The translations under genes and the position numbers were made by a program. Positions 1 to 58,584 of a stretch of DNA of 58,584 nt are shown piece after piece. The notes under the pieces were generated by a model. The model saw only the letters and a program-made list of their open reading frames with translations, was not told the DNA's origin and ran no database searches. Each line of letters starts with the position of its first letter. Position 1 is the first letter of the stretch. This DNA is from Thermoleophilia bacterium (GTDB lineage Bacteria > Actinomycetota > Thermoleophilia > BMS3ABIN01): assembly GCA_014859345.1 (NCBI GenBank), contig JACUUL010000007.1, forward strand, positions 1-58,584, given 5' to 3'.

Positions 1-78
1 GGGGGCGTAGTTCAGTTGGTCCAGAACGCCGGCCTGTCACGCCGGAGGTCGCGGGTTCGAGTCCCGTCGCTCCCGCCA
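1..78 (+). tRNA. tRNA-Asp (GUC)
   Basis: The sequence folds as a full cloverleaf. The 7-bp acceptor stem pairs positions 1-7 with 68-74 and has one G-U pair. The anticodon stem CCGGC/GCCGG closes the loop CTGTCAC, with anticodon GTC at 36-38. A T-arm with GGTTCGAGTCC follows, and the 3' CCA is encoded at 76-78. The gene starts at the first base of the window, so its promoter lies outside. Confidence 0.95.
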
Positions 79-307
79 GAATTCCTGGGGTCCGATTTCC
101 CGGCCGGACATTTCTTTGCGGCAACCACCCGCTTGCTTCGGAAAGAAGCGGCCGTGCCGCTGGAGATGCCCGCCCGGCCGGAGCCGGCTTGTTTTCTTTC
201 TTTCAGGCTCCGCCTGATCCCTTCTTTCCACCGTTTACTCCAACTGCCTGCCGGGTAATAAAAGCATCTGGAGGCCTCACGCGACTACCGACCAAGGAGG
301 AGACGAC

Positions 308-517
308 ATGGAAGTCCCAAATACCCAGGAAAACATGAGCAAATGCATATGCAACACATGTCCGACCTTCATTGAAGGCGATAAGGGATTCTTCTGTTCT
401 CTTGACAGGAGTGACAAGCAGATCGTTAAAAAAGGCTGCATGTGCGCCGACTGCGCCATATGGGCCCAATACGAGCTGAAAGGCGGTTATTTCTGCGCGG
501 AAGGCAAGGCGGATTGA
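308..517 (+). CDS. DUF2769-type cysteine-rich small protein
   Basis: This is a 69-residue protein with a strong Shine-Dalgarno (AAGGAGGAGACGAC before ATG). It has seven cysteines: C-I-C-N-T-C near residue 13, C30, then C-M-C-A-D-C and a last Cys near the C-terminus. The spacing resembles the uncharacterised DUF2769 family, probably a small metal- or cluster-binding protein. It has no signal peptide or membrane segment. It lies 12 bp upstream of the Rieske gene on the same strand, so the two and the following reductase are probably cotranscribed. The family link is from memory of the motif, and the function is unknown. Confidence 0.7.
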   Translation: MEVPNTQENMSKCICNTCPTFIEGDKGFFCSLDRSDKQIVKKGCMCADCAIWAQYELKGGYFCAEGKAD

Positions 518-529
518 TCAGGGCACAGG

Positions 530-811
530 ATGAAGGCGCTTGATATTCCAGCCGGCCAGGGAGCGGCCGGGAAGGTCGGCACCAGGCCCGTGGCTGTGTA
601 CAACACCGGCAAGGGTCTGACAGTACTGGAAAATATCTGTACCCACATGAAATGCCAGACACAATGGAATTCTGCTGAGCGGAGCTGGGATTGCCCCTGT
701 CACGGTTCTCGCTATCATCCCGAAGGCGGCGTCCTGCAGGGGCCCGCGAAGAGGCCGCTGCCGGCTTTGGAATACCATCTCGAGAATGACGAGATCGTGC
801 TTGAGGAATAA
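530..811 (+). CDS. Rieske [2Fe-2S] ferredoxin
   Basis: This 93-residue protein consists of one Rieske domain. The cluster motif is complete: C-T-H, then 15 residues, then C-P-C-H, followed by G-S-R-Y-H. There is no transmembrane anchor, so it is a soluble electron carrier, as in dioxygenase ferredoxins and small nitrite-reductase-like subunits. It sits directly before a BphA4-type FAD reductase, which suggests an NAD(P)H > FAD > Rieske electron chain. No oxygenase or other terminal partner is encoded nearby, so the final acceptor is unknown. The Shine-Dalgarno is weak; the start was chosen because it gives the normal Rieske length. Confidence 0.88.
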   Translation: MKALDIPAGQGAAGKVGTRPVAVYNTGKGLTVLENICTHMKCQTQWNSAERSWDCPCHGSRYHPEGGVLQGPAKRPLPALEYHLENDEIVLEE

Positions 812-829
812 AAACGGATTCTTTCTGAC

Positions 830-2059
830 ATGCATTTTGATTATTTGATAATTGGCGGTGGGCTGGCGGCGGCCACCGCCATGAAGGAGCTGGTCAGGAT
901 CGATCCGGGAGCCGGCATCGGCCTGATCGCCGAGGAAAACGAGCCACCTTACGACCGTCCGCCGCTGTCCAAGGACTTTCTTCTGGGAAAGAAGCCCAGG
1001 GAGGGAGTCTTTCTGCTGAATGATGATTTCTTCAGCGAAAACGGGATACAGGCAATATGGGGACGGCCCGCCGTCTCAGTCGATGCCGAAAGACACCGGG
1101 TGACTATCGAGAATGGCGGCGAATCCGGATACAACCGCCTGCTGATAGCCACCGGCTGCAGGCTGCGGCGGCTGTCCTGCCCCGGCGCCGACCTGCCCGG
1201 ACTCTATTACCTGAGGACACTGGCCGAGTCGGAACGGCTGAGCCGGGCGGCGGAGCGCGGAGGACAGGCGGTTGTCATAGGCGGCGGGTTCATCGGCCTG
1301 GAAGTGGCCTCGGTGCTGTCCCAGCTCGAACTGAGCGTCACACTCATCCACCGGGGTGAGAGGCTGCTGGAAAATTTCGGTAGCGAGGAGCTTTCCACTT
1401 ATTACGAGGAGCTTTTTGCCTCAAGGGGAATCCATACTGTTTATAAGGATGAGGCAGCCGAGCTTGCCGGGACGGATGCGGTGGAGAGCGTCATCACCAA
1501 GGCCGGCCGCATCCTGCCCTGCAATTTCGCAGTGGCCGGCATCGGAGTCTTTCCCGACACCGGTTTTCTCGACGGCAGCGGCATCGAGTCAGGCAATGGC
1601 GTGGTGGTTGACGAGCGCCTGCGCGCCAGCGCCGCTGACGTTTACGCCGCGGGGGACGTCGCCAATTTTTTTGACCCGCTTTTCGGGTGGCGCCGGCGCA
1701 TCGAGCATTGGGACAACGCTATCAGGCAGGGCAGACTGGCGGCTGTCAACATGGCCGGCGGAAGCGATTCATACTCTTTTATCTCTTACTTCTACTCGAC
1801 AATGTTCGGGTTGACCTTCGAATTTTTCGGAGACATGCAAGGCTGCGATGAAACCATCATCCGCGGCTCGTTCGATACCAGGTCGGCGGCGGTTTTATAT
1901 CTCCACGAGGGCGTTCTCAGGGCGGCTTTCATGCAGGGCCGTTTTCTCAAGGAGAGAAACGTAGTCAAGCGGCTGATCAGCGAACGGCAATCGCTGGAAA
2001 CTGTGAGGGGCCGCCTGGCCGACGAGAGCTTCGACCTGGAGGACGCGCTGGCGCCATAG
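830..2059 (+). CDS. FAD-dependent NAD(P)H:ferredoxin reductase
   Basis: This 409-residue pyridine-nucleotide-disulfide-oxidoreductase-family flavoprotein is of the rubredoxin/ferredoxin reductase (BphA4-like) type. The N-terminal FAD dinucleotide fold is I-I-G-G-G-L-A-A-A. The central NAD(P)H fold is V-I-G-G-G-F-I-G-L-E. The second FAD motif is Y-A-A-G-D-V. It lacks the CxxxxC redox disulfide of lipoamide-dehydrogenase relatives, and the length is normal. It starts 18 bp after the Rieske gene, which is its likely electron acceptor. Transcription probably ends at the hairpin that contains its own stop codon. Confidence 0.9.
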   Translation: MHFDYLIIGGGLAAATAMKELVRIDPGAGIGLIAEENEPPYDRPPLSKDFLLGKKPREGVFLLNDDFFSENGIQAIWGRPAVSVDAERHRVTIENGGESGYNRLLIATGCRLRRLSCPGADLPGLYYLRTLAESERLSRAAERGGQAVVIGGGFIGLEVASVLSQLELSVTLIHRGERLLENFGSEELSTYYEELFASRGIHTVYKDEAAELAGTDAVESVITKAGRILPCNFAVAGIGVFPDTGFLDGSGIESGNGVVVDERLRASAADVYAAGDVANFFDPLFGWRRRIEHWDNAIRQGRLAAVNMAGGSDSYSFISYFYSTMFGLTFEFFGDMQGCDETIIRGSFDTRSAAVLYLHEGVLRAAFMQGRFLKERNVVKRLISERQSLETVRGRLADESFDLEDALAP

Positions 2060-2072
2060 CGCCAGTTTTCTT
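2048..2072 (+). terminator. Rho-independent terminator
   Basis: A perfect 7-bp stem CTGGCGC/GCGCCAG with loop CATA is followed by TTTTCTT. The stop codon TAG of the reductase starts inside the loop. It ends the Rieske/reductase unit and faces the convergent Usp gene. Confidence 0.75.
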
Positions 2073-2098
2073 AAGTAATGGGGAGGATTGGCGAGCCC

Positions 2099-2548
2099 CT
2101 ATTTGGGCCTGGGGATTACGGTTACCGGCACCTTGGACCCGTGGATGACGTTGAAGGTGACGTTCCCCAGGACCGCGGCGGCAAGCGCCCGGCGTCCGTG
2201 CGAGCCAATGACTATATGACTGGCGTTCTCCCTGTCAGCCACTTCGAGGATCTGCTCCGAGGGATGTCCATTGGTCACCATGCCCCGGGCCGGCAGGCCG
2301 GCCGATTCAGCATGCTTCCTCAGCCGCTCCACGATATCCTGAGCCGCCAGATCCCGCTGCCGCTGGATCTCGGTCATATCAAGGCTGGCTCCGCTCTCCA
2401 GCTCATAGGCGAAAGCGGGGCTTACCTCGTCCACCACATTTAAAAAGATCAGGGAAGCCCCGGAGTTCTTCGCCATATCGATGGCGAAATCGGCGGCATT
2501 CTCCGCCAGCTCCGATCCGTCTGTCGGCACCAGTATTTTTTTGATCAC
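2099..2548 (-). CDS. universal stress protein (UspA family)
   Basis: This 149-residue single Usp domain starts with I-L-V-P-T-D-G-S. The ATP-binding signature near the C-terminus is V-I-G-S-H-G-R-R followed by G-N-V-T-F-N-V-I-H, a close match to G-2x-G-9x-G(S/T). It is likely an ATP-binding cytoplasmic stress protein. The start is GTG with a good Shine-Dalgarno (AAAGGAG). It lies 30 bp upstream of the next minus-strand gene and could be cotranscribed with it. The partner and trigger are unknown. Confidence 0.9.
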   Translation of the reverse strand: MIKKILVPTDGSELAENAADFAIDMAKNSGASLIFLNVVDEVSPAFAYELESGASLDMTEIQRQRDLAAQDIVERLRKHAESAGLPARGMVTNGHPSEQILEVADRENASHIVIGSHGRRALAAAVLGNVTFNVIHGSKVPVTVIPRPK

Positions 2549-2578
2549 GCCCGCTCCTTTCCTGGAAGTTCAGGATCT

Positions 2579-3661
2579 TCAGTCTTTAAATTTGTCTTTC
2601 AGCACTTCTTCCACCGGGTGATCACGGGCGCCGCGGGCCGGCAGGGTCCAGCCCTGATAAAAGACGCCCCTGGTGCGGGGCGCGGCGATCTCGAGGAAAT
2701 CCGCGGCCATCTGCGCCTGCTCATCGGGGGCGAGGACGGGACCGTCAGCCTCATGCGCCCCCAGCGGCTTCCGCCAGGAGCCGAATTCGCTGACGATGAC
2801 GCCTTTAAGGCCATCCCGCCGCGCCACCGCGTCGGCGCGCTCGAGAACACCGGTCACATAAGCTTCGAAGTCTCCGGCGTCGAAACTCTCTCCCCGGGGG
2901 AAGATGTCGAGCATCAGGTAATCATAGCCGGTGTAATCGAGTTCCTCAAAATCATGCGGCTGGCCCGGCTCCGGCGGACCGTCCAGGTCCGGCACCACTT
3001 TGGCGCCGATCTCTCCCTGATATTCCTCCCTGATCAGAGGCAGGACCCTGCTGGACCATTGGCCGGCGGCCTCGGTGCCCAGCACCTGATTATAGCCGCT
3101 TAGAGGCGAGAAGAGCTCAGCCCGATGCTCCTCGGCCTTGCGGGCCCATAGCAGCGCGTCCTCCTCAAGATGTCCCAGGGCGGCCTCGGTGGGCTCCACG
3201 CTAAGCGGGAATCCGGCCGCCCGGGTAGTGGGTGACACGTGGACCGCCAGCTTTTTTTCTTGAAAATCGCCGATCAGACTCTCGGCAGAGGCGGCCTCCC
3301 CTTCCAGGATGACGCGCGGCCTGCCGCCGGCGCGCGGGGTAATGAAGACAGGCGGCGACAGGGTAACAGTGTTAAAGCCGTTATCCAGCAGGCGGCCGGC
3401 GTCGCGGAGCATTTCCTGCCAGTCGCGGGCGCCGGGCTCGGTGATTCCCTTGAAGAAGTCGATGGACTGGCGCTCATAAGGGGGAGTTGTGACAGCAGGC
3501 CTTTCAAATGCCGTCCCAGAGTCATCCGTTTCAGTTGCGTCGCAACTGCCGAACCAGAAGGCAAGCATCAGAAGCGCCAGGACGGCCGCCAGAAAAACCG
3601 GCATCATGCCGGTGCGAAGATTGCTGAATTTCAAAATCTTTCCCGGTGTCAGAGGGACCAT
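2579..3661 (-). CDS. secreted TIM-barrel glycoside-hydrolase-like protein
   Basis: This is a protein of about 360 residues. A hydrophobic N-terminal segment (M-M-P-V-F-L-A-A-V-L-A-L-L) ends in F-G-S-C, an imperfect lipobox. The body has strand-like blocks spaced as in a TIM barrel: F-N-T-V-T-L-S-P-P, L-A-V-H-V-S-P-T, Y-D-Y-L-M-L-D-I-F-P and, near residue 300, V-I-V-S-E-F-G-S-W. The last resembles the glutamate nucleophile strand of several glycosidase families. I cannot assign a GH family or substrate. An upstream ATG would add 16 residues; neither start has a clear Shine-Dalgarno. Confidence 0.55.
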   Translation of the reverse strand: MVPLTPGKILKFSNLRTGMMPVFLAAVLALLMLAFWFGSCDATETDDSGTAFERPAVTTPPYERQSIDFFKGITEPGARDWQEMLRDAGRLLDNGFNTVTLSPPVFITPRAGGRPRVILEGEAASAESLIGDFQEKKLAVHVSPTTRAAGFPLSVEPTEAALGHLEEDALLWARKAEEHRAELFSPLSGYNQVLGTEAAGQWSSRVLPLIREEYQGEIGAKVVPDLDGPPEPGQPHDFEELDYTGYDYLMLDIFPRGESFDAGDFEAYVTGVLERADAVARRDGLKGVIVSEFGSWRKPLGAHEADGPVLAPDEQAQMAADFLEIAAPRTRGVFYQGWTLPARGARDHPVEEVLKDKFKD

Positions 3662-3770
3662 TAATCTGGAGGTCCGGATTATTCTAAACAAGCGGGGCTG
3701 CGGGTACAATCAAAGTAGAAGCGTTCCCGGCCCGTGGGGCCAGGCTCAAGTAACGCCGGAAGGTGATGAA

Positions 3771-4079
3771 ATGGCTAACGTGAACTGTCCGTACTGCGGC
3801 ATGACAAATAATACCAGTTGTCCTGAGGTCATGGCGGAATGTGCTTATTGCGGAGTTGCCTTTGCGCAGATCGATACTCCTTATGAAAGGCTCACCATAA
3901 TCGACCGCAATCTGCCCGATGCCTGGGAGCGGGCGGAGAAACTGATGGATGAATGGGAAGAAAAGGGGGAGCTGGACCGGGAAGTCATCGTCGACCGGCG
4001 GCTTAAGGATGAGGAAGCTCACAAGCCCGAGCGCCGGCGGCTGCGCGGAGCCGGCTTGCCGGTGGTCTTCCGCCGCTGA
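3771..4079 (+). CDS. small zinc-ribbon-like protein
   Basis: This 102-residue protein starts at an ATG preceded by GGAAGGTGATGAA. Residues 1-30 hold two CxxC pairs, C-P-Y-C and C-A-Y-C, separated by about 17 residues, with a further Cys near residue 15. This looks like a zinc ribbon. The rest is acidic then basic, and helical (E-R-A-E-K-L-M-D-E-W), with no known domain. The open frame extends upstream, but those residues show no protein-like pattern. A 7-bp GC hairpin overlaps the stop codon but lacks a T-tract. Function unknown. Confidence 0.6.
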   Translation: MANVNCPYCGMTNNTSCPEVMAECAYCGVAFAQIDTPYERLTIIDRNLPDAWERAEKLMDEWEEKGELDREVIVDRRLKDEEAHKPERRRLRGAGLPVVFRR

Positions 4080-4168
4080 CGCGGCGGCGGCGGGGATGCT
4101 GGCTATCCGCAGCCTGTATGAGCTATCCTGAAAACAGACGGGTAATTCCGCTTACCTGAGATATTCTT

Positions 4169-5278
4169 ATGAAAGTATCAGTTGCCCGCCGCAACCTCTT
4201 CTCCGACCGGACCAGGCTGGCCATCAGCGTGGGCGGGGTGGCTGTGGCCATTCTGCTCATCCTGATACTGCTCGGTGTTTACAAAGGGCTCATTGACGTC
4301 TCAACTTCATATGTTGACAATGTCGACGCCGACTTATGGGTGGCTCAGGCTGGATCGAGATCCATGACGCACAGCTTGTCGCTGATCTCCCCTTCCCTGG
4401 AAGATGAGCTGATGACGGTTGACGGCGTGTCGGAGATTCATCCGCTCGTGATCCGGCCGACCACGGTTGAAATAAACGGGAAAGAAAATGATCTTCGAGT
4501 CGCCGGCTATCATCCTGAAACGGGTTTGGGAGGACCCTGGAACATCGTTGAAGGCCGGGGAGATCCCGGGCCGGGCGAGATTGTCGCCGACCGTGTTTTG
4601 GTGGATACAAGCGGTCTCAGGCTGGGTGACGACATCGAAATCGAAGGCCGGCCTCTGCGCCTTGTCGGCGTGTCTCGCGATACTTATGTTCTCATCTACA
4701 GCTACGCTTTCGCGGACATCGGGGAGATCCGCGACTCTTTGGGCCCGGATCGCGTCAACTATTTCATAATCAAGGCGGCCGATTCCGGCAGGCTGCATCA
4801 GATCGTGGCTGAGATAACAGCCGGGTACCCCGGTCTGGAGATTTTTACCAAGGCGGAATTTGCCGAGATCAATGCGCGCGATATCCGGGAAGGTTTCCTG
4901 CCCATTCTGGGGGTTCTCGTGGTGATAGCCGTTTTCGTGGGGATGGCGATCGTGGGGCTGGTTGTCTATTCGGCGACTGTCGAGAGAACACGGGAATATG
5001 GCATTCTCAAGGCGGTGGGCGCCAGCGGGCGAACGCTCTACGGGATCGTTTTTCAGCAATCTGTACTGAGCGGCCTGATGGGCTACGGAACCGGCGCGCT
5101 GCTTGCTTTTGCGGTAGCGGCCTTGCTGGAGACGCTGGTGCCTCAACTCACCATCTCCTTTTCCTGGACCCATTTCGCCGGCGCTCTGGCAGCCGCGTTG
5201 ACGATGAGCCTGTTCGCTTCTTACATTCCCATTCGCAAGATAAACGGGATCGATCCGGTGATCGTGTTTAAGTCATAG
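4169..5278 (+). CDS. ABC transporter permease, FtsX/MacB type
   Basis: This 369-residue permease has the topology of the MacB/DevC/LolC group: TM1 at about 17-38, a large extracytoplasmic domain at about 45-240, then three TM helices near 245-270, 295-315 and 338-355. The conserved FtsX motif E-R-T-R-E-Y-G-I-L-K-A-V-G-A-S follows TM2. Such proteins drive export or mechanotransmission rather than import. The ATPase gene starts one base after its stop codon, so the two are translationally coupled. The substrate cannot be inferred, but the YHS domain on the ATPase points toward metals or redox stress. Confidence 0.88.
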   Translation: MKVSVARRNLFSDRTRLAISVGGVAVAILLILILLGVYKGLIDVSTSYVDNVDADLWVAQAGSRSMTHSLSLISPSLEDELMTVDGVSEIHPLVIRPTTVEINGKENDLRVAGYHPETGLGGPWNIVEGRGDPGPGEIVADRVLVDTSGLRLGDDIEIEGRPLRLVGVSRDTYVLIYSYAFADIGEIRDSLGPDRVNYFIIKAADSGRLHQIVAEITAGYPGLEIFTKAEFAEINARDIREGFLPILGVLVVIAVFVGMAIVGLVVYSATVERTREYGILKAVGASGRTLYGIVFQQSVLSGLMGYGTGALLAFAVAALLETLVPQLTISFSWTHFAGALAAALTMSLFASYIPIRKINGIDPVIVFKS

Positions 5279-5279
5279 G

Positions 5280-6137
5280 ATGACACCCAAGATGAAGTCA
5301 AATAATGGCAAGATCCTCAAAATGCAGGAGGTATCCCGGATTTTTGGGAAAGGCACGGCTGCCGTCAAAGCAATCGACGGGGTCAGCCTCGGTATCGAGA
5401 CCGGCGAGATAGTTCTGATCATGGGGCCCTCCGGCTCAGGAAAGACGACGCTGCTGTCAATGGCTGGAGGATTGCTTAAGCCGACCTCGGGTGAGGTCTT
5501 CGTGGCTGGGAAAAACCTGAGTGAACTGGACGCGCGTTCCCTTTCTCAACTCAGGTTGCGGCGGGTGGGATTTGTTTTTCAGGCATTCAATCTGCTGGGA
5601 AGCCTGACCGCACTTGAAAACGTGGTCCTGGCGAAGAACCTTGCCAGGCGCACGGATAAAGCGGCAGAGACCGATTCAAAGGCGATTCTGGACCGTCTGG
5701 GCCTGGGTCAGCGCCTCGCCCATGTCCCCGCCGACCTTTCCGGCGGAGAGAAGCAGCGGGTGGCGATAGCCAGGGCGCTGGTCAATGACCCGCCGCTGAT
5801 CCTGGCGGATGAGCCTACCGGCAATCTGGATTCTCACTCCGGGCGGGAAGTCATGATGCTTCTCTTCGACCTGGCCCGGGAGGAAGGAAGGTCGGTGGTG
5901 GTGGTGAGCCATGATCCGCGCATCGTCGATATCGCCGATCGCGTGCTCTGGCTGGAGGACGGCCGGCTTTCGACAAAGCGCTCTGAACTGGAGGAAAAAG
6001 TGCGCGATCCCGTTTGCGGGATGCAGATGGATATTAAGGATGTCGCCTTTACGGCCATTCATCACGGCCAGGTTTATCATTTCTGCTCGGAAAAGTGCAG
6101 GCAGAAATTTCTTGAGGATTCCGGCAGATTCACGTAG
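5280..6137 (+). CDS. ABC transporter ATPase with C-terminal YHS domain
   Basis: This is a 285-residue protein. Residues 12-230 form a LolD/MacB-type ATPase: Walker [10 protein letters not shown] near 49-57, signature [10 protein letters not shown], Walker [13 protein letters not shown], and H-loop V-V-V-S-H-D. Residues from about 243 to the end are a YHS domain: D-P-V-C-G-M, then [15 protein letters not shown] domains occur on metal P-type ATPases and metal-binding proteins, so this tail may sense a metal ion and gate the exporter. Fusion to a LolD-like ATPase is uncommon. The start overlaps the permease end closely; ATG codons at residues 5 and 15 are alternatives. Confidence 0.9.
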
Positions 6138-6143
6138 GAATAG

Positions 6144-6447
6144 CTAGCCTATTATCATGTAGCTGCCCCATAGAGGCGGCCCCGTCAGCAGATCCGTGAG
6201 CCCCAGGCTCTCGTGCCGGCCGGCGAAGTCAAGCTGGACCTCGTCGTAAGCTGCCAGCGACTCCCAGCGCGAACAGGTGAAAAAGCGGTTGGGATCATCC
6301 ATTGACTGGGCGATGAAAGCTTCCTTTATCCCCTCCATGCTCATGGTATCGTTGAGGCTCTCGTTGAGCATCCATGAGGTCGTCGGCCTTGCCGAACCTC
6401 GATTCCATAATGCCGAACGCAACAACTTCGCCCGCGCTCTCTCTCAC
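6144..6447 (-). pseudogene. frameshifted small monooxygenase-like (ABM-fold) gene
   Basis: The intact ORF (6425-6144) has a normal C-terminal half: F-F-T-C-S-R-W-E-S-L-A-A-Y-D-E-V, as in antibiotic-biosynthesis-monooxygenase-like proteins. Its first 18 residues look random. Another frame begins at a GTG (6447) with a strong Shine-Dalgarno (GGGGAGGTAGCA) and reads V-V-A-F-G-I-M-E-S-R-F-G-K-A-D-D-L-M-D. That is the expected first strand and helix, and it joins the good frame near 6366-6371 after a one-base shift. The gene is either broken or carries a sequencing indel. Function unassigned. Confidence 0.6.
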
Positions 6448-6797
6448 TGCTACCTCCCCTTTTTTAAATGTTTTTCTATTTATTGTTGGATCATTCCTGA
6501 AATCAGGAACAAGAGCTGCTATACCGAGTTTCCATAAACAGCCGTTCTTAAACGGTTGCGATCATCAAATCACCCGGGTAAGCTGACATATCTTCGCAGC
6601 GCGCAGGGCAGGGAGCTATGGAGGAGCCGCTTTCAACGCCAGATCAGATTCCTTGCTTCGCTCAAAATGGCGATGCTGGCATCACCGAACGAATCGGATG
6701 AAGATACGGGGATGATCAAAAACGAGAAAAGAGGAACCGGGAACGGTTTTTTCTGTTCATGTCCGCCGATCAGCAGAAATAAAGAGCTAACGCGAAC
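6448..6797. other. intergenic region, no gene recognised
   Basis: About 350 bp lie between two divergent genes. It is AT-richer near 6460-6540 and should hold the promoter of the minus-strand ABM-like gene and of the plus-strand membrane protein. A small inverted repeat, CCGTT/AACGG, lies near 6543-6556. ORFs here lack protein-like composition or start signals. I see nothing else I can support. Confidence 0.5.
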
Positions 6798-6809
6798 TTG
6801 CGGGACCTC

Positions 6810-7217
6810 ATGCTGACCCTCGGAGAAAAAAGTGTCCTGGCCACTGTGCTATTGGGCCTGTCCGTCCTGCAGCTGGTTGCGATAGCCACAGCCCGGGGCT
6901 GGATCGGCAGGACGGCGCCGCCGGCGCGCCGCAAGCTGGCTCTCTGGCACAGGCTGGAGGGGTACGCGGCGATAGCGCTTATTCTTGTGATCTCCTACTA
7001 CTGTATTCAACTATACCCCGGGTCCGGAACGACCCGCGTATCGGTCCACATCGGGCTGGGCATCACGGTTATCAGCCTGTCGGTCCTGAAAGTGGCGGTC
7101 ATGCGGTTATTTCCGCGATTTTTTCCTTTGATGCCATTGCTGGGCGCCCTCCTGTTTACCGCTCTGATCGCGATCTGGATAAGCAGCGCCGGCTGGTATT
7201 ACTTCTGGCTGGGCTGA
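6810..7217 (+). CDS. four-helix membrane protein, DUF6529-like
   Basis: This protein of about 135 residues has four predicted transmembrane helices (near 5-25, 45-65, 75-95 and 105-130). Conserved-looking histidines lie at helix ends: W-H-R-L-E-G-Y before TM2 and V-H-I-G-L-G in TM3. The arrangement is reminiscent of small cytochrome b561-like or DUF6529 membrane proteins, and heme binding is possible but unproven. The start is uncertain: TTG at 6798 or ATG at 6810, neither with a clear Shine-Dalgarno. It stands alone before the convergent fix operon. Confidence 0.6.
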   Translation: MLTLGEKSVLATVLLGLSVLQLVAIATARGWIGRTAPPARRKLALWHRLEGYAAIALILVISYYCIQLYPGSGTTRVSVHIGLGITVISLSVLKVAVMRLFPRFFPLMPLLGALLFTALIAIWISSAGWYYFWLG

Positions 7218-7273
7218 CGGCGCCGTCCGGCCGCCTCTTAACCCGAATTAGCGGGACACAATACTTAATTTCC

Positions 7274-7597
7274 TTAGCCGAACCTGTACTGAACCCCAAA
7301 ACCCCCGCGGGGATACCGCATCTCGATATTGGCATAGGGACAACCGCCGCTTCTGCAGGTGCCGCACTCCAGGCAGCCCTCGAAGGAGATGGTGATCAGC
7401 GCTTCATCGGGTTCCCAACGGTACACCTGGGCCGGGCAGCTGTGGGTGCAGAATTTCTGATGACAAACTTTGCGGCAAACTTCCGGGTCGATGATTCTCA
7501 GATGAGAGCTGCCGTCCGGGTTGAACTTTACCAGCCCCAGCTTGCCGGTGACATCGAACGCCGGGGGCGGCCAGGCGTCATTTTTCCGGTCGTTCAT
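7274..7597 (-). CDS. fixX: FixX ferredoxin-like protein
   Basis: This 107-residue ferredoxin partner of the electron-transfer-flavoprotein:quinone oxidoreductase family has cysteines in C-R-K-V-C, C-T-H-S-C-P and F-E-G-C-L-E-C-G-T-C, the last typical of FixX. It passes electrons from FixC. The start overlaps the fixC stop codon by 3-4 bases (ATGA), so translation is coupled. It is the last gene of a four-gene operon in the canonical order A-B-C-X. Confidence 0.95.
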   Translation of the reverse strand: MNDRKNDAWPPPAFDVTGKLGLVKFNPDGSSHLRIIDPEVCRKVCHQKFCTHSCPAQVYRWEPDEALITISFEGCLECGTCRSGGCPYANIEMRYPRGGFGVQYRFG

Positions 7598-8949
7598 GCC
7601 AGTGTCCTCCAGATATCGTAGATGTCCCTGGCCAGGCGCCGCACCGGTATCTCACTGTGAACGAGCTTGGCGATCAGGCGGTGCTTGTCTGATTTGCTGA
7701 GCATGTCTACCGTCAGCAGTTCCTTGAGCGCCGTGGACATCACCTCGGGATAGAGCCGGAACAGCTGCGGGTGACGAGCGAGAAATGGCGCCACGTCCTG
7801 GTATTTTTTCAGATCGCGCATTATAAGGCTCTGGTCCAGCAAATCACAGTAATGGCTGAGGGCCCGGGCGCTGTAATCTCCCAGCCCGCGGCAGCGGATG
7901 ACTGTGTCGGCGGCCATCTTGCCGGAAAGCAGCGCCAGGTTGGCTCCCTCGGTATGCACCGCGTTTACCATGCCGGCGGCATCGCCCACGACCAGCGCTC
8001 CGTTGGCGCAGAGGCGGGGCATGTTATGCAGACCGCCCTCGGGGATAAGATGGGCCGAGTACTCGAGAGGGCTGGTGCCGCTGATCAGGCGCCTGACCTG
8101 AGGCTGTTCCTTGAACCGCTCCAGCAGGAAGTATGGCTCAGTGACCCGGTCAACCATATCCTTGAGCATGACGCCCACGCCGATCGATATGGTGCTCCGG
8201 TTCGTGTAAATGAAGCCGGTCCCCGGCAGGCCGGCCGTGGTCTCTCCGGCCGCCTCGATGGCGACGCCCTGGTCGCCTTCCAGGTTGAAGCGGTCCTCGA
8301 TCTTCTCTTTGGGCAAGGACAGGATCTCTTTTACTCCGAGCGCCAGGTATTCAGATTTCATTCCCGGACCCAGCCCGGCCTTTTCAGTAAGGAACGTATT
8401 CACTCCTTCGGCGAGGATGACCACATCGGCTCGAAGATCGCCATCGGGACGGCCGGTGCGCACGCCTGTCACCCGCCCGTTTTCCTGGATGAGGTCCTCC
8501 ACCAGAGTTTCGGTTATGAGGTAGGCTCCTTTGGCCTTCGCCTGCCCGGCCAGCCACTTGTCAAAGCGGGAGCGGAAAACAGAATAAGCGTTGCAGGGTT
8601 CCACGCCGAAATCCTCGGTTTCGTAAGAGCCCCTTATGGTGGCGTCTTTGGTGCAGATCCAGAAATCCCGTCTGGTGATATGCCGCTCCAGGGGGGCTTC
8701 CTTCCAGAAATCCGGAATGACCGTGGCAGTTGGATAAGTAAAGATCATGCCGCCCATCATGTTCTTGCTGCCGGACCAGTCACCCCGCTCTATCACCGCC
8801 ACCCTCATGCCGGCGTCGGCCATGGTATAAGCGGCCGCCAGCCCGGACGGGCCGCCGCCGACGACAATGGCCTCGAACCGGGGCAGTCCGGAGCCGGCGG
8901 CGCCAGCCATGTACGCGGTTGAACCGGGTTTTTGACCGCTGGCTGTCAT
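7594..8949 (-). CDS. fixC: FixC flavoprotein (ETF-quinone oxidoreductase type)
   Basis: This FAD protein of about 451 residues has the N-terminal dinucleotide fold V-V-G-G-G-P-S-G-L-A-A-A and the second FAD motif V-V-G-D-A-A-G-M-V-N-A near residue 320. It is homologous to ETF:ubiquinone oxidoreductase and in FixABCX feeds the quinone branch. The ATG at 8949 overlaps the fixB stop (ATGA) and has a Shine-Dalgarno-like GGGAGCAGGA; an upstream GTG would add four residues. Length is normal for the family. Confidence 0.93.
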   Translation of the reverse strand: MTASGQKPGSTAYMAGAAGSGLPRFEAIVVGGGPSGLAAAYTMADAGMRVAVIERGDWSGSKNMMGGMIFTYPTATVIPDFWKEAPLERHITRRDFWICTKDATIRGSYETEDFGVEPCNAYSVFRSRFDKWLAGQAKAKGAYLITETLVEDLIQENGRVTGVRTGRPDGDLRADVVILAEGVNTFLTEKAGLGPGMKSEYLALGVKEILSLPKEKIEDRFNLEGDQGVAIEAAGETTAGLPGTGFIYTNRSTISIGVGVMLKDMVDRVTEPYFLLERFKEQPQVRRLISGTSPLEYSAHLIPEGGLHNMPRLCANGALVVGDAAGMVNAVHTEGANLALLSGKMAADTVIRCRGLGDYSARALSHYCDLLDQSLIMRDLKKYQDVAPFLARHPQLFRLYPEVMSTALKELLTVDMLSKSDKHRLIAKLVHSEIPVRRLARDIYDIWRTLA

Positions 8950-10175
8950 TCCTGCTCCCATTCCGTCTCGCCGGCGGCTTCGATTCCCGCGGTTTCCGGA
9001 GACATGGCCGCCACTGAGAGTGTGCCGCCGCCAGCCGCAGCCCTGCGTTCGCGTATTTCGGCGGTCAGGGCTGGCACGACGACCCGCGCGTCGCCAATGA
9101 TGCCATAATCGGCGATGCCAAAGATAGGCGCGCCGGGATCCTTATTGACGGCGATGATGATATCAGAGTGTTGCATACCGGCCAGATGCTGGATGGCGCC
9201 GGAGATGCCCACCGCGATATAGAGCAGCGGCCGCACCGTCTGTCCGGTCTGTCCCACCTGCCGGCGCTGGGAGATCCAGCCGGCCTCCACGGCGCTGCGA
9301 GAGCCGGCCACGACGCCGCCCAGCTCTTCCGCCAGCTGCTCGAGCATCTCGAAGCTGCCGGCTGAGCCCATTCCACGGCCCCCGGCCACGATGACCGAAG
9401 TGCTCTGCAGGGCTACGCCCTCATCGCTGGTTGGCTCGAACTTTAATCGCCGAACCGGCAGGGCCGATGCGTCCAGCTTTGGTTTGTACGTTATAGTCTC
9501 TCCTGAAGCATCCGGAAGGGGTTGGAGCAGGCGGAACACCCCGGGGCGCACGGTAGCCATCTGGGGCCGGTGATCCGGAGTTACGATAGTGGCCATGATG
9601 TTGCCGCCGAAAGCGGGTCTGGTCTGGCGCAGCATCCCGGTTTCCTCATCGATATCAAGAGAAGTGCAGTCGGCGGTAAGTCCTGTCTCGAGTTCGGTGG
9701 CGGCCGCCGAGGCCACATCCCGCCCCCGGGTGGTTGCTCCCAGCAGGATTATCTCCGGACGGTACTTGCGCGCCAGGCCAATCAGCGTGTCGCAATGCGG
9801 GCCGGCAGTGAAAGGCGTCAGAGCCGGATGGTCGGCCACATAGGCAGCCCGGGCGCCGTTGGCGAAAGCCTCCGCGACCAGATCGGCCGATCCCTCGCCC
9901 AGGATCAAAGCGGCCGGCCGGACCCCGAGACGGTCCGCAAGCGTCCTGGCCTCACCCATGAGCTCCCAGGATACCCTTTGGGCGACGCCGTTTTCCTGTT
10001 CAACCACTACCCAGACCTCGCCCGGTCCTCCTGCGGGCTGGACAGTGCCTTTACGCCGGCCGGCCTGTTTCCGGGCATCCGGCTTTCCAGCAGGCTTTGC
10101 CCGCCGCGCCGATCCTTTCTTTTTCCCTGCCGGGTTCCGCGGTTTGCTCCGATTGTTTTTTTTCCGCTCAGCCAT
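8946..10175 (-). CDS. fixB: FixB, electron transfer flavoprotein alpha subunit, with basic N-terminal tail
   Basis: This is a protein of about 409 residues. The ETF-alpha body begins at about residue 55 (G-E-V-W-V-V-V-E-Q). The C-terminal FAD-binding domain contains [21 protein letters not shown] and [12 protein letters not shown]. Residues 1-52 are an unusual Lys/Arg/Pro/Gly-rich low-complexity tail without a known domain. The ATG at 10175 overlaps the fixA end and is preceded by GGTGGGGGC; a GTG 12 bp upstream is possible. FixA/FixB form the bifurcating ETF. Confidence 0.92.
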
Positions 10176-11007
10176 TGGCGCCCCCACCGGTGAATTTCAG
10201 ACCGCGGTCCTGGAGCCGGTCCATGAGCAGTTGCGCGGCCCGGGAAGGCTCGGGCTCTGTATCGGTCAGAATCTCGCCGGGCTGCCGCGGCGGAGGCCCG
10301 AAGATCTTTTTCACTCGTGTCGGCGAGCCCTTGAGTCCCAGCTTGGCGCGGTCGACTTCCAGGTCGCCGGCGGTCCAGGTCTCGATTTCCTTTTCCTCGG
10401 CGGCGATGATGGCGGGCAGCGAGGCGTAGCGAATGCGGTTGCAGGTCTCAGTGACAGTAAGCGCCGCCGGCAGGTCCGCCTCCATCAGTTCGCGGCCGTC
10501 TTCCCTCTGCCGCCAGGCTCTGACGACGCTTTTATCCAAGTCAAGCCCCTCGAAGGAGCAGACGTACGTGAGCTGGCTCAGGTCAAGCCGCCGGGCCAAG
10601 CCCGGCCCAACCTGGCCGGTGTCGCCATCGATGGATTGCTTGCCGCAGATGACCAGGTCCACTGTCTGTTCCTGGCCGATTTTGCGTATGGCGACGGCCA
10701 GGGCCTGAGTTGTAGCCAGGGTGTCGGCGCCGGCAAAAGCCCGGTCGGTTAGCAGCACCGCCCGGTCAGCTCCGTAACCCAGAACCTTTCGCAGGCTCTC
10801 CTCGGCCTGGGGTGGCCCCATGCACAGGGCGGTGACCAGGCCCCCGTGCCGGTCGCGGATGGCCAGTGCCGCCTCGATTGCGTGAAGGTCAAAGGGATTG
10901 ATGACAGAAGGGATTCCCTGGCGTATAAGGCTCCCGGTCTCAGGGTCTATCCGGACCTGGGTCGTGTCGGGCACCTGTTTTACGCAAACAACAGAGTGAA
11001 TCGCCAA
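10168..11007 (-). CDS. fixA: FixA, electron transfer flavoprotein beta subunit
   Basis: This 279-residue protein starts V-V-C-V-K-Q-V-P-D-T, the standard ETF-beta opening. It carries the AMP/FAD-binding stretch I-C-G-K-Q-S-I-D-G-D-T-G-Q-V-G-P, a hallmark of the bifurcating (FixA/CarD-like) group. It likely oxidises NADH and splits electrons between a ferredoxin or flavodoxin and quinone together with FixBCX. The start is TTG with AGAGGTGAGGC upstream. It is first in the operon; the roughly 100 bp before it must hold the promoter. Confidence 0.94.
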   Translation of the reverse strand: MAIHSVVCVKQVPDTTQVRIDPETGSLIRQGIPSVINPFDLHAIEAALAIRDRHGGLVTALCMGPPQAEESLRKVLGYGADRAVLLTDRAFAGADTLATTQALAVAIRKIGQEQTVDLVICGKQSIDGDTGQVGPGLARRLDLSQLTYVCSFEGLDLDKSVVRAWRQREDGRELMEADLPAALTVTETCNRIRYASLPAIIAAEEKEIETWTAGDLEVDRAKLGLKGSPTRVKKIFGPPPRQPGEILTDTEPEPSRAAQLLMDRLQDRGLKFTGGGANG

Positions 11008-11105
11008 GCCTCACCTCTTTGCAGGAGTAAAAGATAGAGCAGCTGGAAAGAGAAATACCCCTCTTTAGCCAGGCCAAAACAGTTCTCGGATGTGCTTTCC
11101 TCGAA

Positions 11106-11450
11106 TTAAGCGGTGACGCCGGCCAGCGCCTCGTCCCGGGTGGAATAGATATCGAACACGCTGTTTAAGCCAGTGATCTGGAATATCCAGTTGACGTTCT
11201 CGTCAACGCTGACCAGGACCAGTTTGCCGCCTTTGGGCTTCAGCCTCTTGACGCCGCCGATGAGCACGCCCAGTGCGGAACTGTCGATGAAGTGCACGCC
11301 GGTCATGTCGACCACTATCTTCATGATGCCATCTTCCAGGGCGGCGAGGAGGTTTTCCTTGAGGCGGGGCGCCGTGTAAAGATCGAGCTCGCCGGCCACG
11401 GTGATGACCTCGATGTCGTCAGTCCTGTCGCTTTGAATGCTTATCTCCAT
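11106..11450 (-). CDS. anti-sigma factor antagonist (STAS domain)
   Basis: This 114-residue single STAS domain has V-A-G-E-L-D-L-Y-T-A near residue 20 and the phosphorylatable serine motif F-I-D-S-S-A-L-G-V-L near 58. It is the SpoIIAA/RsbV type, regulating an anti-sigma kinase by partner switching. The ATG at 11450 was chosen for its Shine-Dalgarno (AAGGAGCGTA); the longer frame adds 29 unlikely residues. No RsbW-like kinase or PP2C phosphatase is next to it, so its partner is elsewhere. Confidence 0.9.
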   Translation of the reverse strand: MEISIQSDRTDDIEVITVAGELDLYTAPRLKENLLAALEDGIMKIVVDMTGVHFIDSSALGVLIGGVKRLKPKGGKLVLVSVDENVNWIFQITGLNSVFDIYSTRDEALAGVTA

Positions 11451-11679
11451 TACGCTCCTTCCTGGAAAACCGGGCAGCAGCCTTAAATAAGGAACCTGAT
11501 CATGGACAAGCTTACATACAGGCTGCGATTTTAACAAATTATGTCCGGATCCGCTTTGGGATCCAATAAATCAAAAACTTATCCAAAAAAGATTTATCCC
11601 AAACACCGGAAAGCGGAGTCATCAGCAGCCATGGGTCAAATGCAAAGACGGGATCCGGCAACGTCACAAGCCAGAAATA

Positions 11680-13173
11680 CTATTCCAGGTACTGCCAGTT
11701 CATGCGCGGCGGGGTTCCGGGAACCGCCAGGGTAAGCAGCAGTGAGGTCTTGCCGGCTGCCGCGACGGATGCTGAAGGCGTGGCCGTCACGCGGATCTCC
11801 ACCGTCTCGCCGGGATCCAGGTTGAGGCTCCATTCAAGTTTCGGGGCAGCCGGACCTGGCCCGGTCTGGGAGACGGCGGGGCCGCCCTCAGCGGCAAGTT
11901 CCAGGCTGGATCCTGGAAACGCCCTGAGCACCGTTTTTACCGGCGCGCTGGATGGGTTTTTGATACTGACTGCGAGCGCTTTTCCCAGAATGCCTTCCTC
12001 CACGGCCATTTCAAGCGGATTTGCCGCCTGCCAATCCGGAACAGGCGCAAAATTGGGATCCCCCAGCCACCCGCCGCCGTCCGCGGCAATCAGGACGGCT
12101 TCGGCCTCTTCTCCCTCAAGGGTCCAGATGGATGCCTCGCCTTTTTCTGTCAACCGCTGAAATGCGATCCTGCCGCTATCCGGCGAAAAAGAATGAACGC
12201 CGTCAAAGGAGAAATTGCTGGTCAACATGCGAAAATAACTGCCATCGTCTGCCATCACGGCAATTTCGGAGGACATCATGTCATCGGGATTCTTCTGCGT
12301 CTCGAAAAGTATCAGGTTGCCCTGTGGCAAATAACCGGCCCGGAAATGGAAGAGATTATTGTTGGTAACCTGGCGCAGCTCCCCGCTCCCGACGTCAAGG
12401 CTCCAGAGGTTGTAAAGCGGCTCTTTTTCGGTAAGGGCAATCTTGGACCGGGAGAAGCTGACCGGAGCACTGTATATGGAGAAGGAGCGGCCGGGACCGG
12501 TAAGCGCCAGGGCCTCGCCCGAGTCAGTATCGACCCGGAAGACGACGCCGCCCTCCTGGCGGGGCGAAAACACCGGATTATGCAGCCGGGTATAGACTAT
12601 CGTCCTGTCGTTGACCCAGGTTGGGTTGACCAGCACGCCGCCGCCGGCCAGCACCTTTTGCTCACCGGTGCTTATGTCCATGATTCCCATCTCGTTATCA
12701 CTTGCCTCCGGAACGGTAACATAGGATACCCGGGTGGAGTCGGGCGAGAACGCCAGCATGGTCGGGCCGGCGCTGAGATGCCAGGCCCTGCTCCCGTCAG
12801 TGGACGCCAGCAGGTATTCGAAGCCTTCGCTGCCCCGTCCGGATTCGGGCGGGTATGCCGCCATGACCAGGGCGAAATAACGGCCGTCACCGGAGAAGGT
12901 GAAGCGCTCGCCGTATCCCCGCCATTCCAGCACGCTCTGGCCTGCGCCGCCCGTGACTGAGGTAACCACCATCCTGCCTCCGTTTTCCGACCGGGAGATA
13001 TAGGCAAGCTTCTCCGGCGAGGAAAGGTCCGGCGCCCGGTCCTTCCCGCCGCAGCCCGCCGCTAAAAACAGTAAAGCCGCCCAGGAAAGAATAGCCAGGA
13101 AACAGCCGGCCCGGACAGGGCCGAAAGAGAACCCGGGCGGTCGACGGCAGGCAGCCCTCAGGAGCCCAGCCAA
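11680..13173 (-). CDS. TolB-like beta-propeller lipoprotein
   Basis: This protein of about 497 residues has a hydrophobic N-terminal segment ending in a lipobox (F-L-A-A-G-C), so it is probably an outer-face lipoprotein. The body holds repeated TolB/WD40-like propeller blades: F-S-G-D-G-R-Y-F-A, F-S-P-D-S-T-R-V-S, F-S-P-D-S-G-R-I-A. A C-terminal beta-sandwich follows (L-N-L-D-P-G-E-T-V-E-I-R-V-T). The start is uncertain: TTG at 13173 overlaps the radical SAM gene by 16 bases and gives a sensible signal peptide. It is the last gene of the glycan locus and may bind or monitor the surface product. Confidence 0.65.
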   Translation of the reverse strand: MAGLLRAACRRPPGFSFGPVRAGCFLAILSWAALLFLAAGCGGKDRAPDLSSPEKLAYISRSENGGRMVVTSVTGGAGQSVLEWRGYGERFTFSGDGRYFALVMAAYPPESGRGSEGFEYLLASTDGSRAWHLSAGPTMLAFSPDSTRVSYVTVPEASDNEMGIMDISTGEQKVLAGGGVLVNPTWVNDRTIVYTRLHNPVFSPRQEGGVVFRVDTDSGEALALTGPGRSFSIYSAPVSFSRSKIALTEKEPLYNLWSLDVGSGELRQVTNNNLFHFRAGYLPQGNLILFETQKNPDDMMSSEIAVMADDGSYFRMLTSNFSFDGVHSFSPDSGRIAFQRLTEKGEASIWTLEGEEAEAVLIAADGGGWLGDPNFAPVPDWQAANPLEMAVEEGILGKALAVSIKNPSSAPVKTVLRAFPGSSLELAAEGGPAVSQTGPGPAAPKLEWSLNLDPGETVEIRVTATPSASVAAAGKTSLLLTLAVPGTPPRMNWQYLE

Positions 13174-14591
13174 CGCAAATGCCTGACGATATTGCGGCCC
13201 ACAGCCTTCAGTGTACGCGCGTCGCGCACGCTGCCAAGCAGCCTGAGCGCCGGCGCGGGCCGCAGGTACCATTCGAGGAATGCCCGCTTGGCCCACCTGT
13301 CGATCTCTTTTGCCGGGAGCTGGGGATACTCAACGATGGCGGAGTAGTTCATGTCCAGGTCTTCCCACCGGTCGGATAGCAGCCAGCCGTGCTCCCGGGC
13401 CAGGTCGCTGAACTCGGTGCCCGGATATGGCACGGCCACGTGAAACAGGGCCAGATTGAGCGGCAGCCTTTTGGCCAGGTCGATAGTCGCCCGGATGGTC
13501 TCTTTCGTCTCCCCGGGAAGACCGATGATGAAATATCCCCAGGACTTGATCCCGAAACGGTCGACCAGGTCGATTGCTGTCTTGGCCTGTTCGATGGCGA
13601 TCTCTTTCCTGGCCCGGTCGAGCACCTCCTGTGAGCCTGACTCCAGGCCGAATGCTATCTGCCAGCAGCCCGCCCGTTTCATCCAGGCCAGGAGCTCCTC
13701 GTCAATATGGTCCACCCGGCTGTTGCACTGCCACTTGAGCGGCAGGCGGGCCTCGACGATGCGCTTGCAGAGATCGATGACCTGCTTCCGGTTAACGGTG
13801 AAGAGATCGGCCAGGAACACCACGTTGTCGACGCCCAGCTCGTTAAGCCAGAGCAGCTCAGCGAAAATATCATCCACCGGCCTGAGCCGCACGCGGTTAC
13901 CCCAGAGGGCCATCTTGCGGCAGAATATGCAGGGGTAGGGGCAGCCGCGGGAGGTGGTGACCATGGTGAAAGGCCCGTCGATCATGGGCATGCGGTAATG
14001 ATCCAGGGGGAGCAGATCCTGGCGGGGCCGGGGCAGCTTGCCCAGGTCCTCAAGCAGCGGCCGGTCCCCGGTCACGGTTACGCTGCCGCCGCGGCAATAG
14101 GCGATGCCCTTTACGCCCGCGGGTTCGCTTCCTTCCTCCAGGTGGTCCAGTAGTTCGACGATGGTCTCCTCCACCTCCCCCCGGATGGCGTAGTCCACTT
14201 CGGGGAAATCGGCGATCGATTCCGGCATGGTAGTCACATGCGGCCCGATCGCGATGGTGGTGGCGCCCAGTTCACCGGCCAGCCTGGCAGCCCGCAGATC
14301 ATTGTAGATGATGCTCGATATCAGGTAGGTTACCAGGTATCTGGGCCGCTTTTGCCTGAGGATCTCCTCGAAGCGCGGCCAGTCGATATTCTCGCCGATG
14401 CAATCCACGATGTCGACACTGAAGCGTTCATCGACGGCGCCGGCGATGAAGGCCAGGGAGGTCTGCGGCCAGATCATGCCCTCCCGGCTCTGGCGCCCGC
14501 AGCGGCAGATCTCGCGCATGTAGACGGTGCCGTCCGGCGAGGGCGGATTGACGATCAGGACGTCTACCGGCTTCCCGGAGCGCGGAATCAT
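13158..14591 (-). CDS. B12-binding radical SAM protein
   Basis: This protein of about 477 residues has a cobalamin-binding Rossmann domain at about 8-150 (V-D-V-L-I-V-N-P-P-S-P-D-G onward). A radical SAM domain follows, with the cluster motif C-P-Y-P-C-I-F-C near residue 210 and the GGE-like and beta-strand elements after it. Such enzymes catalyse methylations or rearrangements of antibiotics, lipids and sugars. The ATG at 14591 overlaps the stop of the carbamoyltransferase (ATGA), so the two are coupled and probably modify the same molecule. The substrate is unknown. Confidence 0.88.
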   Translation of the reverse strand: MIPRSGKPVDVLIVNPPSPDGTVYMREICRCGRQSREGMIWPQTSLAFIAGAVDERFSVDIVDCIGENIDWPRFEEILRQKRPRYLVTYLISSIIYNDLRAARLAGELGATTIAIGPHVTTMPESIADFPEVDYAIRGEVEETIVELLDHLEEGSEPAGVKGIAYCRGGSVTVTGDRPLLEDLGKLPRPRQDLLPLDHYRMPMIDGPFTMVTTSRGCPYPCIFCRKMALWGNRVRLRPVDDIFAELLWLNELGVDNVVFLADLFTVNRKQVIDLCKRIVEARLPLKWQCNSRVDHIDEELLAWMKRAGCWQIAFGLESGSQEVLDRARKEIAIEQAKTAIDLVDRFGIKSWGYFIIGLPGETKETIRATIDLAKRLPLNLALFHVAVPYPGTEFSDLAREHGWLLSDRWEDLDMNYSAIVEYPQLPAKEIDRWAKRAFLEWYLRPAPALRLLGSVRDARTLKAVGRNIVRHLRWLGS

Positions 14592-16321
14592 TGACGCCCC
14601 CCGCCCGGGCCGCCAACGGCTCCCGGCTCCGGTTCCTTGACAGTCACGAAATCTCCGATGACCAGCGCGTCGATGCCGGTCCCGAGGTAGCATTCGACAG
14701 CCTCAGCCGGTGTGTTGACAATGGGCTGGCCGCGCACGTTGAAGGAGGTGTTGAGCACCACGGGCACGCCGGTAAGCCTCTCGAATTCCTCAATCAGGCG
14801 GTAATAACGCTCATTGACCCGCCGCGACACAGTCTGCACCCGGGCCGTGCCGTCCACGTGAGTGATCGCCTCCAGCTCGTGCTTCCGATCCGGAAGCACG
14901 TTATACACCAGGATCATGTAAGGAGAGGGATGATCGCTGTCGAAGCATTCTCTTACCTTCTCCTCCAGCACCGAGGGGGCGAACGGGCGGAAGCTCTCCC
15001 GGTGCTTCACCCGCGCGTTCAGGATGTCCTTCTTGTCAGCGGTGCGGGGGTCGGACAGGATGCTGCGGTTTCCCAAAGCCCGGGGGCCGCACTCCATCCG
15101 GCCCTGAAACCAGGCGACTATCCTGTCCGCAGCCAGCAGGCGGGCCGCCTCGGCCGGCGCGTCTTCCACCCTGTTATATGTCACTCCGGAGGCCTTGAGC
15201 TCCCGTTCGATATCCTCGTTGGAATAAGACGGACCCCAGTAGGCATGCTCCATGCGGAAGTCGCGCCCGCCGCCGTTTTTTACATGCATGAGCAAACAGG
15301 CGCCGACGCTGGTTCCGGGATCGTTGGCGGCCGGCTGAATGAAAACCCTTTTAAAAGGCCCTTCATCCAGGATGCGCCCGTTCATCACCGCGTTCAGGGC
15401 GACGCCTCCCGCCAGGCAGATATTTTCCGCACCGGTCACCCGGTGCAGGTAGCGCGCCAGGGACAGGCCGGCTTCTTCGGTGACCGCCTGGAGGGCGTAC
15501 GCGATGTTGGCATGACGCTCTTCGATCCCGGACTCCGGCTCCCGTTCCGGCCCGAAAATCCGGCGGAACTTGTCAGATACCCACTTTCCGCGGCCCTTGA
15601 CATGCCAGTCGAAATACGAAAGATCGAGACGGAAGTCTCCACTCTCCTCATCGATATCCACAAGCTTGCGGAATTCGTCAACCAGATCCGGCTTGCCGTA
15701 CGAAGCCAGCCCCATCACCTTGCCTTCGCCGCTGGAAAACTTGAAGCCCAGATGCTCGGTGACGGCGCCGTAGAGCATTCCCAGGGAGTGAGGAAATGAG
15801 ATCTCCCTGATGGCCTTCAGTTCCGTGCCCCGGCCCCTGCCGAGCCAGGTGGTCGTCCACTCGCCGGCGGCGTCAAGAGTCAGGATGGCGGCGTCGTCGA
15901 ACGGCGAGGGGTAAAAGGCGCTGGCCGCGTGCGCCAGGTGATGGTTTATGAAGTGGAACTTCGCCTTGTCCGCCCGTGTGAGGCCCAGCTCCCGCCAGAC
16001 CCTCTGCTTGACCCGGAACATGGGGAAGTAGCGGTTCTGGCGGCTGCGGACCAGCTGCAGGGAACGCGGCATATTTCTGGCGATGTACCATGCCTGGCGC
16101 GGCAGGGATAACAAAGGGTTCCAGTAATAGCAGACATTGTCGAGCTCTCCGGCGGTTATGCCCGCCTCCCTGACGCAATGTCTAATCGCCGCCGCGGGAA
16201 AATCTCCGGTGTGTTTTTGCCGGGTGAAGCGTTCCTCCTCGACGCAGGCGACCAGCTGTCCGTCGCGCATGATGGCCGCTGCCGCGTCATGGGCAAAGCA
16301 ATTGAATGCCAGCGTGATCAA
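14588..16321 (-). CDS. NodU/CmcH-family carbamoyltransferase
   Basis: This 577-residue protein has the N-terminal Kae1-like domain A-F-N-C-F-A-H-D-A-A-A-A. Metal-binding histidines lie in H-F-I-N-H-H-L-A-H-A-A-S-A-F. The C-terminal YrdC-like half contains E-C-G-P-R-A-L-G-N-R-S-I-L and V-L-N-T-S-F-N-V-R-G-Q-P-I. It transfers carbamoyl from carbamoyl phosphate via carbamoyl-AMP to a hydroxyl of a sugar or antibiotic. The start is TTG with GGAGATAAATAAC upstream. Full length and intact; it lies in the middle of a glycan-type operon, so a sugar acceptor is likely. Confidence 0.93.
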   Translation of the reverse strand: MITLAFNCFAHDAAAAIMRDGQLVACVEEERFTRQKHTGDFPAAAIRHCVREAGITAGELDNVCYYWNPLLSLPRQAWYIARNMPRSLQLVRSRQNRYFPMFRVKQRVWRELGLTRADKAKFHFINHHLAHAASAFYPSPFDDAAILTLDAAGEWTTTWLGRGRGTELKAIREISFPHSLGMLYGAVTEHLGFKFSSGEGKVMGLASYGKPDLVDEFRKLVDIDEESGDFRLDLSYFDWHVKGRGKWVSDKFRRIFGPEREPESGIEERHANIAYALQAVTEEAGLSLARYLHRVTGAENICLAGGVALNAVMNGRILDEGPFKRVFIQPAANDPGTSVGACLLMHVKNGGGRDFRMEHAYWGPSYSNEDIERELKASGVTYNRVEDAPAEAARLLAADRIVAWFQGRMECGPRALGNRSILSDPRTADKKDILNARVKHRESFRPFAPSVLEEKVRECFDSDHPSPYMILVYNVLPDRKHELEAITHVDGTARVQTVSRRVNERYYRLIEEFERLTGVPVVLNTSFNVRGQPIVNTPAEAVECYLGTGIDALVIGDFVTVKEPEPGAVGGPGGGRQ

Positions 16322-16364
16322 GTTATTTATCTCCTCGCGAATAAGGCAATCCTCAATCCGGCCG

Positions 16365-17810
16365 TCAGCCGAAATAAAGCTGCTCGCTTCCGATCAGGTG
16401 CAGCGCGGCCTGGGCTTTGCCTTCGATAACTCCCTCGGCGGCCTCGAATCCCATCATCATGGCATGATCCATGTTCACATAGGTAAAAAGTCCCTGGCGT
16501 CCACAGGTGATCAGGTTCTCAATCCCCGAGAGATGCCGCTTGGTCAGGGCCAGGTTGATGTCGAAGTCCGTGAGATAGACCGGATAAGTGGTGCTGGCCC
16601 GTTCGGTCCAGTAGCCTTCCACCCGGCTACGGTCCGTAAGGCCGGCGGATTCCAGGTCGTCGATGCAGCGCTCATAGAGCCAATCAGCTGATTGATCCCA
16701 GATCTCATCTCCCCGGTCGCAGCTGATCTCCAGAGTCAGGGAGGTCCGGTTCCAGGGGGCTGCCATGGGCGTGAAGTTCCGCATCTCCGAGAGCCGGTTG
16801 AACAGGACACTATTATCGGCAAAGTAGATCCAGTGGTCTGAGGTTACCTTATGCTGGTTGAGCATCAGGAAGAGGAACTTCGTGGAGCGGAACCTCAGGT
16901 TTCCGGCGGCGGCGGTAATCTCCCGGGGGGCCGCCGGCTCCGCCATGAGCACCAGGTCGTTGATCGGCAAAGTTGATATGACAAAATCCGCGGGAACTTC
17001 TTCCACCTTGCCTACGGAACTGACAACGACCCCGCTGGCAGCGCCGTTCCCGTCCAGCAGCAACTTGTCAACGTTGGTGCCGATCCTGACCCTGCCGCCG
17101 GCAGATTCGGTTTCCGCCCGCAGCCTCTCGCAGATGTGCCCGATGCCCGCCATGGGGTAAAAGAATTCGCTCACATAGGGTGAGTGGGTGTATTCGTAGG
17201 GGTTGCGAATCTGACGTTTTTCGTTAAAGAGACGCACAAACGCGTCCCACAGGCTCTCCACCGCGATCCGCTGAGCCGCCCAGCGAACGGACATCTGCGT
17301 CGGCGGCACACCCCACACCTTTTCCGTGTAAGGTCCGAAGAAGTAATTATAGAGCTCGGCGCCGAACCGGCTTTTGCACCAGGACTCGAAATTTCTGTCC
17401 TTCGCCGGCATCACCCGCCTTCGGGCCGCCGCGGCCATGTAGCTGGCGGCGCATTTCACCACCTGCCGGAAATCCATCACTGAAAAGATGTTTTCCGCCT
17501 TGAGCGGGTACTGAAAGTAACGGTTGTCAAAATAAAAGTGGGTGTTGCGCACCCGCCGGTCCAGGGCCCCCTTCAGCAGGTCGGCCACCTCGTCAACCAG
17601 GGCGTCATTGCGCGTATGATACCGGTGCGGCCCGTAGTCGAATATATATCCATCCCGGCTGAAGGTCGTCGCCAGGCCGCCGGTGAAAGGGTTGCGGTCT
17701 ATGACCGTCACCGGATAGCCCTGCCCGGAGAGCTTCCACGCCGCCGAAAGGCCGGTCAGACCGGCGCCGAGTATGACTATGCGGGATTTGTTGTTGCTTT
17801 CGACGTTCAA
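16365..17810 (-). CDS. UDP-galactopyranose mutase-like FAD protein
   Basis: This is a 481-residue flavoprotein. The N-terminal FAD fold is V-I-L-G-A-G-L-T-G-L-S-A-A, followed by G-G-L-A-T-T-F and F-D-Y-G-P-H-R-Y-H-T, the arrangement seen in amine-oxidase-like nucleotide-sugar flavoenzymes and UDP-galactopyranose mutase relatives. A central F-F-G-P-Y-T-E-K-V-W-G motif also matches that group. The start is TTG. It lies between the carbamoyltransferase and a GT-C-like membrane protein, with galE further upstream, which supports a sugar role. A protoporphyrinogen-oxidase-like or desaturase role is possible. Confidence 0.75.
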   Translation of the reverse strand: MNVESNNKSRIVILGAGLTGLSAAWKLSGQGYPVTVIDRNPFTGGLATTFSRDGYIFDYGPHRYHTRNDALVDEVADLLKGALDRRVRNTHFYFDNRYFQYPLKAENIFSVMDFRQVVKCAASYMAAAARRRVMPAKDRNFESWCKSRFGAELYNYFFGPYTEKVWGVPPTQMSVRWAAQRIAVESLWDAFVRLFNEKRQIRNPYEYTHSPYVSEFFYPMAGIGHICERLRAETESAGGRVRIGTNVDKLLLDGNGAASGVVVSSVGKVEEVPADFVISTLPINDLVLMAEPAAPREITAAAGNLRFRSTKFLFLMLNQHKVTSDHWIYFADNSVLFNRLSEMRNFTPMAAPWNRTSLTLEISCDRGDEIWDQSADWLYERCIDDLESAGLTDRSRVEGYWTERASTTYPVYLTDFDINLALTKRHLSGIENLITCGRQGLFTYVNMDHAMMMGFEAAEGVIEGKAQAALHLIGSEQLYFG

Positions 17811-17835
17811 TTTCTTCTCACAGTTTACTCAAAAA

Positions 17836-19662
17836 TCACCGGCGGCGGTAAGCTACGATCTCATCCGTCTCAGCGAACTTCTCCATATCCAGATAGCCCG
17901 TGACAAATGCGTCGACGCGTTCAAGCGCCTCCGGGGTCAATTCTGACGGAAATCGCAGGAAAGCGCGGTTGTAATAAACCTCCGGCGAGGTCTTGTGGGC
18001 CACGATGAAGGAAACCCGGTAGCGCTCCCGGAATCGGGCGATCGCCTCCGGGTCGCGGTCCAGCTCCGAAGGCTCCAGGTCCACGGGATTGGCCAGAAAG
18101 GCCAGGACGGGCGTATAAAGTCCTTCAAACAGCAGTTCTTTGGGCGCCCGGGCCAGCATACCACCCACCATCGGCCGCTGATGCGCGAGCTGGAAAAGCT
18201 GGGTATAGGTCCTTTCAATGCCGGTGACATGCGCTCCCGCCTCCCATCCCAGCGGCAGGGTGATGACCGAACCCGGCTGCTCGCTGGCGGCAATCTCTGA
18301 GTATACCGGCGGCGCGGTGGTGGAAGTCATCTGCAGCAGCGGCTTGTATTCGATGAAGATTCCCAATAATAACAATGCTGTGGCTGCCGGCACCGCCAAG
18401 CCTGCCCAATTACGATCGCGGGATCTCCGCCTGAGGTAGCCGAACAGGGCGGAAGCGCCGTAGCCGGCCAGGATGGCCACCGCCAGCATGGTTATGATCG
18501 AAAACCGGGCCGGCACGCGCACCGTATTGATGATCGGTATCTTCGTGATAATCAGATAAGGACCGTAATGCGTTATGATCCTGTGGCCGAAGCTCAGGTT
18601 CGGTCCCAGAGCCAGCAACGCGAACATCACCGCGGCCATGGCCCAGAGCCAGAGGCCCCGCTGGCGGCGGAACCGCCAGGCTGCGCCGATAGCCAGCAGA
18701 ACCGGCAGCCAGCCAAGAAAAGTGTTCTCGATGTTCCGTCCCCTGAATCGGGAAAAAGCGGAACCAAAAAACTCAGAATGCTGAGAGGGAACGAAGAAAG
18801 ACAGGAACTCCCTGGCGTAAAGATGCGCCCAGCTGGCCGGAAAAGAGAAATAGTCTCCCCGGGCCGCCCGTTCGCCAGCGGCCGCCAGCAGCATGGGCGA
18901 AAACAGCGCCACGAAGACGGCGCCCGACGCCATGATGCCAAGAAGTAACAGGCCCCAGCGGCGGAATGCGGCGGGAGACCGTTCAAGCGGAATATTGAAG
19001 AGAAAGTAAAACCCGGAAAAGATGATCAGAAGAACCGCGTAGTACTCGGTATCGTAGGCGGTCATTGCCAGGGCCAGGCCGGCCAGGGAAAAATAAATCC
19101 AGGGACGCCCGCCGCCACCCGCAAGCGACTCCTTTCCCCTGATGATGAGCAGAATGTAAACCGGAATGAGAATGGTCGCCAGCAACTGCAGGTGTCCCAG
19201 GTGGTCCCAGCGGATCGCCGAAAAAGCAAAAAAGGCGCTGGCCAGAAAAGCCGGCAGGCGCTCACCCAGAAAATGAAAGGCAAGCAGGTAAGTGGCCAGG
19301 CCGGTCAGCACGAAAGTCAGAAGCACCACGATGTTGTAAGCCGCAGTTACCCCAACAAGGTATTGCAGGGGGATGCTGGCAAGACCCAGAAGCTTGGGAA
19401 TGCTGTGAAATGTCAGGCTGGCTCCCTCGGGATAAAAGAGGTACCCGGTATAGAGAAAATTTTCTCCGGGGCCGAACAGGGAAAATTTCAGCCACCAGAG
19501 GTTCCAGACCGACATGGCCCCGTCCTCCAGGCCGGCTGCCGCGAAGCTGCCCAAATGGAGCGCCAGGGGATACGTCATGACCAATGCCATCGCCAGGTAG
19601 GCCAGCGCCAAAACCGCCCATCTCCCGGCGGTCGATTTGAAGAAATTCAATCTGCTACCCAT
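17836..19662 (-). CDS. multispanning GT-C-like membrane protein
   Basis: This 608-residue membrane protein has about 11-12 TM helices, a first-loop acidic motif G-L-E-D-G-A-M-S-V-W-N and a soluble C-terminal part of roughly 170 residues. The layout fits GT-C glycosyltransferases of the PMT/YfhO type, which use polyprenyl-phosphate sugars on the outer face. No nucleotide-sugar motif is visible. It probably transfers a sugar to the surface glycan or protein of this locus. The exact family and acceptor cannot be told by eye. Confidence 0.65.
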   Translation of the reverse strand: MGSRLNFFKSTAGRWAVLALAYLAMALVMTYPLALHLGSFAAAGLEDGAMSVWNLWWLKFSLFGPGENFLYTGYLFYPEGASLTFHSIPKLLGLASIPLQYLVGVTAAYNIVVLLTFVLTGLATYLLAFHFLGERLPAFLASAFFAFSAIRWDHLGHLQLLATILIPVYILLIIRGKESLAGGGGRPWIYFSLAGLALAMTAYDTEYYAVLLIIFSGFYFLFNIPLERSPAAFRRWGLLLLGIMASGAVFVALFSPMLLAAAGERAARGDYFSFPASWAHLYAREFLSFFVPSQHSEFFGSAFSRFRGRNIENTFLGWLPVLLAIGAAWRFRRQRGLWLWAMAAVMFALLALGPNLSFGHRIITHYGPYLIITKIPIINTVRVPARFSIITMLAVAILAGYGASALFGYLRRRSRDRNWAGLAVPAATALLLLGIFIEYKPLLQMTSTTAPPVYSEIAASEQPGSVITLPLGWEAGAHVTGIERTYTQLFQLAHQRPMVGGMLARAPKELLFEGLYTPVLAFLANPVDLEPSELDRDPEAIARFRERYRVSFIVAHKTSPEVYYNRAFLRFPSELTPEALERVDAFVTGYLDMEKFAETDEIVAYRRR

Positions 19663-19781
19663 AGTCTTGCCGCTCTTCGTGATATGGCTTCCTCGTGATT
19701 ATAAGCCCATGGTCTTAACATGACAATTAAGATCATAAATCAAGTAACCGTCGCGACGCGTCGCGGAGGGGCGGACTTTTA

Positions 19782-20756
19782 CTAGGCGTAACCGCGAGGG
19801 TGACGGCTGTGCCATTCCCAGGCGCTGCCGATGATGGCATCAAGATCAGGCTGCTGCTGGCTCCAGCCCAGCTCAGCTGAGATCTTCCGGGAACTGGCAA
19901 CCAGCCGGGCGGGATCGCCCGGGCGGCGGCCCGTTTCACGCGTCCTGATGTTTTTGCCGGTGACGCGGCGGGCGCTTTCGATTACTTCGCGAACAGAATA
20001 TCCCCTGCCATTCCCCAGGTTATAATGGATGCTGTCCTCATCGAGATTATCCAGCGCCAGCAGATGCGCCCGGGCCAGATCCTCGATGTGGATGAAATCA
20101 CGGATGCATGTCCCGTCCGGGGTTGGATAATCGGAACCATAGATCTCCACGAAATCGAGCTGGCCGAGTACTGTTTTCAGCACCAGGGGTATAAGGTGGC
20201 TTTCCGGCTCATGGTCCTCTCCCTTTCCCCGGGAGGCTCCGGCGGCGTTGAAATACCTCAGCGCGGCGTGCTTGATGCCGTAAACGTCATCGTACCAGTC
20301 AAGAACGCGTTCGAACATCAGCTTTGAACTCCCGTAGGCATTGGTTGGCTGCTTGGGATGATCCTCAGCGATCAGCTCAGTGAGGGGGTTGCCATAAACG
20401 GCGCAGCTGGAGGAGAACAGTATCCTGCCGGTTCCGGCCGCGACCATCGCTTCCAACATCTTCACCGGCCGGCAGGTATTGTTGCGGAAGTACTTGCCGG
20501 GGTCGGACATGGACTCGCCCGGATCCACAAAGCCGGCCATATGAACGACAGCGTCTATTTCTGATTGCCTGAGTGTCGCTTCCACGAGATCGCGGTCGCC
20601 GACATCGCCGACGACCAGCCTGGCGTCCGGGTGCACCGCTTCCCGGTGGCCCATGACGAGGTTGTCAAAGACAACTACCTCATGGCCCGCCTCGAGACAC
20701 GATTCAGCGAGAACGCAGCCGATGTAGCCCGCTCCGCCTGTGATCAGGATGTTCAC
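19782..20756 (-). CDS. galE: UDP-glucose 4-epimerase
   Basis: This 324-residue extended short-chain dehydrogenase has the NAD-binding I-T-G-G-A-G-Y-I-G near residue 5, the catalytic S-S-S-C-A-V-Y-G and Y-G-S-S-K (Tyr/Lys pair) near 124-153, and the family motif R-Y-F-N-A-A-G-A. It interconverts UDP-Glc and UDP-Gal, which would feed the UGM-like enzyme downstream. The start is GTG with AGAGGAGAAT before it. It is first in the glycan gene run; about 120 bp separate it from the membrane protein, so a second promoter is possible. Confidence 0.95.
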   Translation of the reverse strand: MNILITGGAGYIGCVLAESCLEAGHEVVVFDNLVMGHREAVHPDARLVVGDVGDRDLVEATLRQSEIDAVVHMAGFVDPGESMSDPGKYFRNNTCRPVKMLEAMVAAGTGRILFSSSCAVYGNPLTELIAEDHPKQPTNAYGSSKLMFERVLDWYDDVYGIKHAALRYFNAAGASRGKGEDHEPESHLIPLVLKTVLGQLDFVEIYGSDYPTPDGTCIRDFIHIEDLARAHLLALDNLDEDSIHYNLGNGRGYSVREVIESARRVTGKNIRTRETGRRPGDPARLVASSRKISAELGWSQQQPDLDAIIGSAWEWHSRHPRGYA

Positions 20757-21066
20757 ATTCTCCTCTTGCTGGTATCGGTTTGAACCGTGTCACCCGCTCC
20801 CCCGGCTTTCTGCAGTCCCAATCCGGCCGACTCCTGACCGGAGCCCGGGTACTGAACCCGGGAACGTCCCAGGCAGAAAAATTACCGGCTTATCGTAGAT
20901 ATTATGAAGACGGCGGAGGGGCTTGCCAAGTGCGTGGACTGCCGGAGCCGGTTACCCTGGCGCCGGCTGTAAATGTTTCCGCGACCTCGATCCGTGGTAA
21001 GTATCATGAAATTTTGAATATAATGATGGCCGGTTTCTGCCAAATCAAAAAAAAGGAGACAGCAAG
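20757..21066. promoter_or_regulatory. divergent intergenic region with candidate ferredoxin promoter
   Basis: About 310 bp without a credible gene separate galE (minus) from the ferredoxin (plus). A TATAAT box sits at 21019-21024 in an AT-rich patch, about 43 bp before the ferredoxin start, and AAAAAGGAGAC forms its ribosome binding site. I see no convincing -35 element at the right spacing, so the promoter call is tentative. The galE promoter should lie near 20760-20850. Confidence 0.35.
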
Positions 21067-21261
21067 ATGAAAGTACGCTTGGAACCGAGAGACGAATGCC
21101 TGGGCGACGGCATCTGCGCCGACGAGTGTCCCGAGGTGTTTGAAATGGATGAAGACGGGCTGGCTACAGTCATCAATGACAGTCCTGATGAAAGTCTGCG
21201 CGAGGCGGTTCAGAACGCTGCTGATGAATGTCCGGCCGAGATCATCATCATCGAAGAATAG
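21067..21261 (+). CDS. single-cluster ferredoxin with Asp in the CxxDxxC motif
   Basis: This is a 64-residue acidic ferredoxin. The cluster motif is C-L-G-D-G-I-C-A-D-E-C-P, with the last ligand in D-E-C-P-A-E near the C-terminus. The second cluster position is Asp instead of Cys, as in the Pyrococcus furiosus ferredoxin, where the cluster can be [3Fe-4S] or Asp-ligated [4Fe-4S]. It is cytoplasmic, with a strong Shine-Dalgarno. It could serve as low-potential carrier for FixABCX or other flavoenzymes here, but that pairing is only inferred. Confidence 0.92.
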   Translation: MKVRLEPRDECLGDGICADECPEVFEMDEDGLATVINDSPDESLREAVQNAADECPAEIIIIEE

Positions 21262-21326
21262 GCCGCAGAATCGTACGGGGACGGTTTAAGGAGGCAGCGG
21301 AAATACTCCAGGAGGAAGGATAAATA

Positions 21327-21746
21327 ATGAAGTTCTCTGCAAAGCTGATTTTATTGATAATAGCCGTTCTTCTGGCTCTGCCGGTTATGGCGGGGGCCAT
21401 GTGTCCCGGAGATGATGAAGAGGAGGCACCGCCGGATGAGGTCATGACCGACACGGTTCCTGAAGCTCCAGCCGATCCCCCGCCGATATTTACTCCCGTC
21501 TCCGTCGAGGTGTCCATCTCCGGCTTAAATTACGTTCCGGAGGAAGTCACTACCGACCGGGGTGCTACGGTCATTTGGACGAATAACGATTCAGTGGACC
21601 ACACCGTGACCGCTGACGACGCGAGCTTCGATTCCGGGACAATTAGCCAGGGGGAATCTTTTAAGTACATCTTCAACCAGTCCGGCTCTTATCCCTATCA
21701 TTGCGCCATCCATCCCGAAATGACGGGTATGGTTACCGTCAGGTAG
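21327..21746 (+). CDS. cupredoxin (plastocyanin/azurin-like), secreted lipoprotein
   Basis: This 139-residue protein has a signal peptide of about 24 residues ending M-A-G-A-M-C, compatible with a lipobox, then an acidic/proline linker. The cupredoxin domain at about 55-139 has type 1 copper ligands: His in V-D-H-T-V, then Cys, His and Met in Y-H-C-A-I-H-P-E-M. It is an exported copper electron carrier. The Shine-Dalgarno CAGGAGGAAGG is strong. It follows the ferredoxin by 65 bp and precedes the Grx-TrxR fusion. Confidence 0.92.
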   Translation: MKFSAKLILLIIAVLLALPVMAGAMCPGDDEEEAPPDEVMTDTVPEAPADPPPIFTPVSVEVSISGLNYVPEEVTTDRGATVIWTNNDSVDHTVTADDASFDSGTISQGESFKYIFNQSGSYPYHCAIHPEMTGMVTVR

Positions 21747-21842
21747 AGGAGAATAAGAGGTTGGGGCAGATTCACTCTGCCGGTCGATGTCAGCGCGGCT
21801 GCCGCAGCCCTGCTGGCTAACCTGAATAGGTGGTGAAATTCC

Positions 21843-23042
21843 TTGACGTCGCCCGTAACTCTATACTCGACTCCCCTTTGACCGTACTGCATCCGGCTCA
21901 AGGATCTTCTCCGTGAGAGAGGAATAGAGTTCAAGGACGTCGACGTCTCGGCCGATATCGAGGCTCTCCTGGAAATGAAGGAGAAAACCGGCCGGAGCTA
22001 CGTGCCGCAGATCATGATCGGTGATGAGCACGTAGGCAGCTATGACGAGTTCATGCTCAGGGACGCCAGGGGAGAGATCGACCAGATGCTGGGCGTCCGC
22101 CGGGAGAAAAAGGCCGAGGCGGGACCGCCGGAATATGACCTGATAATCATCGGTGGCGGGCCCGCGGGGCTGACCGCGGCGGTTTACGCCGCCCGCAAGA
22201 ACATGAAGACCGTAATCGTCGCCGATCAGCTCGGGGGACAGCCCATGGTGACCTGGGGCATCGAGAACTATATGGGCTTCCAGTACATCACCGGACCGGA
22301 GCTGATGGAGAAGTTTGAGGAGCAGGCTGTCCAGTTCAGGATCGACCAGGAGGTGGGCCAGCCGGTCACGAAGCTCGAGCTGGACGGGCGCATGAAGAAA
22401 GTGACTACTGCCGACGGGCGGGTCTATTCGGGCCGAACGGTAATAATCGCTTCCGGCAAGCGTTCGCGGCAACTGGGCATTCCGGGTGAAAAGGAGTATG
22501 CCGGCTGCGGCGTCAGCTACTGCGCCACCTGCGACGGCCCGCTTTTTCGGGGCGAAGAAGTGATGGTCGCCGGGGGCGGCAACTCGGGCATGCAGGCGGC
22601 GCTGGAGCTGGCGGCCCTGTGCCCCCGGGTACACCTGGTTTCACTTACCGAGTTGAGCGGGGATGAAATCCTGGTTGACAAGGTCATGGCTGAAGAGCGC
22701 ATCAGCAAGCATATCCGGTGGCAGCCGGTCAGGATCGGCGGCAATACTTGTGTGGAATCGGCGACGATCGAGTCCGTTGAGAGCAGCGACCGGCTGGAGC
22801 TTGCCGTGAAGGCGGTTTTCATAGAGATCGGGCTGGAGCCCAACACCAGTTTCGCTGTCAATCTTCTGGAGCTCAACCGGCAGAAGGAGATCGTGGTCGA
22901 CTGCGAGGGCCGCACCGGCGTGGAGGGAGTCTTTGCAGCCGGCGACGTCACCCAGGTGCGCGACAAGCAGATCGTGGTGGCCGCCGGCGAGGGGGCCAAG
23001 GCAGCGTTGTCGGCGCACGAATACCTGCTTGGACAGAGGTAG
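21843..23042 (+). CDS. selenocysteine-containing glutaredoxin-thioredoxin reductase fusion (UGA read through)
   Basis: A conventional ORF begins only at ATG 21975 and yields a thioredoxin reductase with a headless glutaredoxin fragment. Reading upstream in the same frame gives a full glutaredoxin N-terminus from TTG 21843 (Shine-Dalgarno AGGTGGTGA, 6-nt spacing): V-T-L-Y-S-T-P-L-[UGA]-P-Y-C-I-R-L-K-D-L-L. The UGA at 21879-21881 sits exactly at the first active-site Cys, so the motif is U-P-Y-C. The rest is normal: cis-Pro V-P-Q-I and I-G-D-E-H-V-G-S-Y. The reductase has FAD I-G-G-G-P-A-G, redox C-A-T-C near 227-230 and NADPH G-G-G-N-S-G. Total 399 residues. A point mutation or sequencing error in a Cys codon is the alternative; selABCD lie outside the window. 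Confidence 0.75.
21905..21923 (+). promoter_or_regulatory. candidate bacterial SECIS hairpin
   Basis: Seven contiguous base pairs (21905-21911 with 21917-21923, one G-U) close a 5-nt loop CGUGA. The loop starts 31 nt after the UGA and has G at its second position. This fits the general bacterial SECIS rule of an apical loop roughly 16-37 nt downstream with a G in its first two bases. The pairing was worked out by hand, without energy calculation. Confidence 0.55.
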
Positions 23043-23155
23043 TCAAGGAGCTTCACATATAAATCCGGTACGCCTTTCTTTTACCCATGACGCAGGGAAA
23101 GGTGTCCGCCGGAATCAGCGTGTAGCGCGCGCGAAAAGTATTTGAAGGACCGTCT

Positions 23156-24487
23156 ATGGACCTGCGTGGCCATGCCATGAAGATTATCGAAGCGGCTCTG
23201 GCGGCCGTCGAGCCCGGGAAGCTGACCAGGCAGGCGCTCGCCGTTTCCGGGGGAGGTATCGATCTGGACGGCTACCGCCTCGATCTCTCCCGGGTACGCG
23301 ACATCTATCTGCTTGGCATGGGCAAGGCCGCCGCCACGATGGCGCGGGGGGCGGAATCGGTGCTGAAAGGCCGCATCTCGGCGGGCTTGGTGGTGGTCAA
23401 GGACGGCTATGGCGTGCCCGGGCTGAAGTTCACCGAGGTTGTCGAGGCGGCGCATCCTTTGCCCGAGGAAAGGAACATTGCGGCCGCGCGCCGCGTCCTC
23501 GAGCTGGCCGAGCGGGCGGATGAGGACAGTCTGGTGATATTCTTGGTTTCCGGCGGCAGCTCGGCTCTGCTGACGCTGCCGGCTCCCGGAGTCAGCCTCG
23601 AGGACCTGCGCCGGGTCACCGAGGCGCTCCTGAAAAGCGGCGCCGCCATCGGCGAGATCAACGCGGTGCGCAAGCACATAACCGGGGTCGGAGGGGGCCG
23701 GCTGGCCGCGGCGGCGGCGCCGGCGCGGGTGTTGACTCTGATCGTATCCGATGTCATCGGCGACCGGCTTGATGTCATCGCCTCCGGACCAACGGTGCCC
23801 GACCGGAGCACTTTCGCTGAAGCCCTGGCTGTATTGCGTAAATACAATCTGTTTGATGAACTGCCTGAAATTATTCCGGCGCGCCTGCAGCAGGGAATAG
23901 CAGGGACCATCGACGAGACGCCCAAGCCGGGCGATCCGGTGTTTGCCCGGGCTCATGCGCGTATTATCGCCTCCAACCGGAACGCTGTGGATGCCGCGGC
24001 GCGGGCGGCGGGCGGTCTGGGTTATGAAGTAACGAGGATGAAGCCGCTGCTGGGAGAGGCGAGGGTCAGGGGCAAGGAGTTTGCCGAGCTGGTCCGGCGG
24101 CAGGAAGAACCGGGGAAACACGGTTTCAGGCCGGCCTGCGTCATAGCCGGCGGCGAGACCACGGTGGCGGTACGCGGTCCCGGCGCGGGTGGCAGGGCCC
24201 AGGAGTTCGCCCTGGCTGCCGCGCTGGAGATGGAGGGCCTCAGGAATTCGCTGATCTTCGGCTTCGGCACCGACGGCACCGACGGCCCCACTGAAGCCGC
24301 CGGCGCCTTCGCCGACGGAAGCACTCTGGCACGCGCCCGCGCCGCCGGACTGGACCCCGCCCGGCATCTGGCCCAAAACGACGCGTATCCACTCTTCGCG
24401 GCGCTGGATGACCTGATCGTCACCGGGCCCACGGGAACCAACGTGAATGATATCTACTGCGCGCTGATGCATAATCCCGATGCATGA
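23156..24487 (+). CDS. glycerate 2-kinase (MOFRL family)
   Basis: This 443-residue protein has the DUF4147 N-terminal domain with L-L-G-M-G-K-A-A-A-T-M near residue 55, F-L-V-S-G-G-S-S-A-L near 130 and N-A-V-R-K-H-I near 170. The C-terminal MOFRL domain has G-G-E-T-T-V-A-V-R-G-P-G-A-G-G-R-A-Q-E and G-T-D-G-T-D-G-P-T-E-A-A-G-A. It makes 2-phosphoglycerate from D-glycerate with ATP. The ATG at 23156 or at residue 8 could be the start. It stands between the reductase fusion and adenine deaminase, with no functional link evident. Confidence 0.92.
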   Translation: MDLRGHAMKIIEAALAAVEPGKLTRQALAVSGGGIDLDGYRLDLSRVRDIYLLGMGKAAATMARGAESVLKGRISAGLVVVKDGYGVPGLKFTEVVEAAHPLPEERNIAAARRVLELAERADEDSLVIFLVSGGSSALLTLPAPGVSLEDLRRVTEALLKSGAAIGEINAVRKHITGVGGGRLAAAAAPARVLTLIVSDVIGDRLDVIASGPTVPDRSTFAEALAVLRKYNLFDELPEIIPARLQQGIAGTIDETPKPGDPVFARAHARIIASNRNAVDAAARAAGGLGYEVTRMKPLLGEARVRGKEFAELVRRQEEPGKHGFRPACVIAGGETTVAVRGPGAGGRAQEFALAAALEMEGLRNSLIFGFGTDGTDGPTEAAGAFADGSTLARARAAGLDPARHLAQNDAYPLFAALDDLIVTGPTGTNVNDIYCALMHNPDA

Positions 24488-24622
24488 TCCAATCATATGA
24501 TGCGACCAACGGAGTGGGGTAATTTGTAATCTGGGTGGATAGAGAAGAAGGACCACCGCCATTTCTGCGCTGACAAGGAATGGAACTGTCGAACCAGACA
24601 TGGGATAACGGATAGCAGGCAA

Positions 24623-26332
24623 ATGAGCCTCGAGGAGATCATAGCTGTCGCCAGGGGTCTGAAGCCCGCCGACCTGGTCATCCACAACGCCCGGGTGGTT
24701 GACGTCCTTTCGCCCGACCTCGTGGCCACCGACGTCGCCGTGCACGCCGGCCGGGTAGCCGGCTTAGGCCGGTACGAGGGCGAAAACATCATCGATCTGG
24801 AGGGCCGTTTTCTCTGTCCGGGCTTCATCGACGCCCACCTGCACATCGAGAGCGCCATGCTCACGCCCCCCGAGTTCGCCCGAGCCGTATCCCCCCGGGG
24901 CACCACCGCCGCAGTCTGCGATCCTCATGAGATCGCCAATGTCCTGGGCATAGAGGGGATTAACTACATGCTCAGGTCGAGCGCCAGCCTGCCGGTCACA
25001 ATCTACGTGATGCTGCCCTCTTGCGTGCCGGCCACCTCCCTGGAGACTTCCGGCGCCGTCCTGACAAGCGGCGATCTGGCGCTCATGCTGGGCCAGGAGA
25101 GGATTCTGGGGATCGCCGAGATGATGAATTATCCGGGCGTACTGGGAGCAGGCCACGAGGCGCTCAACAAGATCCGCGTCTCCGGCGGCCGCCGCGTGGA
25201 CGGTCACGCCCCCGGGGTCACGGGCAAGGATCTCTGCGCCTACATCGGGGCCGGCATCCATTCCGACCACGAGTGCGTAACCGGCGAGGAGGCCCGCGAG
25301 AAGCTCAGGCTGGGGATGTACATCATGGCGCGGGAAGGGAGCACTGCAAGGAACCTGAAGGAGCTGATCGGCATCATCACTCCGGAGAACTCGCGCCGCT
25401 TCATGCACTGCTCGGACGACCGTTCCCCGGGCGACCTGATAAACAAAGGCCATATCGACCGGAATATCCGCCTGGCCATCCAGGAGGGCCTCGAGCCACT
25501 GACAGCCATCCAGATGGCGACCATAAATACAGCGGAGTATTTCGGACTTAAGGATGTGGGCGCGGTAGCGCCCGGCTTCAGGGCGGATTTCGCGGTGCTT
25601 GACGATCTCGAGGACGTTTCCGTATCGAAAGTCATCAAGGACGGCCATGTGGTCTCGGCGGAGGGGCGGGCGATGCCCTTTGAAGCGGAACCGCCCGGCC
25701 GCGTCATCCGCGGCACGGTGAACATAAAGGATTCAGGCACTGAAAAACTCAAAGTAAAGGCGGCGGGCAGCCGCGTGAAGGTGATCGATATTGTCGCCGA
25801 CCAGATCGTGACCGGAAAGCTGCTGGTTGATCCCGCGGTGGATGGCTCCGGCTTTGTCATCGCCGACCCGGAACGCGATATACTCAAGATTGCGGTTTTC
25901 GAGAGGCACCGGGCCTCGGGAAATGTGGGCGTGGCCTTCATCCGCGGCATCGGCCTTGACGAGGGAGCTATCGCCACTTCGGTGGCGCACGACTCGCACA
26001 ACCTGGTCGTCGCGGGCGTCACCGACGCCGATATCAGGGCCGCCGTCGATGAGATCGTCCGCATGCAGGGCGGCGCGGCGGTGGTGGCGGACGGGCAGGC
26101 GCTGGCCTCCCTGCCGCTTCCGGTGGCCGGCCTCATGTCGGACAGGCCCGCCAAGGAGGTGGCGGCAGACGCGCAAAAGGTTATGGATGCCGCCCGCGGC
26201 CTCGGCTGCCGACTGCCCAGGCCGCTCATCACGCTTTCTTTCATGGCGCTGCCGGTAATCCCCAGTCTCAAGATAACCGACCTCGGCCTGGTGGACGTCG
26301 AGAGATTCGAAGTGGTGCCGCTGTTCGAATAA
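24623..26332 (+). CDS. ade: adenine deaminase
   Basis: This 569-residue amidohydrolase-superfamily enzyme deaminates adenine to hypoxanthine. Metal and catalytic motifs are in the order expected for Ade: G-F-I-D-A-H-L-H-I-E-S, C-D-P-H-E-I-A-N-V, H-A-P-G, G-I-H-S-D-H-E-C-V and C-S-D-D. The C-terminal adenine-deaminase domain has S-V-A-H-D-S-H-N and L-P-L-P-V-A-G-L-M-S. Full length. About 135 bp separate it from the glycerate kinase. Confidence 0.95.
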   Translation: MSLEEIIAVARGLKPADLVIHNARVVDVLSPDLVATDVAVHAGRVAGLGRYEGENIIDLEGRFLCPGFIDAHLHIESAMLTPPEFARAVSPRGTTAAVCDPHEIANVLGIEGINYMLRSSASLPVTIYVMLPSCVPATSLETSGAVLTSGDLALMLGQERILGIAEMMNYPGVLGAGHEALNKIRVSGGRRVDGHAPGVTGKDLCAYIGAGIHSDHECVTGEEAREKLRLGMYIMAREGSTARNLKELIGIITPENSRRFMHCSDDRSPGDLINKGHIDRNIRLAIQEGLEPLTAIQMATINTAEYFGLKDVGAVAPGFRADFAVLDDLEDVSVSKVIKDGHVVSAEGRAMPFEAEPPGRVIRGTVNIKDSGTEKLKVKAAGSRVKVIDIVADQIVTGKLLVDPAVDGSGFVIADPERDILKIAVFERHRASGNVGVAFIRGIGLDEGAIATSVAHDSHNLVVAGVTDADIRAAVDEIVRMQGGAAVVADGQALASLPLPVAGLMSDRPAKEVAADAQKVMDAARGLGCRLPRPLITLSFMALPVIPSLKITDLGLVDVERFEVVPLFE

Positions 26333-26393
26333 ACATTATTGCCGGCTGATCCTGTCCGCCGGAATTTGAGCGGATCACTTCCGCCGGTCAGCG

Positions 26394-26864
26394 CTACTTA
26401 GGCATGGATCTCAGGTAGCGATAAATCGCACCCAGCTCGGTATCCGTCATTTTTGCGTAATTTTCCCAAGGCATGAACTCGCCCTGTCCCGCGCGCATTA
26501 TCCCGATGAAATCCTCTTCTGACCAGCCTCCGAGACGTCCCGCCGGAGTCAGGTCCGGAGAAAAAGGTCCGCCGGGTTCAGGAGATTGCCCGCCGGTCAG
26601 GTCCTCGCCGTGGCATATCGAGCAGCTGGCGATGGACACCAGATACCCGCCATCGGGCCGGGGCCCTTGTTGAGCTTCAGCAACATTGCCCGTTCCATAA
26701 AATTTGGTATCACCGGCATTGTTTACCTCCTGCTTCTCATGAGTTGCTCTACGGGGCTCATGGCGGGCAACTCTCCAAGGCCAGCGCACTCCGGAACCGG
26801 TGCGCGCCGCCGATTCCTCACTGAGTGGCCCTATGGGGCGGTCGCGTGGGAAGGGGCCGGTCAC
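26394..26864 (-). CDS. cytochrome c-like monoheme protein lacking a signal peptide
   Basis: This is a 156-residue frame. Residues 80-156 form a class I cytochrome c: heme site C-S-I-C-H near 83, distal Met in G-E-F-M-P-W and the C-terminal helix E-L-G-A-I-Y-R-Y-L. The GTG at 26864 overlaps the upstream stop (GTGA) after GGAGG, so it could be translationally coupled. However, the first 60 residues are Arg/Pro-rich with no signal peptide, which c-type heme attachment needs. A perfect AGGAGGTAAACA-ATG at 26719 is one base out of frame with the heme domain, which suggests a frameshifted or 5'-damaged gene. Confidence 0.5.
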   Translation of the reverse strand: MTGPFPRDRPIGPLSEESAARTGSGVRWPWRVARHEPRRATHEKQEVNNAGDTKFYGTGNVAEAQQGPRPDGGYLVSIASCSICHGEDLTGGQSPEPGGPFSPDLTPAGRLGGWSEEDFIGIMRAGQGEFMPWENYAKMTDTELGAIYRYLRSMPK

Positions 26865-29431
26865 GAGCGAACCTCCACTATGCCCTTGCCGCCATCCACC
26901 CTTACCATCTGGCCATCCCGCAGCAGTTCCGTGGCGTTGCCCGTGGCCACCACCGCCGGGATTCGGTACTCGCGGGCGATTATCGCCGAATGGGAAAGGA
27001 TTCCGCCCGAGTCGGTGACCAGGGCGCTCACGCTGGGAAACAGAATCGACCAGACGGGCGAAGTGATGGGACAGACCAGCACATCACCGGCCTGGATCTT
27101 GTCAAACTCGGACTCGCCCATGATTATTCGCGCCGGGCCGGTGTAAGCACCGCCAGAGGCGGCTATCCCCGTGACCTTTTCACTCCTGGCATTCCGGCGG
27201 CTGCTGGCCTGGATGGCGAAGGTCCTGTCGATGGTCCACATGATCGCCTCATGAAGAAATCGAGCTTCGCCGGGCAGGGCGGCGAAGGACGGAGGCGGCG
27301 GCGGTTCGTCTCCGTAACTGGCTGGCCCCGGGTGGGCCAGGGCCCAGGCGCGCTCATCCCGCCGGCGCTTCACCAGTCCGTGGCGGTCGCCGCCGTCCGC
27401 AAGGGAGTCTTTTGCCTCATCCACCTCAAGGAAGAAGACGTCTTCCTGGCGGGAAATCTGCTTCCCGGCAACCAGACGCGAACCTATTTCCAGGGCGGCA
27501 TAGCGCATCAGCGCCATCGGGGCGCTGCTGTCGTAAAAACCATGTTCTTCCCGCAAGGGATAGACCTGCCGCGCGCGGGACAGCATCTTTTCAAACCGCA
27601 TCCGCTCCGCGTCCGGCCGGACCGCCAGGGCGGCGCGGGCCTCGGCGGCCGCCCGGGAACGTGTCGCCGCCAGCGCCGCCGCGTCTCTCGCCGGGTCGTA
27701 ACCCTGCCGCAGCTGGTCGCGCAGGAGCCTCAGCACCCAGCGCGGGGTCTCGGCCACCGTGGGACCACTGAGCTCGTATCTTATGGGCCGGCAGCCGAAC
27801 TCCCGGATATAACGGCCGAAAGCGGCGGCGAATCCGGGATCGGCTCTGTCCAGGCGGTTGACCGTCCGGTCATTGAGGTTAAGGAGCAGTTCATGCAACC
27901 GGGGATTGTCACGGACCTGCCCGGCCAGTCCGGCGAGAGCCCGCGCGGGCGCGCTGGAGGCATCAGACAGGCCGCTGAGCAGATCGACTGCCCGGGCCTC
28001 GTCCCAGCCAAGCAAATCCCGGCAGGTGAAAAAAAATTTGGCCAGTAGCACGTTCTGGGCGCCGTTGATCATCATATGAATCTTGAAACTTTGCCGGAAA
28101 AAATCACCCAGCACGTCAACGTGCCGAATCAGTTCTTCGTCGGTCAGGTCTGTCAGCTCCACCGCCCGCAATTGCGCTGTTCTCCGGATCAGCCACGGCT
28201 TCCATTCCCCATACCAGAGCTCGACCCACTTCCAGGGCATGCCGGCGCGCACCGTCCCGGCACAATCCCGGATGCGTTTCCTCAGCGGTGGCGCCAGCCG
28301 GATCAGCAGCGGCCATAGCCAGCGTGGCGGCGGCCGCCGGTCCTTGCCTCCCAGAGGGACCAGCCGCTGGTACATCCAGCCGCCGATCTCCCGCACCTCC
28401 AGGGTTTCGAGCAGCAGGGAGAACTGGTCGAAAATATGCCGGAAGGCCAGGTTTTCGGTTTCCAGGATGAAGGAACGGAACATGGGCGTGAGAGGCTGCG
28501 GAAAATGGGAGGTCTCCCGTTCCCAGAAACCTGGCGGAATATCAATGGGAATGGCGGCCCGCGCCGGGGATGTCTCCGCATCCGGCAAGGTTGTGATGGG
28601 CCGGGCCTGCAGGAGATAAAGCTTCCCGCCGCCGATGGCCCATTCGATATCCTGGGGAGAGCCTGCATGCTCCTCAACTTGGCGGGCCAGCTTCGCGACG
28701 GCCAGGACTTCCTGGACGCTGATGGCGTCCTCAGGCGCGTGGCGGCAGATGGCCTCGCCGTCCCGGACCGTCCACTCATCCGGAATGGCTTCCCCCGACA
28801 CCAGCTTCTCGCCCAGACCCTTGACGGCGCTGACCAGCACCTCGCTCCGGCTTCCCGTCACCGGATTGGCAGTGAAGGCGACCCCGGCCGCCTCCGCCTC
28901 GACCATCGGTTGGATGAGCACGGCCATGGGCCGCACGTCAACGTGCTTTGCTTCCATGTAGCTGGCTAGATGGCAGTTGAAAGAGGAAGCCCAGCACCGG
29001 CCTATGGCTTCGAGGATGGCGGCGCGTCCCCTGACGTCCAGTACGGTGTCATACTGGCCGGCGAAAGAAGCGCCGGCCAGGTCCTCGGCCACTCCTGATG
29101 ACCGGATTGCGAGCGGCTTTTCTCCAAGGGAGGCGAGGGCCGCGGCCAGAAAGCTGGCCAGTGGCTCCGGCACTGCCCCGTGCGCGGCGGCAGGATCCGT
29201 TGCTTCAGAGTCTGACTGGTTATTGGCGAAACAGGCTACGTAGGCGCCGGTTGTTAGAACATACCCTTCGGGAACCGGCATTCCGGCCGCGAGCAACCGG
29301 GCCAGGCTGGCAGCTTTCGAGCCCGCCAGACGCGAGTCCACGGCGGCCGGGTGGCGCAGGGAGAGCAGCCAGGCGGGTTCCACCTGTTTTTCGCCCCCCG
29401 GCTCTGACGTGGCCGGTTCCGATGGCTTCAT
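26861..29431 (-). CDS. PEP-synthase/rifampicin-phosphotransferase-like dikinase
   Basis: This 856-residue protein has an N-terminal ATP-grasp PPDK domain (about 1-310): K-A-A-S-L-A-R-L, R-S-S-G-V-A-E-D, F-T-A-N-P-V-T-G and E-W-A-I-G. A long middle helical domain (about 320-740) does not match PEP synthase. The C-terminal swivelling domain carries the phospho-His in G-G-I-L-S-H-S-A-I-I-A-R-E-Y. Length and three-part layout match rifampicin phosphotransferase (ATP, drug-binding, His domains), and true PpsA has a TIM-barrel PEP domain that I do not see. It follows a TetR gene by one base. The substrate is unproven. Confidence 0.8.
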   Translation of the reverse strand: MKPSEPATSEPGGEKQVEPAWLLSLRHPAAVDSRLAGSKAASLARLLAAGMPVPEGYVLTTGAYVACFANNQSDSEATDPAAAHGAVPEPLASFLAAALASLGEKPLAIRSSGVAEDLAGASFAGQYDTVLDVRGRAAILEAIGRCWASSFNCHLASYMEAKHVDVRPMAVLIQPMVEAEAAGVAFTANPVTGSRSEVLVSAVKGLGEKLVSGEAIPDEWTVRDGEAICRHAPEDAISVQEVLAVAKLARQVEEHAGSPQDIEWAIGGGKLYLLQARPITTLPDAETSPARAAIPIDIPPGFWERETSHFPQPLTPMFRSFILETENLAFRHIFDQFSLLLETLEVREIGGWMYQRLVPLGGKDRRPPPRWLWPLLIRLAPPLRKRIRDCAGTVRAGMPWKWVELWYGEWKPWLIRRTAQLRAVELTDLTDEELIRHVDVLGDFFRQSFKIHMMINGAQNVLLAKFFFTCRDLLGWDEARAVDLLSGLSDASSAPARALAGLAGQVRDNPRLHELLLNLNDRTVNRLDRADPGFAAAFGRYIREFGCRPIRYELSGPTVAETPRWVLRLLRDQLRQGYDPARDAAALAATRSRAAAEARAALAVRPDAERMRFEKMLSRARQVYPLREEHGFYDSSAPMALMRYAALEIGSRLVAGKQISRQEDVFFLEVDEAKDSLADGGDRHGLVKRRRDERAWALAHPGPASYGDEPPPPPSFAALPGEARFLHEAIMWTIDRTFAIQASSRRNARSEKVTGIAASGGAYTGPARIIMGESEFDKIQAGDVLVCPITSPVWSILFPSVSALVTDSGGILSHSAIIAREYRIPAVVATGNATELLRDGQMVRVDGGKGIVEVRS

Positions 29432-29432
29432 T

Positions 29433-30083
29433 TTATCTCCCGGCTGCCTCCGCTTTCAGATCCTCGCTCACCGGAGCGGTTCCGTAGCTTTGCAGATCCC
29501 GGACCAGCGCTTCGAGAGCCCAGCGCAAGGCCGAGGAGATCTCACCGCTTTCCAGGCCGAAACGCTGGCGGAGCGTTGCCCATGCCAGAGAACTTGCCAG
29601 GTAACGGAGCATGGCAGCCCTCTCACGGACCTGCTCCGGACCGAGATCCGGAGCTGCCTCAGCTATCAGCTTCATGACCTTTTCATCCCGCAGGCATTGG
29701 GACCTGGGCGTCAGACCCAGCGCCAGCATCGTTATGGCGGCTGCCTGGGCTATGTCCGCGCTCGACTCGAAGTAAGCCACCAGCTTTTCCTCTACCCAGG
29801 CGGGCAGAGCGTCCAGCGAGTCGGGCAAAACGGGTGCGCCGGGGAATCGCTCGAACCATTCGTAAAGTTCTTCCAGCAATCTCTCCCTGGTGGGGAAATG
29901 GCGGTACACCGAGCCGTAGGAGACGCCGGCCCGCCGGGCCACCTCTTCTATGGTGAAACTATGAATTTGGCCATTGCGGACGAGGTCGGCGACGGCTTCG
30001 ATGATACGGCCCCGGGTAAGCTCTTGCTGCTTCTCCCGCAGGAGGCTTGTGTATTCCCTCGGCCTGGGGGCATTATTGGACAT
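29433..30083 (-). CDS. TetR-family transcriptional regulator
   Basis: This protein of about 216 residues has the HTH F-T-I-E-E-V-A-R-R-A-G-V-S-Y-G-S-V-Y-R-H-F near residues 43-63, followed by an alpha-helical ligand domain. It is directly upstream of, and nearly touching, the dikinase gene on the same strand, so it probably autoregulates the operon in response to a ligand of that enzyme. The AT-rich imperfect palindrome around 30097-30115 is a candidate operator/promoter. The start at 30083 was chosen because upstream residues are not protein-like; an AGGAG lies 12 bases away. Confidence 0.88.
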   Translation of the reverse strand: MSNNAPRPREYTSLLREKQQELTRGRIIEAVADLVRNGQIHSFTIEEVARRAGVSYGSVYRHFPTRERLLEELYEWFERFPGAPVLPDSLDALPAWVEEKLVAYFESSADIAQAAAITMLALGLTPRSQCLRDEKVMKLIAEAAPDLGPEQVRERAAMLRYLASSLAWATLRQRFGLESGEISSALRWALEALVRDLQSYGTAPVSEDLKAEAAGR

Positions 30084-30200
30084 TTTTATCAAAACTCCTA
30101 TATTAATTATATAGATTGTATAATGAAGCGCGTTATTGTTCAATAGGCATTTCAGGGAAGAAAGTGATTTGGATAAAGCCGGATGTCACGAGGCATGACC

Positions 30201-30276
30201 TGGTGGCGAGGCCCGGAATCGAACCGGGGACGCCAGGATTTTCAGTCCTGCGCTCTACCGACTGAGCTACCTCGCC
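30201..30276 (-). tRNA. tRNA-Phe (GAA)
   Basis: Read on the minus strand, a complete cloverleaf has acceptor GGCGAGG/CCTCGCC, D-loop AGCTCAGTCGGTAGAGC, anticodon stem around CTGAAAA (anticodon GAA), T-arm CCGGGTTCGA-type and encoded CCA (30201-30203). Confidence 0.96.
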
Positions 30277-30608
30277 GGAGGATGAAATACCGCGCCTGAA
30301 ACTGGCCGCAGCCCACGCGCGCGGCACCCGCGCATTTTAGCTTTTTGCGGGACCAAGTGCAATTAACAGGCTGCTTCCGAGATGCCGGTTCTCAAGGCCG
30401 TGCGATCTGAACACGCTGGTTCCCGGGGCTGTCTTTCAGGCGGCGGCACAGTTATGTGACGATAAACCGGTTTACCTCTCAAAAGCGGGTGGGAGCGGCT
30501 GAAAAAAGCCGGTCCCGCATTTGCGGATCAAGACGTAAGCTGATAATATCCAAATCCTTATAAATGTCCTGATAACCGGGTTTTTTTAGCCCTGATCCAC
30601 CCTTCTGT
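30277..30608. other. intergenic region with a strong hairpin
   Basis: About 330 bp lie between tRNA-Phe (minus) and the GGDEF gene (plus). It holds a hairpin at 30491-30516: GGGA, one G-G mismatch, CGGCT pairing with AGCCG and TCCC, around a GAAAAA loop. No T-tract follows on the plus strand. It does not match the c-di-GMP-I riboswitch pattern I know. The rest shows no gene; promoters for both neighbours must be here. Confidence 0.4.
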
Positions 30609-31811
30609 ATGGCCGAAAATCCCCAGCAGCTCATCCCCGGCGATCCGGTCTCACCGGAGATTGCCCGGTTGCGGAAAGAGCTTCAAAAAATTCGCGGCGA
30701 ACTTGTCTTCCTGCGCGGCGAGTGCGACACGCTGGCTGTCGAGAAAGCCAACCTGGAGAAGCGCCTGCGCGAATATTCCGAGATGCTGGAACAGAAAGTC
30801 AAGGAGCGCACCCGCGACCTGGAAGCCATCAACGAGATAGCCACTACAGTGAGCCGTTCGCTGCAGCTTGACGTCATCCTCCGGGATTCGCTGGCCAAGG
30901 TGCTGGAAGTTCTGGAGCTGGACGCGGGAGCCGTCTTCCTCACGGATGAGCGCAAAAGGGAGCTCAGGCTGATGGTCCAGCATGGACTTCCGCAAGACGT
31001 GGTCACGCAGATACAGGTCGTGCCGTTAGGCAATGGCTGTCCCGGCGGCGTCGTGAAGAAGGGCGAGCCGTTGCTGATAAACGATTGCAAATCTGCCGAA
31101 CTGAAGGACAGCCCCCTGGCCCGTTATCCGGAATTCAAGGCGATGGCTGGCATCCCTCTGGAATCGAAGGGCAGGGCCCGGGGCGTGTTTTGCCTGATCA
31201 GCCGTAATCCAAACCGTTTCCGGGAGGAGGATTTAAAGATGCTGGTCACGATTGGCAGCGAGATCGGCGTGGCCATCGAGAACGCCGGGCTGTACGAGAA
31301 ATCCCATGCCCACTCCAGGAAGATGGAAGAGCTGTCCATTACCGACAGTCTCACCGGCCTTCATAACCGGCGCCAGTTTTACCGCCGCCTGAAGGACGAG
31401 ATGAAGCGGGCCAGACGGCAGAGGTTTCCGGTTTCGCTGCTCGTGCTCGATCTGGATAACCTGAAGTCCTACAATGACCGGATGGGGCACCTCAGGGGAG
31501 ACGAAGCCCTGCGAGCGGTAGCCGAGGCCATCACCGCCAGCATCCGCCAGGACGTGGATTCCGGCTACCGGTACGGCGGAGACGAGTTTGCCGTCATCCT
31601 TCCTTACAGCACGGGAAAGGACTCCCTGGAGGTGGCGGAGCGCATCCAGAGAACTTTCAATGATTTCCGGCTGGAGAACACCGGGCTGAGCATCGGCCTG
31701 ACGGAGCTGGATCATGATGAAGAAATCGATGATTTCGTTACCAGGGCTGACTCCGCCATGTATACGGCCAAGGGCGAAGGCGGCAACCGGGTGCATGTGG
31801 AAGATTTCTGA
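30609..31811 (+). CDS. GAF-GGDEF diguanylate cyclase
   Basis: This 400-residue cytoplasmic protein has a coiled coil at about 14-75 (heptad-rich, E-K-R-L-R-E-Y-S-E-M-L-E), a GAF domain at about 85-225, and a GGDEF domain at about 240-400 with the intact catalytic Y-G-G-D-E-F near residue 322. The position of the RxxD inhibitory I-site holds Q-D-V-D, so product inhibition is probably absent. It should make c-di-GMP in response to a GAF ligand or redox state. Its C-terminus is complete and a terminator hairpin follows. The target process in this window is unknown. Confidence 0.92.
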   Translation: MAENPQQLIPGDPVSPEIARLRKELQKIRGELVFLRGECDTLAVEKANLEKRLREYSEMLEQKVKERTRDLEAINEIATTVSRSLQLDVILRDSLAKVLEVLELDAGAVFLTDERKRELRLMVQHGLPQDVVTQIQVVPLGNGCPGGVVKKGEPLLINDCKSAELKDSPLARYPEFKAMAGIPLESKGRARGVFCLISRNPNRFREEDLKMLVTIGSEIGVAIENAGLYEKSHAHSRKMEELSITDSLTGLHNRRQFYRRLKDEMKRARRQRFPVSLLVLDLDNLKSYNDRMGHLRGDEALRAVAEAITASIRQDVDSGYRYGGDEFAVILPYSTGKDSLEVAERIQRTFNDFRLENTGLSIGLTELDHDEEIDDFVTRADSAMYTAKGEGGNRVHVEDF

Positions 31812-31847
31812 GCGGATTCCCTGCTTCGCGCCCGGATTGGAAAAAAC

Positions 31848-31880
31848 CATCCTGATTTAAAAGGATGCCGTTTGCTTTTT
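31848..31880 (+). terminator. probable Rho-independent terminator
   Basis: The stem CATCCT/AGGATG with loop GATTTAAA is followed by CCGTTTGCTTTTT. It lies about 36 bp after the diguanylate cyclase stop. The stem is short and the T-run is interrupted. Confidence 0.45.
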
Positions 31881-31954
31881 GACACGGCCGAGGTCCCGCG
31901 TAGTAGAATTCCTTTGCTGTCAAGTGACAAGAAATCAGAATCCGAGGTTTGCCA

Positions 31955-33406
31955 ATGCCCGACACCTACCAGAACTATATCGGCGGACAGTGGGTAGACT
32001 CCGCCTCCGGCCAGACCTTCGCCAACATCAATCCCGCGAATACCGATGAGGTGATCGGCCATTTCCCGGCCTCCGGCGCCGCGGATGTGAAAGCGGCGAT
32101 CGGGGCCGCCCAGGAGGCACAGGCGGGATGGCGGGACATGCCGGCTCCCAAGCGTGGCGAGGTGCTGGGCCGGGCGGCGCGCATCATCGAGCGCGACCTG
32201 GACCGGATAGCCGAGGGCCTCACCCGGGAGGAGGGCAAGACCTACGGCGAGGCCAAAATTGAGACGGCTCGCGCCGTCCAGATATTCGACTACTTCGCCG
32301 GCGAGGGGCGGCGGCTTTCTGGCGAGACCACCCCTTCGGAGTACGGCCGCACTATGCTTTACACCATCAGGGAGCCGCTGGGCACCGTGGGGCTCATCAC
32401 TCCCTGGAACTTCCCAATCGCCATCCCGTCCTGGAAGCTGGCTCCGGCGCTGGTGTGCGGCAACACGGTGGTACTCAAGCCTGCCAGCACGGCGCCGCTG
32501 ACGGCGCTTAACATCGTCAGGGCTCTGGAGGAGGCGGGGCTGCCGCCGGGAGTGCTCAACTTTGTTACCGGCCCCGGACCGGAGACGGGCGACGAACTGA
32601 CGGGAAACCCCGCGGTCAAAGGCATCTCCTTCACCGGCTCTGACACCGTCGGCTGCGATATCTACGGCCGGGTGACCGGGCGCGGTGGCCGGGCCCAGTG
32701 CGAGATGGGCGGCAAGAACCCGGTTATCGTGCTCGAGGACGCCGACATCGACAAGGCGGTCAACCTCTGCGTGATGGGCGCCATGTGGTCAACCGGGCAG
32801 AAGTGCACCGCCACCAGCCGGGCCATCGTGCAGGAGTCCGTGGCGCGTCGATTCACCGAGAAAGCAGTGGCGGCCACGGCGGCCATACGCGTGGGCGATG
32901 GCATGAAGGAAGAGACGCAGGTTGGCCCCTTTGTCGACGAGGCGCAGCTTGATACTGTGCTCAGATACCTGGAGATAGGGAAAGAGGAAGGCGCCGAGCT
33001 GCTTACCGGCGGCAACCGGCTGACCGATCCGCCGTACGACAAGGGATATTATGTGGAGCCGGCCGTCTTTGGCAACGTCAGGCCGGACATGCGCATCGCC
33101 CAGGAGGAGATCTTCGGACCGGTTCTGGCCATCATCCCGGTTCCGGATTTCGAAAAGGCTATGAGGGTGGCCAACGACGTGCGCTTCGGCCTTTCAGCTT
33201 CCATCTGCACCAGCGACCTGACCCGCGCCTTCGAGTTCGTGGACCGCATCGAGGCAGGGCTGGTGCATGTGAACACGCCCACAGTGGGCGCCGAGGTGCA
33301 GGTGCCCTTCGGCGGCATGAAAGATTCCAGCACCGGCACCCGCGAGCAGGGGCGGGTGGCCGTCGACTTCTACACCCAGATAAAGACTATCTATCTGGAA
33401 TATTGA
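31955..33406 (+). CDS. NAD(P)-dependent aldehyde dehydrogenase (2,5-dioxopentanoate dehydrogenase type)
   Basis: This aldehyde dehydrogenase of about 483 residues opens with Y-I-G-G-Q-W-V. The cofactor/active-site motifs are T-P-W-N-F-P-I-A-I-P, F-T-G-S-D-T-V-G, the glutamate in C-E-M-G-G-K-N-P and the nucleophile in S-T-G-Q-K-C-T-A-T-S-R. The closest functional group by eye is the alpha-ketoglutarate semialdehyde dehydrogenases. The next gene is a FAH-family protein that fits 2-keto-3-deoxy-pentonate dehydratase. Together they would turn a ketodeoxy-pentonate into 2-oxoglutarate. ATG 31955 is preferred over TTG 31949. Confidence 0.9.
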   Translation: MPDTYQNYIGGQWVDSASGQTFANINPANTDEVIGHFPASGAADVKAAIGAAQEAQAGWRDMPAPKRGEVLGRAARIIERDLDRIAEGLTREEGKTYGEAKIETARAVQIFDYFAGEGRRLSGETTPSEYGRTMLYTIREPLGTVGLITPWNFPIAIPSWKLAPALVCGNTVVLKPASTAPLTALNIVRALEEAGLPPGVLNFVTGPGPETGDELTGNPAVKGISFTGSDTVGCDIYGRVTGRGGRAQCEMGGKNPVIVLEDADIDKAVNLCVMGAMWSTGQKCTATSRAIVQESVARRFTEKAVAATAAIRVGDGMKEETQVGPFVDEAQLDTVLRYLEIGKEEGAELLTGGNRLTDPPYDKGYYVEPAVFGNVRPDMRIAQEEIFGPVLAIIPVPDFEKAMRVANDVRFGLSASICTSDLTRAFEFVDRIEAGLVHVNTPTVGAEVQVPFGGMKDSSTGTREQGRVAVDFYTQIKTIYLEY

Positions 33407-33488
33407 TGAAGTCCCAACCTCTGGTCGGAGCGGGAAGGATGCGGCTAACGCTGAAGACGAGGCGGGAGTCCGCCGCGGGAGCCCTCTG

Positions 33489-34430
33489 ATGGGCGACTGT
33501 TTGAGGTTGGTGCAGTTTCACGATCCCTTCAGGACCGGGCGGCGGCTGGGCCTTGTGGAGGAAGATCGGGTCTACGACCTGACCTCGGCAAATTCGGCTC
33601 TTGACTCATTCATGGCCCTGCTGGAGCTGTCGGGCGGCAGGGTCGGCGAGCTGGCCAGCGGGGCTCGTTCGGCCGGCGAGAAAGTCGGCGAGGACGCCGT
33701 CCATTCGTGGGCTGCGATTGACCGGGAGCCCCACCCGGATACGGCGCACCTGCTCATCCCCATCTCCGCTCCCGAGGTCTGGGGATTCGGAGTCACTTAC
33801 AGGCGCAGCGCCGAAGCCCGCGACGCCGACGTGGCCAGAGCAACGGACGCCTCAGCCAGCATATACGACCGGGTTTATCACTCCGAGCGGCCCGAGTGCT
33901 TCTTCAAGGCCACCCCGCCGCGCTGCACGGGGCCTTACGGGATCATCGGCATCAGGAGCGACTCCGTGTTGACCGCCACCGAGCCGGAGCTGGCCTACGT
34001 GCTGGGGAAGGACAGGGAGATCGTGGGATACACCATCTGCAACGACGTTTCCGCGTGGGACCTGGAGAGGGAGAATCCGCTTTACCTGCCCCAGTCCAAG
34101 ATATTTACCGGCTGCTGCGCCCTGGGGCCGGCCATCACGCTGGCGGCGGGCGGGCCCGACCCGTACGCGCTGGAGATTGCCTGCCGAATAATCCGTGACG
34201 AAAAAGTAATTTACGAAGACTCAACCAGCAGCGGCAATATCGGCCGCCGGTTCGAGGAGCTCAATGAGTATCTGTACCGGGACAATCCCGTGCCGGTTGG
34301 CACCGTGGTTTCCACGGGCACCGGCATCATGGTTCCCAACGAGTACTCGCTAAAGGATGGCGACCTGGTGGAGATCGATATCGGGGGCATCGGCACCCTC
34401 AGGAATACAGCTCGAAAGCTGGGCGGATAG
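33489..34430 (+). CDS. FAH-family protein, likely 2-keto-3-deoxy-pentonate dehydratase
   Basis: This is a 313-residue fumarylacetoacetate-hydrolase-fold protein. Family motifs are W-G-F-G-V-T-Y, the metal ligand pair E-P-E-L-A, C-N-D-V-S-A-W-D, F-T-G-C-C-A-L-G-P and T-G-T-G-I-M-V-P. The variant with an extended N-terminal domain and Y-R-R-S after the first strand resembles KdaD of the archaeal oxidative pentose pathway. Pairing with a ketoglutarate-semialdehyde-type dehydrogenase 82 bp upstream supports that. A fumarylpyruvate or diketo-acid hydrolase role remains possible, and no pentose dehydrogenase is in the window. Confidence 0.8.
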   Translation: MGDCLRLVQFHDPFRTGRRLGLVEEDRVYDLTSANSALDSFMALLELSGGRVGELASGARSAGEKVGEDAVHSWAAIDREPHPDTAHLLIPISAPEVWGFGVTYRRSAEARDADVARATDASASIYDRVYHSERPECFFKATPPRCTGPYGIIGIRSDSVLTATEPELAYVLGKDREIVGYTICNDVSAWDLERENPLYLPQSKIFTGCCALGPAITLAAGGPDPYALEIACRIIRDEKVIYEDSTSSGNIGRRFEELNEYLYRDNPVPVGTVVSTGTGIMVPNEYSLKDGDLVEIDIGGIGTLRNTARKLGG

Positions 34431-34504
34431 CCTTCGTCGGCGGCGCCAGCCCCGCGAAGTCCTGGCCGCTCCCGGGGTTCGTTGAAAGAAAACAGAAGGA
34501 GAGT

Positions 34505-35068
34505 ATGAGAAATTCGTTTCGTGACAAGAGATTTAGCGGGATTCCCAACCGGATTCCCGCTCCAGTCTTGGCCCTGGCGGGCATTCTTTTGTTTTTCCTG
34601 CCGCTTGCGGGCTGCGTCTCCGGCGGCGAGAAGACTGTGACAGTGGAGAGGACCGTAACTGTTACCCCTGATGGCGCTTCCACTAGGGAAGAGATCGACG
34701 GATACAAGTCGGCGATTGACGGGATGTCCGGCGAGGCCGACGCCATCAACCGTGAATTTCGGGACCGGGTTGACAGGTTCAACCGGGGAGAGTCGGATGC
34801 TGAAGAGATTGCCGGCCTCGCCAGTTCGAACCGTCAGCGTTATGAAGACATGACCGGGCGTTTGACGGAAATGCGGGTGCCGCCCGAATTCCGTGATGCC
34901 CACCGGGAGCTTATCTCCGGCTTCAGCAAATGGCGCTCTGCTTTCGAGAGTTACCGGGACGGTTTCCGGGAAGGCAACAACATCCTGCTGGACAGGGCCA
35001 GGGAAGAGGACAATCAGGCCGTCGTCGAAGTCAACCAGGCGATCAACAGCATCCTGCAGGTGGAATAA
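34505..35068 (+). CDS. helical lipoprotein of unknown function
   Basis: This 187-residue protein has a signal sequence at about 20-36 and a lipobox L-P-L-A-G-C, so it is membrane-anchored. Then come a T-V-T-V-E-R-T-V-T-V repeat and a mostly helical domain rich in charged residues (N-R-E-F-R-D-R-V-D-R-F). I recognise no family. The ATG has a good Shine-Dalgarno (GAAGGAGAGT). It follows the FAH gene by about 75 bp and precedes the 990-residue secreted protein. Confidence 0.7.
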   Translation: MRNSFRDKRFSGIPNRIPAPVLALAGILLFFLPLAGCVSGGEKTVTVERTVTVTPDGASTREEIDGYKSAIDGMSGEADAINREFRDRVDRFNRGESDAEEIAGLASSNRQRYEDMTGRLTEMRVPPEFRDAHRELISGFSKWRSAFESYRDGFREGNNILLDRAREEDNQAVVEVNQAINSILQVE

Positions 35069-35170
35069 GAACTGTTCCGGGGTTATTCCTGGTCTTTTCG
35101 TAAGGGCGGAATGCCTTCATCATAACCAAACCTCGCTCTCTGCCAGGTTCCTATCATAACCTCAGGAAAA

Positions 35171-35210
35171 ATCATACTTTAAACAACTCCATCTAGTACC
35201 AAGGTACGAT
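35171..35210. promoter_or_regulatory. 40-bp inverted-repeat element (copy 1)
   Basis: The arms ATCATACTTT (35171-35180) and AAGGTACGAT (35201-35210) are separated by exactly 20 bp; the right arm is the reverse complement of the left with two changes. An almost identical element with the same 20-bp spacer lies at 57677-57716. It sits 66 bp upstream of the GTG of the large secreted protein, a natural place for an operator or activator site. Confidence 0.6.
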
Positions 35211-35276
35211 TTACGGGCAGGTATGTCGTTATATGATGGCGGCTGCCAGTAAATAGTTCTTGACGCGGAGGTTGTT

Positions 35277-38249
35277 GTGGGCCGCCAGGCCGTTCGTTTC
35301 TCGTTGCTGTTCATTAGCTTGTTCCCGCTTTTCACCCCGAATTTCATCAGCGCCTCCCTCCAGCCCTCTCCCAGCCCCGGCGACGCCTACGTCTTCGGCG
35401 CCGACTCCCCGGTGGCGCCGAGCCCCTACCAGCAGACCCATCCCGCCATCAGCGGCGATCTCGTCTTCTGGCTGGACAATCGCCCCAACGCTTCCGGAAA
35501 TCACGTGGACCGCATCTTCTTAAAGGACCTCTCCGACCCGGAAGCCTCCGAGCAGCAGCTTACCCCCGGGGTGGAAGGCAACCAGGCGGGCTACCTGGCC
35601 GCCGACGGCGACCTGGTAGTCTTCACGCAGGCCAGCCCCGCGCCCACCCGCCTGATGTACTGCCACGTAGGCGACGACCCCCAGCTCCTGGCTCCCTCCG
35701 ACTCTTCCCAGATCCAGCCGGCTGTCTCCGGCTCCCGGGTGGTCTGGTCCGAGGGTGATGCCGGAAACCGCGACCTTTACACGAAAGACCTGGCAAGCGG
35801 CCAGGCAGCCAGGCTCACCGACTGGCCGGGAGAGGAGACTAACCCCGCCATCGCCGGCGACTGGGTGGTCTTTGTCCACAACGACCAGTACAACCTGTGG
35901 GGCAGCCCCCGGGTAAACGACATCTGGGCCCTTGACCTTTCAAGCGGCGAGCTGCGGAGGCTGACCCCCGCCGCAGACGGAATCCTGCAGCAGGCCCCCG
36001 ATATAAGCTACGATCCGCTTGATCAGGAGTATCGGGCCGTCTACAGCCAGACCTCCGGCGAAATGGGCATCAGGCTCTACACTTTCTCCAGCGGCCAGAC
36101 CAGGGTGATCTCCGCAAAGGGCTACCGCCCGGCCATCGACGGGAAGAGGATCGTCTGGGAAAGCGCCTTTACCTCCGGCCAGGTCCTCCTCCACGATCTG
36201 GCCACCGGCATCACCCAGCAGGTCTCCTCCGGTTCCGGTTCGGTCTACGTTCCGGACATCTCCGGCGAGCGCATCGCCTGGAGCGACTCCCGCCAGGAAC
36301 CCCGGATCCTCTATACAAACAGGATCGGCGACACCGCCCGGGAGCTGGCGGAGCGCTACGCGCCGGAGCTTAACTTCCCCCACGACATCGAAAGAAACGG
36401 CCGCGACGACTTTGAGCCCCGCACGGTGGAGCTGATGGTGGACGGTGCCGAGAAGCTGGTCACCGGCGGTGGTGAAATCGTAGGGCCAACGATTCAGGAC
36501 CTGATCGAAAACCCCGGCCAGGACAGTTACCTGGACCTGCCCGGCAGCCCCGCCAACCCGCTTCACAGCTACATAGACAAGTACCTGGACCAGATCGGCA
36601 GCGACCCGCACAAATACCGGAAAACCGCCTACGCCCGGGTCGTGCCGGGGGAAGCGGGCACCGGCAAGACGGTGATCCAGTACTGGCTCAACTACTACTA
36701 CAACAACTGGCTAAACAACCACGAGGGCGACTGGGAGATGGTGCAGGTAATCCTGGATGAAAACCTGGAGCCGGAGGCCGCCGCCTACTCCCAGCATGGC
36801 TTTGCCTTTAAGAAGAACTGGAACGAGTTCGGTTTTAAAAAGAACGGCACCCACCCAAAGGTGTACGTGGCCGAGGGCTCACACGCCAACTACTTCTTTG
36901 AGGCCAGCGCCCTGCATTTCCTGGACGCGGCCACCGGCTGGGCGTATATGGACAGCACCGGCTCGGCCAGCTCGACAATACCGGAAGTCGAAATGGACGG
37001 TCTGGCCGGCGGCTGGGCGGGGTTTGCGGGTATGTGGGGACAAGAGAAGCCGTCATTATGTTTTTGGTGTTTTGACGGACCTGTGGGCCCCGCCTTCCAG
37101 CCGGGCGACCCCTGGGACCAGCCCATAGCCTGGTCCAACGTTACAGCCGGAAAGGGCTACCTGAACGACATCATCATCTCCCTGTACTCGCCAGTGGAGA
37201 TTCACCTCTACGATCCTCAGGGCAACCACGTGGGCAAAAACTCCTCCGGCGGCATCGACATGCAGATCCCCGGCTCCGAGTACTTCGAGCGGGAGGAGGA
37301 TCACTCCAAGAATATCGTGGTGCGCAACACAGACGTGCTGGCGGGTTACACTCTAAAGGTAGAGGGAACCGGTACGGGCACAATGGACCTGGAGATCCAG
37401 ATACCCGACTTCGGCGGCAATGTGGCGGATAAGCCCCGGTACCTGGCCGTGGAGGTAAATCCGGCCATGAAAGCCGAGCTCAGCGTCACCCCTGCAAAGG
37501 ACTTCGACCTGCAAATAGACGCAGACGGTGACGGTATCTTCGAGCAGCAGCGGCTTCCGGACTCAGTAGAATCCATCGGCGTGGACTTTACCCCTCCGGG
37601 CGCCGTTACCGATCTGTCTGTTTCCGGCGTCACTTCTGATTCGGCCACCCTTACCTGGGCCGCTCCAGGAAACAATGGTAACGAGGGAACCGCCTTCAGG
37701 TACGATCTCAGGTACGCCAGCGAGCCCATCACCGAAGATAACTGGCCCTACGCCCGCACGGCCGCAGCTCCGGCGGAGCCCCGGCCTGCCGGCTTTCCGG
37801 AAACGGCAACCGTGACCGGTCTTGACGCCGGCGCCACCTATTACTTTGCAATCAGGACCCGGGACGGTTCCTGGCAGGAGGCGGAGCTTTCCAATGTCGC
37901 CCAGACAAACACGACCATTCCCAGCCTCACCTGGACCATCCAGAGGGTCTACTGGGTCAGCTGGGACGACTATGAGAACCGGCATCTCTCCATCGACTAC
38001 CTGATGGGCAACGCCGGCACAAGCGTGGCTTTGGAGTCCACGGTTCAAGCTTCCCATGCAACGCCCGATACCGTCTACGCGGTGACTGCCCTGCCACTGC
38101 TGGTTGACGATATCGATCCAGGAGCAAACAGAACCGTGACCCTGAAATACTACGTTCCTCTGAACGTTAGCAGCTTTACGGCAACGACTTACGCCGCCTG
38201 CAGCGATGATGCCGGCAGAACGCACTGGTTCCCGGGGCCTTTGCCATAG
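35277..38249 (+). CDS. large secreted protein: propeller repeats, Vps62-like domain, FN3, C-terminal module
   Basis: This is a 990-residue protein with a GTG start (GGAGG six bases before) and a signal peptide (1-27). Residues about 35-350 carry TolB/WD-like repeats (A-I-S-G-D-L-V-F-W-L-D-N, A-V-S-G-S-R-V-V-W, A-I-A-G-D-W-V-V-F). About 360-625 is a Vps62/DUF946-like domain with N-H-E-G-D-W-E-M-V and A-E-G-S-H-A-N-Y-F. A beta domain follows at 640-770, then an FN3 domain at about 780-880. The C-terminal ~108-residue module ends W-F-P-G-P-L-P. That module is repeated downstream in truncated copies, and a small membrane-protein gene follows. Function unknown; surface or secreted role. Confidence 0.8.
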   Translation: MGRQAVRFSLLFISLFPLFTPNFISASLQPSPSPGDAYVFGADSPVAPSPYQQTHPAISGDLVFWLDNRPNASGNHVDRIFLKDLSDPEASEQQLTPGVEGNQAGYLAADGDLVVFTQASPAPTRLMYCHVGDDPQLLAPSDSSQIQPAVSGSRVVWSEGDAGNRDLYTKDLASGQAARLTDWPGEETNPAIAGDWVVFVHNDQYNLWGSPRVNDIWALDLSSGELRRLTPAADGILQQAPDISYDPLDQEYRAVYSQTSGEMGIRLYTFSSGQTRVISAKGYRPAIDGKRIVWESAFTSGQVLLHDLATGITQQVSSGSGSVYVPDISGERIAWSDSRQEPRILYTNRIGDTARELAERYAPELNFPHDIERNGRDDFEPRTVELMVDGAEKLVTGGGEIVGPTIQDLIENPGQDSYLDLPGSPANPLHSYIDKYLDQIGSDPHKYRKTAYARVVPGEAGTGKTVIQYWLNYYYNNWLNNHEGDWEMVQVILDENLEPEAAAYSQHGFAFKKNWNEFGFKKNGTHPKVYVAEGSHANYFFEASALHFLDAATGWAYMDSTGSASSTIPEVEMDGLAGGWAGFAGMWGQEKPSLCFWCFDGPVGPAFQPGDPWDQPIAWSNVTAGKGYLNDIIISLYSPVEIHLYDPQGNHVGKNSSGGIDMQIPGSEYFEREEDHSKNIVVRNTDVLAGYTLKVEGTGTGTMDLEIQIPDFGGNVADKPRYLAVEVNPAMKAELSVTPAKDFDLQIDADGDGIFEQQRLPDSVESIGVDFTPPGAVTDLSVSGVTSDSATLTWAAPGNNGNEGTAFRYDLRYASEPITEDNWPYARTAAAPAEPRPAGFPETATVTGLDAGATYYFAIRTRDGSWQEAELSNVAQTNTTIPSLTWTIQRVYWVSWDDYENRHLSIDYLMGNAGTSVALESTVQASHATPDTVYAVTALPLLVDDIDPGANRTVTLKYYVPLNVSSFTATTYAACSDDAGRTHWFPGPLP
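37645..37759 (+). repeat. FN3-encoding direct repeat, copy A
   Basis: About 115 bp inside the FN3 domain of the 990-residue protein are nearly identical (two mismatches by eye) to 39382-39496. Near-identity at synonymous sites indicates recent duplication or gene conversion. Confidence 0.85.
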
Positions 38250-38267
38250 CGATTGGAAGGAGCATCC

Positions 38268-38573
38268 TTGATCAGCCGATTTGAGAAAGTCGTGCTTGTC
38301 ATCCTGGCTGGCCTGGGGGCGGGATATTGGGGATATGGCTTATTGCTTGTAATCATGTTCCCCGGTGAATTTCGTGATTACTTTCATAAGTGGAATGTTT
38401 TAATACTTTTAATTGAAAGAGGAATTGGCTTTGGGTTGTTCCTGATCTACGGTTTGGCGATCCAAAAAAAATGGGTAAAAAAACGTTATTTGGCCTGGGG
38501 ACTTTTTGTCTTTACTCTACTTTTTGCTATTCTGTTAATTATTATACTTGACACGATATTTGATGTTGTATAG
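38268..38573 (+). CDS. small membrane protein following module copy 1
   Basis: This 101-residue protein has three TM helices, starting at TTG 38268 with GGAAGGAGCATCC before it. The N-terminal 25 residues (I-S-R-F-E-K-V-V-L-V-I-L-A-G-L-G) are almost identical to those at 39041 and 40005. The rest diverges, with a longer middle loop and a more AT-rich sequence. It starts 18 bp after the 990-residue gene, so it is translated with it. A partner, chaperone or immunity-type protein for the secreted C-terminal module is a hypothesis only. Confidence 0.75.
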   Translation: MISRFEKVVLVILAGLGAGYWGYGLLLVIMFPGEFRDYFHKWNVLILLIERGIGFGLFLIYGLAIQKKWVKKRYLAWGLFVFTLLFAILLIIILDTIFDVV

Positions 38574-38727
38574 CGAAACTGAATCGATTTGATAATTAAT
38601 AATTTGCTGGCATGTTCAAAACTCCATAGCTTTTTCAAAGTGTGAATATCCTGGAGCTATAACTGAATCTGGTGTACGCCCTGATTTGATGAAAAAAGGT
38701 GGCGTACCCTGACCATCAGGAGGTGAT

Positions 38728-39022
38728 GCTGGTGGCCTAGCAATATGAGAGCCGGCATCTCTCCATCGACTACCTGATGGGCAACGCCGGCGCGGGGTCG
38801 GCCTTGGAGGTCGCGGTTCAGGCTTCTTTCTGCATGCCCGATACCGTCTACACGGTGAGTGTCTTGCCGCTGCTGGTGGGCGACATGGAACCGGGGGCAA
38901 ACAGCGACGTGACCCTGAAATACTACGTTCCGCCTAATGTTGGAGGCTTCAATGCGACAACTTACGCCACCTGCAGCGACGATGCCGGCAGAGAATACTG
39001 GTTCCCGGGACCACTGCCCTAG
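38728..39022 (+). pseudogene. orphan C-terminal module, copy 2 (truncated)
   Basis: From about 38741 the frame encodes Y-E-S-R-H-L-S-I-D-Y-L-M-G and then the whole module to W-F-P-G-P-L-P and stop, homologous to the last ~90 residues of the 990-residue protein. An in-frame TAG at 38738 cuts it off from an ATG at 38726 that has AGGAGGTG upstream. Sequence before the TAG still resembles the W-V-S-W-D-D segment, so this is a decayed copy. Internal ATG 38777 could start an 81-residue peptide. It is followed by its own membrane-protein gene. Confidence 0.65.
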
Positions 39023-39040
39023 CGATTGGAAGGAGCATCC

Positions 39041-39337
39041 TTGATCAGTCGATTTGAGAAAATTGTTCTGATAATCCTCTGTGGGTTGGGAGCAGGATAT
39101 TGGGGCATTGGCCTGGGGCTGTACTTATTGATTCCTGGCGAAGCCAAATTCTGGCTTGGCATCCAAGGCGGTATTGGGGTTGGTCTTTTTTTGTTGTATC
39201 AGGTGGCTGTCCTGAAAAACAGGATTCGCGGGCGGCTTGCGGCGTGGACACTCTTCTTTGCTGTTCTCGCTCTCGCGGTCGGCTCGCTCTATATAATTGA
39301 AGCGTTGTTTCAGCCCACGACTGTGCGTTCCAGATAA
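39041..39337 (+). CDS. small membrane protein following module copy 2
   Basis: This 98-residue protein has three TM helices, with a TTG start at 39041 and GGAAGGAGCATCC identical to the first copy. It shares I-V-L-I-I-L-C-G-L-G-A-G-Y-W-G-I and N-R-I-R-G-R-L-A-A-W with the 40005 copy over its full length, but with the 38268 copy mainly at the N-terminus. It starts 18 bp after module copy 2, the same spacing as in copy 1, so module and membrane protein form one duplicating unit. Confidence 0.75.
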   Translation: MISRFEKIVLIILCGLGAGYWGIGLGLYLLIPGEAKFWLGIQGGIGVGLFLLYQVAVLKNRIRGRLAAWTLFFAVLALAVGSLYIIEALFQPTTVRSR

Positions 39338-39350
39338 GCCAAAAGCGTGC

Positions 39351-39986
39351 ATGCTTAGGTGTCAGACTCCTTCCGGCGCCTCCACCCTAACCTGGGCCGC
39401 TCCAGGAAACAATGGTAACGAGGGAACCGCCTTCAGGTACGATCTCAGGTACGCCAGCGAGCCCATCACCGAAGATAACTGGCCATACGCCCGCACCGCC
39501 GAACCCCCGCCCGAGCCCCAGCCCGCCGGCTCACTGGAAACAGCCACGATCGCCGGGCTGGATGCCGGCGCCACCTACTATTTCGCCCTCAGGGCCAGAG
39601 ACGGCTCCTGGCAGGAATCGGATTCCTCCAATGTCGCTCAGACAACCACGACCATTCCCAGCCTCACCTGGGCCATCCAGCGGATCTACTGGGCCAGCTG
39701 GGACGACTATGAGAACCGCCATCTTTCCATCGACTACCTGATGGGCAACGCGGGCACAAGCGTGGCTTTGGAGTCCACGCTTCAAGCTTCCCATGCAACG
39801 CCCGATACCGTCTACGCGGTGACTGCCCTGCCGCTGTTGGTGGGTGACATTCATCCGGGAACATATAGTGCTGTGACTCTTAAATATTATGTCCCGCCGA
39901 ACGTTGGGAGTTTTACCGCGACCACCTATGCCACCTGCAACGATGACGCCGGCAGGGAATACTGGTTTCCCGGACCGATGCCGTAA
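39351..39986 (+). CDS. orphan FN3 plus C-terminal module, copy 3
   Basis: The open frame encodes a complete FN3 domain and C-terminal module (about 200 residues) homologous to residues 780-990 of the large protein, ending W-F-P-G-P-M-P. It has no signal peptide. The ATG at 39351 is possible but has no Shine-Dalgarno, so it may be silent. The FN3 part contains the 115-bp near-identical block, a ready site for homologous recombination that would replace the tail of the 990-residue gene. A membrane-protein paralog follows 18 bp later. Confidence 0.6.
   Translation: MLRCQTPSGASTLTWAAPGNNGNEGTAFRYDLRYASEPITEDNWPYARTAEPPPEPQPAGSLETATIAGLDAGATYYFALRARDGSWQESDSSNVAQTTTTIPSLTWAIQRIYWASWDDYENRHLSIDYLMGNAGTSVALESTLQASHATPDTVYAVTALPLLVGDIHPGTYSAVTLKYYVPPNVGSFTATTYATCNDDAGREYWFPGPMP
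39382..39496 (+). repeat. FN3-encoding direct repeat, copy B
   Basis: Partner of 37645-37759, about 115 bp with two mismatches by eye. The two lie about 1.74 kb apart in direct orientation, so recombination between them would delete the intervening membrane gene and copy 2. Confidence 0.85.
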
Positions 39987-40004
39987 AAATCAGAAAGGAT
40001 TAAC

Positions 40005-40292
40005 TTGATAAATCGCGTCGAGAAAATCGTGTTGGTGATCCTGGCCGGCCTGGGGGCGGGATATTGGGGCATTGCTGTGGGGCTGTATATACTGATTCCC
40101 GGGGAATACAAATTCTGGTTTTTCATTGAAGGCGCTATTGGCGTCAGTCTTTTCTTGCTGTATCAGGTGGCTATCCTGAAAAACAGGATTCGCGGAAGGT
40201 TTGCGGCGTGGTTGCTTTTTATTGGTGTTCTTATGATTGCAGTCATTTCACTTTATTTGATTGAAACATTGTTTCACCCAACAAGAGTCTAG
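40005..40292 (+). CDS. small membrane protein following module copy 3
   Basis: This 95-residue protein has three TM helices and a TTG start with AGAAAGGATTAAC upstream. It is the closest paralog of the 39041 protein: V-G-L-Y-I-L-I-P-G-E-Y-K-F-W, L-L-Y-Q-V-A-I-L-K-N-R-I-R-G-R. It is spaced 18 bp from module copy 3. No catalytic motif is visible. Conservation of the reading frame in three copies argues that these small proteins are functional even where the adjoining module is truncated. Confidence 0.75.
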   Translation: MINRVEKIVLVILAGLGAGYWGIAVGLYILIPGEYKFWFFIEGAIGVSLFLLYQVAILKNRIRGRFAAWLLFIGVLMIAVISLYLIETLFHPTRV

Positions 40293-40324
40293 GATAATAA
40301 ATCATTCCGAGCCGCACGTGAGCG

Positions 40325-40657
40325 ATCCAGAGGATCTACTGGGCCAACTGGGATGACTATCAGAACCGCCACCTCTCTATCGGCTACAGTATGGGAAACG
40401 CGGGCACGGGTCTTGCCCTGGAGGCCACGATTCAGGCCTCTCTCCGCACGCCCGATACCGTCTACACGGTGACCGCCCTGCCGCTGCTGGTTGACGATAT
40501 CGATCCAGGAGCAAACAGAACCGTGACCCTGAAATACTACGTTCCGCCTAATGTTGGAAGCTTCAATGCGACAACTTACGCTACCTGCAGCGACGATGCC
40601 GGCAGGACGCACTGGTTCCCGGGGCCTTTGCCCTGGCGATTGGAAGGAGCATCTTTG
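40325..40657 (+). pseudogene. orphan C-terminal module, copy 4 (no membrane partner)
   Basis: The frame after TGA 40319 encodes I-Q-R-I-Y-W-A-N-W-D-D-Y-Q-N-R-H-L-S and the complete module, but the usual TAG stop is TGG (40634-40636), so the frame runs on. Homology continues through the Shine-Dalgarno GGAAGGAGCATCT and the TTG of the lost membrane gene (40655), then stops abruptly. The breakpoint at that start codon shows that a cassette was deleted here. Confidence 0.65.
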
Positions 40658-40765
40658 GCAACCGCTGCAGATCCCGGCACAACCCGGATCTACGATGACA
40701 CTTCAAGGGCTGCAGAACAAAAAAGTAATACCAAATGTCGAAACCATTTTTTCATAAAACAGGCA

Positions 40766-40786
40766 AAGCGGCCCCCAGAGGGCCGC
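40766..40786 (-). terminator. terminator hairpin downstream of the rubrerythrin-like gene
   Basis: A perfect 8-bp stem AGCGGCCC/GGGCCGCT has a 5-nt loop. Read on the minus strand it is followed by TTGCCTGTTTTAT. It lies about 70 bp after the rubrerythrin-like gene and would also shield it from the cassette array. Confidence 0.55.
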
Positions 40787-40856
40787 TCCTGGACATTACC
40801 TTGTGTCTGCGTGCCGGATGACCGGCATCCAATAGCCTGTACGGGCGCAGTCCAGC

Positions 40857-41246
40857 CTAGAAATAGCGCTCAAGCAGGTTGCGCAACATCGCCGCGTGCC
40901 GGGCCTCATCATGGGCTGCGGTATCGAAGAAAGAGGCCACTTCTTTCTGGCCGGAGCTCTCGGCCACTTTCATGCCTTCGTGCTTGCCATCTACCGCCTG
41001 CTCCTCGCCTGATAGCATCTTCTCGATCTCGGACTGCAGGTCGCCGATCCTGTCCGCCAGATATTTGAAGCGGGCGCCGTGGGCGGCTTCGTCCATGGCG
41101 ATGCTTCTGAGGGTCTGTGCCACCTCGGTCCTGCCCTCGTTGTCCGCCTTGAGGGCCATGGCCAGATATTGGATGACCTCCCAGGTCTCTCCCTTGATCT
41201 CCTGCTCCAGGCACTGTTTTGTGGTCAATGTGGTTCCTTCAGCCAT
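40857..41246 (-). CDS. rubrerythrin-like ferritin-fold diiron protein
   Basis: This 129-residue four-helix protein has diiron ligands in E-I-K-G-E-T, M-D-E-A-A-H-G-A-R and A-A-H-D-E-A-R-H-A-A-M, as in the rubrerythrin erythrin domain. The C-terminal rubredoxin domain of classical rubrerythrin is absent, so it needs an external electron donor. It is probably a peroxide-scavenging protein of anaerobes. The Shine-Dalgarno AAAGGAG is strong. An Rrf2 regulator lies upstream on the same strand with a terminator between, so coupling is regulatory at most. Confidence 0.9.
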   Translation of the reverse strand: MAEGTTLTTKQCLEQEIKGETWEVIQYLAMALKADNEGRTEVAQTLRSIAMDEAAHGARFKYLADRIGDLQSEIEKMLSGEEQAVDGKHEGMKVAESSGQKEVASFFDTAAHDEARHAAMLRNLLERYF

Positions 41247-41325
41247 TTGTAACTCCTTTCGCGTGTTCTCACTCCTGCCCGCGGCCGGGCATTGCTTTTT
41301 GTGAAGTGTACCCGGCTAAGAGGAC

Positions 41326-41364
41326 TTAAAACCTCCTCTTTGCGTATTGGCGCATACGCAGAGG
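41326..41364 (-). terminator. Rho-independent terminator of the Rrf2 gene
   Basis: On the minus strand an 11-bp stem (CCTCTGCGTAT with ATACGC-AA-AGAGG, a two-base bulge) and a GCGCCA loop are followed by AGGTTTTAAG. It lies 20 bp after the Rrf2 stop. Confidence 0.55.
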
Positions 41365-41383
41365 ACTGCCCGGGAACGGGGCC

Positions 41384-41830
41384 TCATGCGAAATTCGCAC
41401 CTTGGGGCCGGCTTCCGGCATGATCCCGCCTGGCCGCCTCCTTGCGAGCCAGGCGGGCGAAATCGATACGGCTGAACATAGCCGCCAGTTTCTTCTGGAT
41501 CTCCTCCAGCTCTTCGTGAGCGGCGCAGTAGGATTCCCGGGGGCATTCCCCCGGCCGGGCAAAGCACAGATTCAGCGCCAATGGCCCTTCTATGGCTTCA
41601 ATAACCCGCAGCAGGCTGATTTTCTCCGGCGGAATCGCCAGGGAGATTCCGCCGCCAGCTCCGCGGTGGGTGGCGACAATTCCGGCCTGGGCCAGCTTCT
41701 GAACGATCTTGGCAAGGTAGACATGGGGGACGCATTGCTCATCCGCGATTTCGCGAATGCTTGCCAGCGGGTGCGTGGCCAGGTGGAGCACCGCCCTGAC
41801 CGCATAGTCTGTCTGTCTGGTAAGCTGCAT
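41384..41830 (-). CDS. Rrf2-family iron-sulfur transcriptional regulator
   Basis: This 148-residue protein has a winged HTH (Y-A-V-R-A-V-L-H-L-A, then I-R-E-I-A-D-E-Q-C-V-P-H-V-Y-L-A-K-I-V-Q-K-L) and the three-cysteine cluster segment C-F-A-R-P-G-E-C-P-R-E-S-Y-C near residues 94-107, as in IscR/NsrR/RsrR-type regulators. It likely senses iron-sulfur status, NO or peroxide and could control the rubrerythrin-like gene downstream. It is divergent from the DUF362 gene, so the 100 bp between may be shared control DNA. Confidence 0.92.
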   Translation of the reverse strand: MQLTRQTDYAVRAVLHLATHPLASIREIADEQCVPHVYLAKIVQKLAQAGIVATHRGAGGGISLAIPPEKISLLRVIEAIEGPLALNLCFARPGECPRESYCAAHEELEEIQKKLAAMFSRIDFARLARKEAARRDHAGSRPQGANFA

Positions 41831-41932
41831 AAAGAGGACTTCTTCGTACTTGTTTTACATATCATACCCCGCGTGCGGGAAAAAATATCAGGTGTTTTTT
41901 CGGTTCCGGTTCAGGACAGGCTAAAATGAATC

Positions 41933-43066
41933 ATGGCTATCGTTTCCATATCCAGGTGTCCCGGCTATCAGGAGAGACGGGTAAGTGAGGCGGTCAGCGA
42001 TGCCGTGACGCTAGCCGGAGGCATGGAGCGGATAATAAGCTCCGGTGACAGGGTGCTTCTCAAGGCAAATATGCTGGCTCCGGCAGATCCCGGCGACGCG
42101 GTTACTACCCACCCCGCTGTCATCAAAGCCGTGGCCGAACTGGTCATGGAAGCCGGCGGCATCCCTTTTGTGGCCGACTCCCCTGGATACATCTTTGCCG
42201 GCGGCAAATGCCGGGCCATAAGAGCCTGTGGAGTCAAGGCGCTGGGAGACGAACTCGGTATCGCCACAATGCAGTTCGAATCTCTTGAGAACCCCTTCGT
42301 CCTGACCAGGGTTCCTGGCGGCCGGATGCTTGAAGAGGTTTACGCGGCGCGCCTGGCCCTGGAAGCGGATGTCATCATCAATCTGCCGAAACTCAAGACT
42401 CACGCCAGCACCTGGTACACCGGCGCCATCAAGAACATGTTCGGCGCCGTTGCCACAAAGACCAGAAAGGAGGCTCACAGGCTGGGCGCCCACGAGGGTT
42501 TCAGCCAGTCGCTGGTTGACGTCTACGCCGTCTTTGAGCCGCGGGTGCGCCTGACCGTCATGGACGCGGTCACCGGGATGGAGGGAGAGGGTCCGCGGCA
42601 TGGCCGGCGGAAGCAGCTCGGGCTGATTCTGGCCTCGCCGGACCCGGTGGCTCTGGATTCGGCGGCCTCACGGGTCATCGGATTCGATCCTCTTCAGATA
42701 CTGACTACCCGGTACGCGGCTGATCGCGGGTTTGGGGCCGCCCGGGCGGATGCCATAGAGGTCCTCGGCCCGCCCGTCGAAGAAGTTGCTGTTGAGTTTG
42801 AGCGTCCCAGCGGCCGGAGGGCAAACCTGCCTTCGGTGATGACGAAGATCGCCGACCGCCTGCTGGTGGTGCGGCCCCGGCTGGACCGGAATGGCTGCGA
42901 TTGCTGCCGGATTTGCGTCCGCAGCTGTCCGGTCGATGCCATCTCCATGAACGACTATCCCGTGATTGACCGCGACCGGTGTATAGAATGCTTCTGCTGC
43001 AACGAGATGTGCCCCACGGGGGCCATGGAGATAAAGAAGAGCTGGCTGGTCAGAAGGCTTGATTAA
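41933..43066 (+). CDS. DUF362 protein with C-terminal 2x[4Fe-4S] ferredoxin
   Basis: This 377-residue protein has a DUF362 domain at about 1-290 (V-L-L-K-A-N-M-L, T-H-P-A-V-I-K-A, N-L-P-K-L-K-T-H, G-A-I-K-N-M-F-G). A bacterial ferredoxin domain with two complete clusters follows at about 318-370: C-D-C-C-R-I-C-V-R-S-C-P and C-I-E-C-F-C-C-N-E-M-C-P. It is a common anaerobe redox protein of unresolved function. It lies alone between the Rrf2 gene and the convergent nuo operon. Confidence 0.93.
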   Translation: MAIVSISRCPGYQERRVSEAVSDAVTLAGGMERIISSGDRVLLKANMLAPADPGDAVTTHPAVIKAVAELVMEAGGIPFVADSPGYIFAGGKCRAIRACGVKALGDELGIATMQFESLENPFVLTRVPGGRMLEEVYAARLALEADVIINLPKLKTHASTWYTGAIKNMFGAVATKTRKEAHRLGAHEGFSQSLVDVYAVFEPRVRLTVMDAVTGMEGEGPRHGRRKQLGLILASPDPVALDSAASRVIGFDPLQILTTRYAADRGFGAARADAIEVLGPPVEEVAVEFERPSGRRANLPSVMTKIADRLLVVRPRLDRNGCDCCRICVRSCPVDAISMNDYPVIDRDRCIECFCCNEMCPTGAMEIKKSWLVRRLD

Positions 43067-43168
43067 TCATTGACCGGGAACGGTTGCGAGTTCCGTTTGG
43101 CCATCGTGCCGGGCCTTGACGGAAACATCGGAATCATCCCTCTCCGGCCACCGACATGGGCATTTCCG

Positions 43169-44629
43169 CTAAATTCCAAGCACCCTTACTACCGCGTCCT
43201 GGGCGGCTGAGATTACGGGGCTGGGGAGTATGCCCAGTAAAATGACACCGGCTGTGGCGATGCCGAGGCCCAGGTTGAGGTCCCAGGAGGAGCCCGCCGG
43301 CACTCCCTGAAGCTCCGCTTCCGGATCGCGCATGTACATGTAGACGATGACCCGCAGGTAAAAGAAAGCGGATACCACGCTGAAAAGAACACCCAGCACC
43401 GCCAGCCAGGCGAAGCCCGCGTCCACCACTGAGGCAAACAGATAGAATTTGGCCACGAAGCCGGCCGTGGGCGGGATTCCTGTCAGCGAGAGCATAAACA
43501 GGGTCATAATCGCTGCGGCGGCGGGGAAGCGTCTGCCCACGCCCATCATCTCATCGAGTGAGTCGCCGAACCTGGTCCGGTTGGCCAGATATACCAGCAC
43601 GCCGAAAGCGCCCATGTTCATGAAAGCGTAGACAGCCAGATAGAACAGGATTGCGGCCTGTCCGAAGCTGCTGCCGGTTTCGCCAAAAGCAACCACTCCC
43701 AGGAGCAGATATCCGACATGGGCGATGCTGGAGTATCCGAGCATCCTTTTGAGGTCCCTCTGTACCAGGGCCAGCGTGGCGCCGATGAGCATTGTCGCTA
43801 TGGACATGGCGATTACCGGCATCAACCACGTACCGCTTTCGCCTCCCAGCATGATCGTGAATACCTTGATCAGAACCGCGAACGACCCGATCTTGGGGCC
43901 CACCGCCAGAAAAGCCGCCGCCGGAGTGGGCGCGCCCTGGTAGACATCAGGCGCCCAGTTGTGAAACGGCGCTGCCGCCACTTTAAATCCAAATCCTGCC
44001 ACCAGCATGATGATGGCTATCGCCAGCGCGTCGCCGGGAACCGCTCCGGCGCGAATCACGTCGCCGATCTCTTCGAAGTTGGTTGAGCCGGTCATGCCGT
44101 AAAGCCAGGCCATGCCGAAGAGCAGGAACAACGAAGCAAAAGAGCCGGTCACGAAATATTTAAGCCCCGCTTCGATGGAACGCTCTTCGTACCGGAAAAA
44201 TCCAGCCAACAGATAGGTCGAGAGCGCCATCAACTCCAGGCCCACAAAGAAGGTGATCAGATCTATGGAGGCGGCCATGACCATCATGCCTGTGGTAGTA
44301 AACAGAATCAGGGCGTAATAATCTCCCAGGAGGCGGCCTCTAAGCGCCAGATGCTTCTCTGAAAGCAGCATGGCCATGATGGCGACCACCAGCAACAGGA
44401 TCTTGAAGAACACGACATACCTGTCGATGGCGATGGCGCTGCTGAAGCTTGAATATTCCTCGGCGCGGACAAACCAGGTGGAAAAAATCGCCGTGACGCA
44501 TGCGAAGATGCCCAGCCAGCTAAGGCCGCGCCGGCCCGTGGCGGGCAGCATCGGATCGATGAGCAGGATGATGATGGCGGTGCCAACGAGCATCAGCTCC
44601 GGCATGACGGCTATGAGTTCGCGTTGCAC
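43169..44629 (-). CDS. nuoN: NADH-quinone oxidoreductase subunit N
   Basis: This 486-residue antiporter-like subunit has about 14 TM helices. The conserved proton-channel residues are in V-G-L-E-L-M-A-L-S (Glu in TM5) and A-A-A-P-F-H-N-W-A-P-D-V-Y-Q-G (Lys/His region). It is the last gene of the operon, with a GTG start directly after the nuoM stop. It pumps protons or Na+ as part of the complex I arm. Confidence 0.96.
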   Translation of the reverse strand: MQRELIAVMPELMLVGTAIIILLIDPMLPATGRRGLSWLGIFACVTAIFSTWFVRAEEYSSFSSAIAIDRYVVFFKILLLVVAIMAMLLSEKHLALRGRLLGDYYALILFTTTGMMVMAASIDLITFFVGLELMALSTYLLAGFFRYEERSIEAGLKYFVTGSFASLFLLFGMAWLYGMTGSTNFEEIGDVIRAGAVPGDALAIAIIMLVAGFGFKVAAAPFHNWAPDVYQGAPTPAAAFLAVGPKIGSFAVLIKVFTIMLGGESGTWLMPVIAMSIATMLIGATLALVQRDLKRMLGYSSIAHVGYLLLGVVAFGETGSSFGQAAILFYLAVYAFMNMGAFGVLVYLANRTRFGDSLDEMMGVGRRFPAAAAIMTLFMLSLTGIPPTAGFVAKFYLFASVVDAGFAWLAVLGVLFSVVSAFFYLRVIVYMYMRDPEAELQGVPAGSSWDLNLGLGIATAGVILLGILPSPVISAAQDAVVRVLGI

Positions 44630-46192
44630 CTAAAAACCTCCCAGTGATGACAGAAGCCTGGAAAAGGCATCGCCATTGTCGGCGAGGTAGGGCGCCAGGT
44701 CGTTGACTATCTTCTCCACGGGAGGACCAATAAGGTCCAGGAACGTGTTTGGGTACACTCCCGCCCACACGGCCAGGGCGGCCAGGGGGGTCAGAGTGCC
44801 TATCTCCCTGAGGTTGAAATCCGGAGATTTGTACCACTTTTCATCGTTAAGGCCCATGAACATCGCCCGCTGGAACATCCATAAAAGGTAGGCAGCGGCC
44901 AGGATGATGCCTATGGCCGCCACTGCGCCCATCGCCTTGTTGTACGTAAACACTCCCACCAGGCTCAGAAACTCACCAACGAACCCGGAAAGCCCGGGGA
45001 GGCCCAGCGAAGCCAGCACGAAAAAGAGCAGGAAAGCCGCCATGACCGGGAAAGGACCGGCCAGGCCGCCCATCTCCGATATCTGGCGCGTGTGCATGCG
45101 CTCGTAGAGATAGCCGACCATGAGGAAAAGCGCGCCGGTGAGGAGTCCGTGGCTGAACATGACCATGATGGCGCCCTGGATCCCGACCACGTTAAGGGCG
45201 AAGATCCCCGCAGTCACAAAGCCCATGTGGCTTACGCTGGAATAGGCTACCAGTTTCTTCAAATCCTTTTGGACCAGCGTCAGCAGGGCTCCGTAGATGA
45301 TCGCGATCAGGGAAAAAACCAAAATGTAGGGAACGAACATCGACACCGCGTCCGGGAAGAACGGCAGGCAGATCCTGAGCATGCCGTAGCCGCCCATTTT
45401 AAGGAGCACGCCCGCCAGGATGACGCTGCCGGCCGTGGGAGCCTCCACGTGGGCGTCCGGGAGCCAGGTGTGTAGCGGCCACATGGGCACCTTGACCGCG
45501 AACGCCAAAAAGAAGGCAAGGAAAGCCCAGAACTGAACGTTGGTGGAGAAGACGGCTGCTTCGAGCATGTCCATGTCAAAGACCGGAGCCGCGAACTGGT
45601 TAGGCCGGGCCAGCCAGGCGATCGCGACGATGGCCACCAGCATCAGCAGGCTGCCGGCCAGGGTGAAAAGAAAGAACTTGACGGCCGCGTAAATGCGCCG
45701 GGGACCGCCCCACACGCCGATGATGAAATACATGGGGATGAGCATGACCTCCCAGAACACGTAGAAGAGGAAGAGGTCCCGGGCGGCGAAAACGCCGATC
45801 ATGCCGCTCTCCAGAAATAGCAGTGAGGCGAAAAAGGCCAGTTCGCGCTGCTTGATGTAGTTCCAGGACGCGGGAATGACCAGCAGCGAAAGCAGAGTGG
45901 TCAGCATGATAAGCAGAACACTGATGCCGTCCACTCCGAGATGATAGCTGATGCCCAGCCGCTCTATCCAGACGGTGTGCTCCAGGAATTGCATCTGGGC
46001 CGTCAAATGGTCGAAGAAGCCGATCAGCACCAGTGAGAGGACGAAGTTGAGACCCGTGACGATAGCGGCGGTCCACTTGTAAAGCTGGGGCCTGCCGCGC
46101 ATGAAGATCAGCATGGCCAGCGCGCCCGCCGACGGCAGAAAGATCAGAACGCTGAGAATCGGAAAGCCTATCTGCTCCTGAAAACCGTACAT
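44630..46192 (-). CDS. nuoM: NADH-quinone oxidoreductase subunit M
   Basis: This is a 520-residue antiporter-like subunit. Conserved elements are F-W-E-V-M-L-I-P-M-Y (Glu of TM5), V-K-V-P-M-W-P-L-H-T-W-L-P-D-A-H-V-E-A-P and L-K-M-G-G-Y-G. Start ATG. About 65 bp separate it from nuoL, with no terminator seen, so it is part of one operon. Confidence 0.97.
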   Translation of the reverse strand: MYGFQEQIGFPILSVLIFLPSAGALAMLIFMRGRPQLYKWTAAIVTGLNFVLSLVLIGFFDHLTAQMQFLEHTVWIERLGISYHLGVDGISVLLIMLTTLLSLLVIPASWNYIKQRELAFFASLLFLESGMIGVFAARDLFLFYVFWEVMLIPMYFIIGVWGGPRRIYAAVKFFLFTLAGSLLMLVAIVAIAWLARPNQFAAPVFDMDMLEAAVFSTNVQFWAFLAFFLAFAVKVPMWPLHTWLPDAHVEAPTAGSVILAGVLLKMGGYGMLRICLPFFPDAVSMFVPYILVFSLIAIIYGALLTLVQKDLKKLVAYSSVSHMGFVTAGIFALNVVGIQGAIMVMFSHGLLTGALFLMVGYLYERMHTRQISEMGGLAGPFPVMAAFLLFFVLASLGLPGLSGFVGEFLSLVGVFTYNKAMGAVAAIGIILAAAYLLWMFQRAMFMGLNDEKWYKSPDFNLREIGTLTPLAALAVWAGVYPNTFLDLIGPPVEKIVNDLAPYLADNGDAFSRLLSSLGGF

Positions 46193-46257
46193 GTCACCTT
46201 TCTGTCAAACTTGAGCCTGGCTGTGAATGCCTGCAACTGTTCAGCATGGCATTATCA

Positions 46258-48141
46258 TTACAAGGTCAATATCCAGTAAGCCGCCAGCAGCACCAGCAGG
46301 CCCAGGAACATGGTGAACAGGTAAGACTGCACTTTGCCCGAATGCGCCGGCCGGAAGAGGTTGCCGACTCCCCGGAAAAAGAGCGCCGAGCCGTTGACGA
46401 AGCCATCGATTATGTTTATGTCGACGAAGCGCCAGAGCCCGCGGGACAGCGCCCGGACGGGGTTGATGATCAGCGCGAAGTAGATCTCGTCTATCCAGTA
46501 CTTGTTGAGGAGGACGCGATACGCGCCCTGGAAACGCGCCCCCGTCTTGACGGGCAGATCCGGGCGTATGACGTACATGCGCCAGGCAGCAAGAATGCCG
46601 ACAATGCCGATGAGAGCCGAGAACGCCATCAAGCCGCCCTCCAGCAGGCCAAAATGATGCTCTGCTCCGAGAACCTCTTCAAACACCGGGCGAAGGAAGC
46701 TGTCTATGTGGCCGGCCCCCGGCGGAAATCCCAAAGCCAGGCCGATCAGCGCCGAAGGCACGGCCAGCACCACCAGCGGCACCCACATCACGCGTGGTGA
46801 CTCGTGGGCGTGGCCGAAGGCCTTCAAGTCGCGGGGCTCGCCATGGAAGGTCATAAATATGAGCCGGAACATGTAAAAAGCAGTCATAAAGGACGTTGTG
46901 ATCGCCACGATCCAAAAGTACCAGTATCCTCCGAGGAAGACCTGTTCCAGGATGGCGTCCTTGCTGAAGAAACCGGCCAGTCCCGGGAAGCCGGCTATGG
47001 CCAGCGCTCCGATGATGAAGGTCCAATAGGTGATCTTTATCTTGTTTTTCAGACCGCCCATATTGCGCATGTCCTGCTCGCCGCCGAGAGCGTGGATCAC
47101 CGAACCCGAAGCCAGGAAGAGCAGGCCCTTGAAGAAGCCGTGCGCCACCAGGTGGAAAAGGCCCGCTACCCAGGCTCCGACGCCCAGCGCCGCGAACATG
47201 AAACCGAGCTGGCTGACCGTGGAGTAGGCTAGCACCTTCTTGATATCGTTTTGCACTAGGGCGATGGATGCCGCGAAGATGGCGGTGAATGTTCCCACGA
47301 GGGCGACTATGAACATGGTTGTCGTTGATTCGAAAAACAGAGGGCTGGAACGGGCCACCATGTAGACGCCGGCGTTTACCATGGTGGCGGCATGGATCAG
47401 CGAGCTGACCGGAGTGGGACCCTCCATGGCGTCCGGCAGCCACACGTGGAGCGGGAACTGGGCGCTCTTGCCGACAGCACCCACGAACAGCAGGAGGGTG
47501 ATGGCGGTCAGTGTTCCGGTGCCTATATCGCCGGCATGGCCGAAGACGGCGGTGTAATTCAGCGTTCCCAGAGTCACGAAAATCAATATCACGCCGAGGC
47601 CGAAGCCAAAATCGCCAACCCGGTTGACCAGAAAAGCTTTTGTGCCCGCGTTGGCGGCGCTCACTTTCGGATACCAGAAAGCTATAAGCAGGTAGGAGCA
47701 CAGGCCCACCGCTTCCCAGAAAACATAAAGCAGCAGGAAGTTATTGGCCAGCACCAGCATGTACATTGAGAACATGAACAGATTCAGGTAAGCGAAGAAA
47801 CGGTAATAACCGGGGTCGCCCTTCATGTACCCGATGGAATAGACATGCACCATGAAGCCCACCGTGGAGACAACCAGCAGCATCACAGCGGTTAGCTGGT
47901 CGATCTGAATGCCGACGTCGACGTTGAAGTTGCCCGCGGCGATCCATGAATAGATCTGCCAGGACAGGGTCTCGCCGCGCTCGACCTGCACGATGACGAA
48001 CATGGAGAGGAGCCAGGAAGCAGCCACCGCCGCCACGGGCAGATAATGGCTCTTCTCCCTGAAATAGCGTTTGCCGAGCAGCCCCGTTATGATGAACGAG
48101 GTCATCGGCAGCAGTGGTATGAGGATCGCGGCTGCTTTCAA
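46258..48141 (-). CDS. nuoL: NADH-quinone oxidoreductase subunit L
   Basis: This 627-residue subunit is the largest antiporter-like one and has the C-terminal lateral helix region. Motifs are F-W-E-A-V-G-L-C-S-Y-L, F-P-L-H-V-W-L-P-D-A-M-E-G-P-T-P-V-S and H-A-A-T-M-V-N-A-G-V-Y. Start TTG with GGATAAGGC upstream. The length is normal. Confidence 0.97.
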   Translation of the reverse strand: MKAAAILIPLLPMTSFIITGLLGKRYFREKSHYLPVAAVAASWLLSMFVIVQVERGETLSWQIYSWIAAGNFNVDVGIQIDQLTAVMLLVVSTVGFMVHVYSIGYMKGDPGYYRFFAYLNLFMFSMYMLVLANNFLLLYVFWEAVGLCSYLLIAFWYPKVSAANAGTKAFLVNRVGDFGFGLGVILIFVTLGTLNYTAVFGHAGDIGTGTLTAITLLLFVGAVGKSAQFPLHVWLPDAMEGPTPVSSLIHAATMVNAGVYMVARSSPLFFESTTTMFIVALVGTFTAIFAASIALVQNDIKKVLAYSTVSQLGFMFAALGVGAWVAGLFHLVAHGFFKGLLFLASGSVIHALGGEQDMRNMGGLKNKIKITYWTFIIGALAIAGFPGLAGFFSKDAILEQVFLGGYWYFWIVAITTSFMTAFYMFRLIFMTFHGEPRDLKAFGHAHESPRVMWVPLVVLAVPSALIGLALGFPPGAGHIDSFLRPVFEEVLGAEHHFGLLEGGLMAFSALIGIVGILAAWRMYVIRPDLPVKTGARFQGAYRVLLNKYWIDEIYFALIINPVRALSRGLWRFVDINIIDGFVNGSALFFRGVGNLFRPAHSGKVQSYLFTMFLGLLVLLAAYWILTL

Positions 48142-48144
48142 GCC

Positions 48145-48456
48145 TTATCCTTTCATCCCGTCAAGCTCATCGACGCTCAGCCGTTCGCGCAGGCGGTACA
48201 GGGCGATGGCGATTCCCAGTCCGACAGCGGCCTCGGCCGCGGAGAGGCCAAACACAAAGAAGACAAAGACCTCGCCCCTGCCGGGGACCGGCGAGGGCAT
48301 GTAATTGGAGAAGGCTACCAGGGAGATGTTGACGGCATTTAGCATCAGCTCGATGCACATGATTACCATGATTATGTTGCGACGGGCCATCATGCCCCAG
48401 GCGCCGATAAAGAACAGGATCGTGGCTAGAGCCAGATAATGCTGCAAGGGCGTCAA
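48145..48456 (-). CDS. nuoK: NADH-quinone oxidoreductase subunit K
   Basis: This 103-residue protein has three TM helices and the conserved glutamates in [12 protein letters not shown] and [12 protein letters not shown]. Start TTG. It is three bases upstream of nuoL. Confidence 0.96.
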
Positions 48457-48502
48457 CGGCTCTCCCTTCTCTTGGAGCTTCTTCCTGTCGGCAAAAAGCA
48501 GG

Positions 48503-49000
48503 TCACCGGCGCCTCTCTCTCATAGCCAGAAGGATGGCTCCCATTATGGCGACCAGCAGCACCAGGGAAAGCACCTCGAAGGGGAAGGAGTAATCCTGGA
48601 AAAGCAGCCGGGCCATTTCTTCGTCCGGTGGGTTCAGGGCTTCTTCGCTGGAATCGTAGGCCGCCGTGGCCAGGACCACTGTCAGGACAATCCCGGCCAC
48701 AACCACAAAAGGCAGCGTCACCACCGATTGCCTGTGAAAAAACAGCCAGAAGTCGCCCTTGCGGTGCCGGGTGAGCATGATCGCGAAGATGACCAGAATC
48801 GAGATGGCGGCCACGTAGATAAGCACCTGGGCGCCGGCCACCAGCTCCGCGTTCAACAGAATATAGATGCCAGCTATGGCCATGAAACAGGCGACCATGG
48901 AGAGGGCGCTGTAGATCAGTTCCTTAAAGTAGATCATGGCTATGGCGCAGATGATCACCAGCGCCGAAACTATGTAAAAAGGTATGGGTGAGAATTCCAT
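48503..49000 (-). CDS. nuoJ: NADH-quinone oxidoreductase subunit J
   Basis: This 165-residue protein has five TM helices. The family motif is in [20 protein letters not shown]. Its ATG directly follows the stop of the NuoG/GltD/NuoI-C fusion, whose last codons provide the GAGGAAGAG Shine-Dalgarno. In standard operons nuoI is its upstream neighbour, and here the C-terminal NuoI half is. Confidence 0.95.
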
Positions 49001-51409
49001 CTATTTCTCTTCCTCTTCCCGGCCCGGGACTCCACGGGTTTTGCGGCCGGACTCGCTCGTAAACGCGCCGCCGCCCTCCCTTGCCTGCGCCCGTTCCAGT
49101 AGATGGCAGCTCAGATCTTCATGGCGGTAGCCGGCCAGCTCGAAATTCTGCGTGATGGCCAGGGCATCCACCGGGCAGACCTCGACGCAGTCGGCGCAGA
49201 ATATACAGCGGGCCGTGTCCAGATGCCAGTCCTTCAGCACTCGCTTTCTGGCAAAAAGGGCGCCGGTGGGGCAATGCCAGGCGCAGCGGCCGCAGGATAC
49301 GCAGTCGGTTTCCTCCAGAGGCACGTCGAACGGAGTGGCGGCAATCGTCCCCGGACCGCGGCCGGTCAGCTCATAGACGCCGGCGCCCGTCCAGTATTTG
49401 CATACCCGCACGCAGCGGCCGCAGTCGATGCAGCGGTTGGGGTCCCGCTGGATGAACGGATGCCGGGTGTCTCGTCCGTAGATATGCTGCGGCCCCTCGA
49501 ACCGGTTGCCTTCCGCCTTCATCAGGTCGGAGTCGATGCTGTACTGGCGCAGCTTGCAGTACTCAACAGCCTCGCAGATGCACTGCAGGCAGCGGCTTCC
49601 CTCTGCCCTGGCATGCTGCCCGGCAAATCCCTGCTCCACCTCCTGGAAGTTCGTCTTTCTGTGCGCCGCTTCCAGGTGGGCGGGTTCTTTCCTGTCCGCC
49701 GTCTCCGGCCGGTACGCGGGGATGGCGATCATAGGCGGCGTCTCGTACTCCGGCAGTCCGGCTTCGTAGGCGGCCATGTCCTCCCCGCGCATGTAAGCAT
49801 CCATAGCCCACGCCGCCTGTTTGCCGGCGGCGATCGCGGCCACCACCGTAAGCGCTCCCGTATACGCATCGCCGCCGGTAAAGACTTCGGGACGATCGGT
49901 CTGCAAAGTCTTGGGGTTGGCGGAAATGGTCTGCCATTTCGTGCATTTGATGCCGGTGTCCGCCTCGTCGAGGAAGGTGCACTGTTCTCCCGTGTGTTCC
50001 GAGGAGTAAAAGAGCTTCGGCACCTGGCCGATGGCCGGAATGATGGTATCGATCTCGATCAGGTATTCGGAGCCCTCCACCGGCTGCGGCCGGCGCCGGC
50101 CGCTCTCGTCCGGCTCGCCCAGCTCCATCTTCTGCAGCCAGACACCAGTGACCTTGCCGTCCCTGCCCTCCACCTTGACCGGGGCGGCCAGGAAAACGTA
50201 ATTCACGCCTTCCTGGGCGCCGTCCCGGACCTCGATCTCGTGGGCCGGCATCTCCGCCTGGGTACGCCGGTAGATCACCGTCACCTCTTTGGCGCCCAGT
50301 CGGATGGATGTCCGGGCGGCATCCATCGCGGAGAAGCCGCCGCCGATGACCGCCACTTTTTCGCCAACGTCCGGCGGGTCGCCAAGGGCCACCTGCCGCA
50401 GGAACTCCACCATCGGCCGCATCCCCTCCAGGTCCTCGCCCTCCACGCGCATCCTCCGGCTCTCGTGAGCGCCGATTCCCAGGAACACCGTGTCGAAACC
50501 CTCCTCATCGAGCAGGGAGTCGATGGTGCAGTCCGGACCGAGGCAGGTCCGGGTCCTGAGCTCTACACCCATGTCCCAGAGCGGTTCGAGCTCGGCGTCG
50601 AGCACCTGCTTGGGCAGTCGGTATTCGGGGATGCCGTAGCGCAACATGCCCCCCGGTTCCGGCAGTTCCTCGAATATGGTCACCGCGTGGCCCTTAAGCG
50701 CGAGGTAATAGGCATTGGACAGGCCGGCCGGCCCGGAGCCGATGACAGCCACCCGTTTGCCGGTGGCCGGCGCGGGCTTCTCGGGCCTGAAGCCGTTCTC
50801 GATGGAGACGTCGCCGATGAAGCGGTGGGAGAGCCGGATGGAGATGGGCTCCTCCACCTCGCCCCGCCGGCAGGCCGGCTCGCATGGATGCGGGCATATG
50901 CGTCCGACGATGGCCGGGAAGGGCAGGTTCTCCTTCAGCACTCGCTGAGACTCTTCGTAGTCGCCCTCGACCATGAGCTGCAGGAAGGCCGGAGCGTCCA
51001 CCCGGGTAGGGCAGCCGTATTTGCAGGGCGGCAGGCAGTAAGCGTTGTGGTCCGAAAGCAGAAGCTCCAGATAGGTCTTGCGCAGCCGCGCCAGCCGTTC
51101 GCTTTCGGTAATCACCCGCATGCCATCTTCCACATATGTAGAGCAGGACGGGGCCGGGCCCTCCATTCCTTCGATTTCAACAATGCAAACGCGGCAGCCG
51201 CCGAAGGGGGTCAGCTCCTTGAGGATGCAAAGATGCGGGATCTTGATGCCGATTGATTTAGCCGCTTTCAGAATCGTGTCGCCGGTCCGGGCCTTCACGT
51301 CCCGCCCGTCGATGCTCAGCGTGACGGGAGCACCCTCTTCGGCAGGCCTGAGCGGCGGCAGGGTTTTCGCTTTTCCATCCGTCAACGGCCACACCTGCCC
51401 TCGGCGCAT
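49001..51409 (-). CDS. NuoG-like/GltD-type flavoprotein with C-terminal half of NuoI
   Basis: This is a mosaic of about 802 residues. Residues 25-110 are a NuoG-type [2Fe-2S] domain (C-I-L-K-E-L-T-P-F-G-G-C-R-V-C). About 125-600 is a GltD-like reductase: C-P-H-P-C-E-P-A-C, FAD V-I-G-S-G-P-A-G, NADPH-type V-I-G-G-G-F-S-A-M-D-A-A-R. Two 4Fe-4S motifs follow (Cys 660-670 and 703-713), then R-C-I-F-C-A-D-C-V-E-V-C-P (735-745) with N-F-E-L-A-G-Y-R-H-E-D-L, the signature of the second half of NuoI. The molybdopterin-like NuoG domain is absent. The start is ambiguous (ATG 51409, GTG 51394 or TTG 51385). It probably feeds NAD(P)H electrons into complex I. Confidence 0.85.
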   Translation of the reverse strand: MRRGQVWPLTDGKAKTLPPLRPAEEGAPVTLSIDGRDVKARTGDTILKAAKSIGIKIPHLCILKELTPFGGCRVCIVEIEGMEGPAPSCSTYVEDGMRVITESERLARLRKTYLELLLSDHNAYCLPPCKYGCPTRVDAPAFLQLMVEGDYEESQRVLKENLPFPAIVGRICPHPCEPACRRGEVEEPISIRLSHRFIGDVSIENGFRPEKPAPATGKRVAVIGSGPAGLSNAYYLALKGHAVTIFEELPEPGGMLRYGIPEYRLPKQVLDAELEPLWDMGVELRTRTCLGPDCTIDSLLDEEGFDTVFLGIGAHESRRMRVEGEDLEGMRPMVEFLRQVALGDPPDVGEKVAVIGGGFSAMDAARTSIRLGAKEVTVIYRRTQAEMPAHEIEVRDGAQEGVNYVFLAAPVKVEGRDGKVTGVWLQKMELGEPDESGRRRPQPVEGSEYLIEIDTIIPAIGQVPKLFYSSEHTGEQCTFLDEADTGIKCTKWQTISANPKTLQTDRPEVFTGGDAYTGALTVVAAIAAGKQAAWAMDAYMRGEDMAAYEAGLPEYETPPMIAIPAYRPETADRKEPAHLEAAHRKTNFQEVEQGFAGQHARAEGSRCLQCICEAVEYCKLRQYSIDSDLMKAEGNRFEGPQHIYGRDTRHPFIQRDPNRCIDCGRCVRVCKYWTGAGVYELTGRGPGTIAATPFDVPLEETDCVSCGRCAWHCPTGALFARKRVLKDWHLDTARCIFCADCVEVCPVDALAITQNFELAGYRHEDLSCHLLERAQAREGGGAFTSESGRKTRGVPGREEEEK

Positions 51410-53190
51410 TTGCCTTCGCCGTGCTCGGTAAAATCTGCGGGAAAAAATTCCAGCGCAGTCAGCAACGGCCTGACCGCGCCGCGCCCCAGGCAGCATAACG
51501 AACCGGCTGCAACGTCTTCGGCCAGCTCCCGGGCCAGCTCCAGGTCGTCACTGCCGGCATCGCCGGAGCAGATCCTTTCCACGATCTGAAGCAGCCGCCA
51601 GGTGCCCAGCCGATCGGGCACGCACTTGCCGCACGCCTGTGAGGAGGAGAAGGCAAGGCACTGCCTCACCTTATCCGGCACGCACTGTCCGGCGTCCAGT
51701 ACCTCGATGGCGCCGGAGCTCAAATCGCCGCCGGCCTCGCGCAACGTCTCGTAATCCAGGGGGATGTCGAAAAGGCCCGGCGGCAGCAGAGCGCCGCCGG
51801 TGCCACCCACCAGGGCTGCCCGGGGCTCGCCAATGAAACCGCCGGCGCCCTGCTCCACTAGTTTTTTCAGGGAGATGTTCATCGGCGCCTCGTAGATTCC
51901 CGGTCGCGCCACGGCTCCACTTAACGTAAACAGCCTGGTGCCGGGAGAGCCCGGGGCTCCAATCTCCTGGAATTTGCGCGCACCGTTCTCGATAATCCAC
52001 GGTATAGTAGCCAGAGTTTCGGCATTGTCCACCACGGTGGGCTTTCCGAAGAGCCCCTTCTGGGCCGGATAAGGGGGGCGGACGCGGGGCTGGGCGCGTT
52101 TTCCCTCGATGACGTTAAGCAACGCCGTTTCTTCGCCGCCGGCGAATGCTTCGGGAAGAGGCAGCATCTTGACGTTGAAGACAAACTGCGTTCCCGGCAG
52201 CCTCTGGCCCAGAAGGCCCTTTTCCTCGGCCTGCTTCACGGCCAGGCTCATCCGGTCCACGGCGGTCCGGTCGGCGGCGTTCATGCATATGTACCCCTCG
52301 CCGGCTCCTACGGCATAACCGGCGGTGATCATCCCCTCGATGACTGCGTGCGGGTTATTCTCGAAAATAGCCCGGTCCTTGAACGAGCCCACATCCCCGT
52401 CGCCTCCGTTACAGACGACGTATTTTCGCGGCGCCTCCGCATCCAGCGCCATCTTCCACTTGCGGCCGGTGGGAAAACCGGCGCCGCCCCGGCCCCTGAG
52501 GCCGCTTACGGAGATCTCCTCAACGACTTCCGCCGGCGTCATCCCGGTGAGCATCGCGGTCATGGCCTGGTAACCGCCGGCGCCCGCGTAGGCGTCGATG
52601 CTCTCAGGGTCAATGGTCCCGAAACTGCCAGTGATTATGGCCGGAACTCCCTCCACGGCGCCGCTGACCTCCGGCAGGGCCTCCTCCTTGCCCGGGTCGG
52701 GGGATCCGCCGCCCAGCTGATCGTAGAAGGTTGTGACGCCGAAGGCCTGGGAGAGCCAGATGCCGTGCTTGCGGGCAGTTCTGGCCACAACCATCGGGGT
52801 CAGTTCCTCCGCGGCCACGAACGACGCCGCCAGGCAGCCGTCCAGGGTCGGTGCCGCTTTCGCTTGCGGGTTTTCAGGCCAGGGTTCCATGCCGACGGCC
52901 TGCGCTCCCTGGTTGAAATATGACAGCATCGGACCGGCGCCGGCGTCGAGAGTCCAGACTTTCCCCGGCTCTTCGTAGTCGTACACGATCTTGATGGCGA
53001 TGGCCGGGCAGACCTGTTCGCAGAAAGTGCAGGAGATGCAGCGTGGTTTCAGGTTTTTCTTGAGCCGCAGGCGGATGAGGCCACGGCTTCTTTCCGGGAG
53101 TTCCGGTTTCTGCTCCGGGTACTGAACCGTGACCTTCCTGGTGAGCAGGTGGCTGATGGTGGCGTGCATGCCTTTTAACAGACCGATCAT
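51382..53190 (-). CDS. fusion: N-terminal half of NuoI, NuoE remnant, NuoF
   Basis: This is a 602-residue protein. Residues 1-70 match the start of NuoI: amphipathic helix, Y-P-E-Q-K-P-E-L-P-E-R-S-R-G, one cluster C51/54/57/61 (C-I-S-C-T-F-C-E-Q-V-C-P). Residues 115-160 match only the helical part of NuoE (A-F-G-V-T-T-F-Y-D), without its [2Fe-2S] cysteines. From 200 on it is NuoF: G-R-G-G-A-G-F-P-T-G near 233. The FMN/NADH loop reads C-N-G-G-D-G-D-V-G-S-F-K-D-R instead of C-N-A-D-E-x-E-P-G. The N3 motif is C520-G-K-C523-V-P-D526, with Asp in place of the third Cys; C566/C567 is the fourth. It follows nuoH by four bases. Confidence 0.88.
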   Translation of the reverse strand: MIGLLKGMHATISHLLTRKVTVQYPEQKPELPERSRGLIRLRLKKNLKPRCISCTFCEQVCPAIAIKIVYDYEEPGKVWTLDAGAGPMLSYFNQGAQAVGMEPWPENPQAKAAPTLDGCLAASFVAAEELTPMVVARTARKHGIWLSQAFGVTTFYDQLGGGSPDPGKEEALPEVSGAVEGVPAIITGSFGTIDPESIDAYAGAGGYQAMTAMLTGMTPAEVVEEISVSGLRGRGGAGFPTGRKWKMALDAEAPRKYVVCNGGDGDVGSFKDRAIFENNPHAVIEGMITAGYAVGAGEGYICMNAADRTAVDRMSLAVKQAEEKGLLGQRLPGTQFVFNVKMLPLPEAFAGGEETALLNVIEGKRAQPRVRPPYPAQKGLFGKPTVVDNAETLATIPWIIENGARKFQEIGAPGSPGTRLFTLSGAVARPGIYEAPMNISLKKLVEQGAGGFIGEPRAALVGGTGGALLPPGLFDIPLDYETLREAGGDLSSGAIEVLDAGQCVPDKVRQCLAFSSSQACGKCVPDRLGTWRLLQIVERICSGDAGSDDLELARELAEDVAAGSLCCLGRGAVRPLLTALEFFPADFTEHGEGKCAEGRCGR

Positions 53191-53194
53191 TAAA

Positions 53195-54292
53195 TCAGAA
53201 CCCTTTCAAGGCCCGCAGGCGTTTCTTGAGCAGAATTCCCTTGAGCGCTCTGTGGAACAGTCCAATGAACAGGATCACCGACGCCCAGCTCACGGCTGCG
53301 ATCCCCCAGAGCGCGTATTCCGGGAGCAGGGCCAGGAGCAGGCCGGTAGTGACCAGATTGAACAGGCTGAAGGGAATGAGTATTTTCCAGCAGAAACTCA
53401 TCAGCTGGTCGACCTGCAGGCGCGGAAAGGTGGAGAAGAACCAGATGATGACAAACACTATGAAGGCGACTTTGAGCGCCAGATAAATGCCGCTGCCTCC
53501 GAACGGCCCCCGCCAGCCTCCCAGAAACAGGGTCGCCCCCACCAGGGCCCAGACAGTGGCGTTACTCCATTCGATGAGCGCGGCAAAGAATGCGAAGCGC
53601 ATGCCCCCGTACTCGGTCATGTAACCGCTTACCAGTTCCGATTCCGCTTCCGGCAGATCGAAAGGCGTGCGGTTGAGCTCGGCAATGCCGGCAATGATGA
53701 AAACAATGAACGCGAGAGGCTGGACGGCCACGAACCAGATCGACTCCTGCGCATCCACTACCGCGTTCAGGCTCAACGATCCGGCCAGCAGGCCAACGAC
53801 GACTATGGTGATCATCAGGGGGATTTCGTATGAGATCATCTGGGCCGCGGAACGCAACCCGCCCAGCAGCGAATACTTGTTGTTGGATGCCCAGCCGCCC
53901 AGCAACAGCCCGGTAACCCCGAAAGTTCCGACTGCCACCACATATATGAGCCCGATGTTCAGGTCGGCGATAGTGTAGTTCTCCGTGAAGGGGATCACCA
54001 CTTGCATCAGGGTAGGCGTGAACAGCGCCAAGGCCGGGGCCGCCAGAAACAGCAGCCGGTCGGCCTGCAACGGGGTGATGTCCTCCTTGACAAACAGTTT
54101 CAGGCCGTCGGCCAGCGGCTGGAACAGGCCTTGTGGACCTACGCGGTTGGGGCCCAGCCGGTCGCCCATGAAACCCCAGAGTCTTCTCATGGCAAAGGGA
54201 AAGATCACCGCGCTCACCATGACCACGCTGAGGAGCACGATGAAGGCAAGGATAATCCTGAACATGGATTCTGCCACGGCGGCTATGTCCAT
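53195..54292 (-). CDS. nuoH: NADH-quinone oxidoreductase subunit H
   Basis: This protein of about 365 residues has eight TM helices and forms the quinone-site membrane subunit. Motifs are G-D-R-L-G-P-N-R-V-G-P, K-L-F-V-K-E-D-I-T-P, and N-R-T-P-F-D-L-P-E-A-E-S-E-L-V. The ATG at 54292 overlaps the nuoD stop by one base; the upstream extension of the frame is not protein-like. Length is normal. Confidence 0.97.
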   Translation of the reverse strand: MDIAAVAESMFRIILAFIVLLSVVMVSAVIFPFAMRRLWGFMGDRLGPNRVGPQGLFQPLADGLKLFVKEDITPLQADRLLFLAAPALALFTPTLMQVVIPFTENYTIADLNIGLIYVVAVGTFGVTGLLLGGWASNNKYSLLGGLRSAAQMISYEIPLMITIVVVGLLAGSLSLNAVVDAQESIWFVAVQPLAFIVFIIAGIAELNRTPFDLPEAESELVSGYMTEYGGMRFAFFAALIEWSNATVWALVGATLFLGGWRGPFGGSGIYLALKVAFIVFVIIWFFSTFPRLQVDQLMSFCWKILIPFSLFNLVTTGLLLALLPEYALWGIAAVSWASVILFIGLFHRALKGILLKKRLRALKGF

Positions 54293-55464
54293 TAGCGGTC
54301 CGTCCCTCCCATTAGCACGTCGAGGCTGCCGCCGATGGCGATCAGATCGGCGATCTTGTTGCCGGCCAGCAGCCGGGGCAGCATGGAGATGGCCACGAAG
54401 CTGGCGTCCCGCATCTTCAGACGCCAGGGCCTCAGGCCGCCGTTGGAGACCATGTAGACTCCCCACTCGCCGCGGGGCGATTCGACGGCCCGGTAGATGC
54501 TCCCTGCCGGGGGCCTGAGCATTGGCGGCGTCTTCACATTCACCGGTCCATCCGGGAGGCCGTCCAGGGCCTGCCTGATTATCCTGACCGACTGGCGCAT
54601 CTCCTCGATGCGGCACTTATAGCGGTCAAAGGCGTCTCCCCAGGTGCCCACCGGGACCTCGAAGTCGAATTCATCATAGACCGAATACGGCTCGGCGCGC
54701 CGCAGGTCCCACTTCACGCCGGAGCCGCGCAGATTGGGTCCGGATAGCCCCTGGCTGACCGCCTCGTGAGGAGGAATGACACCCATCCCCAGGGTCCGGG
54801 ACAGAAAGATCTCGTTGTAAGTGATCAGCTTCTCATACTCGTCGATTTTGGCCGGGAAATAGTCCAGGAATTCGCGGCAGGCCGGTTCGAATTCATCCGG
54901 CAGGTCATAGCGGACGCCTCCTACGCGCATGTAGTTGTACATCATCCGCTGCCCCGTGACCATTTCTATCAGGTCCATGGCTATCTCCCGGTCGCGGAAG
55001 GTCCAGAAGAAGGGGGTCCAGCTGCCCAGGTTGAGCATGAAATCCCCGATGGCCACGTGATGGCTCATTATGCGGTTCAGCTCCGCGGTGATGACCCTGA
55101 GATATTCGGCCCGCGGCGGCAACTCCAGGTCCATCAAGTCCTCCACGGCGCGCACATACGCCCATTCCATGAAGATGCCGGAGAGGTAGTCCATGCGGCT
55201 CATCATCGCCAGCATCTGAAGATAGGTGCGGTTCTCGGCGATTTTCTCCATGCCCCTGTGCAGGTATCCGATCACCGGGTCGACACTGATGACCAGTTCC
55301 CCGTCCAGATGAAGGATCAGCCTGAGCACGCCGTGGGTGGAAGGATGCTGGGGTCCCATATTAAGCAGCATCTCTTCCATGCTGAGTATGGGACGGCCGT
55401 CAACCTCGCCGCGGCCGGCCTCCGCGCCCATGTTTTCCCGTCCGGTGGCATCGGGCGAGCTCAT
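54292..55464 (-). CDS. nuoD: NADH-quinone oxidoreductase subunit D
   Basis: This protein of about 390 residues has the 49-kDa-subunit motifs N-M-G-P-Q-H-P-S-T-H-G-V-L, G-Y-L-H-R-G-M-E-K, R-G-S-G-V-K-W-D-L-R-R and, near the end, S-N-G-G-L-R-P-W-R-L-K-M-R. With NuoB it forms the quinone pocket. The ATG at 55464 overlaps the nuoC stop (ATGA) and has AGAGGTC upstream. NuoC and NuoD are separate genes here, not fused. Confidence 0.97.
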   Translation of the reverse strand: MSSPDATGRENMGAEAGRGEVDGRPILSMEEMLLNMGPQHPSTHGVLRLILHLDGELVISVDPVIGYLHRGMEKIAENRTYLQMLAMMSRMDYLSGIFMEWAYVRAVEDLMDLELPPRAEYLRVITAELNRIMSHHVAIGDFMLNLGSWTPFFWTFRDREIAMDLIEMVTGQRMMYNYMRVGGVRYDLPDEFEPACREFLDYFPAKIDEYEKLITYNEIFLSRTLGMGVIPPHEAVSQGLSGPNLRGSGVKWDLRRAEPYSVYDEFDFEVPVGTWGDAFDRYKCRIEEMRQSVRIIRQALDGLPDGPVNVKTPPMLRPPAGSIYRAVESPRGEWGVYMVSNGGLRPWRLKMRDASFVAISMLPRLLAGNKIADLIAIGGSLDVLMGGTDR

Positions 55465-56000
55465 GACCTCTCCCTTCTGGGAGGCTCGCCGGGCAGCCGC
55501 TTCGGTGCATCGAGAGCCGTCCACTTCCATTCGGCTCTCGTCTTGCGGTGGGGGCGGGCGTCCTTGAGACAGGGAAACACATCCATATCCGGACGGCTGA
55601 GGATGCGCCTCGGATCGGGATGTCCCTCAAAGGTTATCCCGAACAGGTCGTACGCTTCCCGCTCGTGCCAGTTGGCGCCCTCCCACAGAGATGTCACCGA
55701 AGGCACCACCGGGGCGTCCCGGTCGAGTCTTACCCGGATCTCAACCATCACCGGATGTAACATCGAGCGAAGCAGATATACGGCCTCCAGATGATCGAGA
55801 TAATCGGCCCCGCCCATAAAATTGAAATATTTAAAGGAAAAAACCTCATCGTCGCGCAGGATTTTCATTGTTTCGACAAGGTATGCCGCCGCGGCCTCGA
55901 TTACCATGACGCCGTGCTCATGGCTTATGGCGACCGCGAGGCCTTCGAGCAGTTCATGCGCCCGCGTCCGGGCCTCATCAATGGTGAAGGATCTGTTCAC
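55461..56000 (-). CDS. nuoC: NADH-quinone oxidoreductase subunit C
   Basis: This 179-residue 30-kDa-subunit homolog has the conserved block [18 protein letters not shown], followed by R-R-I-L. The GTG start overlaps the nuoB stop (GTGA). Confidence 0.95.
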
Positions 56001-56572
56001 AGGTCTTCTCCCCGGTCAATATCGCCAAGTATGCCGCCGGCGCTCTTCAGCGGCTCGATGCCCCCGAATGGACCTGTTTTTAGAAGATTTGCCCGGCCCA
56101 CCTGCGTCTCCATCTTCACCTTCAGCTGCAGCTGCTGCATGCCGTAGATAAGCGCCTCGGGACGGGGCGGACACCCAGGAACGTAAACGTCGATCGGGAG
56201 CAGTATCTCGGCGCCCTGGACCACGTTGTAAGAATCCCAGAACATGCCGCCACTGCAGGCACAGGCGCCCATGGCCACCACCCATCTCGGTTCGGCCATC
56301 TGATGGTACAGGTGCACTATGACCGGCGCCATTTTCTCGCTGATGGTGCCGTTTACGATCATGACGTCCGCCTGACGGGGAGTGGCCCTGAAGACCTCCA
56401 TTCCGAAGCGGGCCATATCATGGCGGGGCATCGCGGTAGCCATCATCTCGATGGTGCAGCAGGCAAGTCCGAAGGTGAATGGCCACAGTGAATTGGCCCG
56501 GGCCCAGTTAAAGAGCTTGTCGGTGGTGGTGGTGAAGATATTGGGGTGCTCGAATTTCTCCAGCAGGGACAT
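55997..56572 (-). CDS. nuoB: NADH-quinone oxidoreductase subunit B
   Basis: This protein of about 191 residues carries the N2 cluster ligands in [19 protein letters not shown] and V-P-G-C-P-P-R-P-E. The second ATG (56572) is preferred: it has GGGGAGCGGATCTGAA upstream and gives the usual M-S-L-L-E-K start; ATG 56590 would add six residues. Confidence 0.97.
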
Positions 56573-56605
56573 TTCAGATCCGCTCCCCATAAGTGCCCCG
56601 CGGCG

Positions 56606-56974
56606 TCAGACCCATTCCAGCGCCCCTCTCCCCCAGGCATAGATAAGGCCGAAGAGAAGCACCCCGATAAAAATCATCATCGCCACGAAGCCTCCGGTCC
56701 CCAGAGAATCGAAGGTCATGGCCCAGGGGAACAGAAAGACCGCTTCCACCTCGAAGATCAAGAACAGGAGTGCGAAGATGTAATATCTGACCGCGAAGGG
56801 GATGCGGGCGTCGCCGATGGGAGGCACGCCGCACTCATAGGGAGTAAGCTTCTCGGGGTAGGCATGCCGGCGCTGGATCAGCCGGGAAAAGCCGAGTACT
56901 CCCAGGATGAACAAAACATCCAGGATCGACAGGACTGCTACCGACAGGTAGCTGTGTGAATAATCAGGAGTCAA
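56606..56974 (-). CDS. nuoA: NADH-quinone oxidoreductase subunit A
   Basis: This 122-residue protein has three TM helices and the family motifs P-Y-E-C-G-V-P-P-I, F-A-V-R-Y-Y-I-F-A-L-L-F-L-I-F-E-V-E and F-L-F-P-W-A. First gene of the operon, TTG start. It is transcribed from a promoter in the following 370-bp noncoding stretch. Confidence 0.96.
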   Translation of the reverse strand: MTPDYSHSYLSVAVLSILDVLFILGVLGFSRLIQRRHAYPEKLTPYECGVPPIGDARIPFAVRYYIFALLFLIFEVEAVFLFPWAMTFDSLGTGGFVAMMIFIGVLLFGLIYAWGRGALEWV

Positions 56975-57349
56975 ACCCGGCTCCGGAATATGTGCAGGGC
57001 ATAACCCAGGTCATGCTCTGGTTCAATCATCCCCCTTGAAAATCTCCCATGGCAAATCGGAAAAAAATCCCTGCTCCGCATTCTCGTGGACGTTTTCGGG
57101 CAAAATTTTTTTAAGTTTTGCATCGGGTTCAGGCAGACCCTGATTTTTTTCGGCATAACTATATTTAATGGCGGCGCGAAATACAAACGGTAAAACCCTG
57201 AAAAATATCGGGGGAACGAGGTTGTCGAAACCTGCATTATCGGAAAAAAATTGACCGAGGAGCCTTTTCAGGCTTCTGCATCCATTTTTATGCCTGCCTA
57301 CTCCCGCTTTCTTTAATCCGCGCGGCAAGCGGGACCTCTTATTGCCGGT
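56975..57349. other. noncoding region upstream of nuoA
   Basis: About 370 bp are AT-richer than the rest, with several poly-A/T runs (near 57060, 57105 and 57245). They should contain the nuo operon promoter on the minus strand. Small ORFs here are without start signals or family resemblance. I cannot name a specific promoter or operator. Confidence 0.4.
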
Positions 57350-57538
57350 TCATGCGTCCGGAGGAAAAAACTGGACGATCACTCCGAGAGCATTCCACAG
57401 AAAATGGGCGGCGACCGCCGGCCAGACCGATTTCGTGGTGATCATCGGGCAGATGAGGAAGGAAACAAGGAGTTGCTGGAGTCCTGGACGGTTGCCGCGA
57501 AGCAGACAATCCTGGAAGGATCTGCTGTGTCGGCTCAA
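57350..57538 (-). pseudogene. C-terminal remnant of a CPBP-type intramembrane protease
   Basis: A short minus-strand frame reads V-W-P-A-V-A-A-H-F-L-W-N-A-L-G-V-I-V, which matches the last conserved motif (H-x-x-x-N) and final helix of CAAX/CPBP intramembrane metalloproteases. The first two motifs (EExxxR and the FxxxH) are missing and no start signal is present, so it looks like a decayed fragment. The match is brief and could be chance. Confidence 0.35.
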
Positions 57539-57676
57539 AAGGGTAAGATATGCCCGCGTCTTCTTGAGTAAAAGTCATCAACGCACCCCTGAGGGTCGCC
57601 GACGGGTTTTTACTTCCGCAGCCTTGCCCCTAGCGTTTTCAATAACCTCGTCCAGCATTCACCGAGCTCAGAAAAA

Positions 57677-57716
57677 ATCATACTTTTCGTAGATAAAATT
57701 AATACCAAAGTACGAT
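57677..57716. promoter_or_regulatory. 40-bp inverted-repeat element (copy 2)
   Basis: The arms ATCATACTTT (57677-57686) and AAAGTACGAT (57707-57716) have a 20-bp spacer; the right arm is the reverse complement of the left with one change. The left arm is identical to that at 35171, and TACCAA(A/G)GTACGAT is shared on the right. It lies about 210 bp upstream of the secreted-protein gene at the window end. Confidence 0.6.
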
Positions 57717-57883
57717 AGACAGGGGGGAGGATAATTGGAAATATGGTTTCAAGACAGCGGCAGGGCAAAATTAAAATAACATGCCTGTTTCAACCCGTTT
57801 ATGTATCTTAGTGGGTAATGAAGGGGGTGAGCCGCCAGCGGGCATGGGGGCATAAAGAGCGAAATCAGTTTCAACGGAGGTCC

Positions 57884-57910
57884 ATGTTTTTAAAGCTAAT
57901 TAATAATTGA
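57884..57910 (+). CDS. possible 8-codon leader peptide
   Basis: The ATG at 57884 has ACGGAGGTCC upstream, encodes M-F-L-K-L-I-N-N and ends at TGA, 15 bp before the start of the secreted-protein gene. It could be a translated leader or simply chance. The preceding 60 bp (57825-57880) are purine-rich and may fold, but I recognise no riboswitch. Confidence 0.25.
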   Translation: MFLKLINN

Positions 57911-57925
57911 ATTGGAAGAGTGAAA

Positions 57926-58584
57926 ATGAGGACAAAGCGAAAGAAGCACAACAGAAAGGTGATGTTCACGCTTATAGCCGTCTTGTTCGTGGCCCTGGCG
58001 ACCCTCACGTCCGCGATGGTTGCAGATCAATCGGCAGCGGCTCAGACCGTCCCAGAAAGCTTTCCACCCGGATCAGTTACAGATTTAAAAACCGTAATCA
58101 TTGAAGTTAATCTAATTTTCGACTACGAAATTCCCTCCGAGGCGGAGTTGGCAGAGATCAGAAAAGAGGCCAAGAAGTCACGCGAGTATAAGGCGATGGA
58201 AAAACAGCTGGGTAAGGAGAAAGCCGAAAAATAGTTGGACAAGGAGTTAAAAGAGGATGTTGACTATATGAAGGAAAAAAACGAGCAAGGCAGCGAGAAA
58301 ATACAGCTCGCTCATCTAGGGGAGGGTTCTCCTTATTTTACGAATTGGACGTACAAGTTAAACTGGACTGGAAGTTGCACCGCAGAAAGTGTTGATCCCA
58401 TGAATCTGTTTTTTTACAATCGAGGAGCGTCGAACGACGTCGCAGTGCACCTTCATTACAGAGGCTGGGGCATGACGAGCGTTGGCGCGGATCAGTGCGC
58501 TTGGACGGGAAATTATAATCCTGGGACAATATACACTTCAATGATGCGGAAGCAACACTTTCAAATGTCTGTGGGCCCTTGGTA
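57926..58584 (+). pseudogene. secreted protein gene interrupted by an in-frame TAG, running off the window
   Basis: The ATG at 57926 (GGAAGAG upstream) opens with a basic N-region and a hydrophobic signal (M-F-T-L-I-A-V-L-F-V-A-L-A-T-L). A charged helical part ends at TAG 58232-58234. The same frame then continues without a stop for 116 codons to the window end: first more of the charged helix (L-D-K-E-L-K-E-D-V-D-Y-M-K-E-K), then a beta-rich domain (N-W-T-Y-K-L-N-W-T-G-S-C-T, V-A-V-H-L-H-Y-R-G-W-G). Continuity of the helix across the TAG suggests CAG or AAG mutated to TAG, or a sequencing error. Family unknown; the 3' end lies outside. Confidence 0.65.

Follow-up and report, generated by a model that had tools for sequence, protein, structure and literature searches.

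The window, by which we mean the whole stretch of 58,584 nucleotides that was analysed, carries between a cupredoxin gene and a glycerate 2-kinase gene a frame that joins a glutaredoxin (Grx) domain to an FAD-dependent disulfide reductase (Table 1). This frame contains one in-frame UGA, at codon 13, with the codons for P-Y-C directly after it, and is otherwise open until the TAG at 23040-23042. Translated with the UGA as selenocysteine (Sec), it reads MTSPVTLYSTPL-U-PYC... and has 399 residues. No ATG, GTG or TTG other than the TTG listed as the start occurs from the preceding in-frame TGA (21834-21836) up to the Sec UGA, and the position aligned to this TTG is GTG or ATG in some relatives, with GGAGG ahead of it. 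A re-reading of the sequence reproduced all coordinates that an earlier note on this DNA had stated, as well as the TTG start with a Shine-Dalgarno-like sequence upstream of the UGA that the note had proposed. Its claim that the UGA takes the place of the first Cys in a glutaredoxin active site was borne out when the UGA was read through, as the Pfam Glutaredoxin model (PF00462) then matched with 68.3 bits against a curated cut-off of 22.9 bits, with an active site of the CPYC type that is here U-P-Y-C. The note had also anticipated that routine annotation would shorten the protein to 355 residues, and this is the length of the ORF started by the ATG at 21975 (21975-23042), the choice expected from standard gene calling.

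Table 1. Features of the Sec-glutaredoxin/reductase gene and its neighbours in the window
Feature	Position	Strand	Remarks
Secreted cupredoxin (plastocyanin/amicyanin-like), upstream neighbour	21327..21746	+	Present at 15/16 loci
Shine-Dalgarno-like AGGTGG, 9 nt ahead of the TTG start	21828..21833	+	Inferred from sequence
Whole gene: predicted Sec-glutaredoxin / AhpF-type disulfide reductase fusion	21843..23042	+	399 aa if the UGA is taken as Sec
TTG start codon	21843..21845	+	Start assigned from sequence, inferred
Glutaredoxin domain, Pfam PF00462, residues 5-64	21855..22034	+	E=6.7e-19; fold reaches about residue 83 (AlphaFold secondary structure)
UGA codon 13, predicted selenocysteine, residue 1 of the U-P-Y-C active site	21879..21881	+	Cys in the distant fusions L033-L036 and L065-L069
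Resolving Cys16 of U-P-Y-C	21888..21890	+	
SECIS-like hairpin UCUUCUC-CGUGA-GAGAGGA, 7 bp, loop CGUGA	21905..21923	+	Loop 30 nt from UGA
Flexible linker, residues 86-95	22098..22127	+	AlphaFold, pLDDT below 50 at 86-94
FAD/NAD(P)H disulfide reductase domain, Pyr_redox_2, residues 98-399, AhpF-like	22134..23039	+	
Reductase active site C227-A-T-C230	22521..22532	+	Both Cys invariant in alignment A2
Glycerate 2-kinase (DUF4147/MOFRL), downstream neighbour	23156..24487	+	Present at 8/16 loci

The fusion was found in 16 of the 19 genomes of the family, all of the genomes compared being draft or metagenome assemblies, and its proteins from five genera share approximately 60-66% identity with the window protein; the genomes in which it was not found (G003, G004 and G008) are 69-89% complete. 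All 16 copies display UGA at the catalytic codon and never another stop. Fifteen of them have an open frame with the UGA and the motifs UPYC, UPHC or UPFC, so that relatives devoid of the glutaredoxin domain, which the earlier note had named as evidence against its reading, did not turn up: the relatives have the domain in frame. Meanwhile, more distant fusions from families f3 and f5 of the same class have Cys at this position (CPYC or CPFC). Since the UGA is shared by relatives, a misread TGC or TGT is disfavoured. Around the UGA, 14 distinct homologues displayed a synonymous divergence of 0.56 and a nonsynonymous divergence of 0.24, with pS above pN in 90 of the 91 pairs compared. On either side of the UGA, purifying selection at the protein level thus acts on the codons that precede the ATG at 21975.

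These observations bear on the reading of the UGA as a real stop or an error in a decayed or mis-assembled gene, whose functional protein would be the 355-residue reductase that standard gene calling yields. That errors or decay occur among these copies is evident from the sixteenth one (L025, G006:C5:4779-5915, minus strand), which kept the UGA and has a separate one-base insertion shortly past it, just before the loop of the SECIS hairpin, that breaks the frame. This insertion is probably an assembly error, with recent decay as the alternative. A stop or an error in the window gene is nonetheless highly improbable given that the codon is always UGA, precisely at the catalytic Cys, in 16 genomes of five genera, and that selection acts on both of its sides. 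Furthermore, the ATG at 21975 encodes Met45, a conserved residue of the Grx domain that falls within a helix of the Grx fold (residues 39-49 in the AlphaFold model), so that the short product would have half a domain. The same residue weighs on a dual-product scheme, in which the Sec enzyme is made when selenium suffices and translation otherwise stops at codon 13, with some restarting downstream to give a reductase devoid of Grx. The very early position of the UGA and the in-frame ATG at codon 45 suit this scheme, and re-initiation after early termination is mechanistically possible; yet Met45 is conserved as a Grx residue and a protein cut within the Grx fold is probably unstable, and we deem a dual product improbable.

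The hairpin begins at the 24th nucleotide past the UGA and has a loop of 5 nt with G as its second nucleotide and an energy of -7.6 kcal/mol with short flanks. The bSECIS model given in a 2026 review (PMC13188914) describes a loop of 3-9 nt, a stem of 4-16 bp, a G within the first two loop positions, a distance of 16-37 nt from the UGA and an energy of at most -7.5 kcal/mol. The window hairpin agrees with this model on every point, while some relatives miss the energy limit. Across 14 homologous hairpins, 93.9% of cells were paired and three pairs displayed two-sided changes. None of 500 shuffles scored as high for pairing or for covariation (counts that are not probabilities, because the sequences are related), and all slid controls paired less. 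RNAalifold found the identical stem unprompted. In addition, TCCGT (CCGU) is invariant among the homologues, and CGT accounts for only 8% of the Arg codons in nine window genes. Two of the 14 hairpins (L024 and L029) folded poorly, a few (L031, L026 and L028) had one mismatch, and Rfam gave no relevant match at the hairpin. The fit to the model together with the covariation upholds the suggestion of the earlier note that the hairpin is consistent with a bacterial SECIS element.

The host genome (2.08 Mb in 122 contigs, rated 100% complete) possesses the machinery for decoding UGA as Sec, and the search for selA, selB, selC and selD that the earlier note had called for found all of them. The tRNA-Sec lies on contig C38 (72 bits, ARAGORN anticodon TCA) and is adjoined by selB (366 bits against a cut-off of 242). 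The ORF next to selB (L009:5017-6468) is presumably selA, which we recognised from its sequence and not by profile search; selA, selB and tRNA-Sec form one cluster. On contig C13, selD (L060, G000:C13:13022-13954, minus strand; 384 bits) has an in-frame UGA of its own within ...GAGUACKIS..., where GUACK is the classic motif of Sec-containing SelD; judging by this motif, SelD is itself a selenoprotein. Within the family, selB was found in 18 of the 19 genomes, the exception (G017) being 85% complete and in 260 contigs. Separately, a TlpA-like lipoprotein of the host (L084, G000:C16:2695-3054, plus strand) has an in-frame UGA at its active site (SSW-U-ASC), and its paralogue L083 has CAPC instead. 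L084 is thus a candidate for a second selenoprotein of the thioredoxin (Trx) fold in this genome.

Could UGA have been reassigned throughout the genome, for instance to Trp or Gly? Nothing was found in favour of this, and its chance is negligible: in the relatives G001, G003 and G007 the stand-alone Grx genes stop at a TGA right behind the domain, the frame of the fusion is itself bounded by a TGA ahead of its start, and a dedicated Sec tRNA, SelA, SelB and SelD exist. The same stand-alone genes are Cys proteins (CRFC) with an ordinary TGA stop, as the one of G002 is a Cys protein (CRYC), and the tblastn rows with one TGA from G001, G003 and G007, candidates for extra Sec-Grx copies in the family, turned out to be the terminal TGA of these Cys proteins. 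Based on the conservation of the UGA and on the use of TGA as a stop, sequencing error, pseudogene and UGA reassignment were rejected.

What the computations show is that the UGA in the catalytic position is conserved, that Sec machinery and a SECIS-like structure are present, and how the domains are ordered. We propose that this is very likely a selenoprotein gene in which a Sec-Grx is fused to a reductase of the AhpF/Cp34 type and the UGA at 21879 is decoded as Sec. Sec incorporation as such, to judge from sequence, is almost certain. The Sec fusion so predicted is a conserved family within one actinobacterial family and is not confined to the host genome.

The earlier note had called the second half a thioredoxin reductase (TrxR). 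A disulfide reductase is indeed fused to the Grx domain (Pyr_redox_2 at residues 98-384, E=4.6e-43); scores, structures and sequence motif place it closer to AhpF and to NADH-dependent reductases of the Cp34 type than to NADPH-dependent TrxR. The best-scoring model was AhpF (TIGR03140, 320 bits against a cut-off of 503), followed by TrxR (TIGR01292, 298 bits against 343). As both scores fall below their cut-offs, the domain is a full member of neither group. The nearest solved structures were AhpF by sequence (1hyu, 3.3e-67) and AhpF by fold (4o5q, 1.4e-34, over an alignment of 407 columns). The NADPH motif HRRxxxR is absent from the fusion, which has LVSLTELSGDE in its place, while the canonical TrxR of the host has IHRRAELRADK; by this motif and the TIGR01292 score, the fusion stands outside TrxR. 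It likewise stands outside AhpF, having a single Grx fold where AhpF has two tandem Trx folds, a score below the cut-off and, in the host, no AhpC-type protein among the matches to PF00578, but it may still act like AhpF. Thioredoxin glutathione reductase (TGR) does not describe it either, as the protein ends in ...YLLGQR, has no C-terminal Gly-Cys-Sec-Gly and scored 42 bits against 476 for TIGR01438. A search of a plasmid collection gave only distant AhpF-like matches. AhpF uses NADH. With AhpF and Cp34, both of which use NADH, as the natural models, the reductase half is probably NADH-dependent. The host also encodes its canonical TrxR together with a thioredoxin on contig C38, which makes the fusion a second system.

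The origin of the fusion is illuminated by genomes in which the two halves are separate. In other Actinomycetota (L071-L074 and L081), a Sec-Grx gene is followed by an adjacent, separate gene for an AhpF/Cp34-like reductase, and in L072 and L074 the ATG of the reductase lies directly 3' of the Grx stop. An unfused Sec-Grx near a reductase gene also occurs on a Dehalococcoidia contig (L053:244-462). Such split pairs suggest that the halves act jointly. A tree built on the reductase domain placed the Sec fusions in one clade (support 100/99) and the Cys fusions in another (100/100), the latter together with L037, whose two parts are out of frame. In this limited sample of the wider tree, Sec and Cys fusions fell together on one side of a branch with a support of only 79/44, so that both may, but need not, stem from a single fusion event.

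The gene content of the host provided insights into how the enzyme may be supplied with electrons. No match to GSH-S_ATP, hence no glutathione synthetase, was detected in the host genome, and its sole GCS2 match is a carboxylate-amine ligase of the YbdK type (L086, G000:C105:16588-17427, minus strand). This gene content suggests that the host probably makes no glutathione, though it may obtain it by other routes or by uptake, and that the Grx domain probably receives its electrons from the attached reductase and not from glutathione.

An AlphaFold model of the fusion (pLDDT 77, pTM 0.52) displayed a Grx fold, a linker of low confidence at residues 86-94 and the reductase; it is a moderate model, in which the placement of the domains is not trustworthy and the geometry of electron transfer is beyond reach. 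We postulate that SelB with Sec-tRNA-Sec would decode the UGA, assisted by the hairpin, and that the product would be a 399-residue enzyme made of an N-terminal Sec-Pro-Tyr-Cys glutaredoxin, a short flexible linker and an FAD reductase of the AhpF/Cp34 type. NADH, or less likely NADPH, would reduce the FAD, which in turn would reduce the C227-x-x-C230 disulfide. The tethered Grx would then swing in and have its Sec13-Cys16 selenenylsulfide reduced, and the selenolate could reduce disulfides or substrates oxidised by peroxide. Neither glutathione nor a separate carrier would be needed. The preference for NADH and this electron path are likely.

As to what the enzyme reduces, one reading, compatible with Sec, is that of a compact AhpF that reduces a peroxiredoxin, in the manner of Cp34-Cp9 of Clostridium pasteurianum. 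Its closest reductase relatives are AhpF both in sequence and in fold, and Reynolds, Meyer and Poole (cited in PMC3720550) reportedly described in 2002, as their title has it, an NADH-dependent TrxR-like protein that together with a Grx homologue reduces AhpC. The search of the host genome (rated complete) with PF00578, however, returned no true AhpC, only TlpA-like proteins, L084 among them, and the thioredoxin of contig C38, and no natural substrate of the fusion was evident among these matches; we regard the compact AhpF as possible, though on the unlikely side. A "tandem Sec" model with MsrA as substrate of the Sec-Grx has no specific support, because the MsrA of the host is a Cys protein (GCFW) devoid of UGA at its catalytic site. 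The best lead to function is the cupredoxin neighbour, whose stop codon overlaps the start of the fusion gene in L025, but this is only guilt by association, and across a membrane. A link between the glycerate 2-kinase and the function of the fusion is doubtful. A more specific scenario, in which the fusion of an ancestral Sec-Grx/reductase operon within one actinobacterial family gave rise to an uncatalogued class of self-contained selenoenzyme, a glutathione-independent, NADH-driven Sec-Grx reductase that serves, with the cupredoxin, a disulfide pathway of its own connected with copper or oxygen, must be considered speculative and rather improbable.

A search of the openly available literature found no description of such a fusion, and none appears in a table of 119 families of prokaryotic selenoproteins (PMC13188914, 2026). 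The fusion is apparently uncatalogued and, given that its UGA and hairpin recur in 15 related genomes, very probably a real selenoenzyme. The gene is likely mis-annotated across all these genomes, with the loss of its catalytic domain. A natural series is now at hand, comprising Sec-Grx and reductase as separate genes, fusions with Sec and fusions with Cys, and it makes the benefit of Sec over Cys for a tethered relay directly testable within one polypeptide.

Among known systems, AhpF (TIGR03140; 1hyu and 4o5q) is reminiscent of the fusion in that a Trx-fold domain bearing a redox motif stands at its N-terminus and a linker connects this domain to a TrxR-like FAD/NAD(P)H core devoid of HRRxxxR. 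The fusion differs in having one classical Grx domain in place of two tandem Trx folds, Sec in place of Cys, 399 instead of 521 residues, a score of 320 bits against the cut-off of 503, and no AhpC found. Animal TGR comprises a high-Mr reductase similar to glutathione reductase; its Sec lies in the C-terminal tail, and its Grx has Cys. Like TGR, the fusion has a Grx domain joined N-terminally to a disulfide reductase in a protein that contains Sec. The architecture is analogous only, as in the fusion the reductase is of low Mr and the Sec belongs to the Grx domain. The Cp34-Cp9 system of Clostridium pasteurianum, as cited in PMC3720550, likewise pairs an NADH-dependent TrxR-like reductase with a CP[YW]C glutaredoxin homologue; there the two are encoded by separate genes, with a Cys site and a peroxiredoxin in the operon, whereas here they are fused, with Sec and no adjacent peroxiredoxin. 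Stand-alone bacterial Sec-glutaredoxins (UxxC, PF00462), which the earlier note had rightly mentioned, appear in PMC13188914, which cites Kim et al. 2011. They too have Sec in place of the first active-site Cys, but are described as using glutathione, while the domain studied here is joined to a reductase and comes from a genome in which no glutathione synthetase was detected. The table of PMC13188914 also lists a Sec-containing homologue of the N-terminal domain of AhpF (TIGR02187). It resembles the fusion in that its Sec belongs to a Grx-like domain akin to the AhpF N-terminus, and is entered as a domain protein without fusion to a reductase core. To these systems the family described here adds a domain architecture in which a Sec-glutaredoxin and its flavin reductase make up a single protein.
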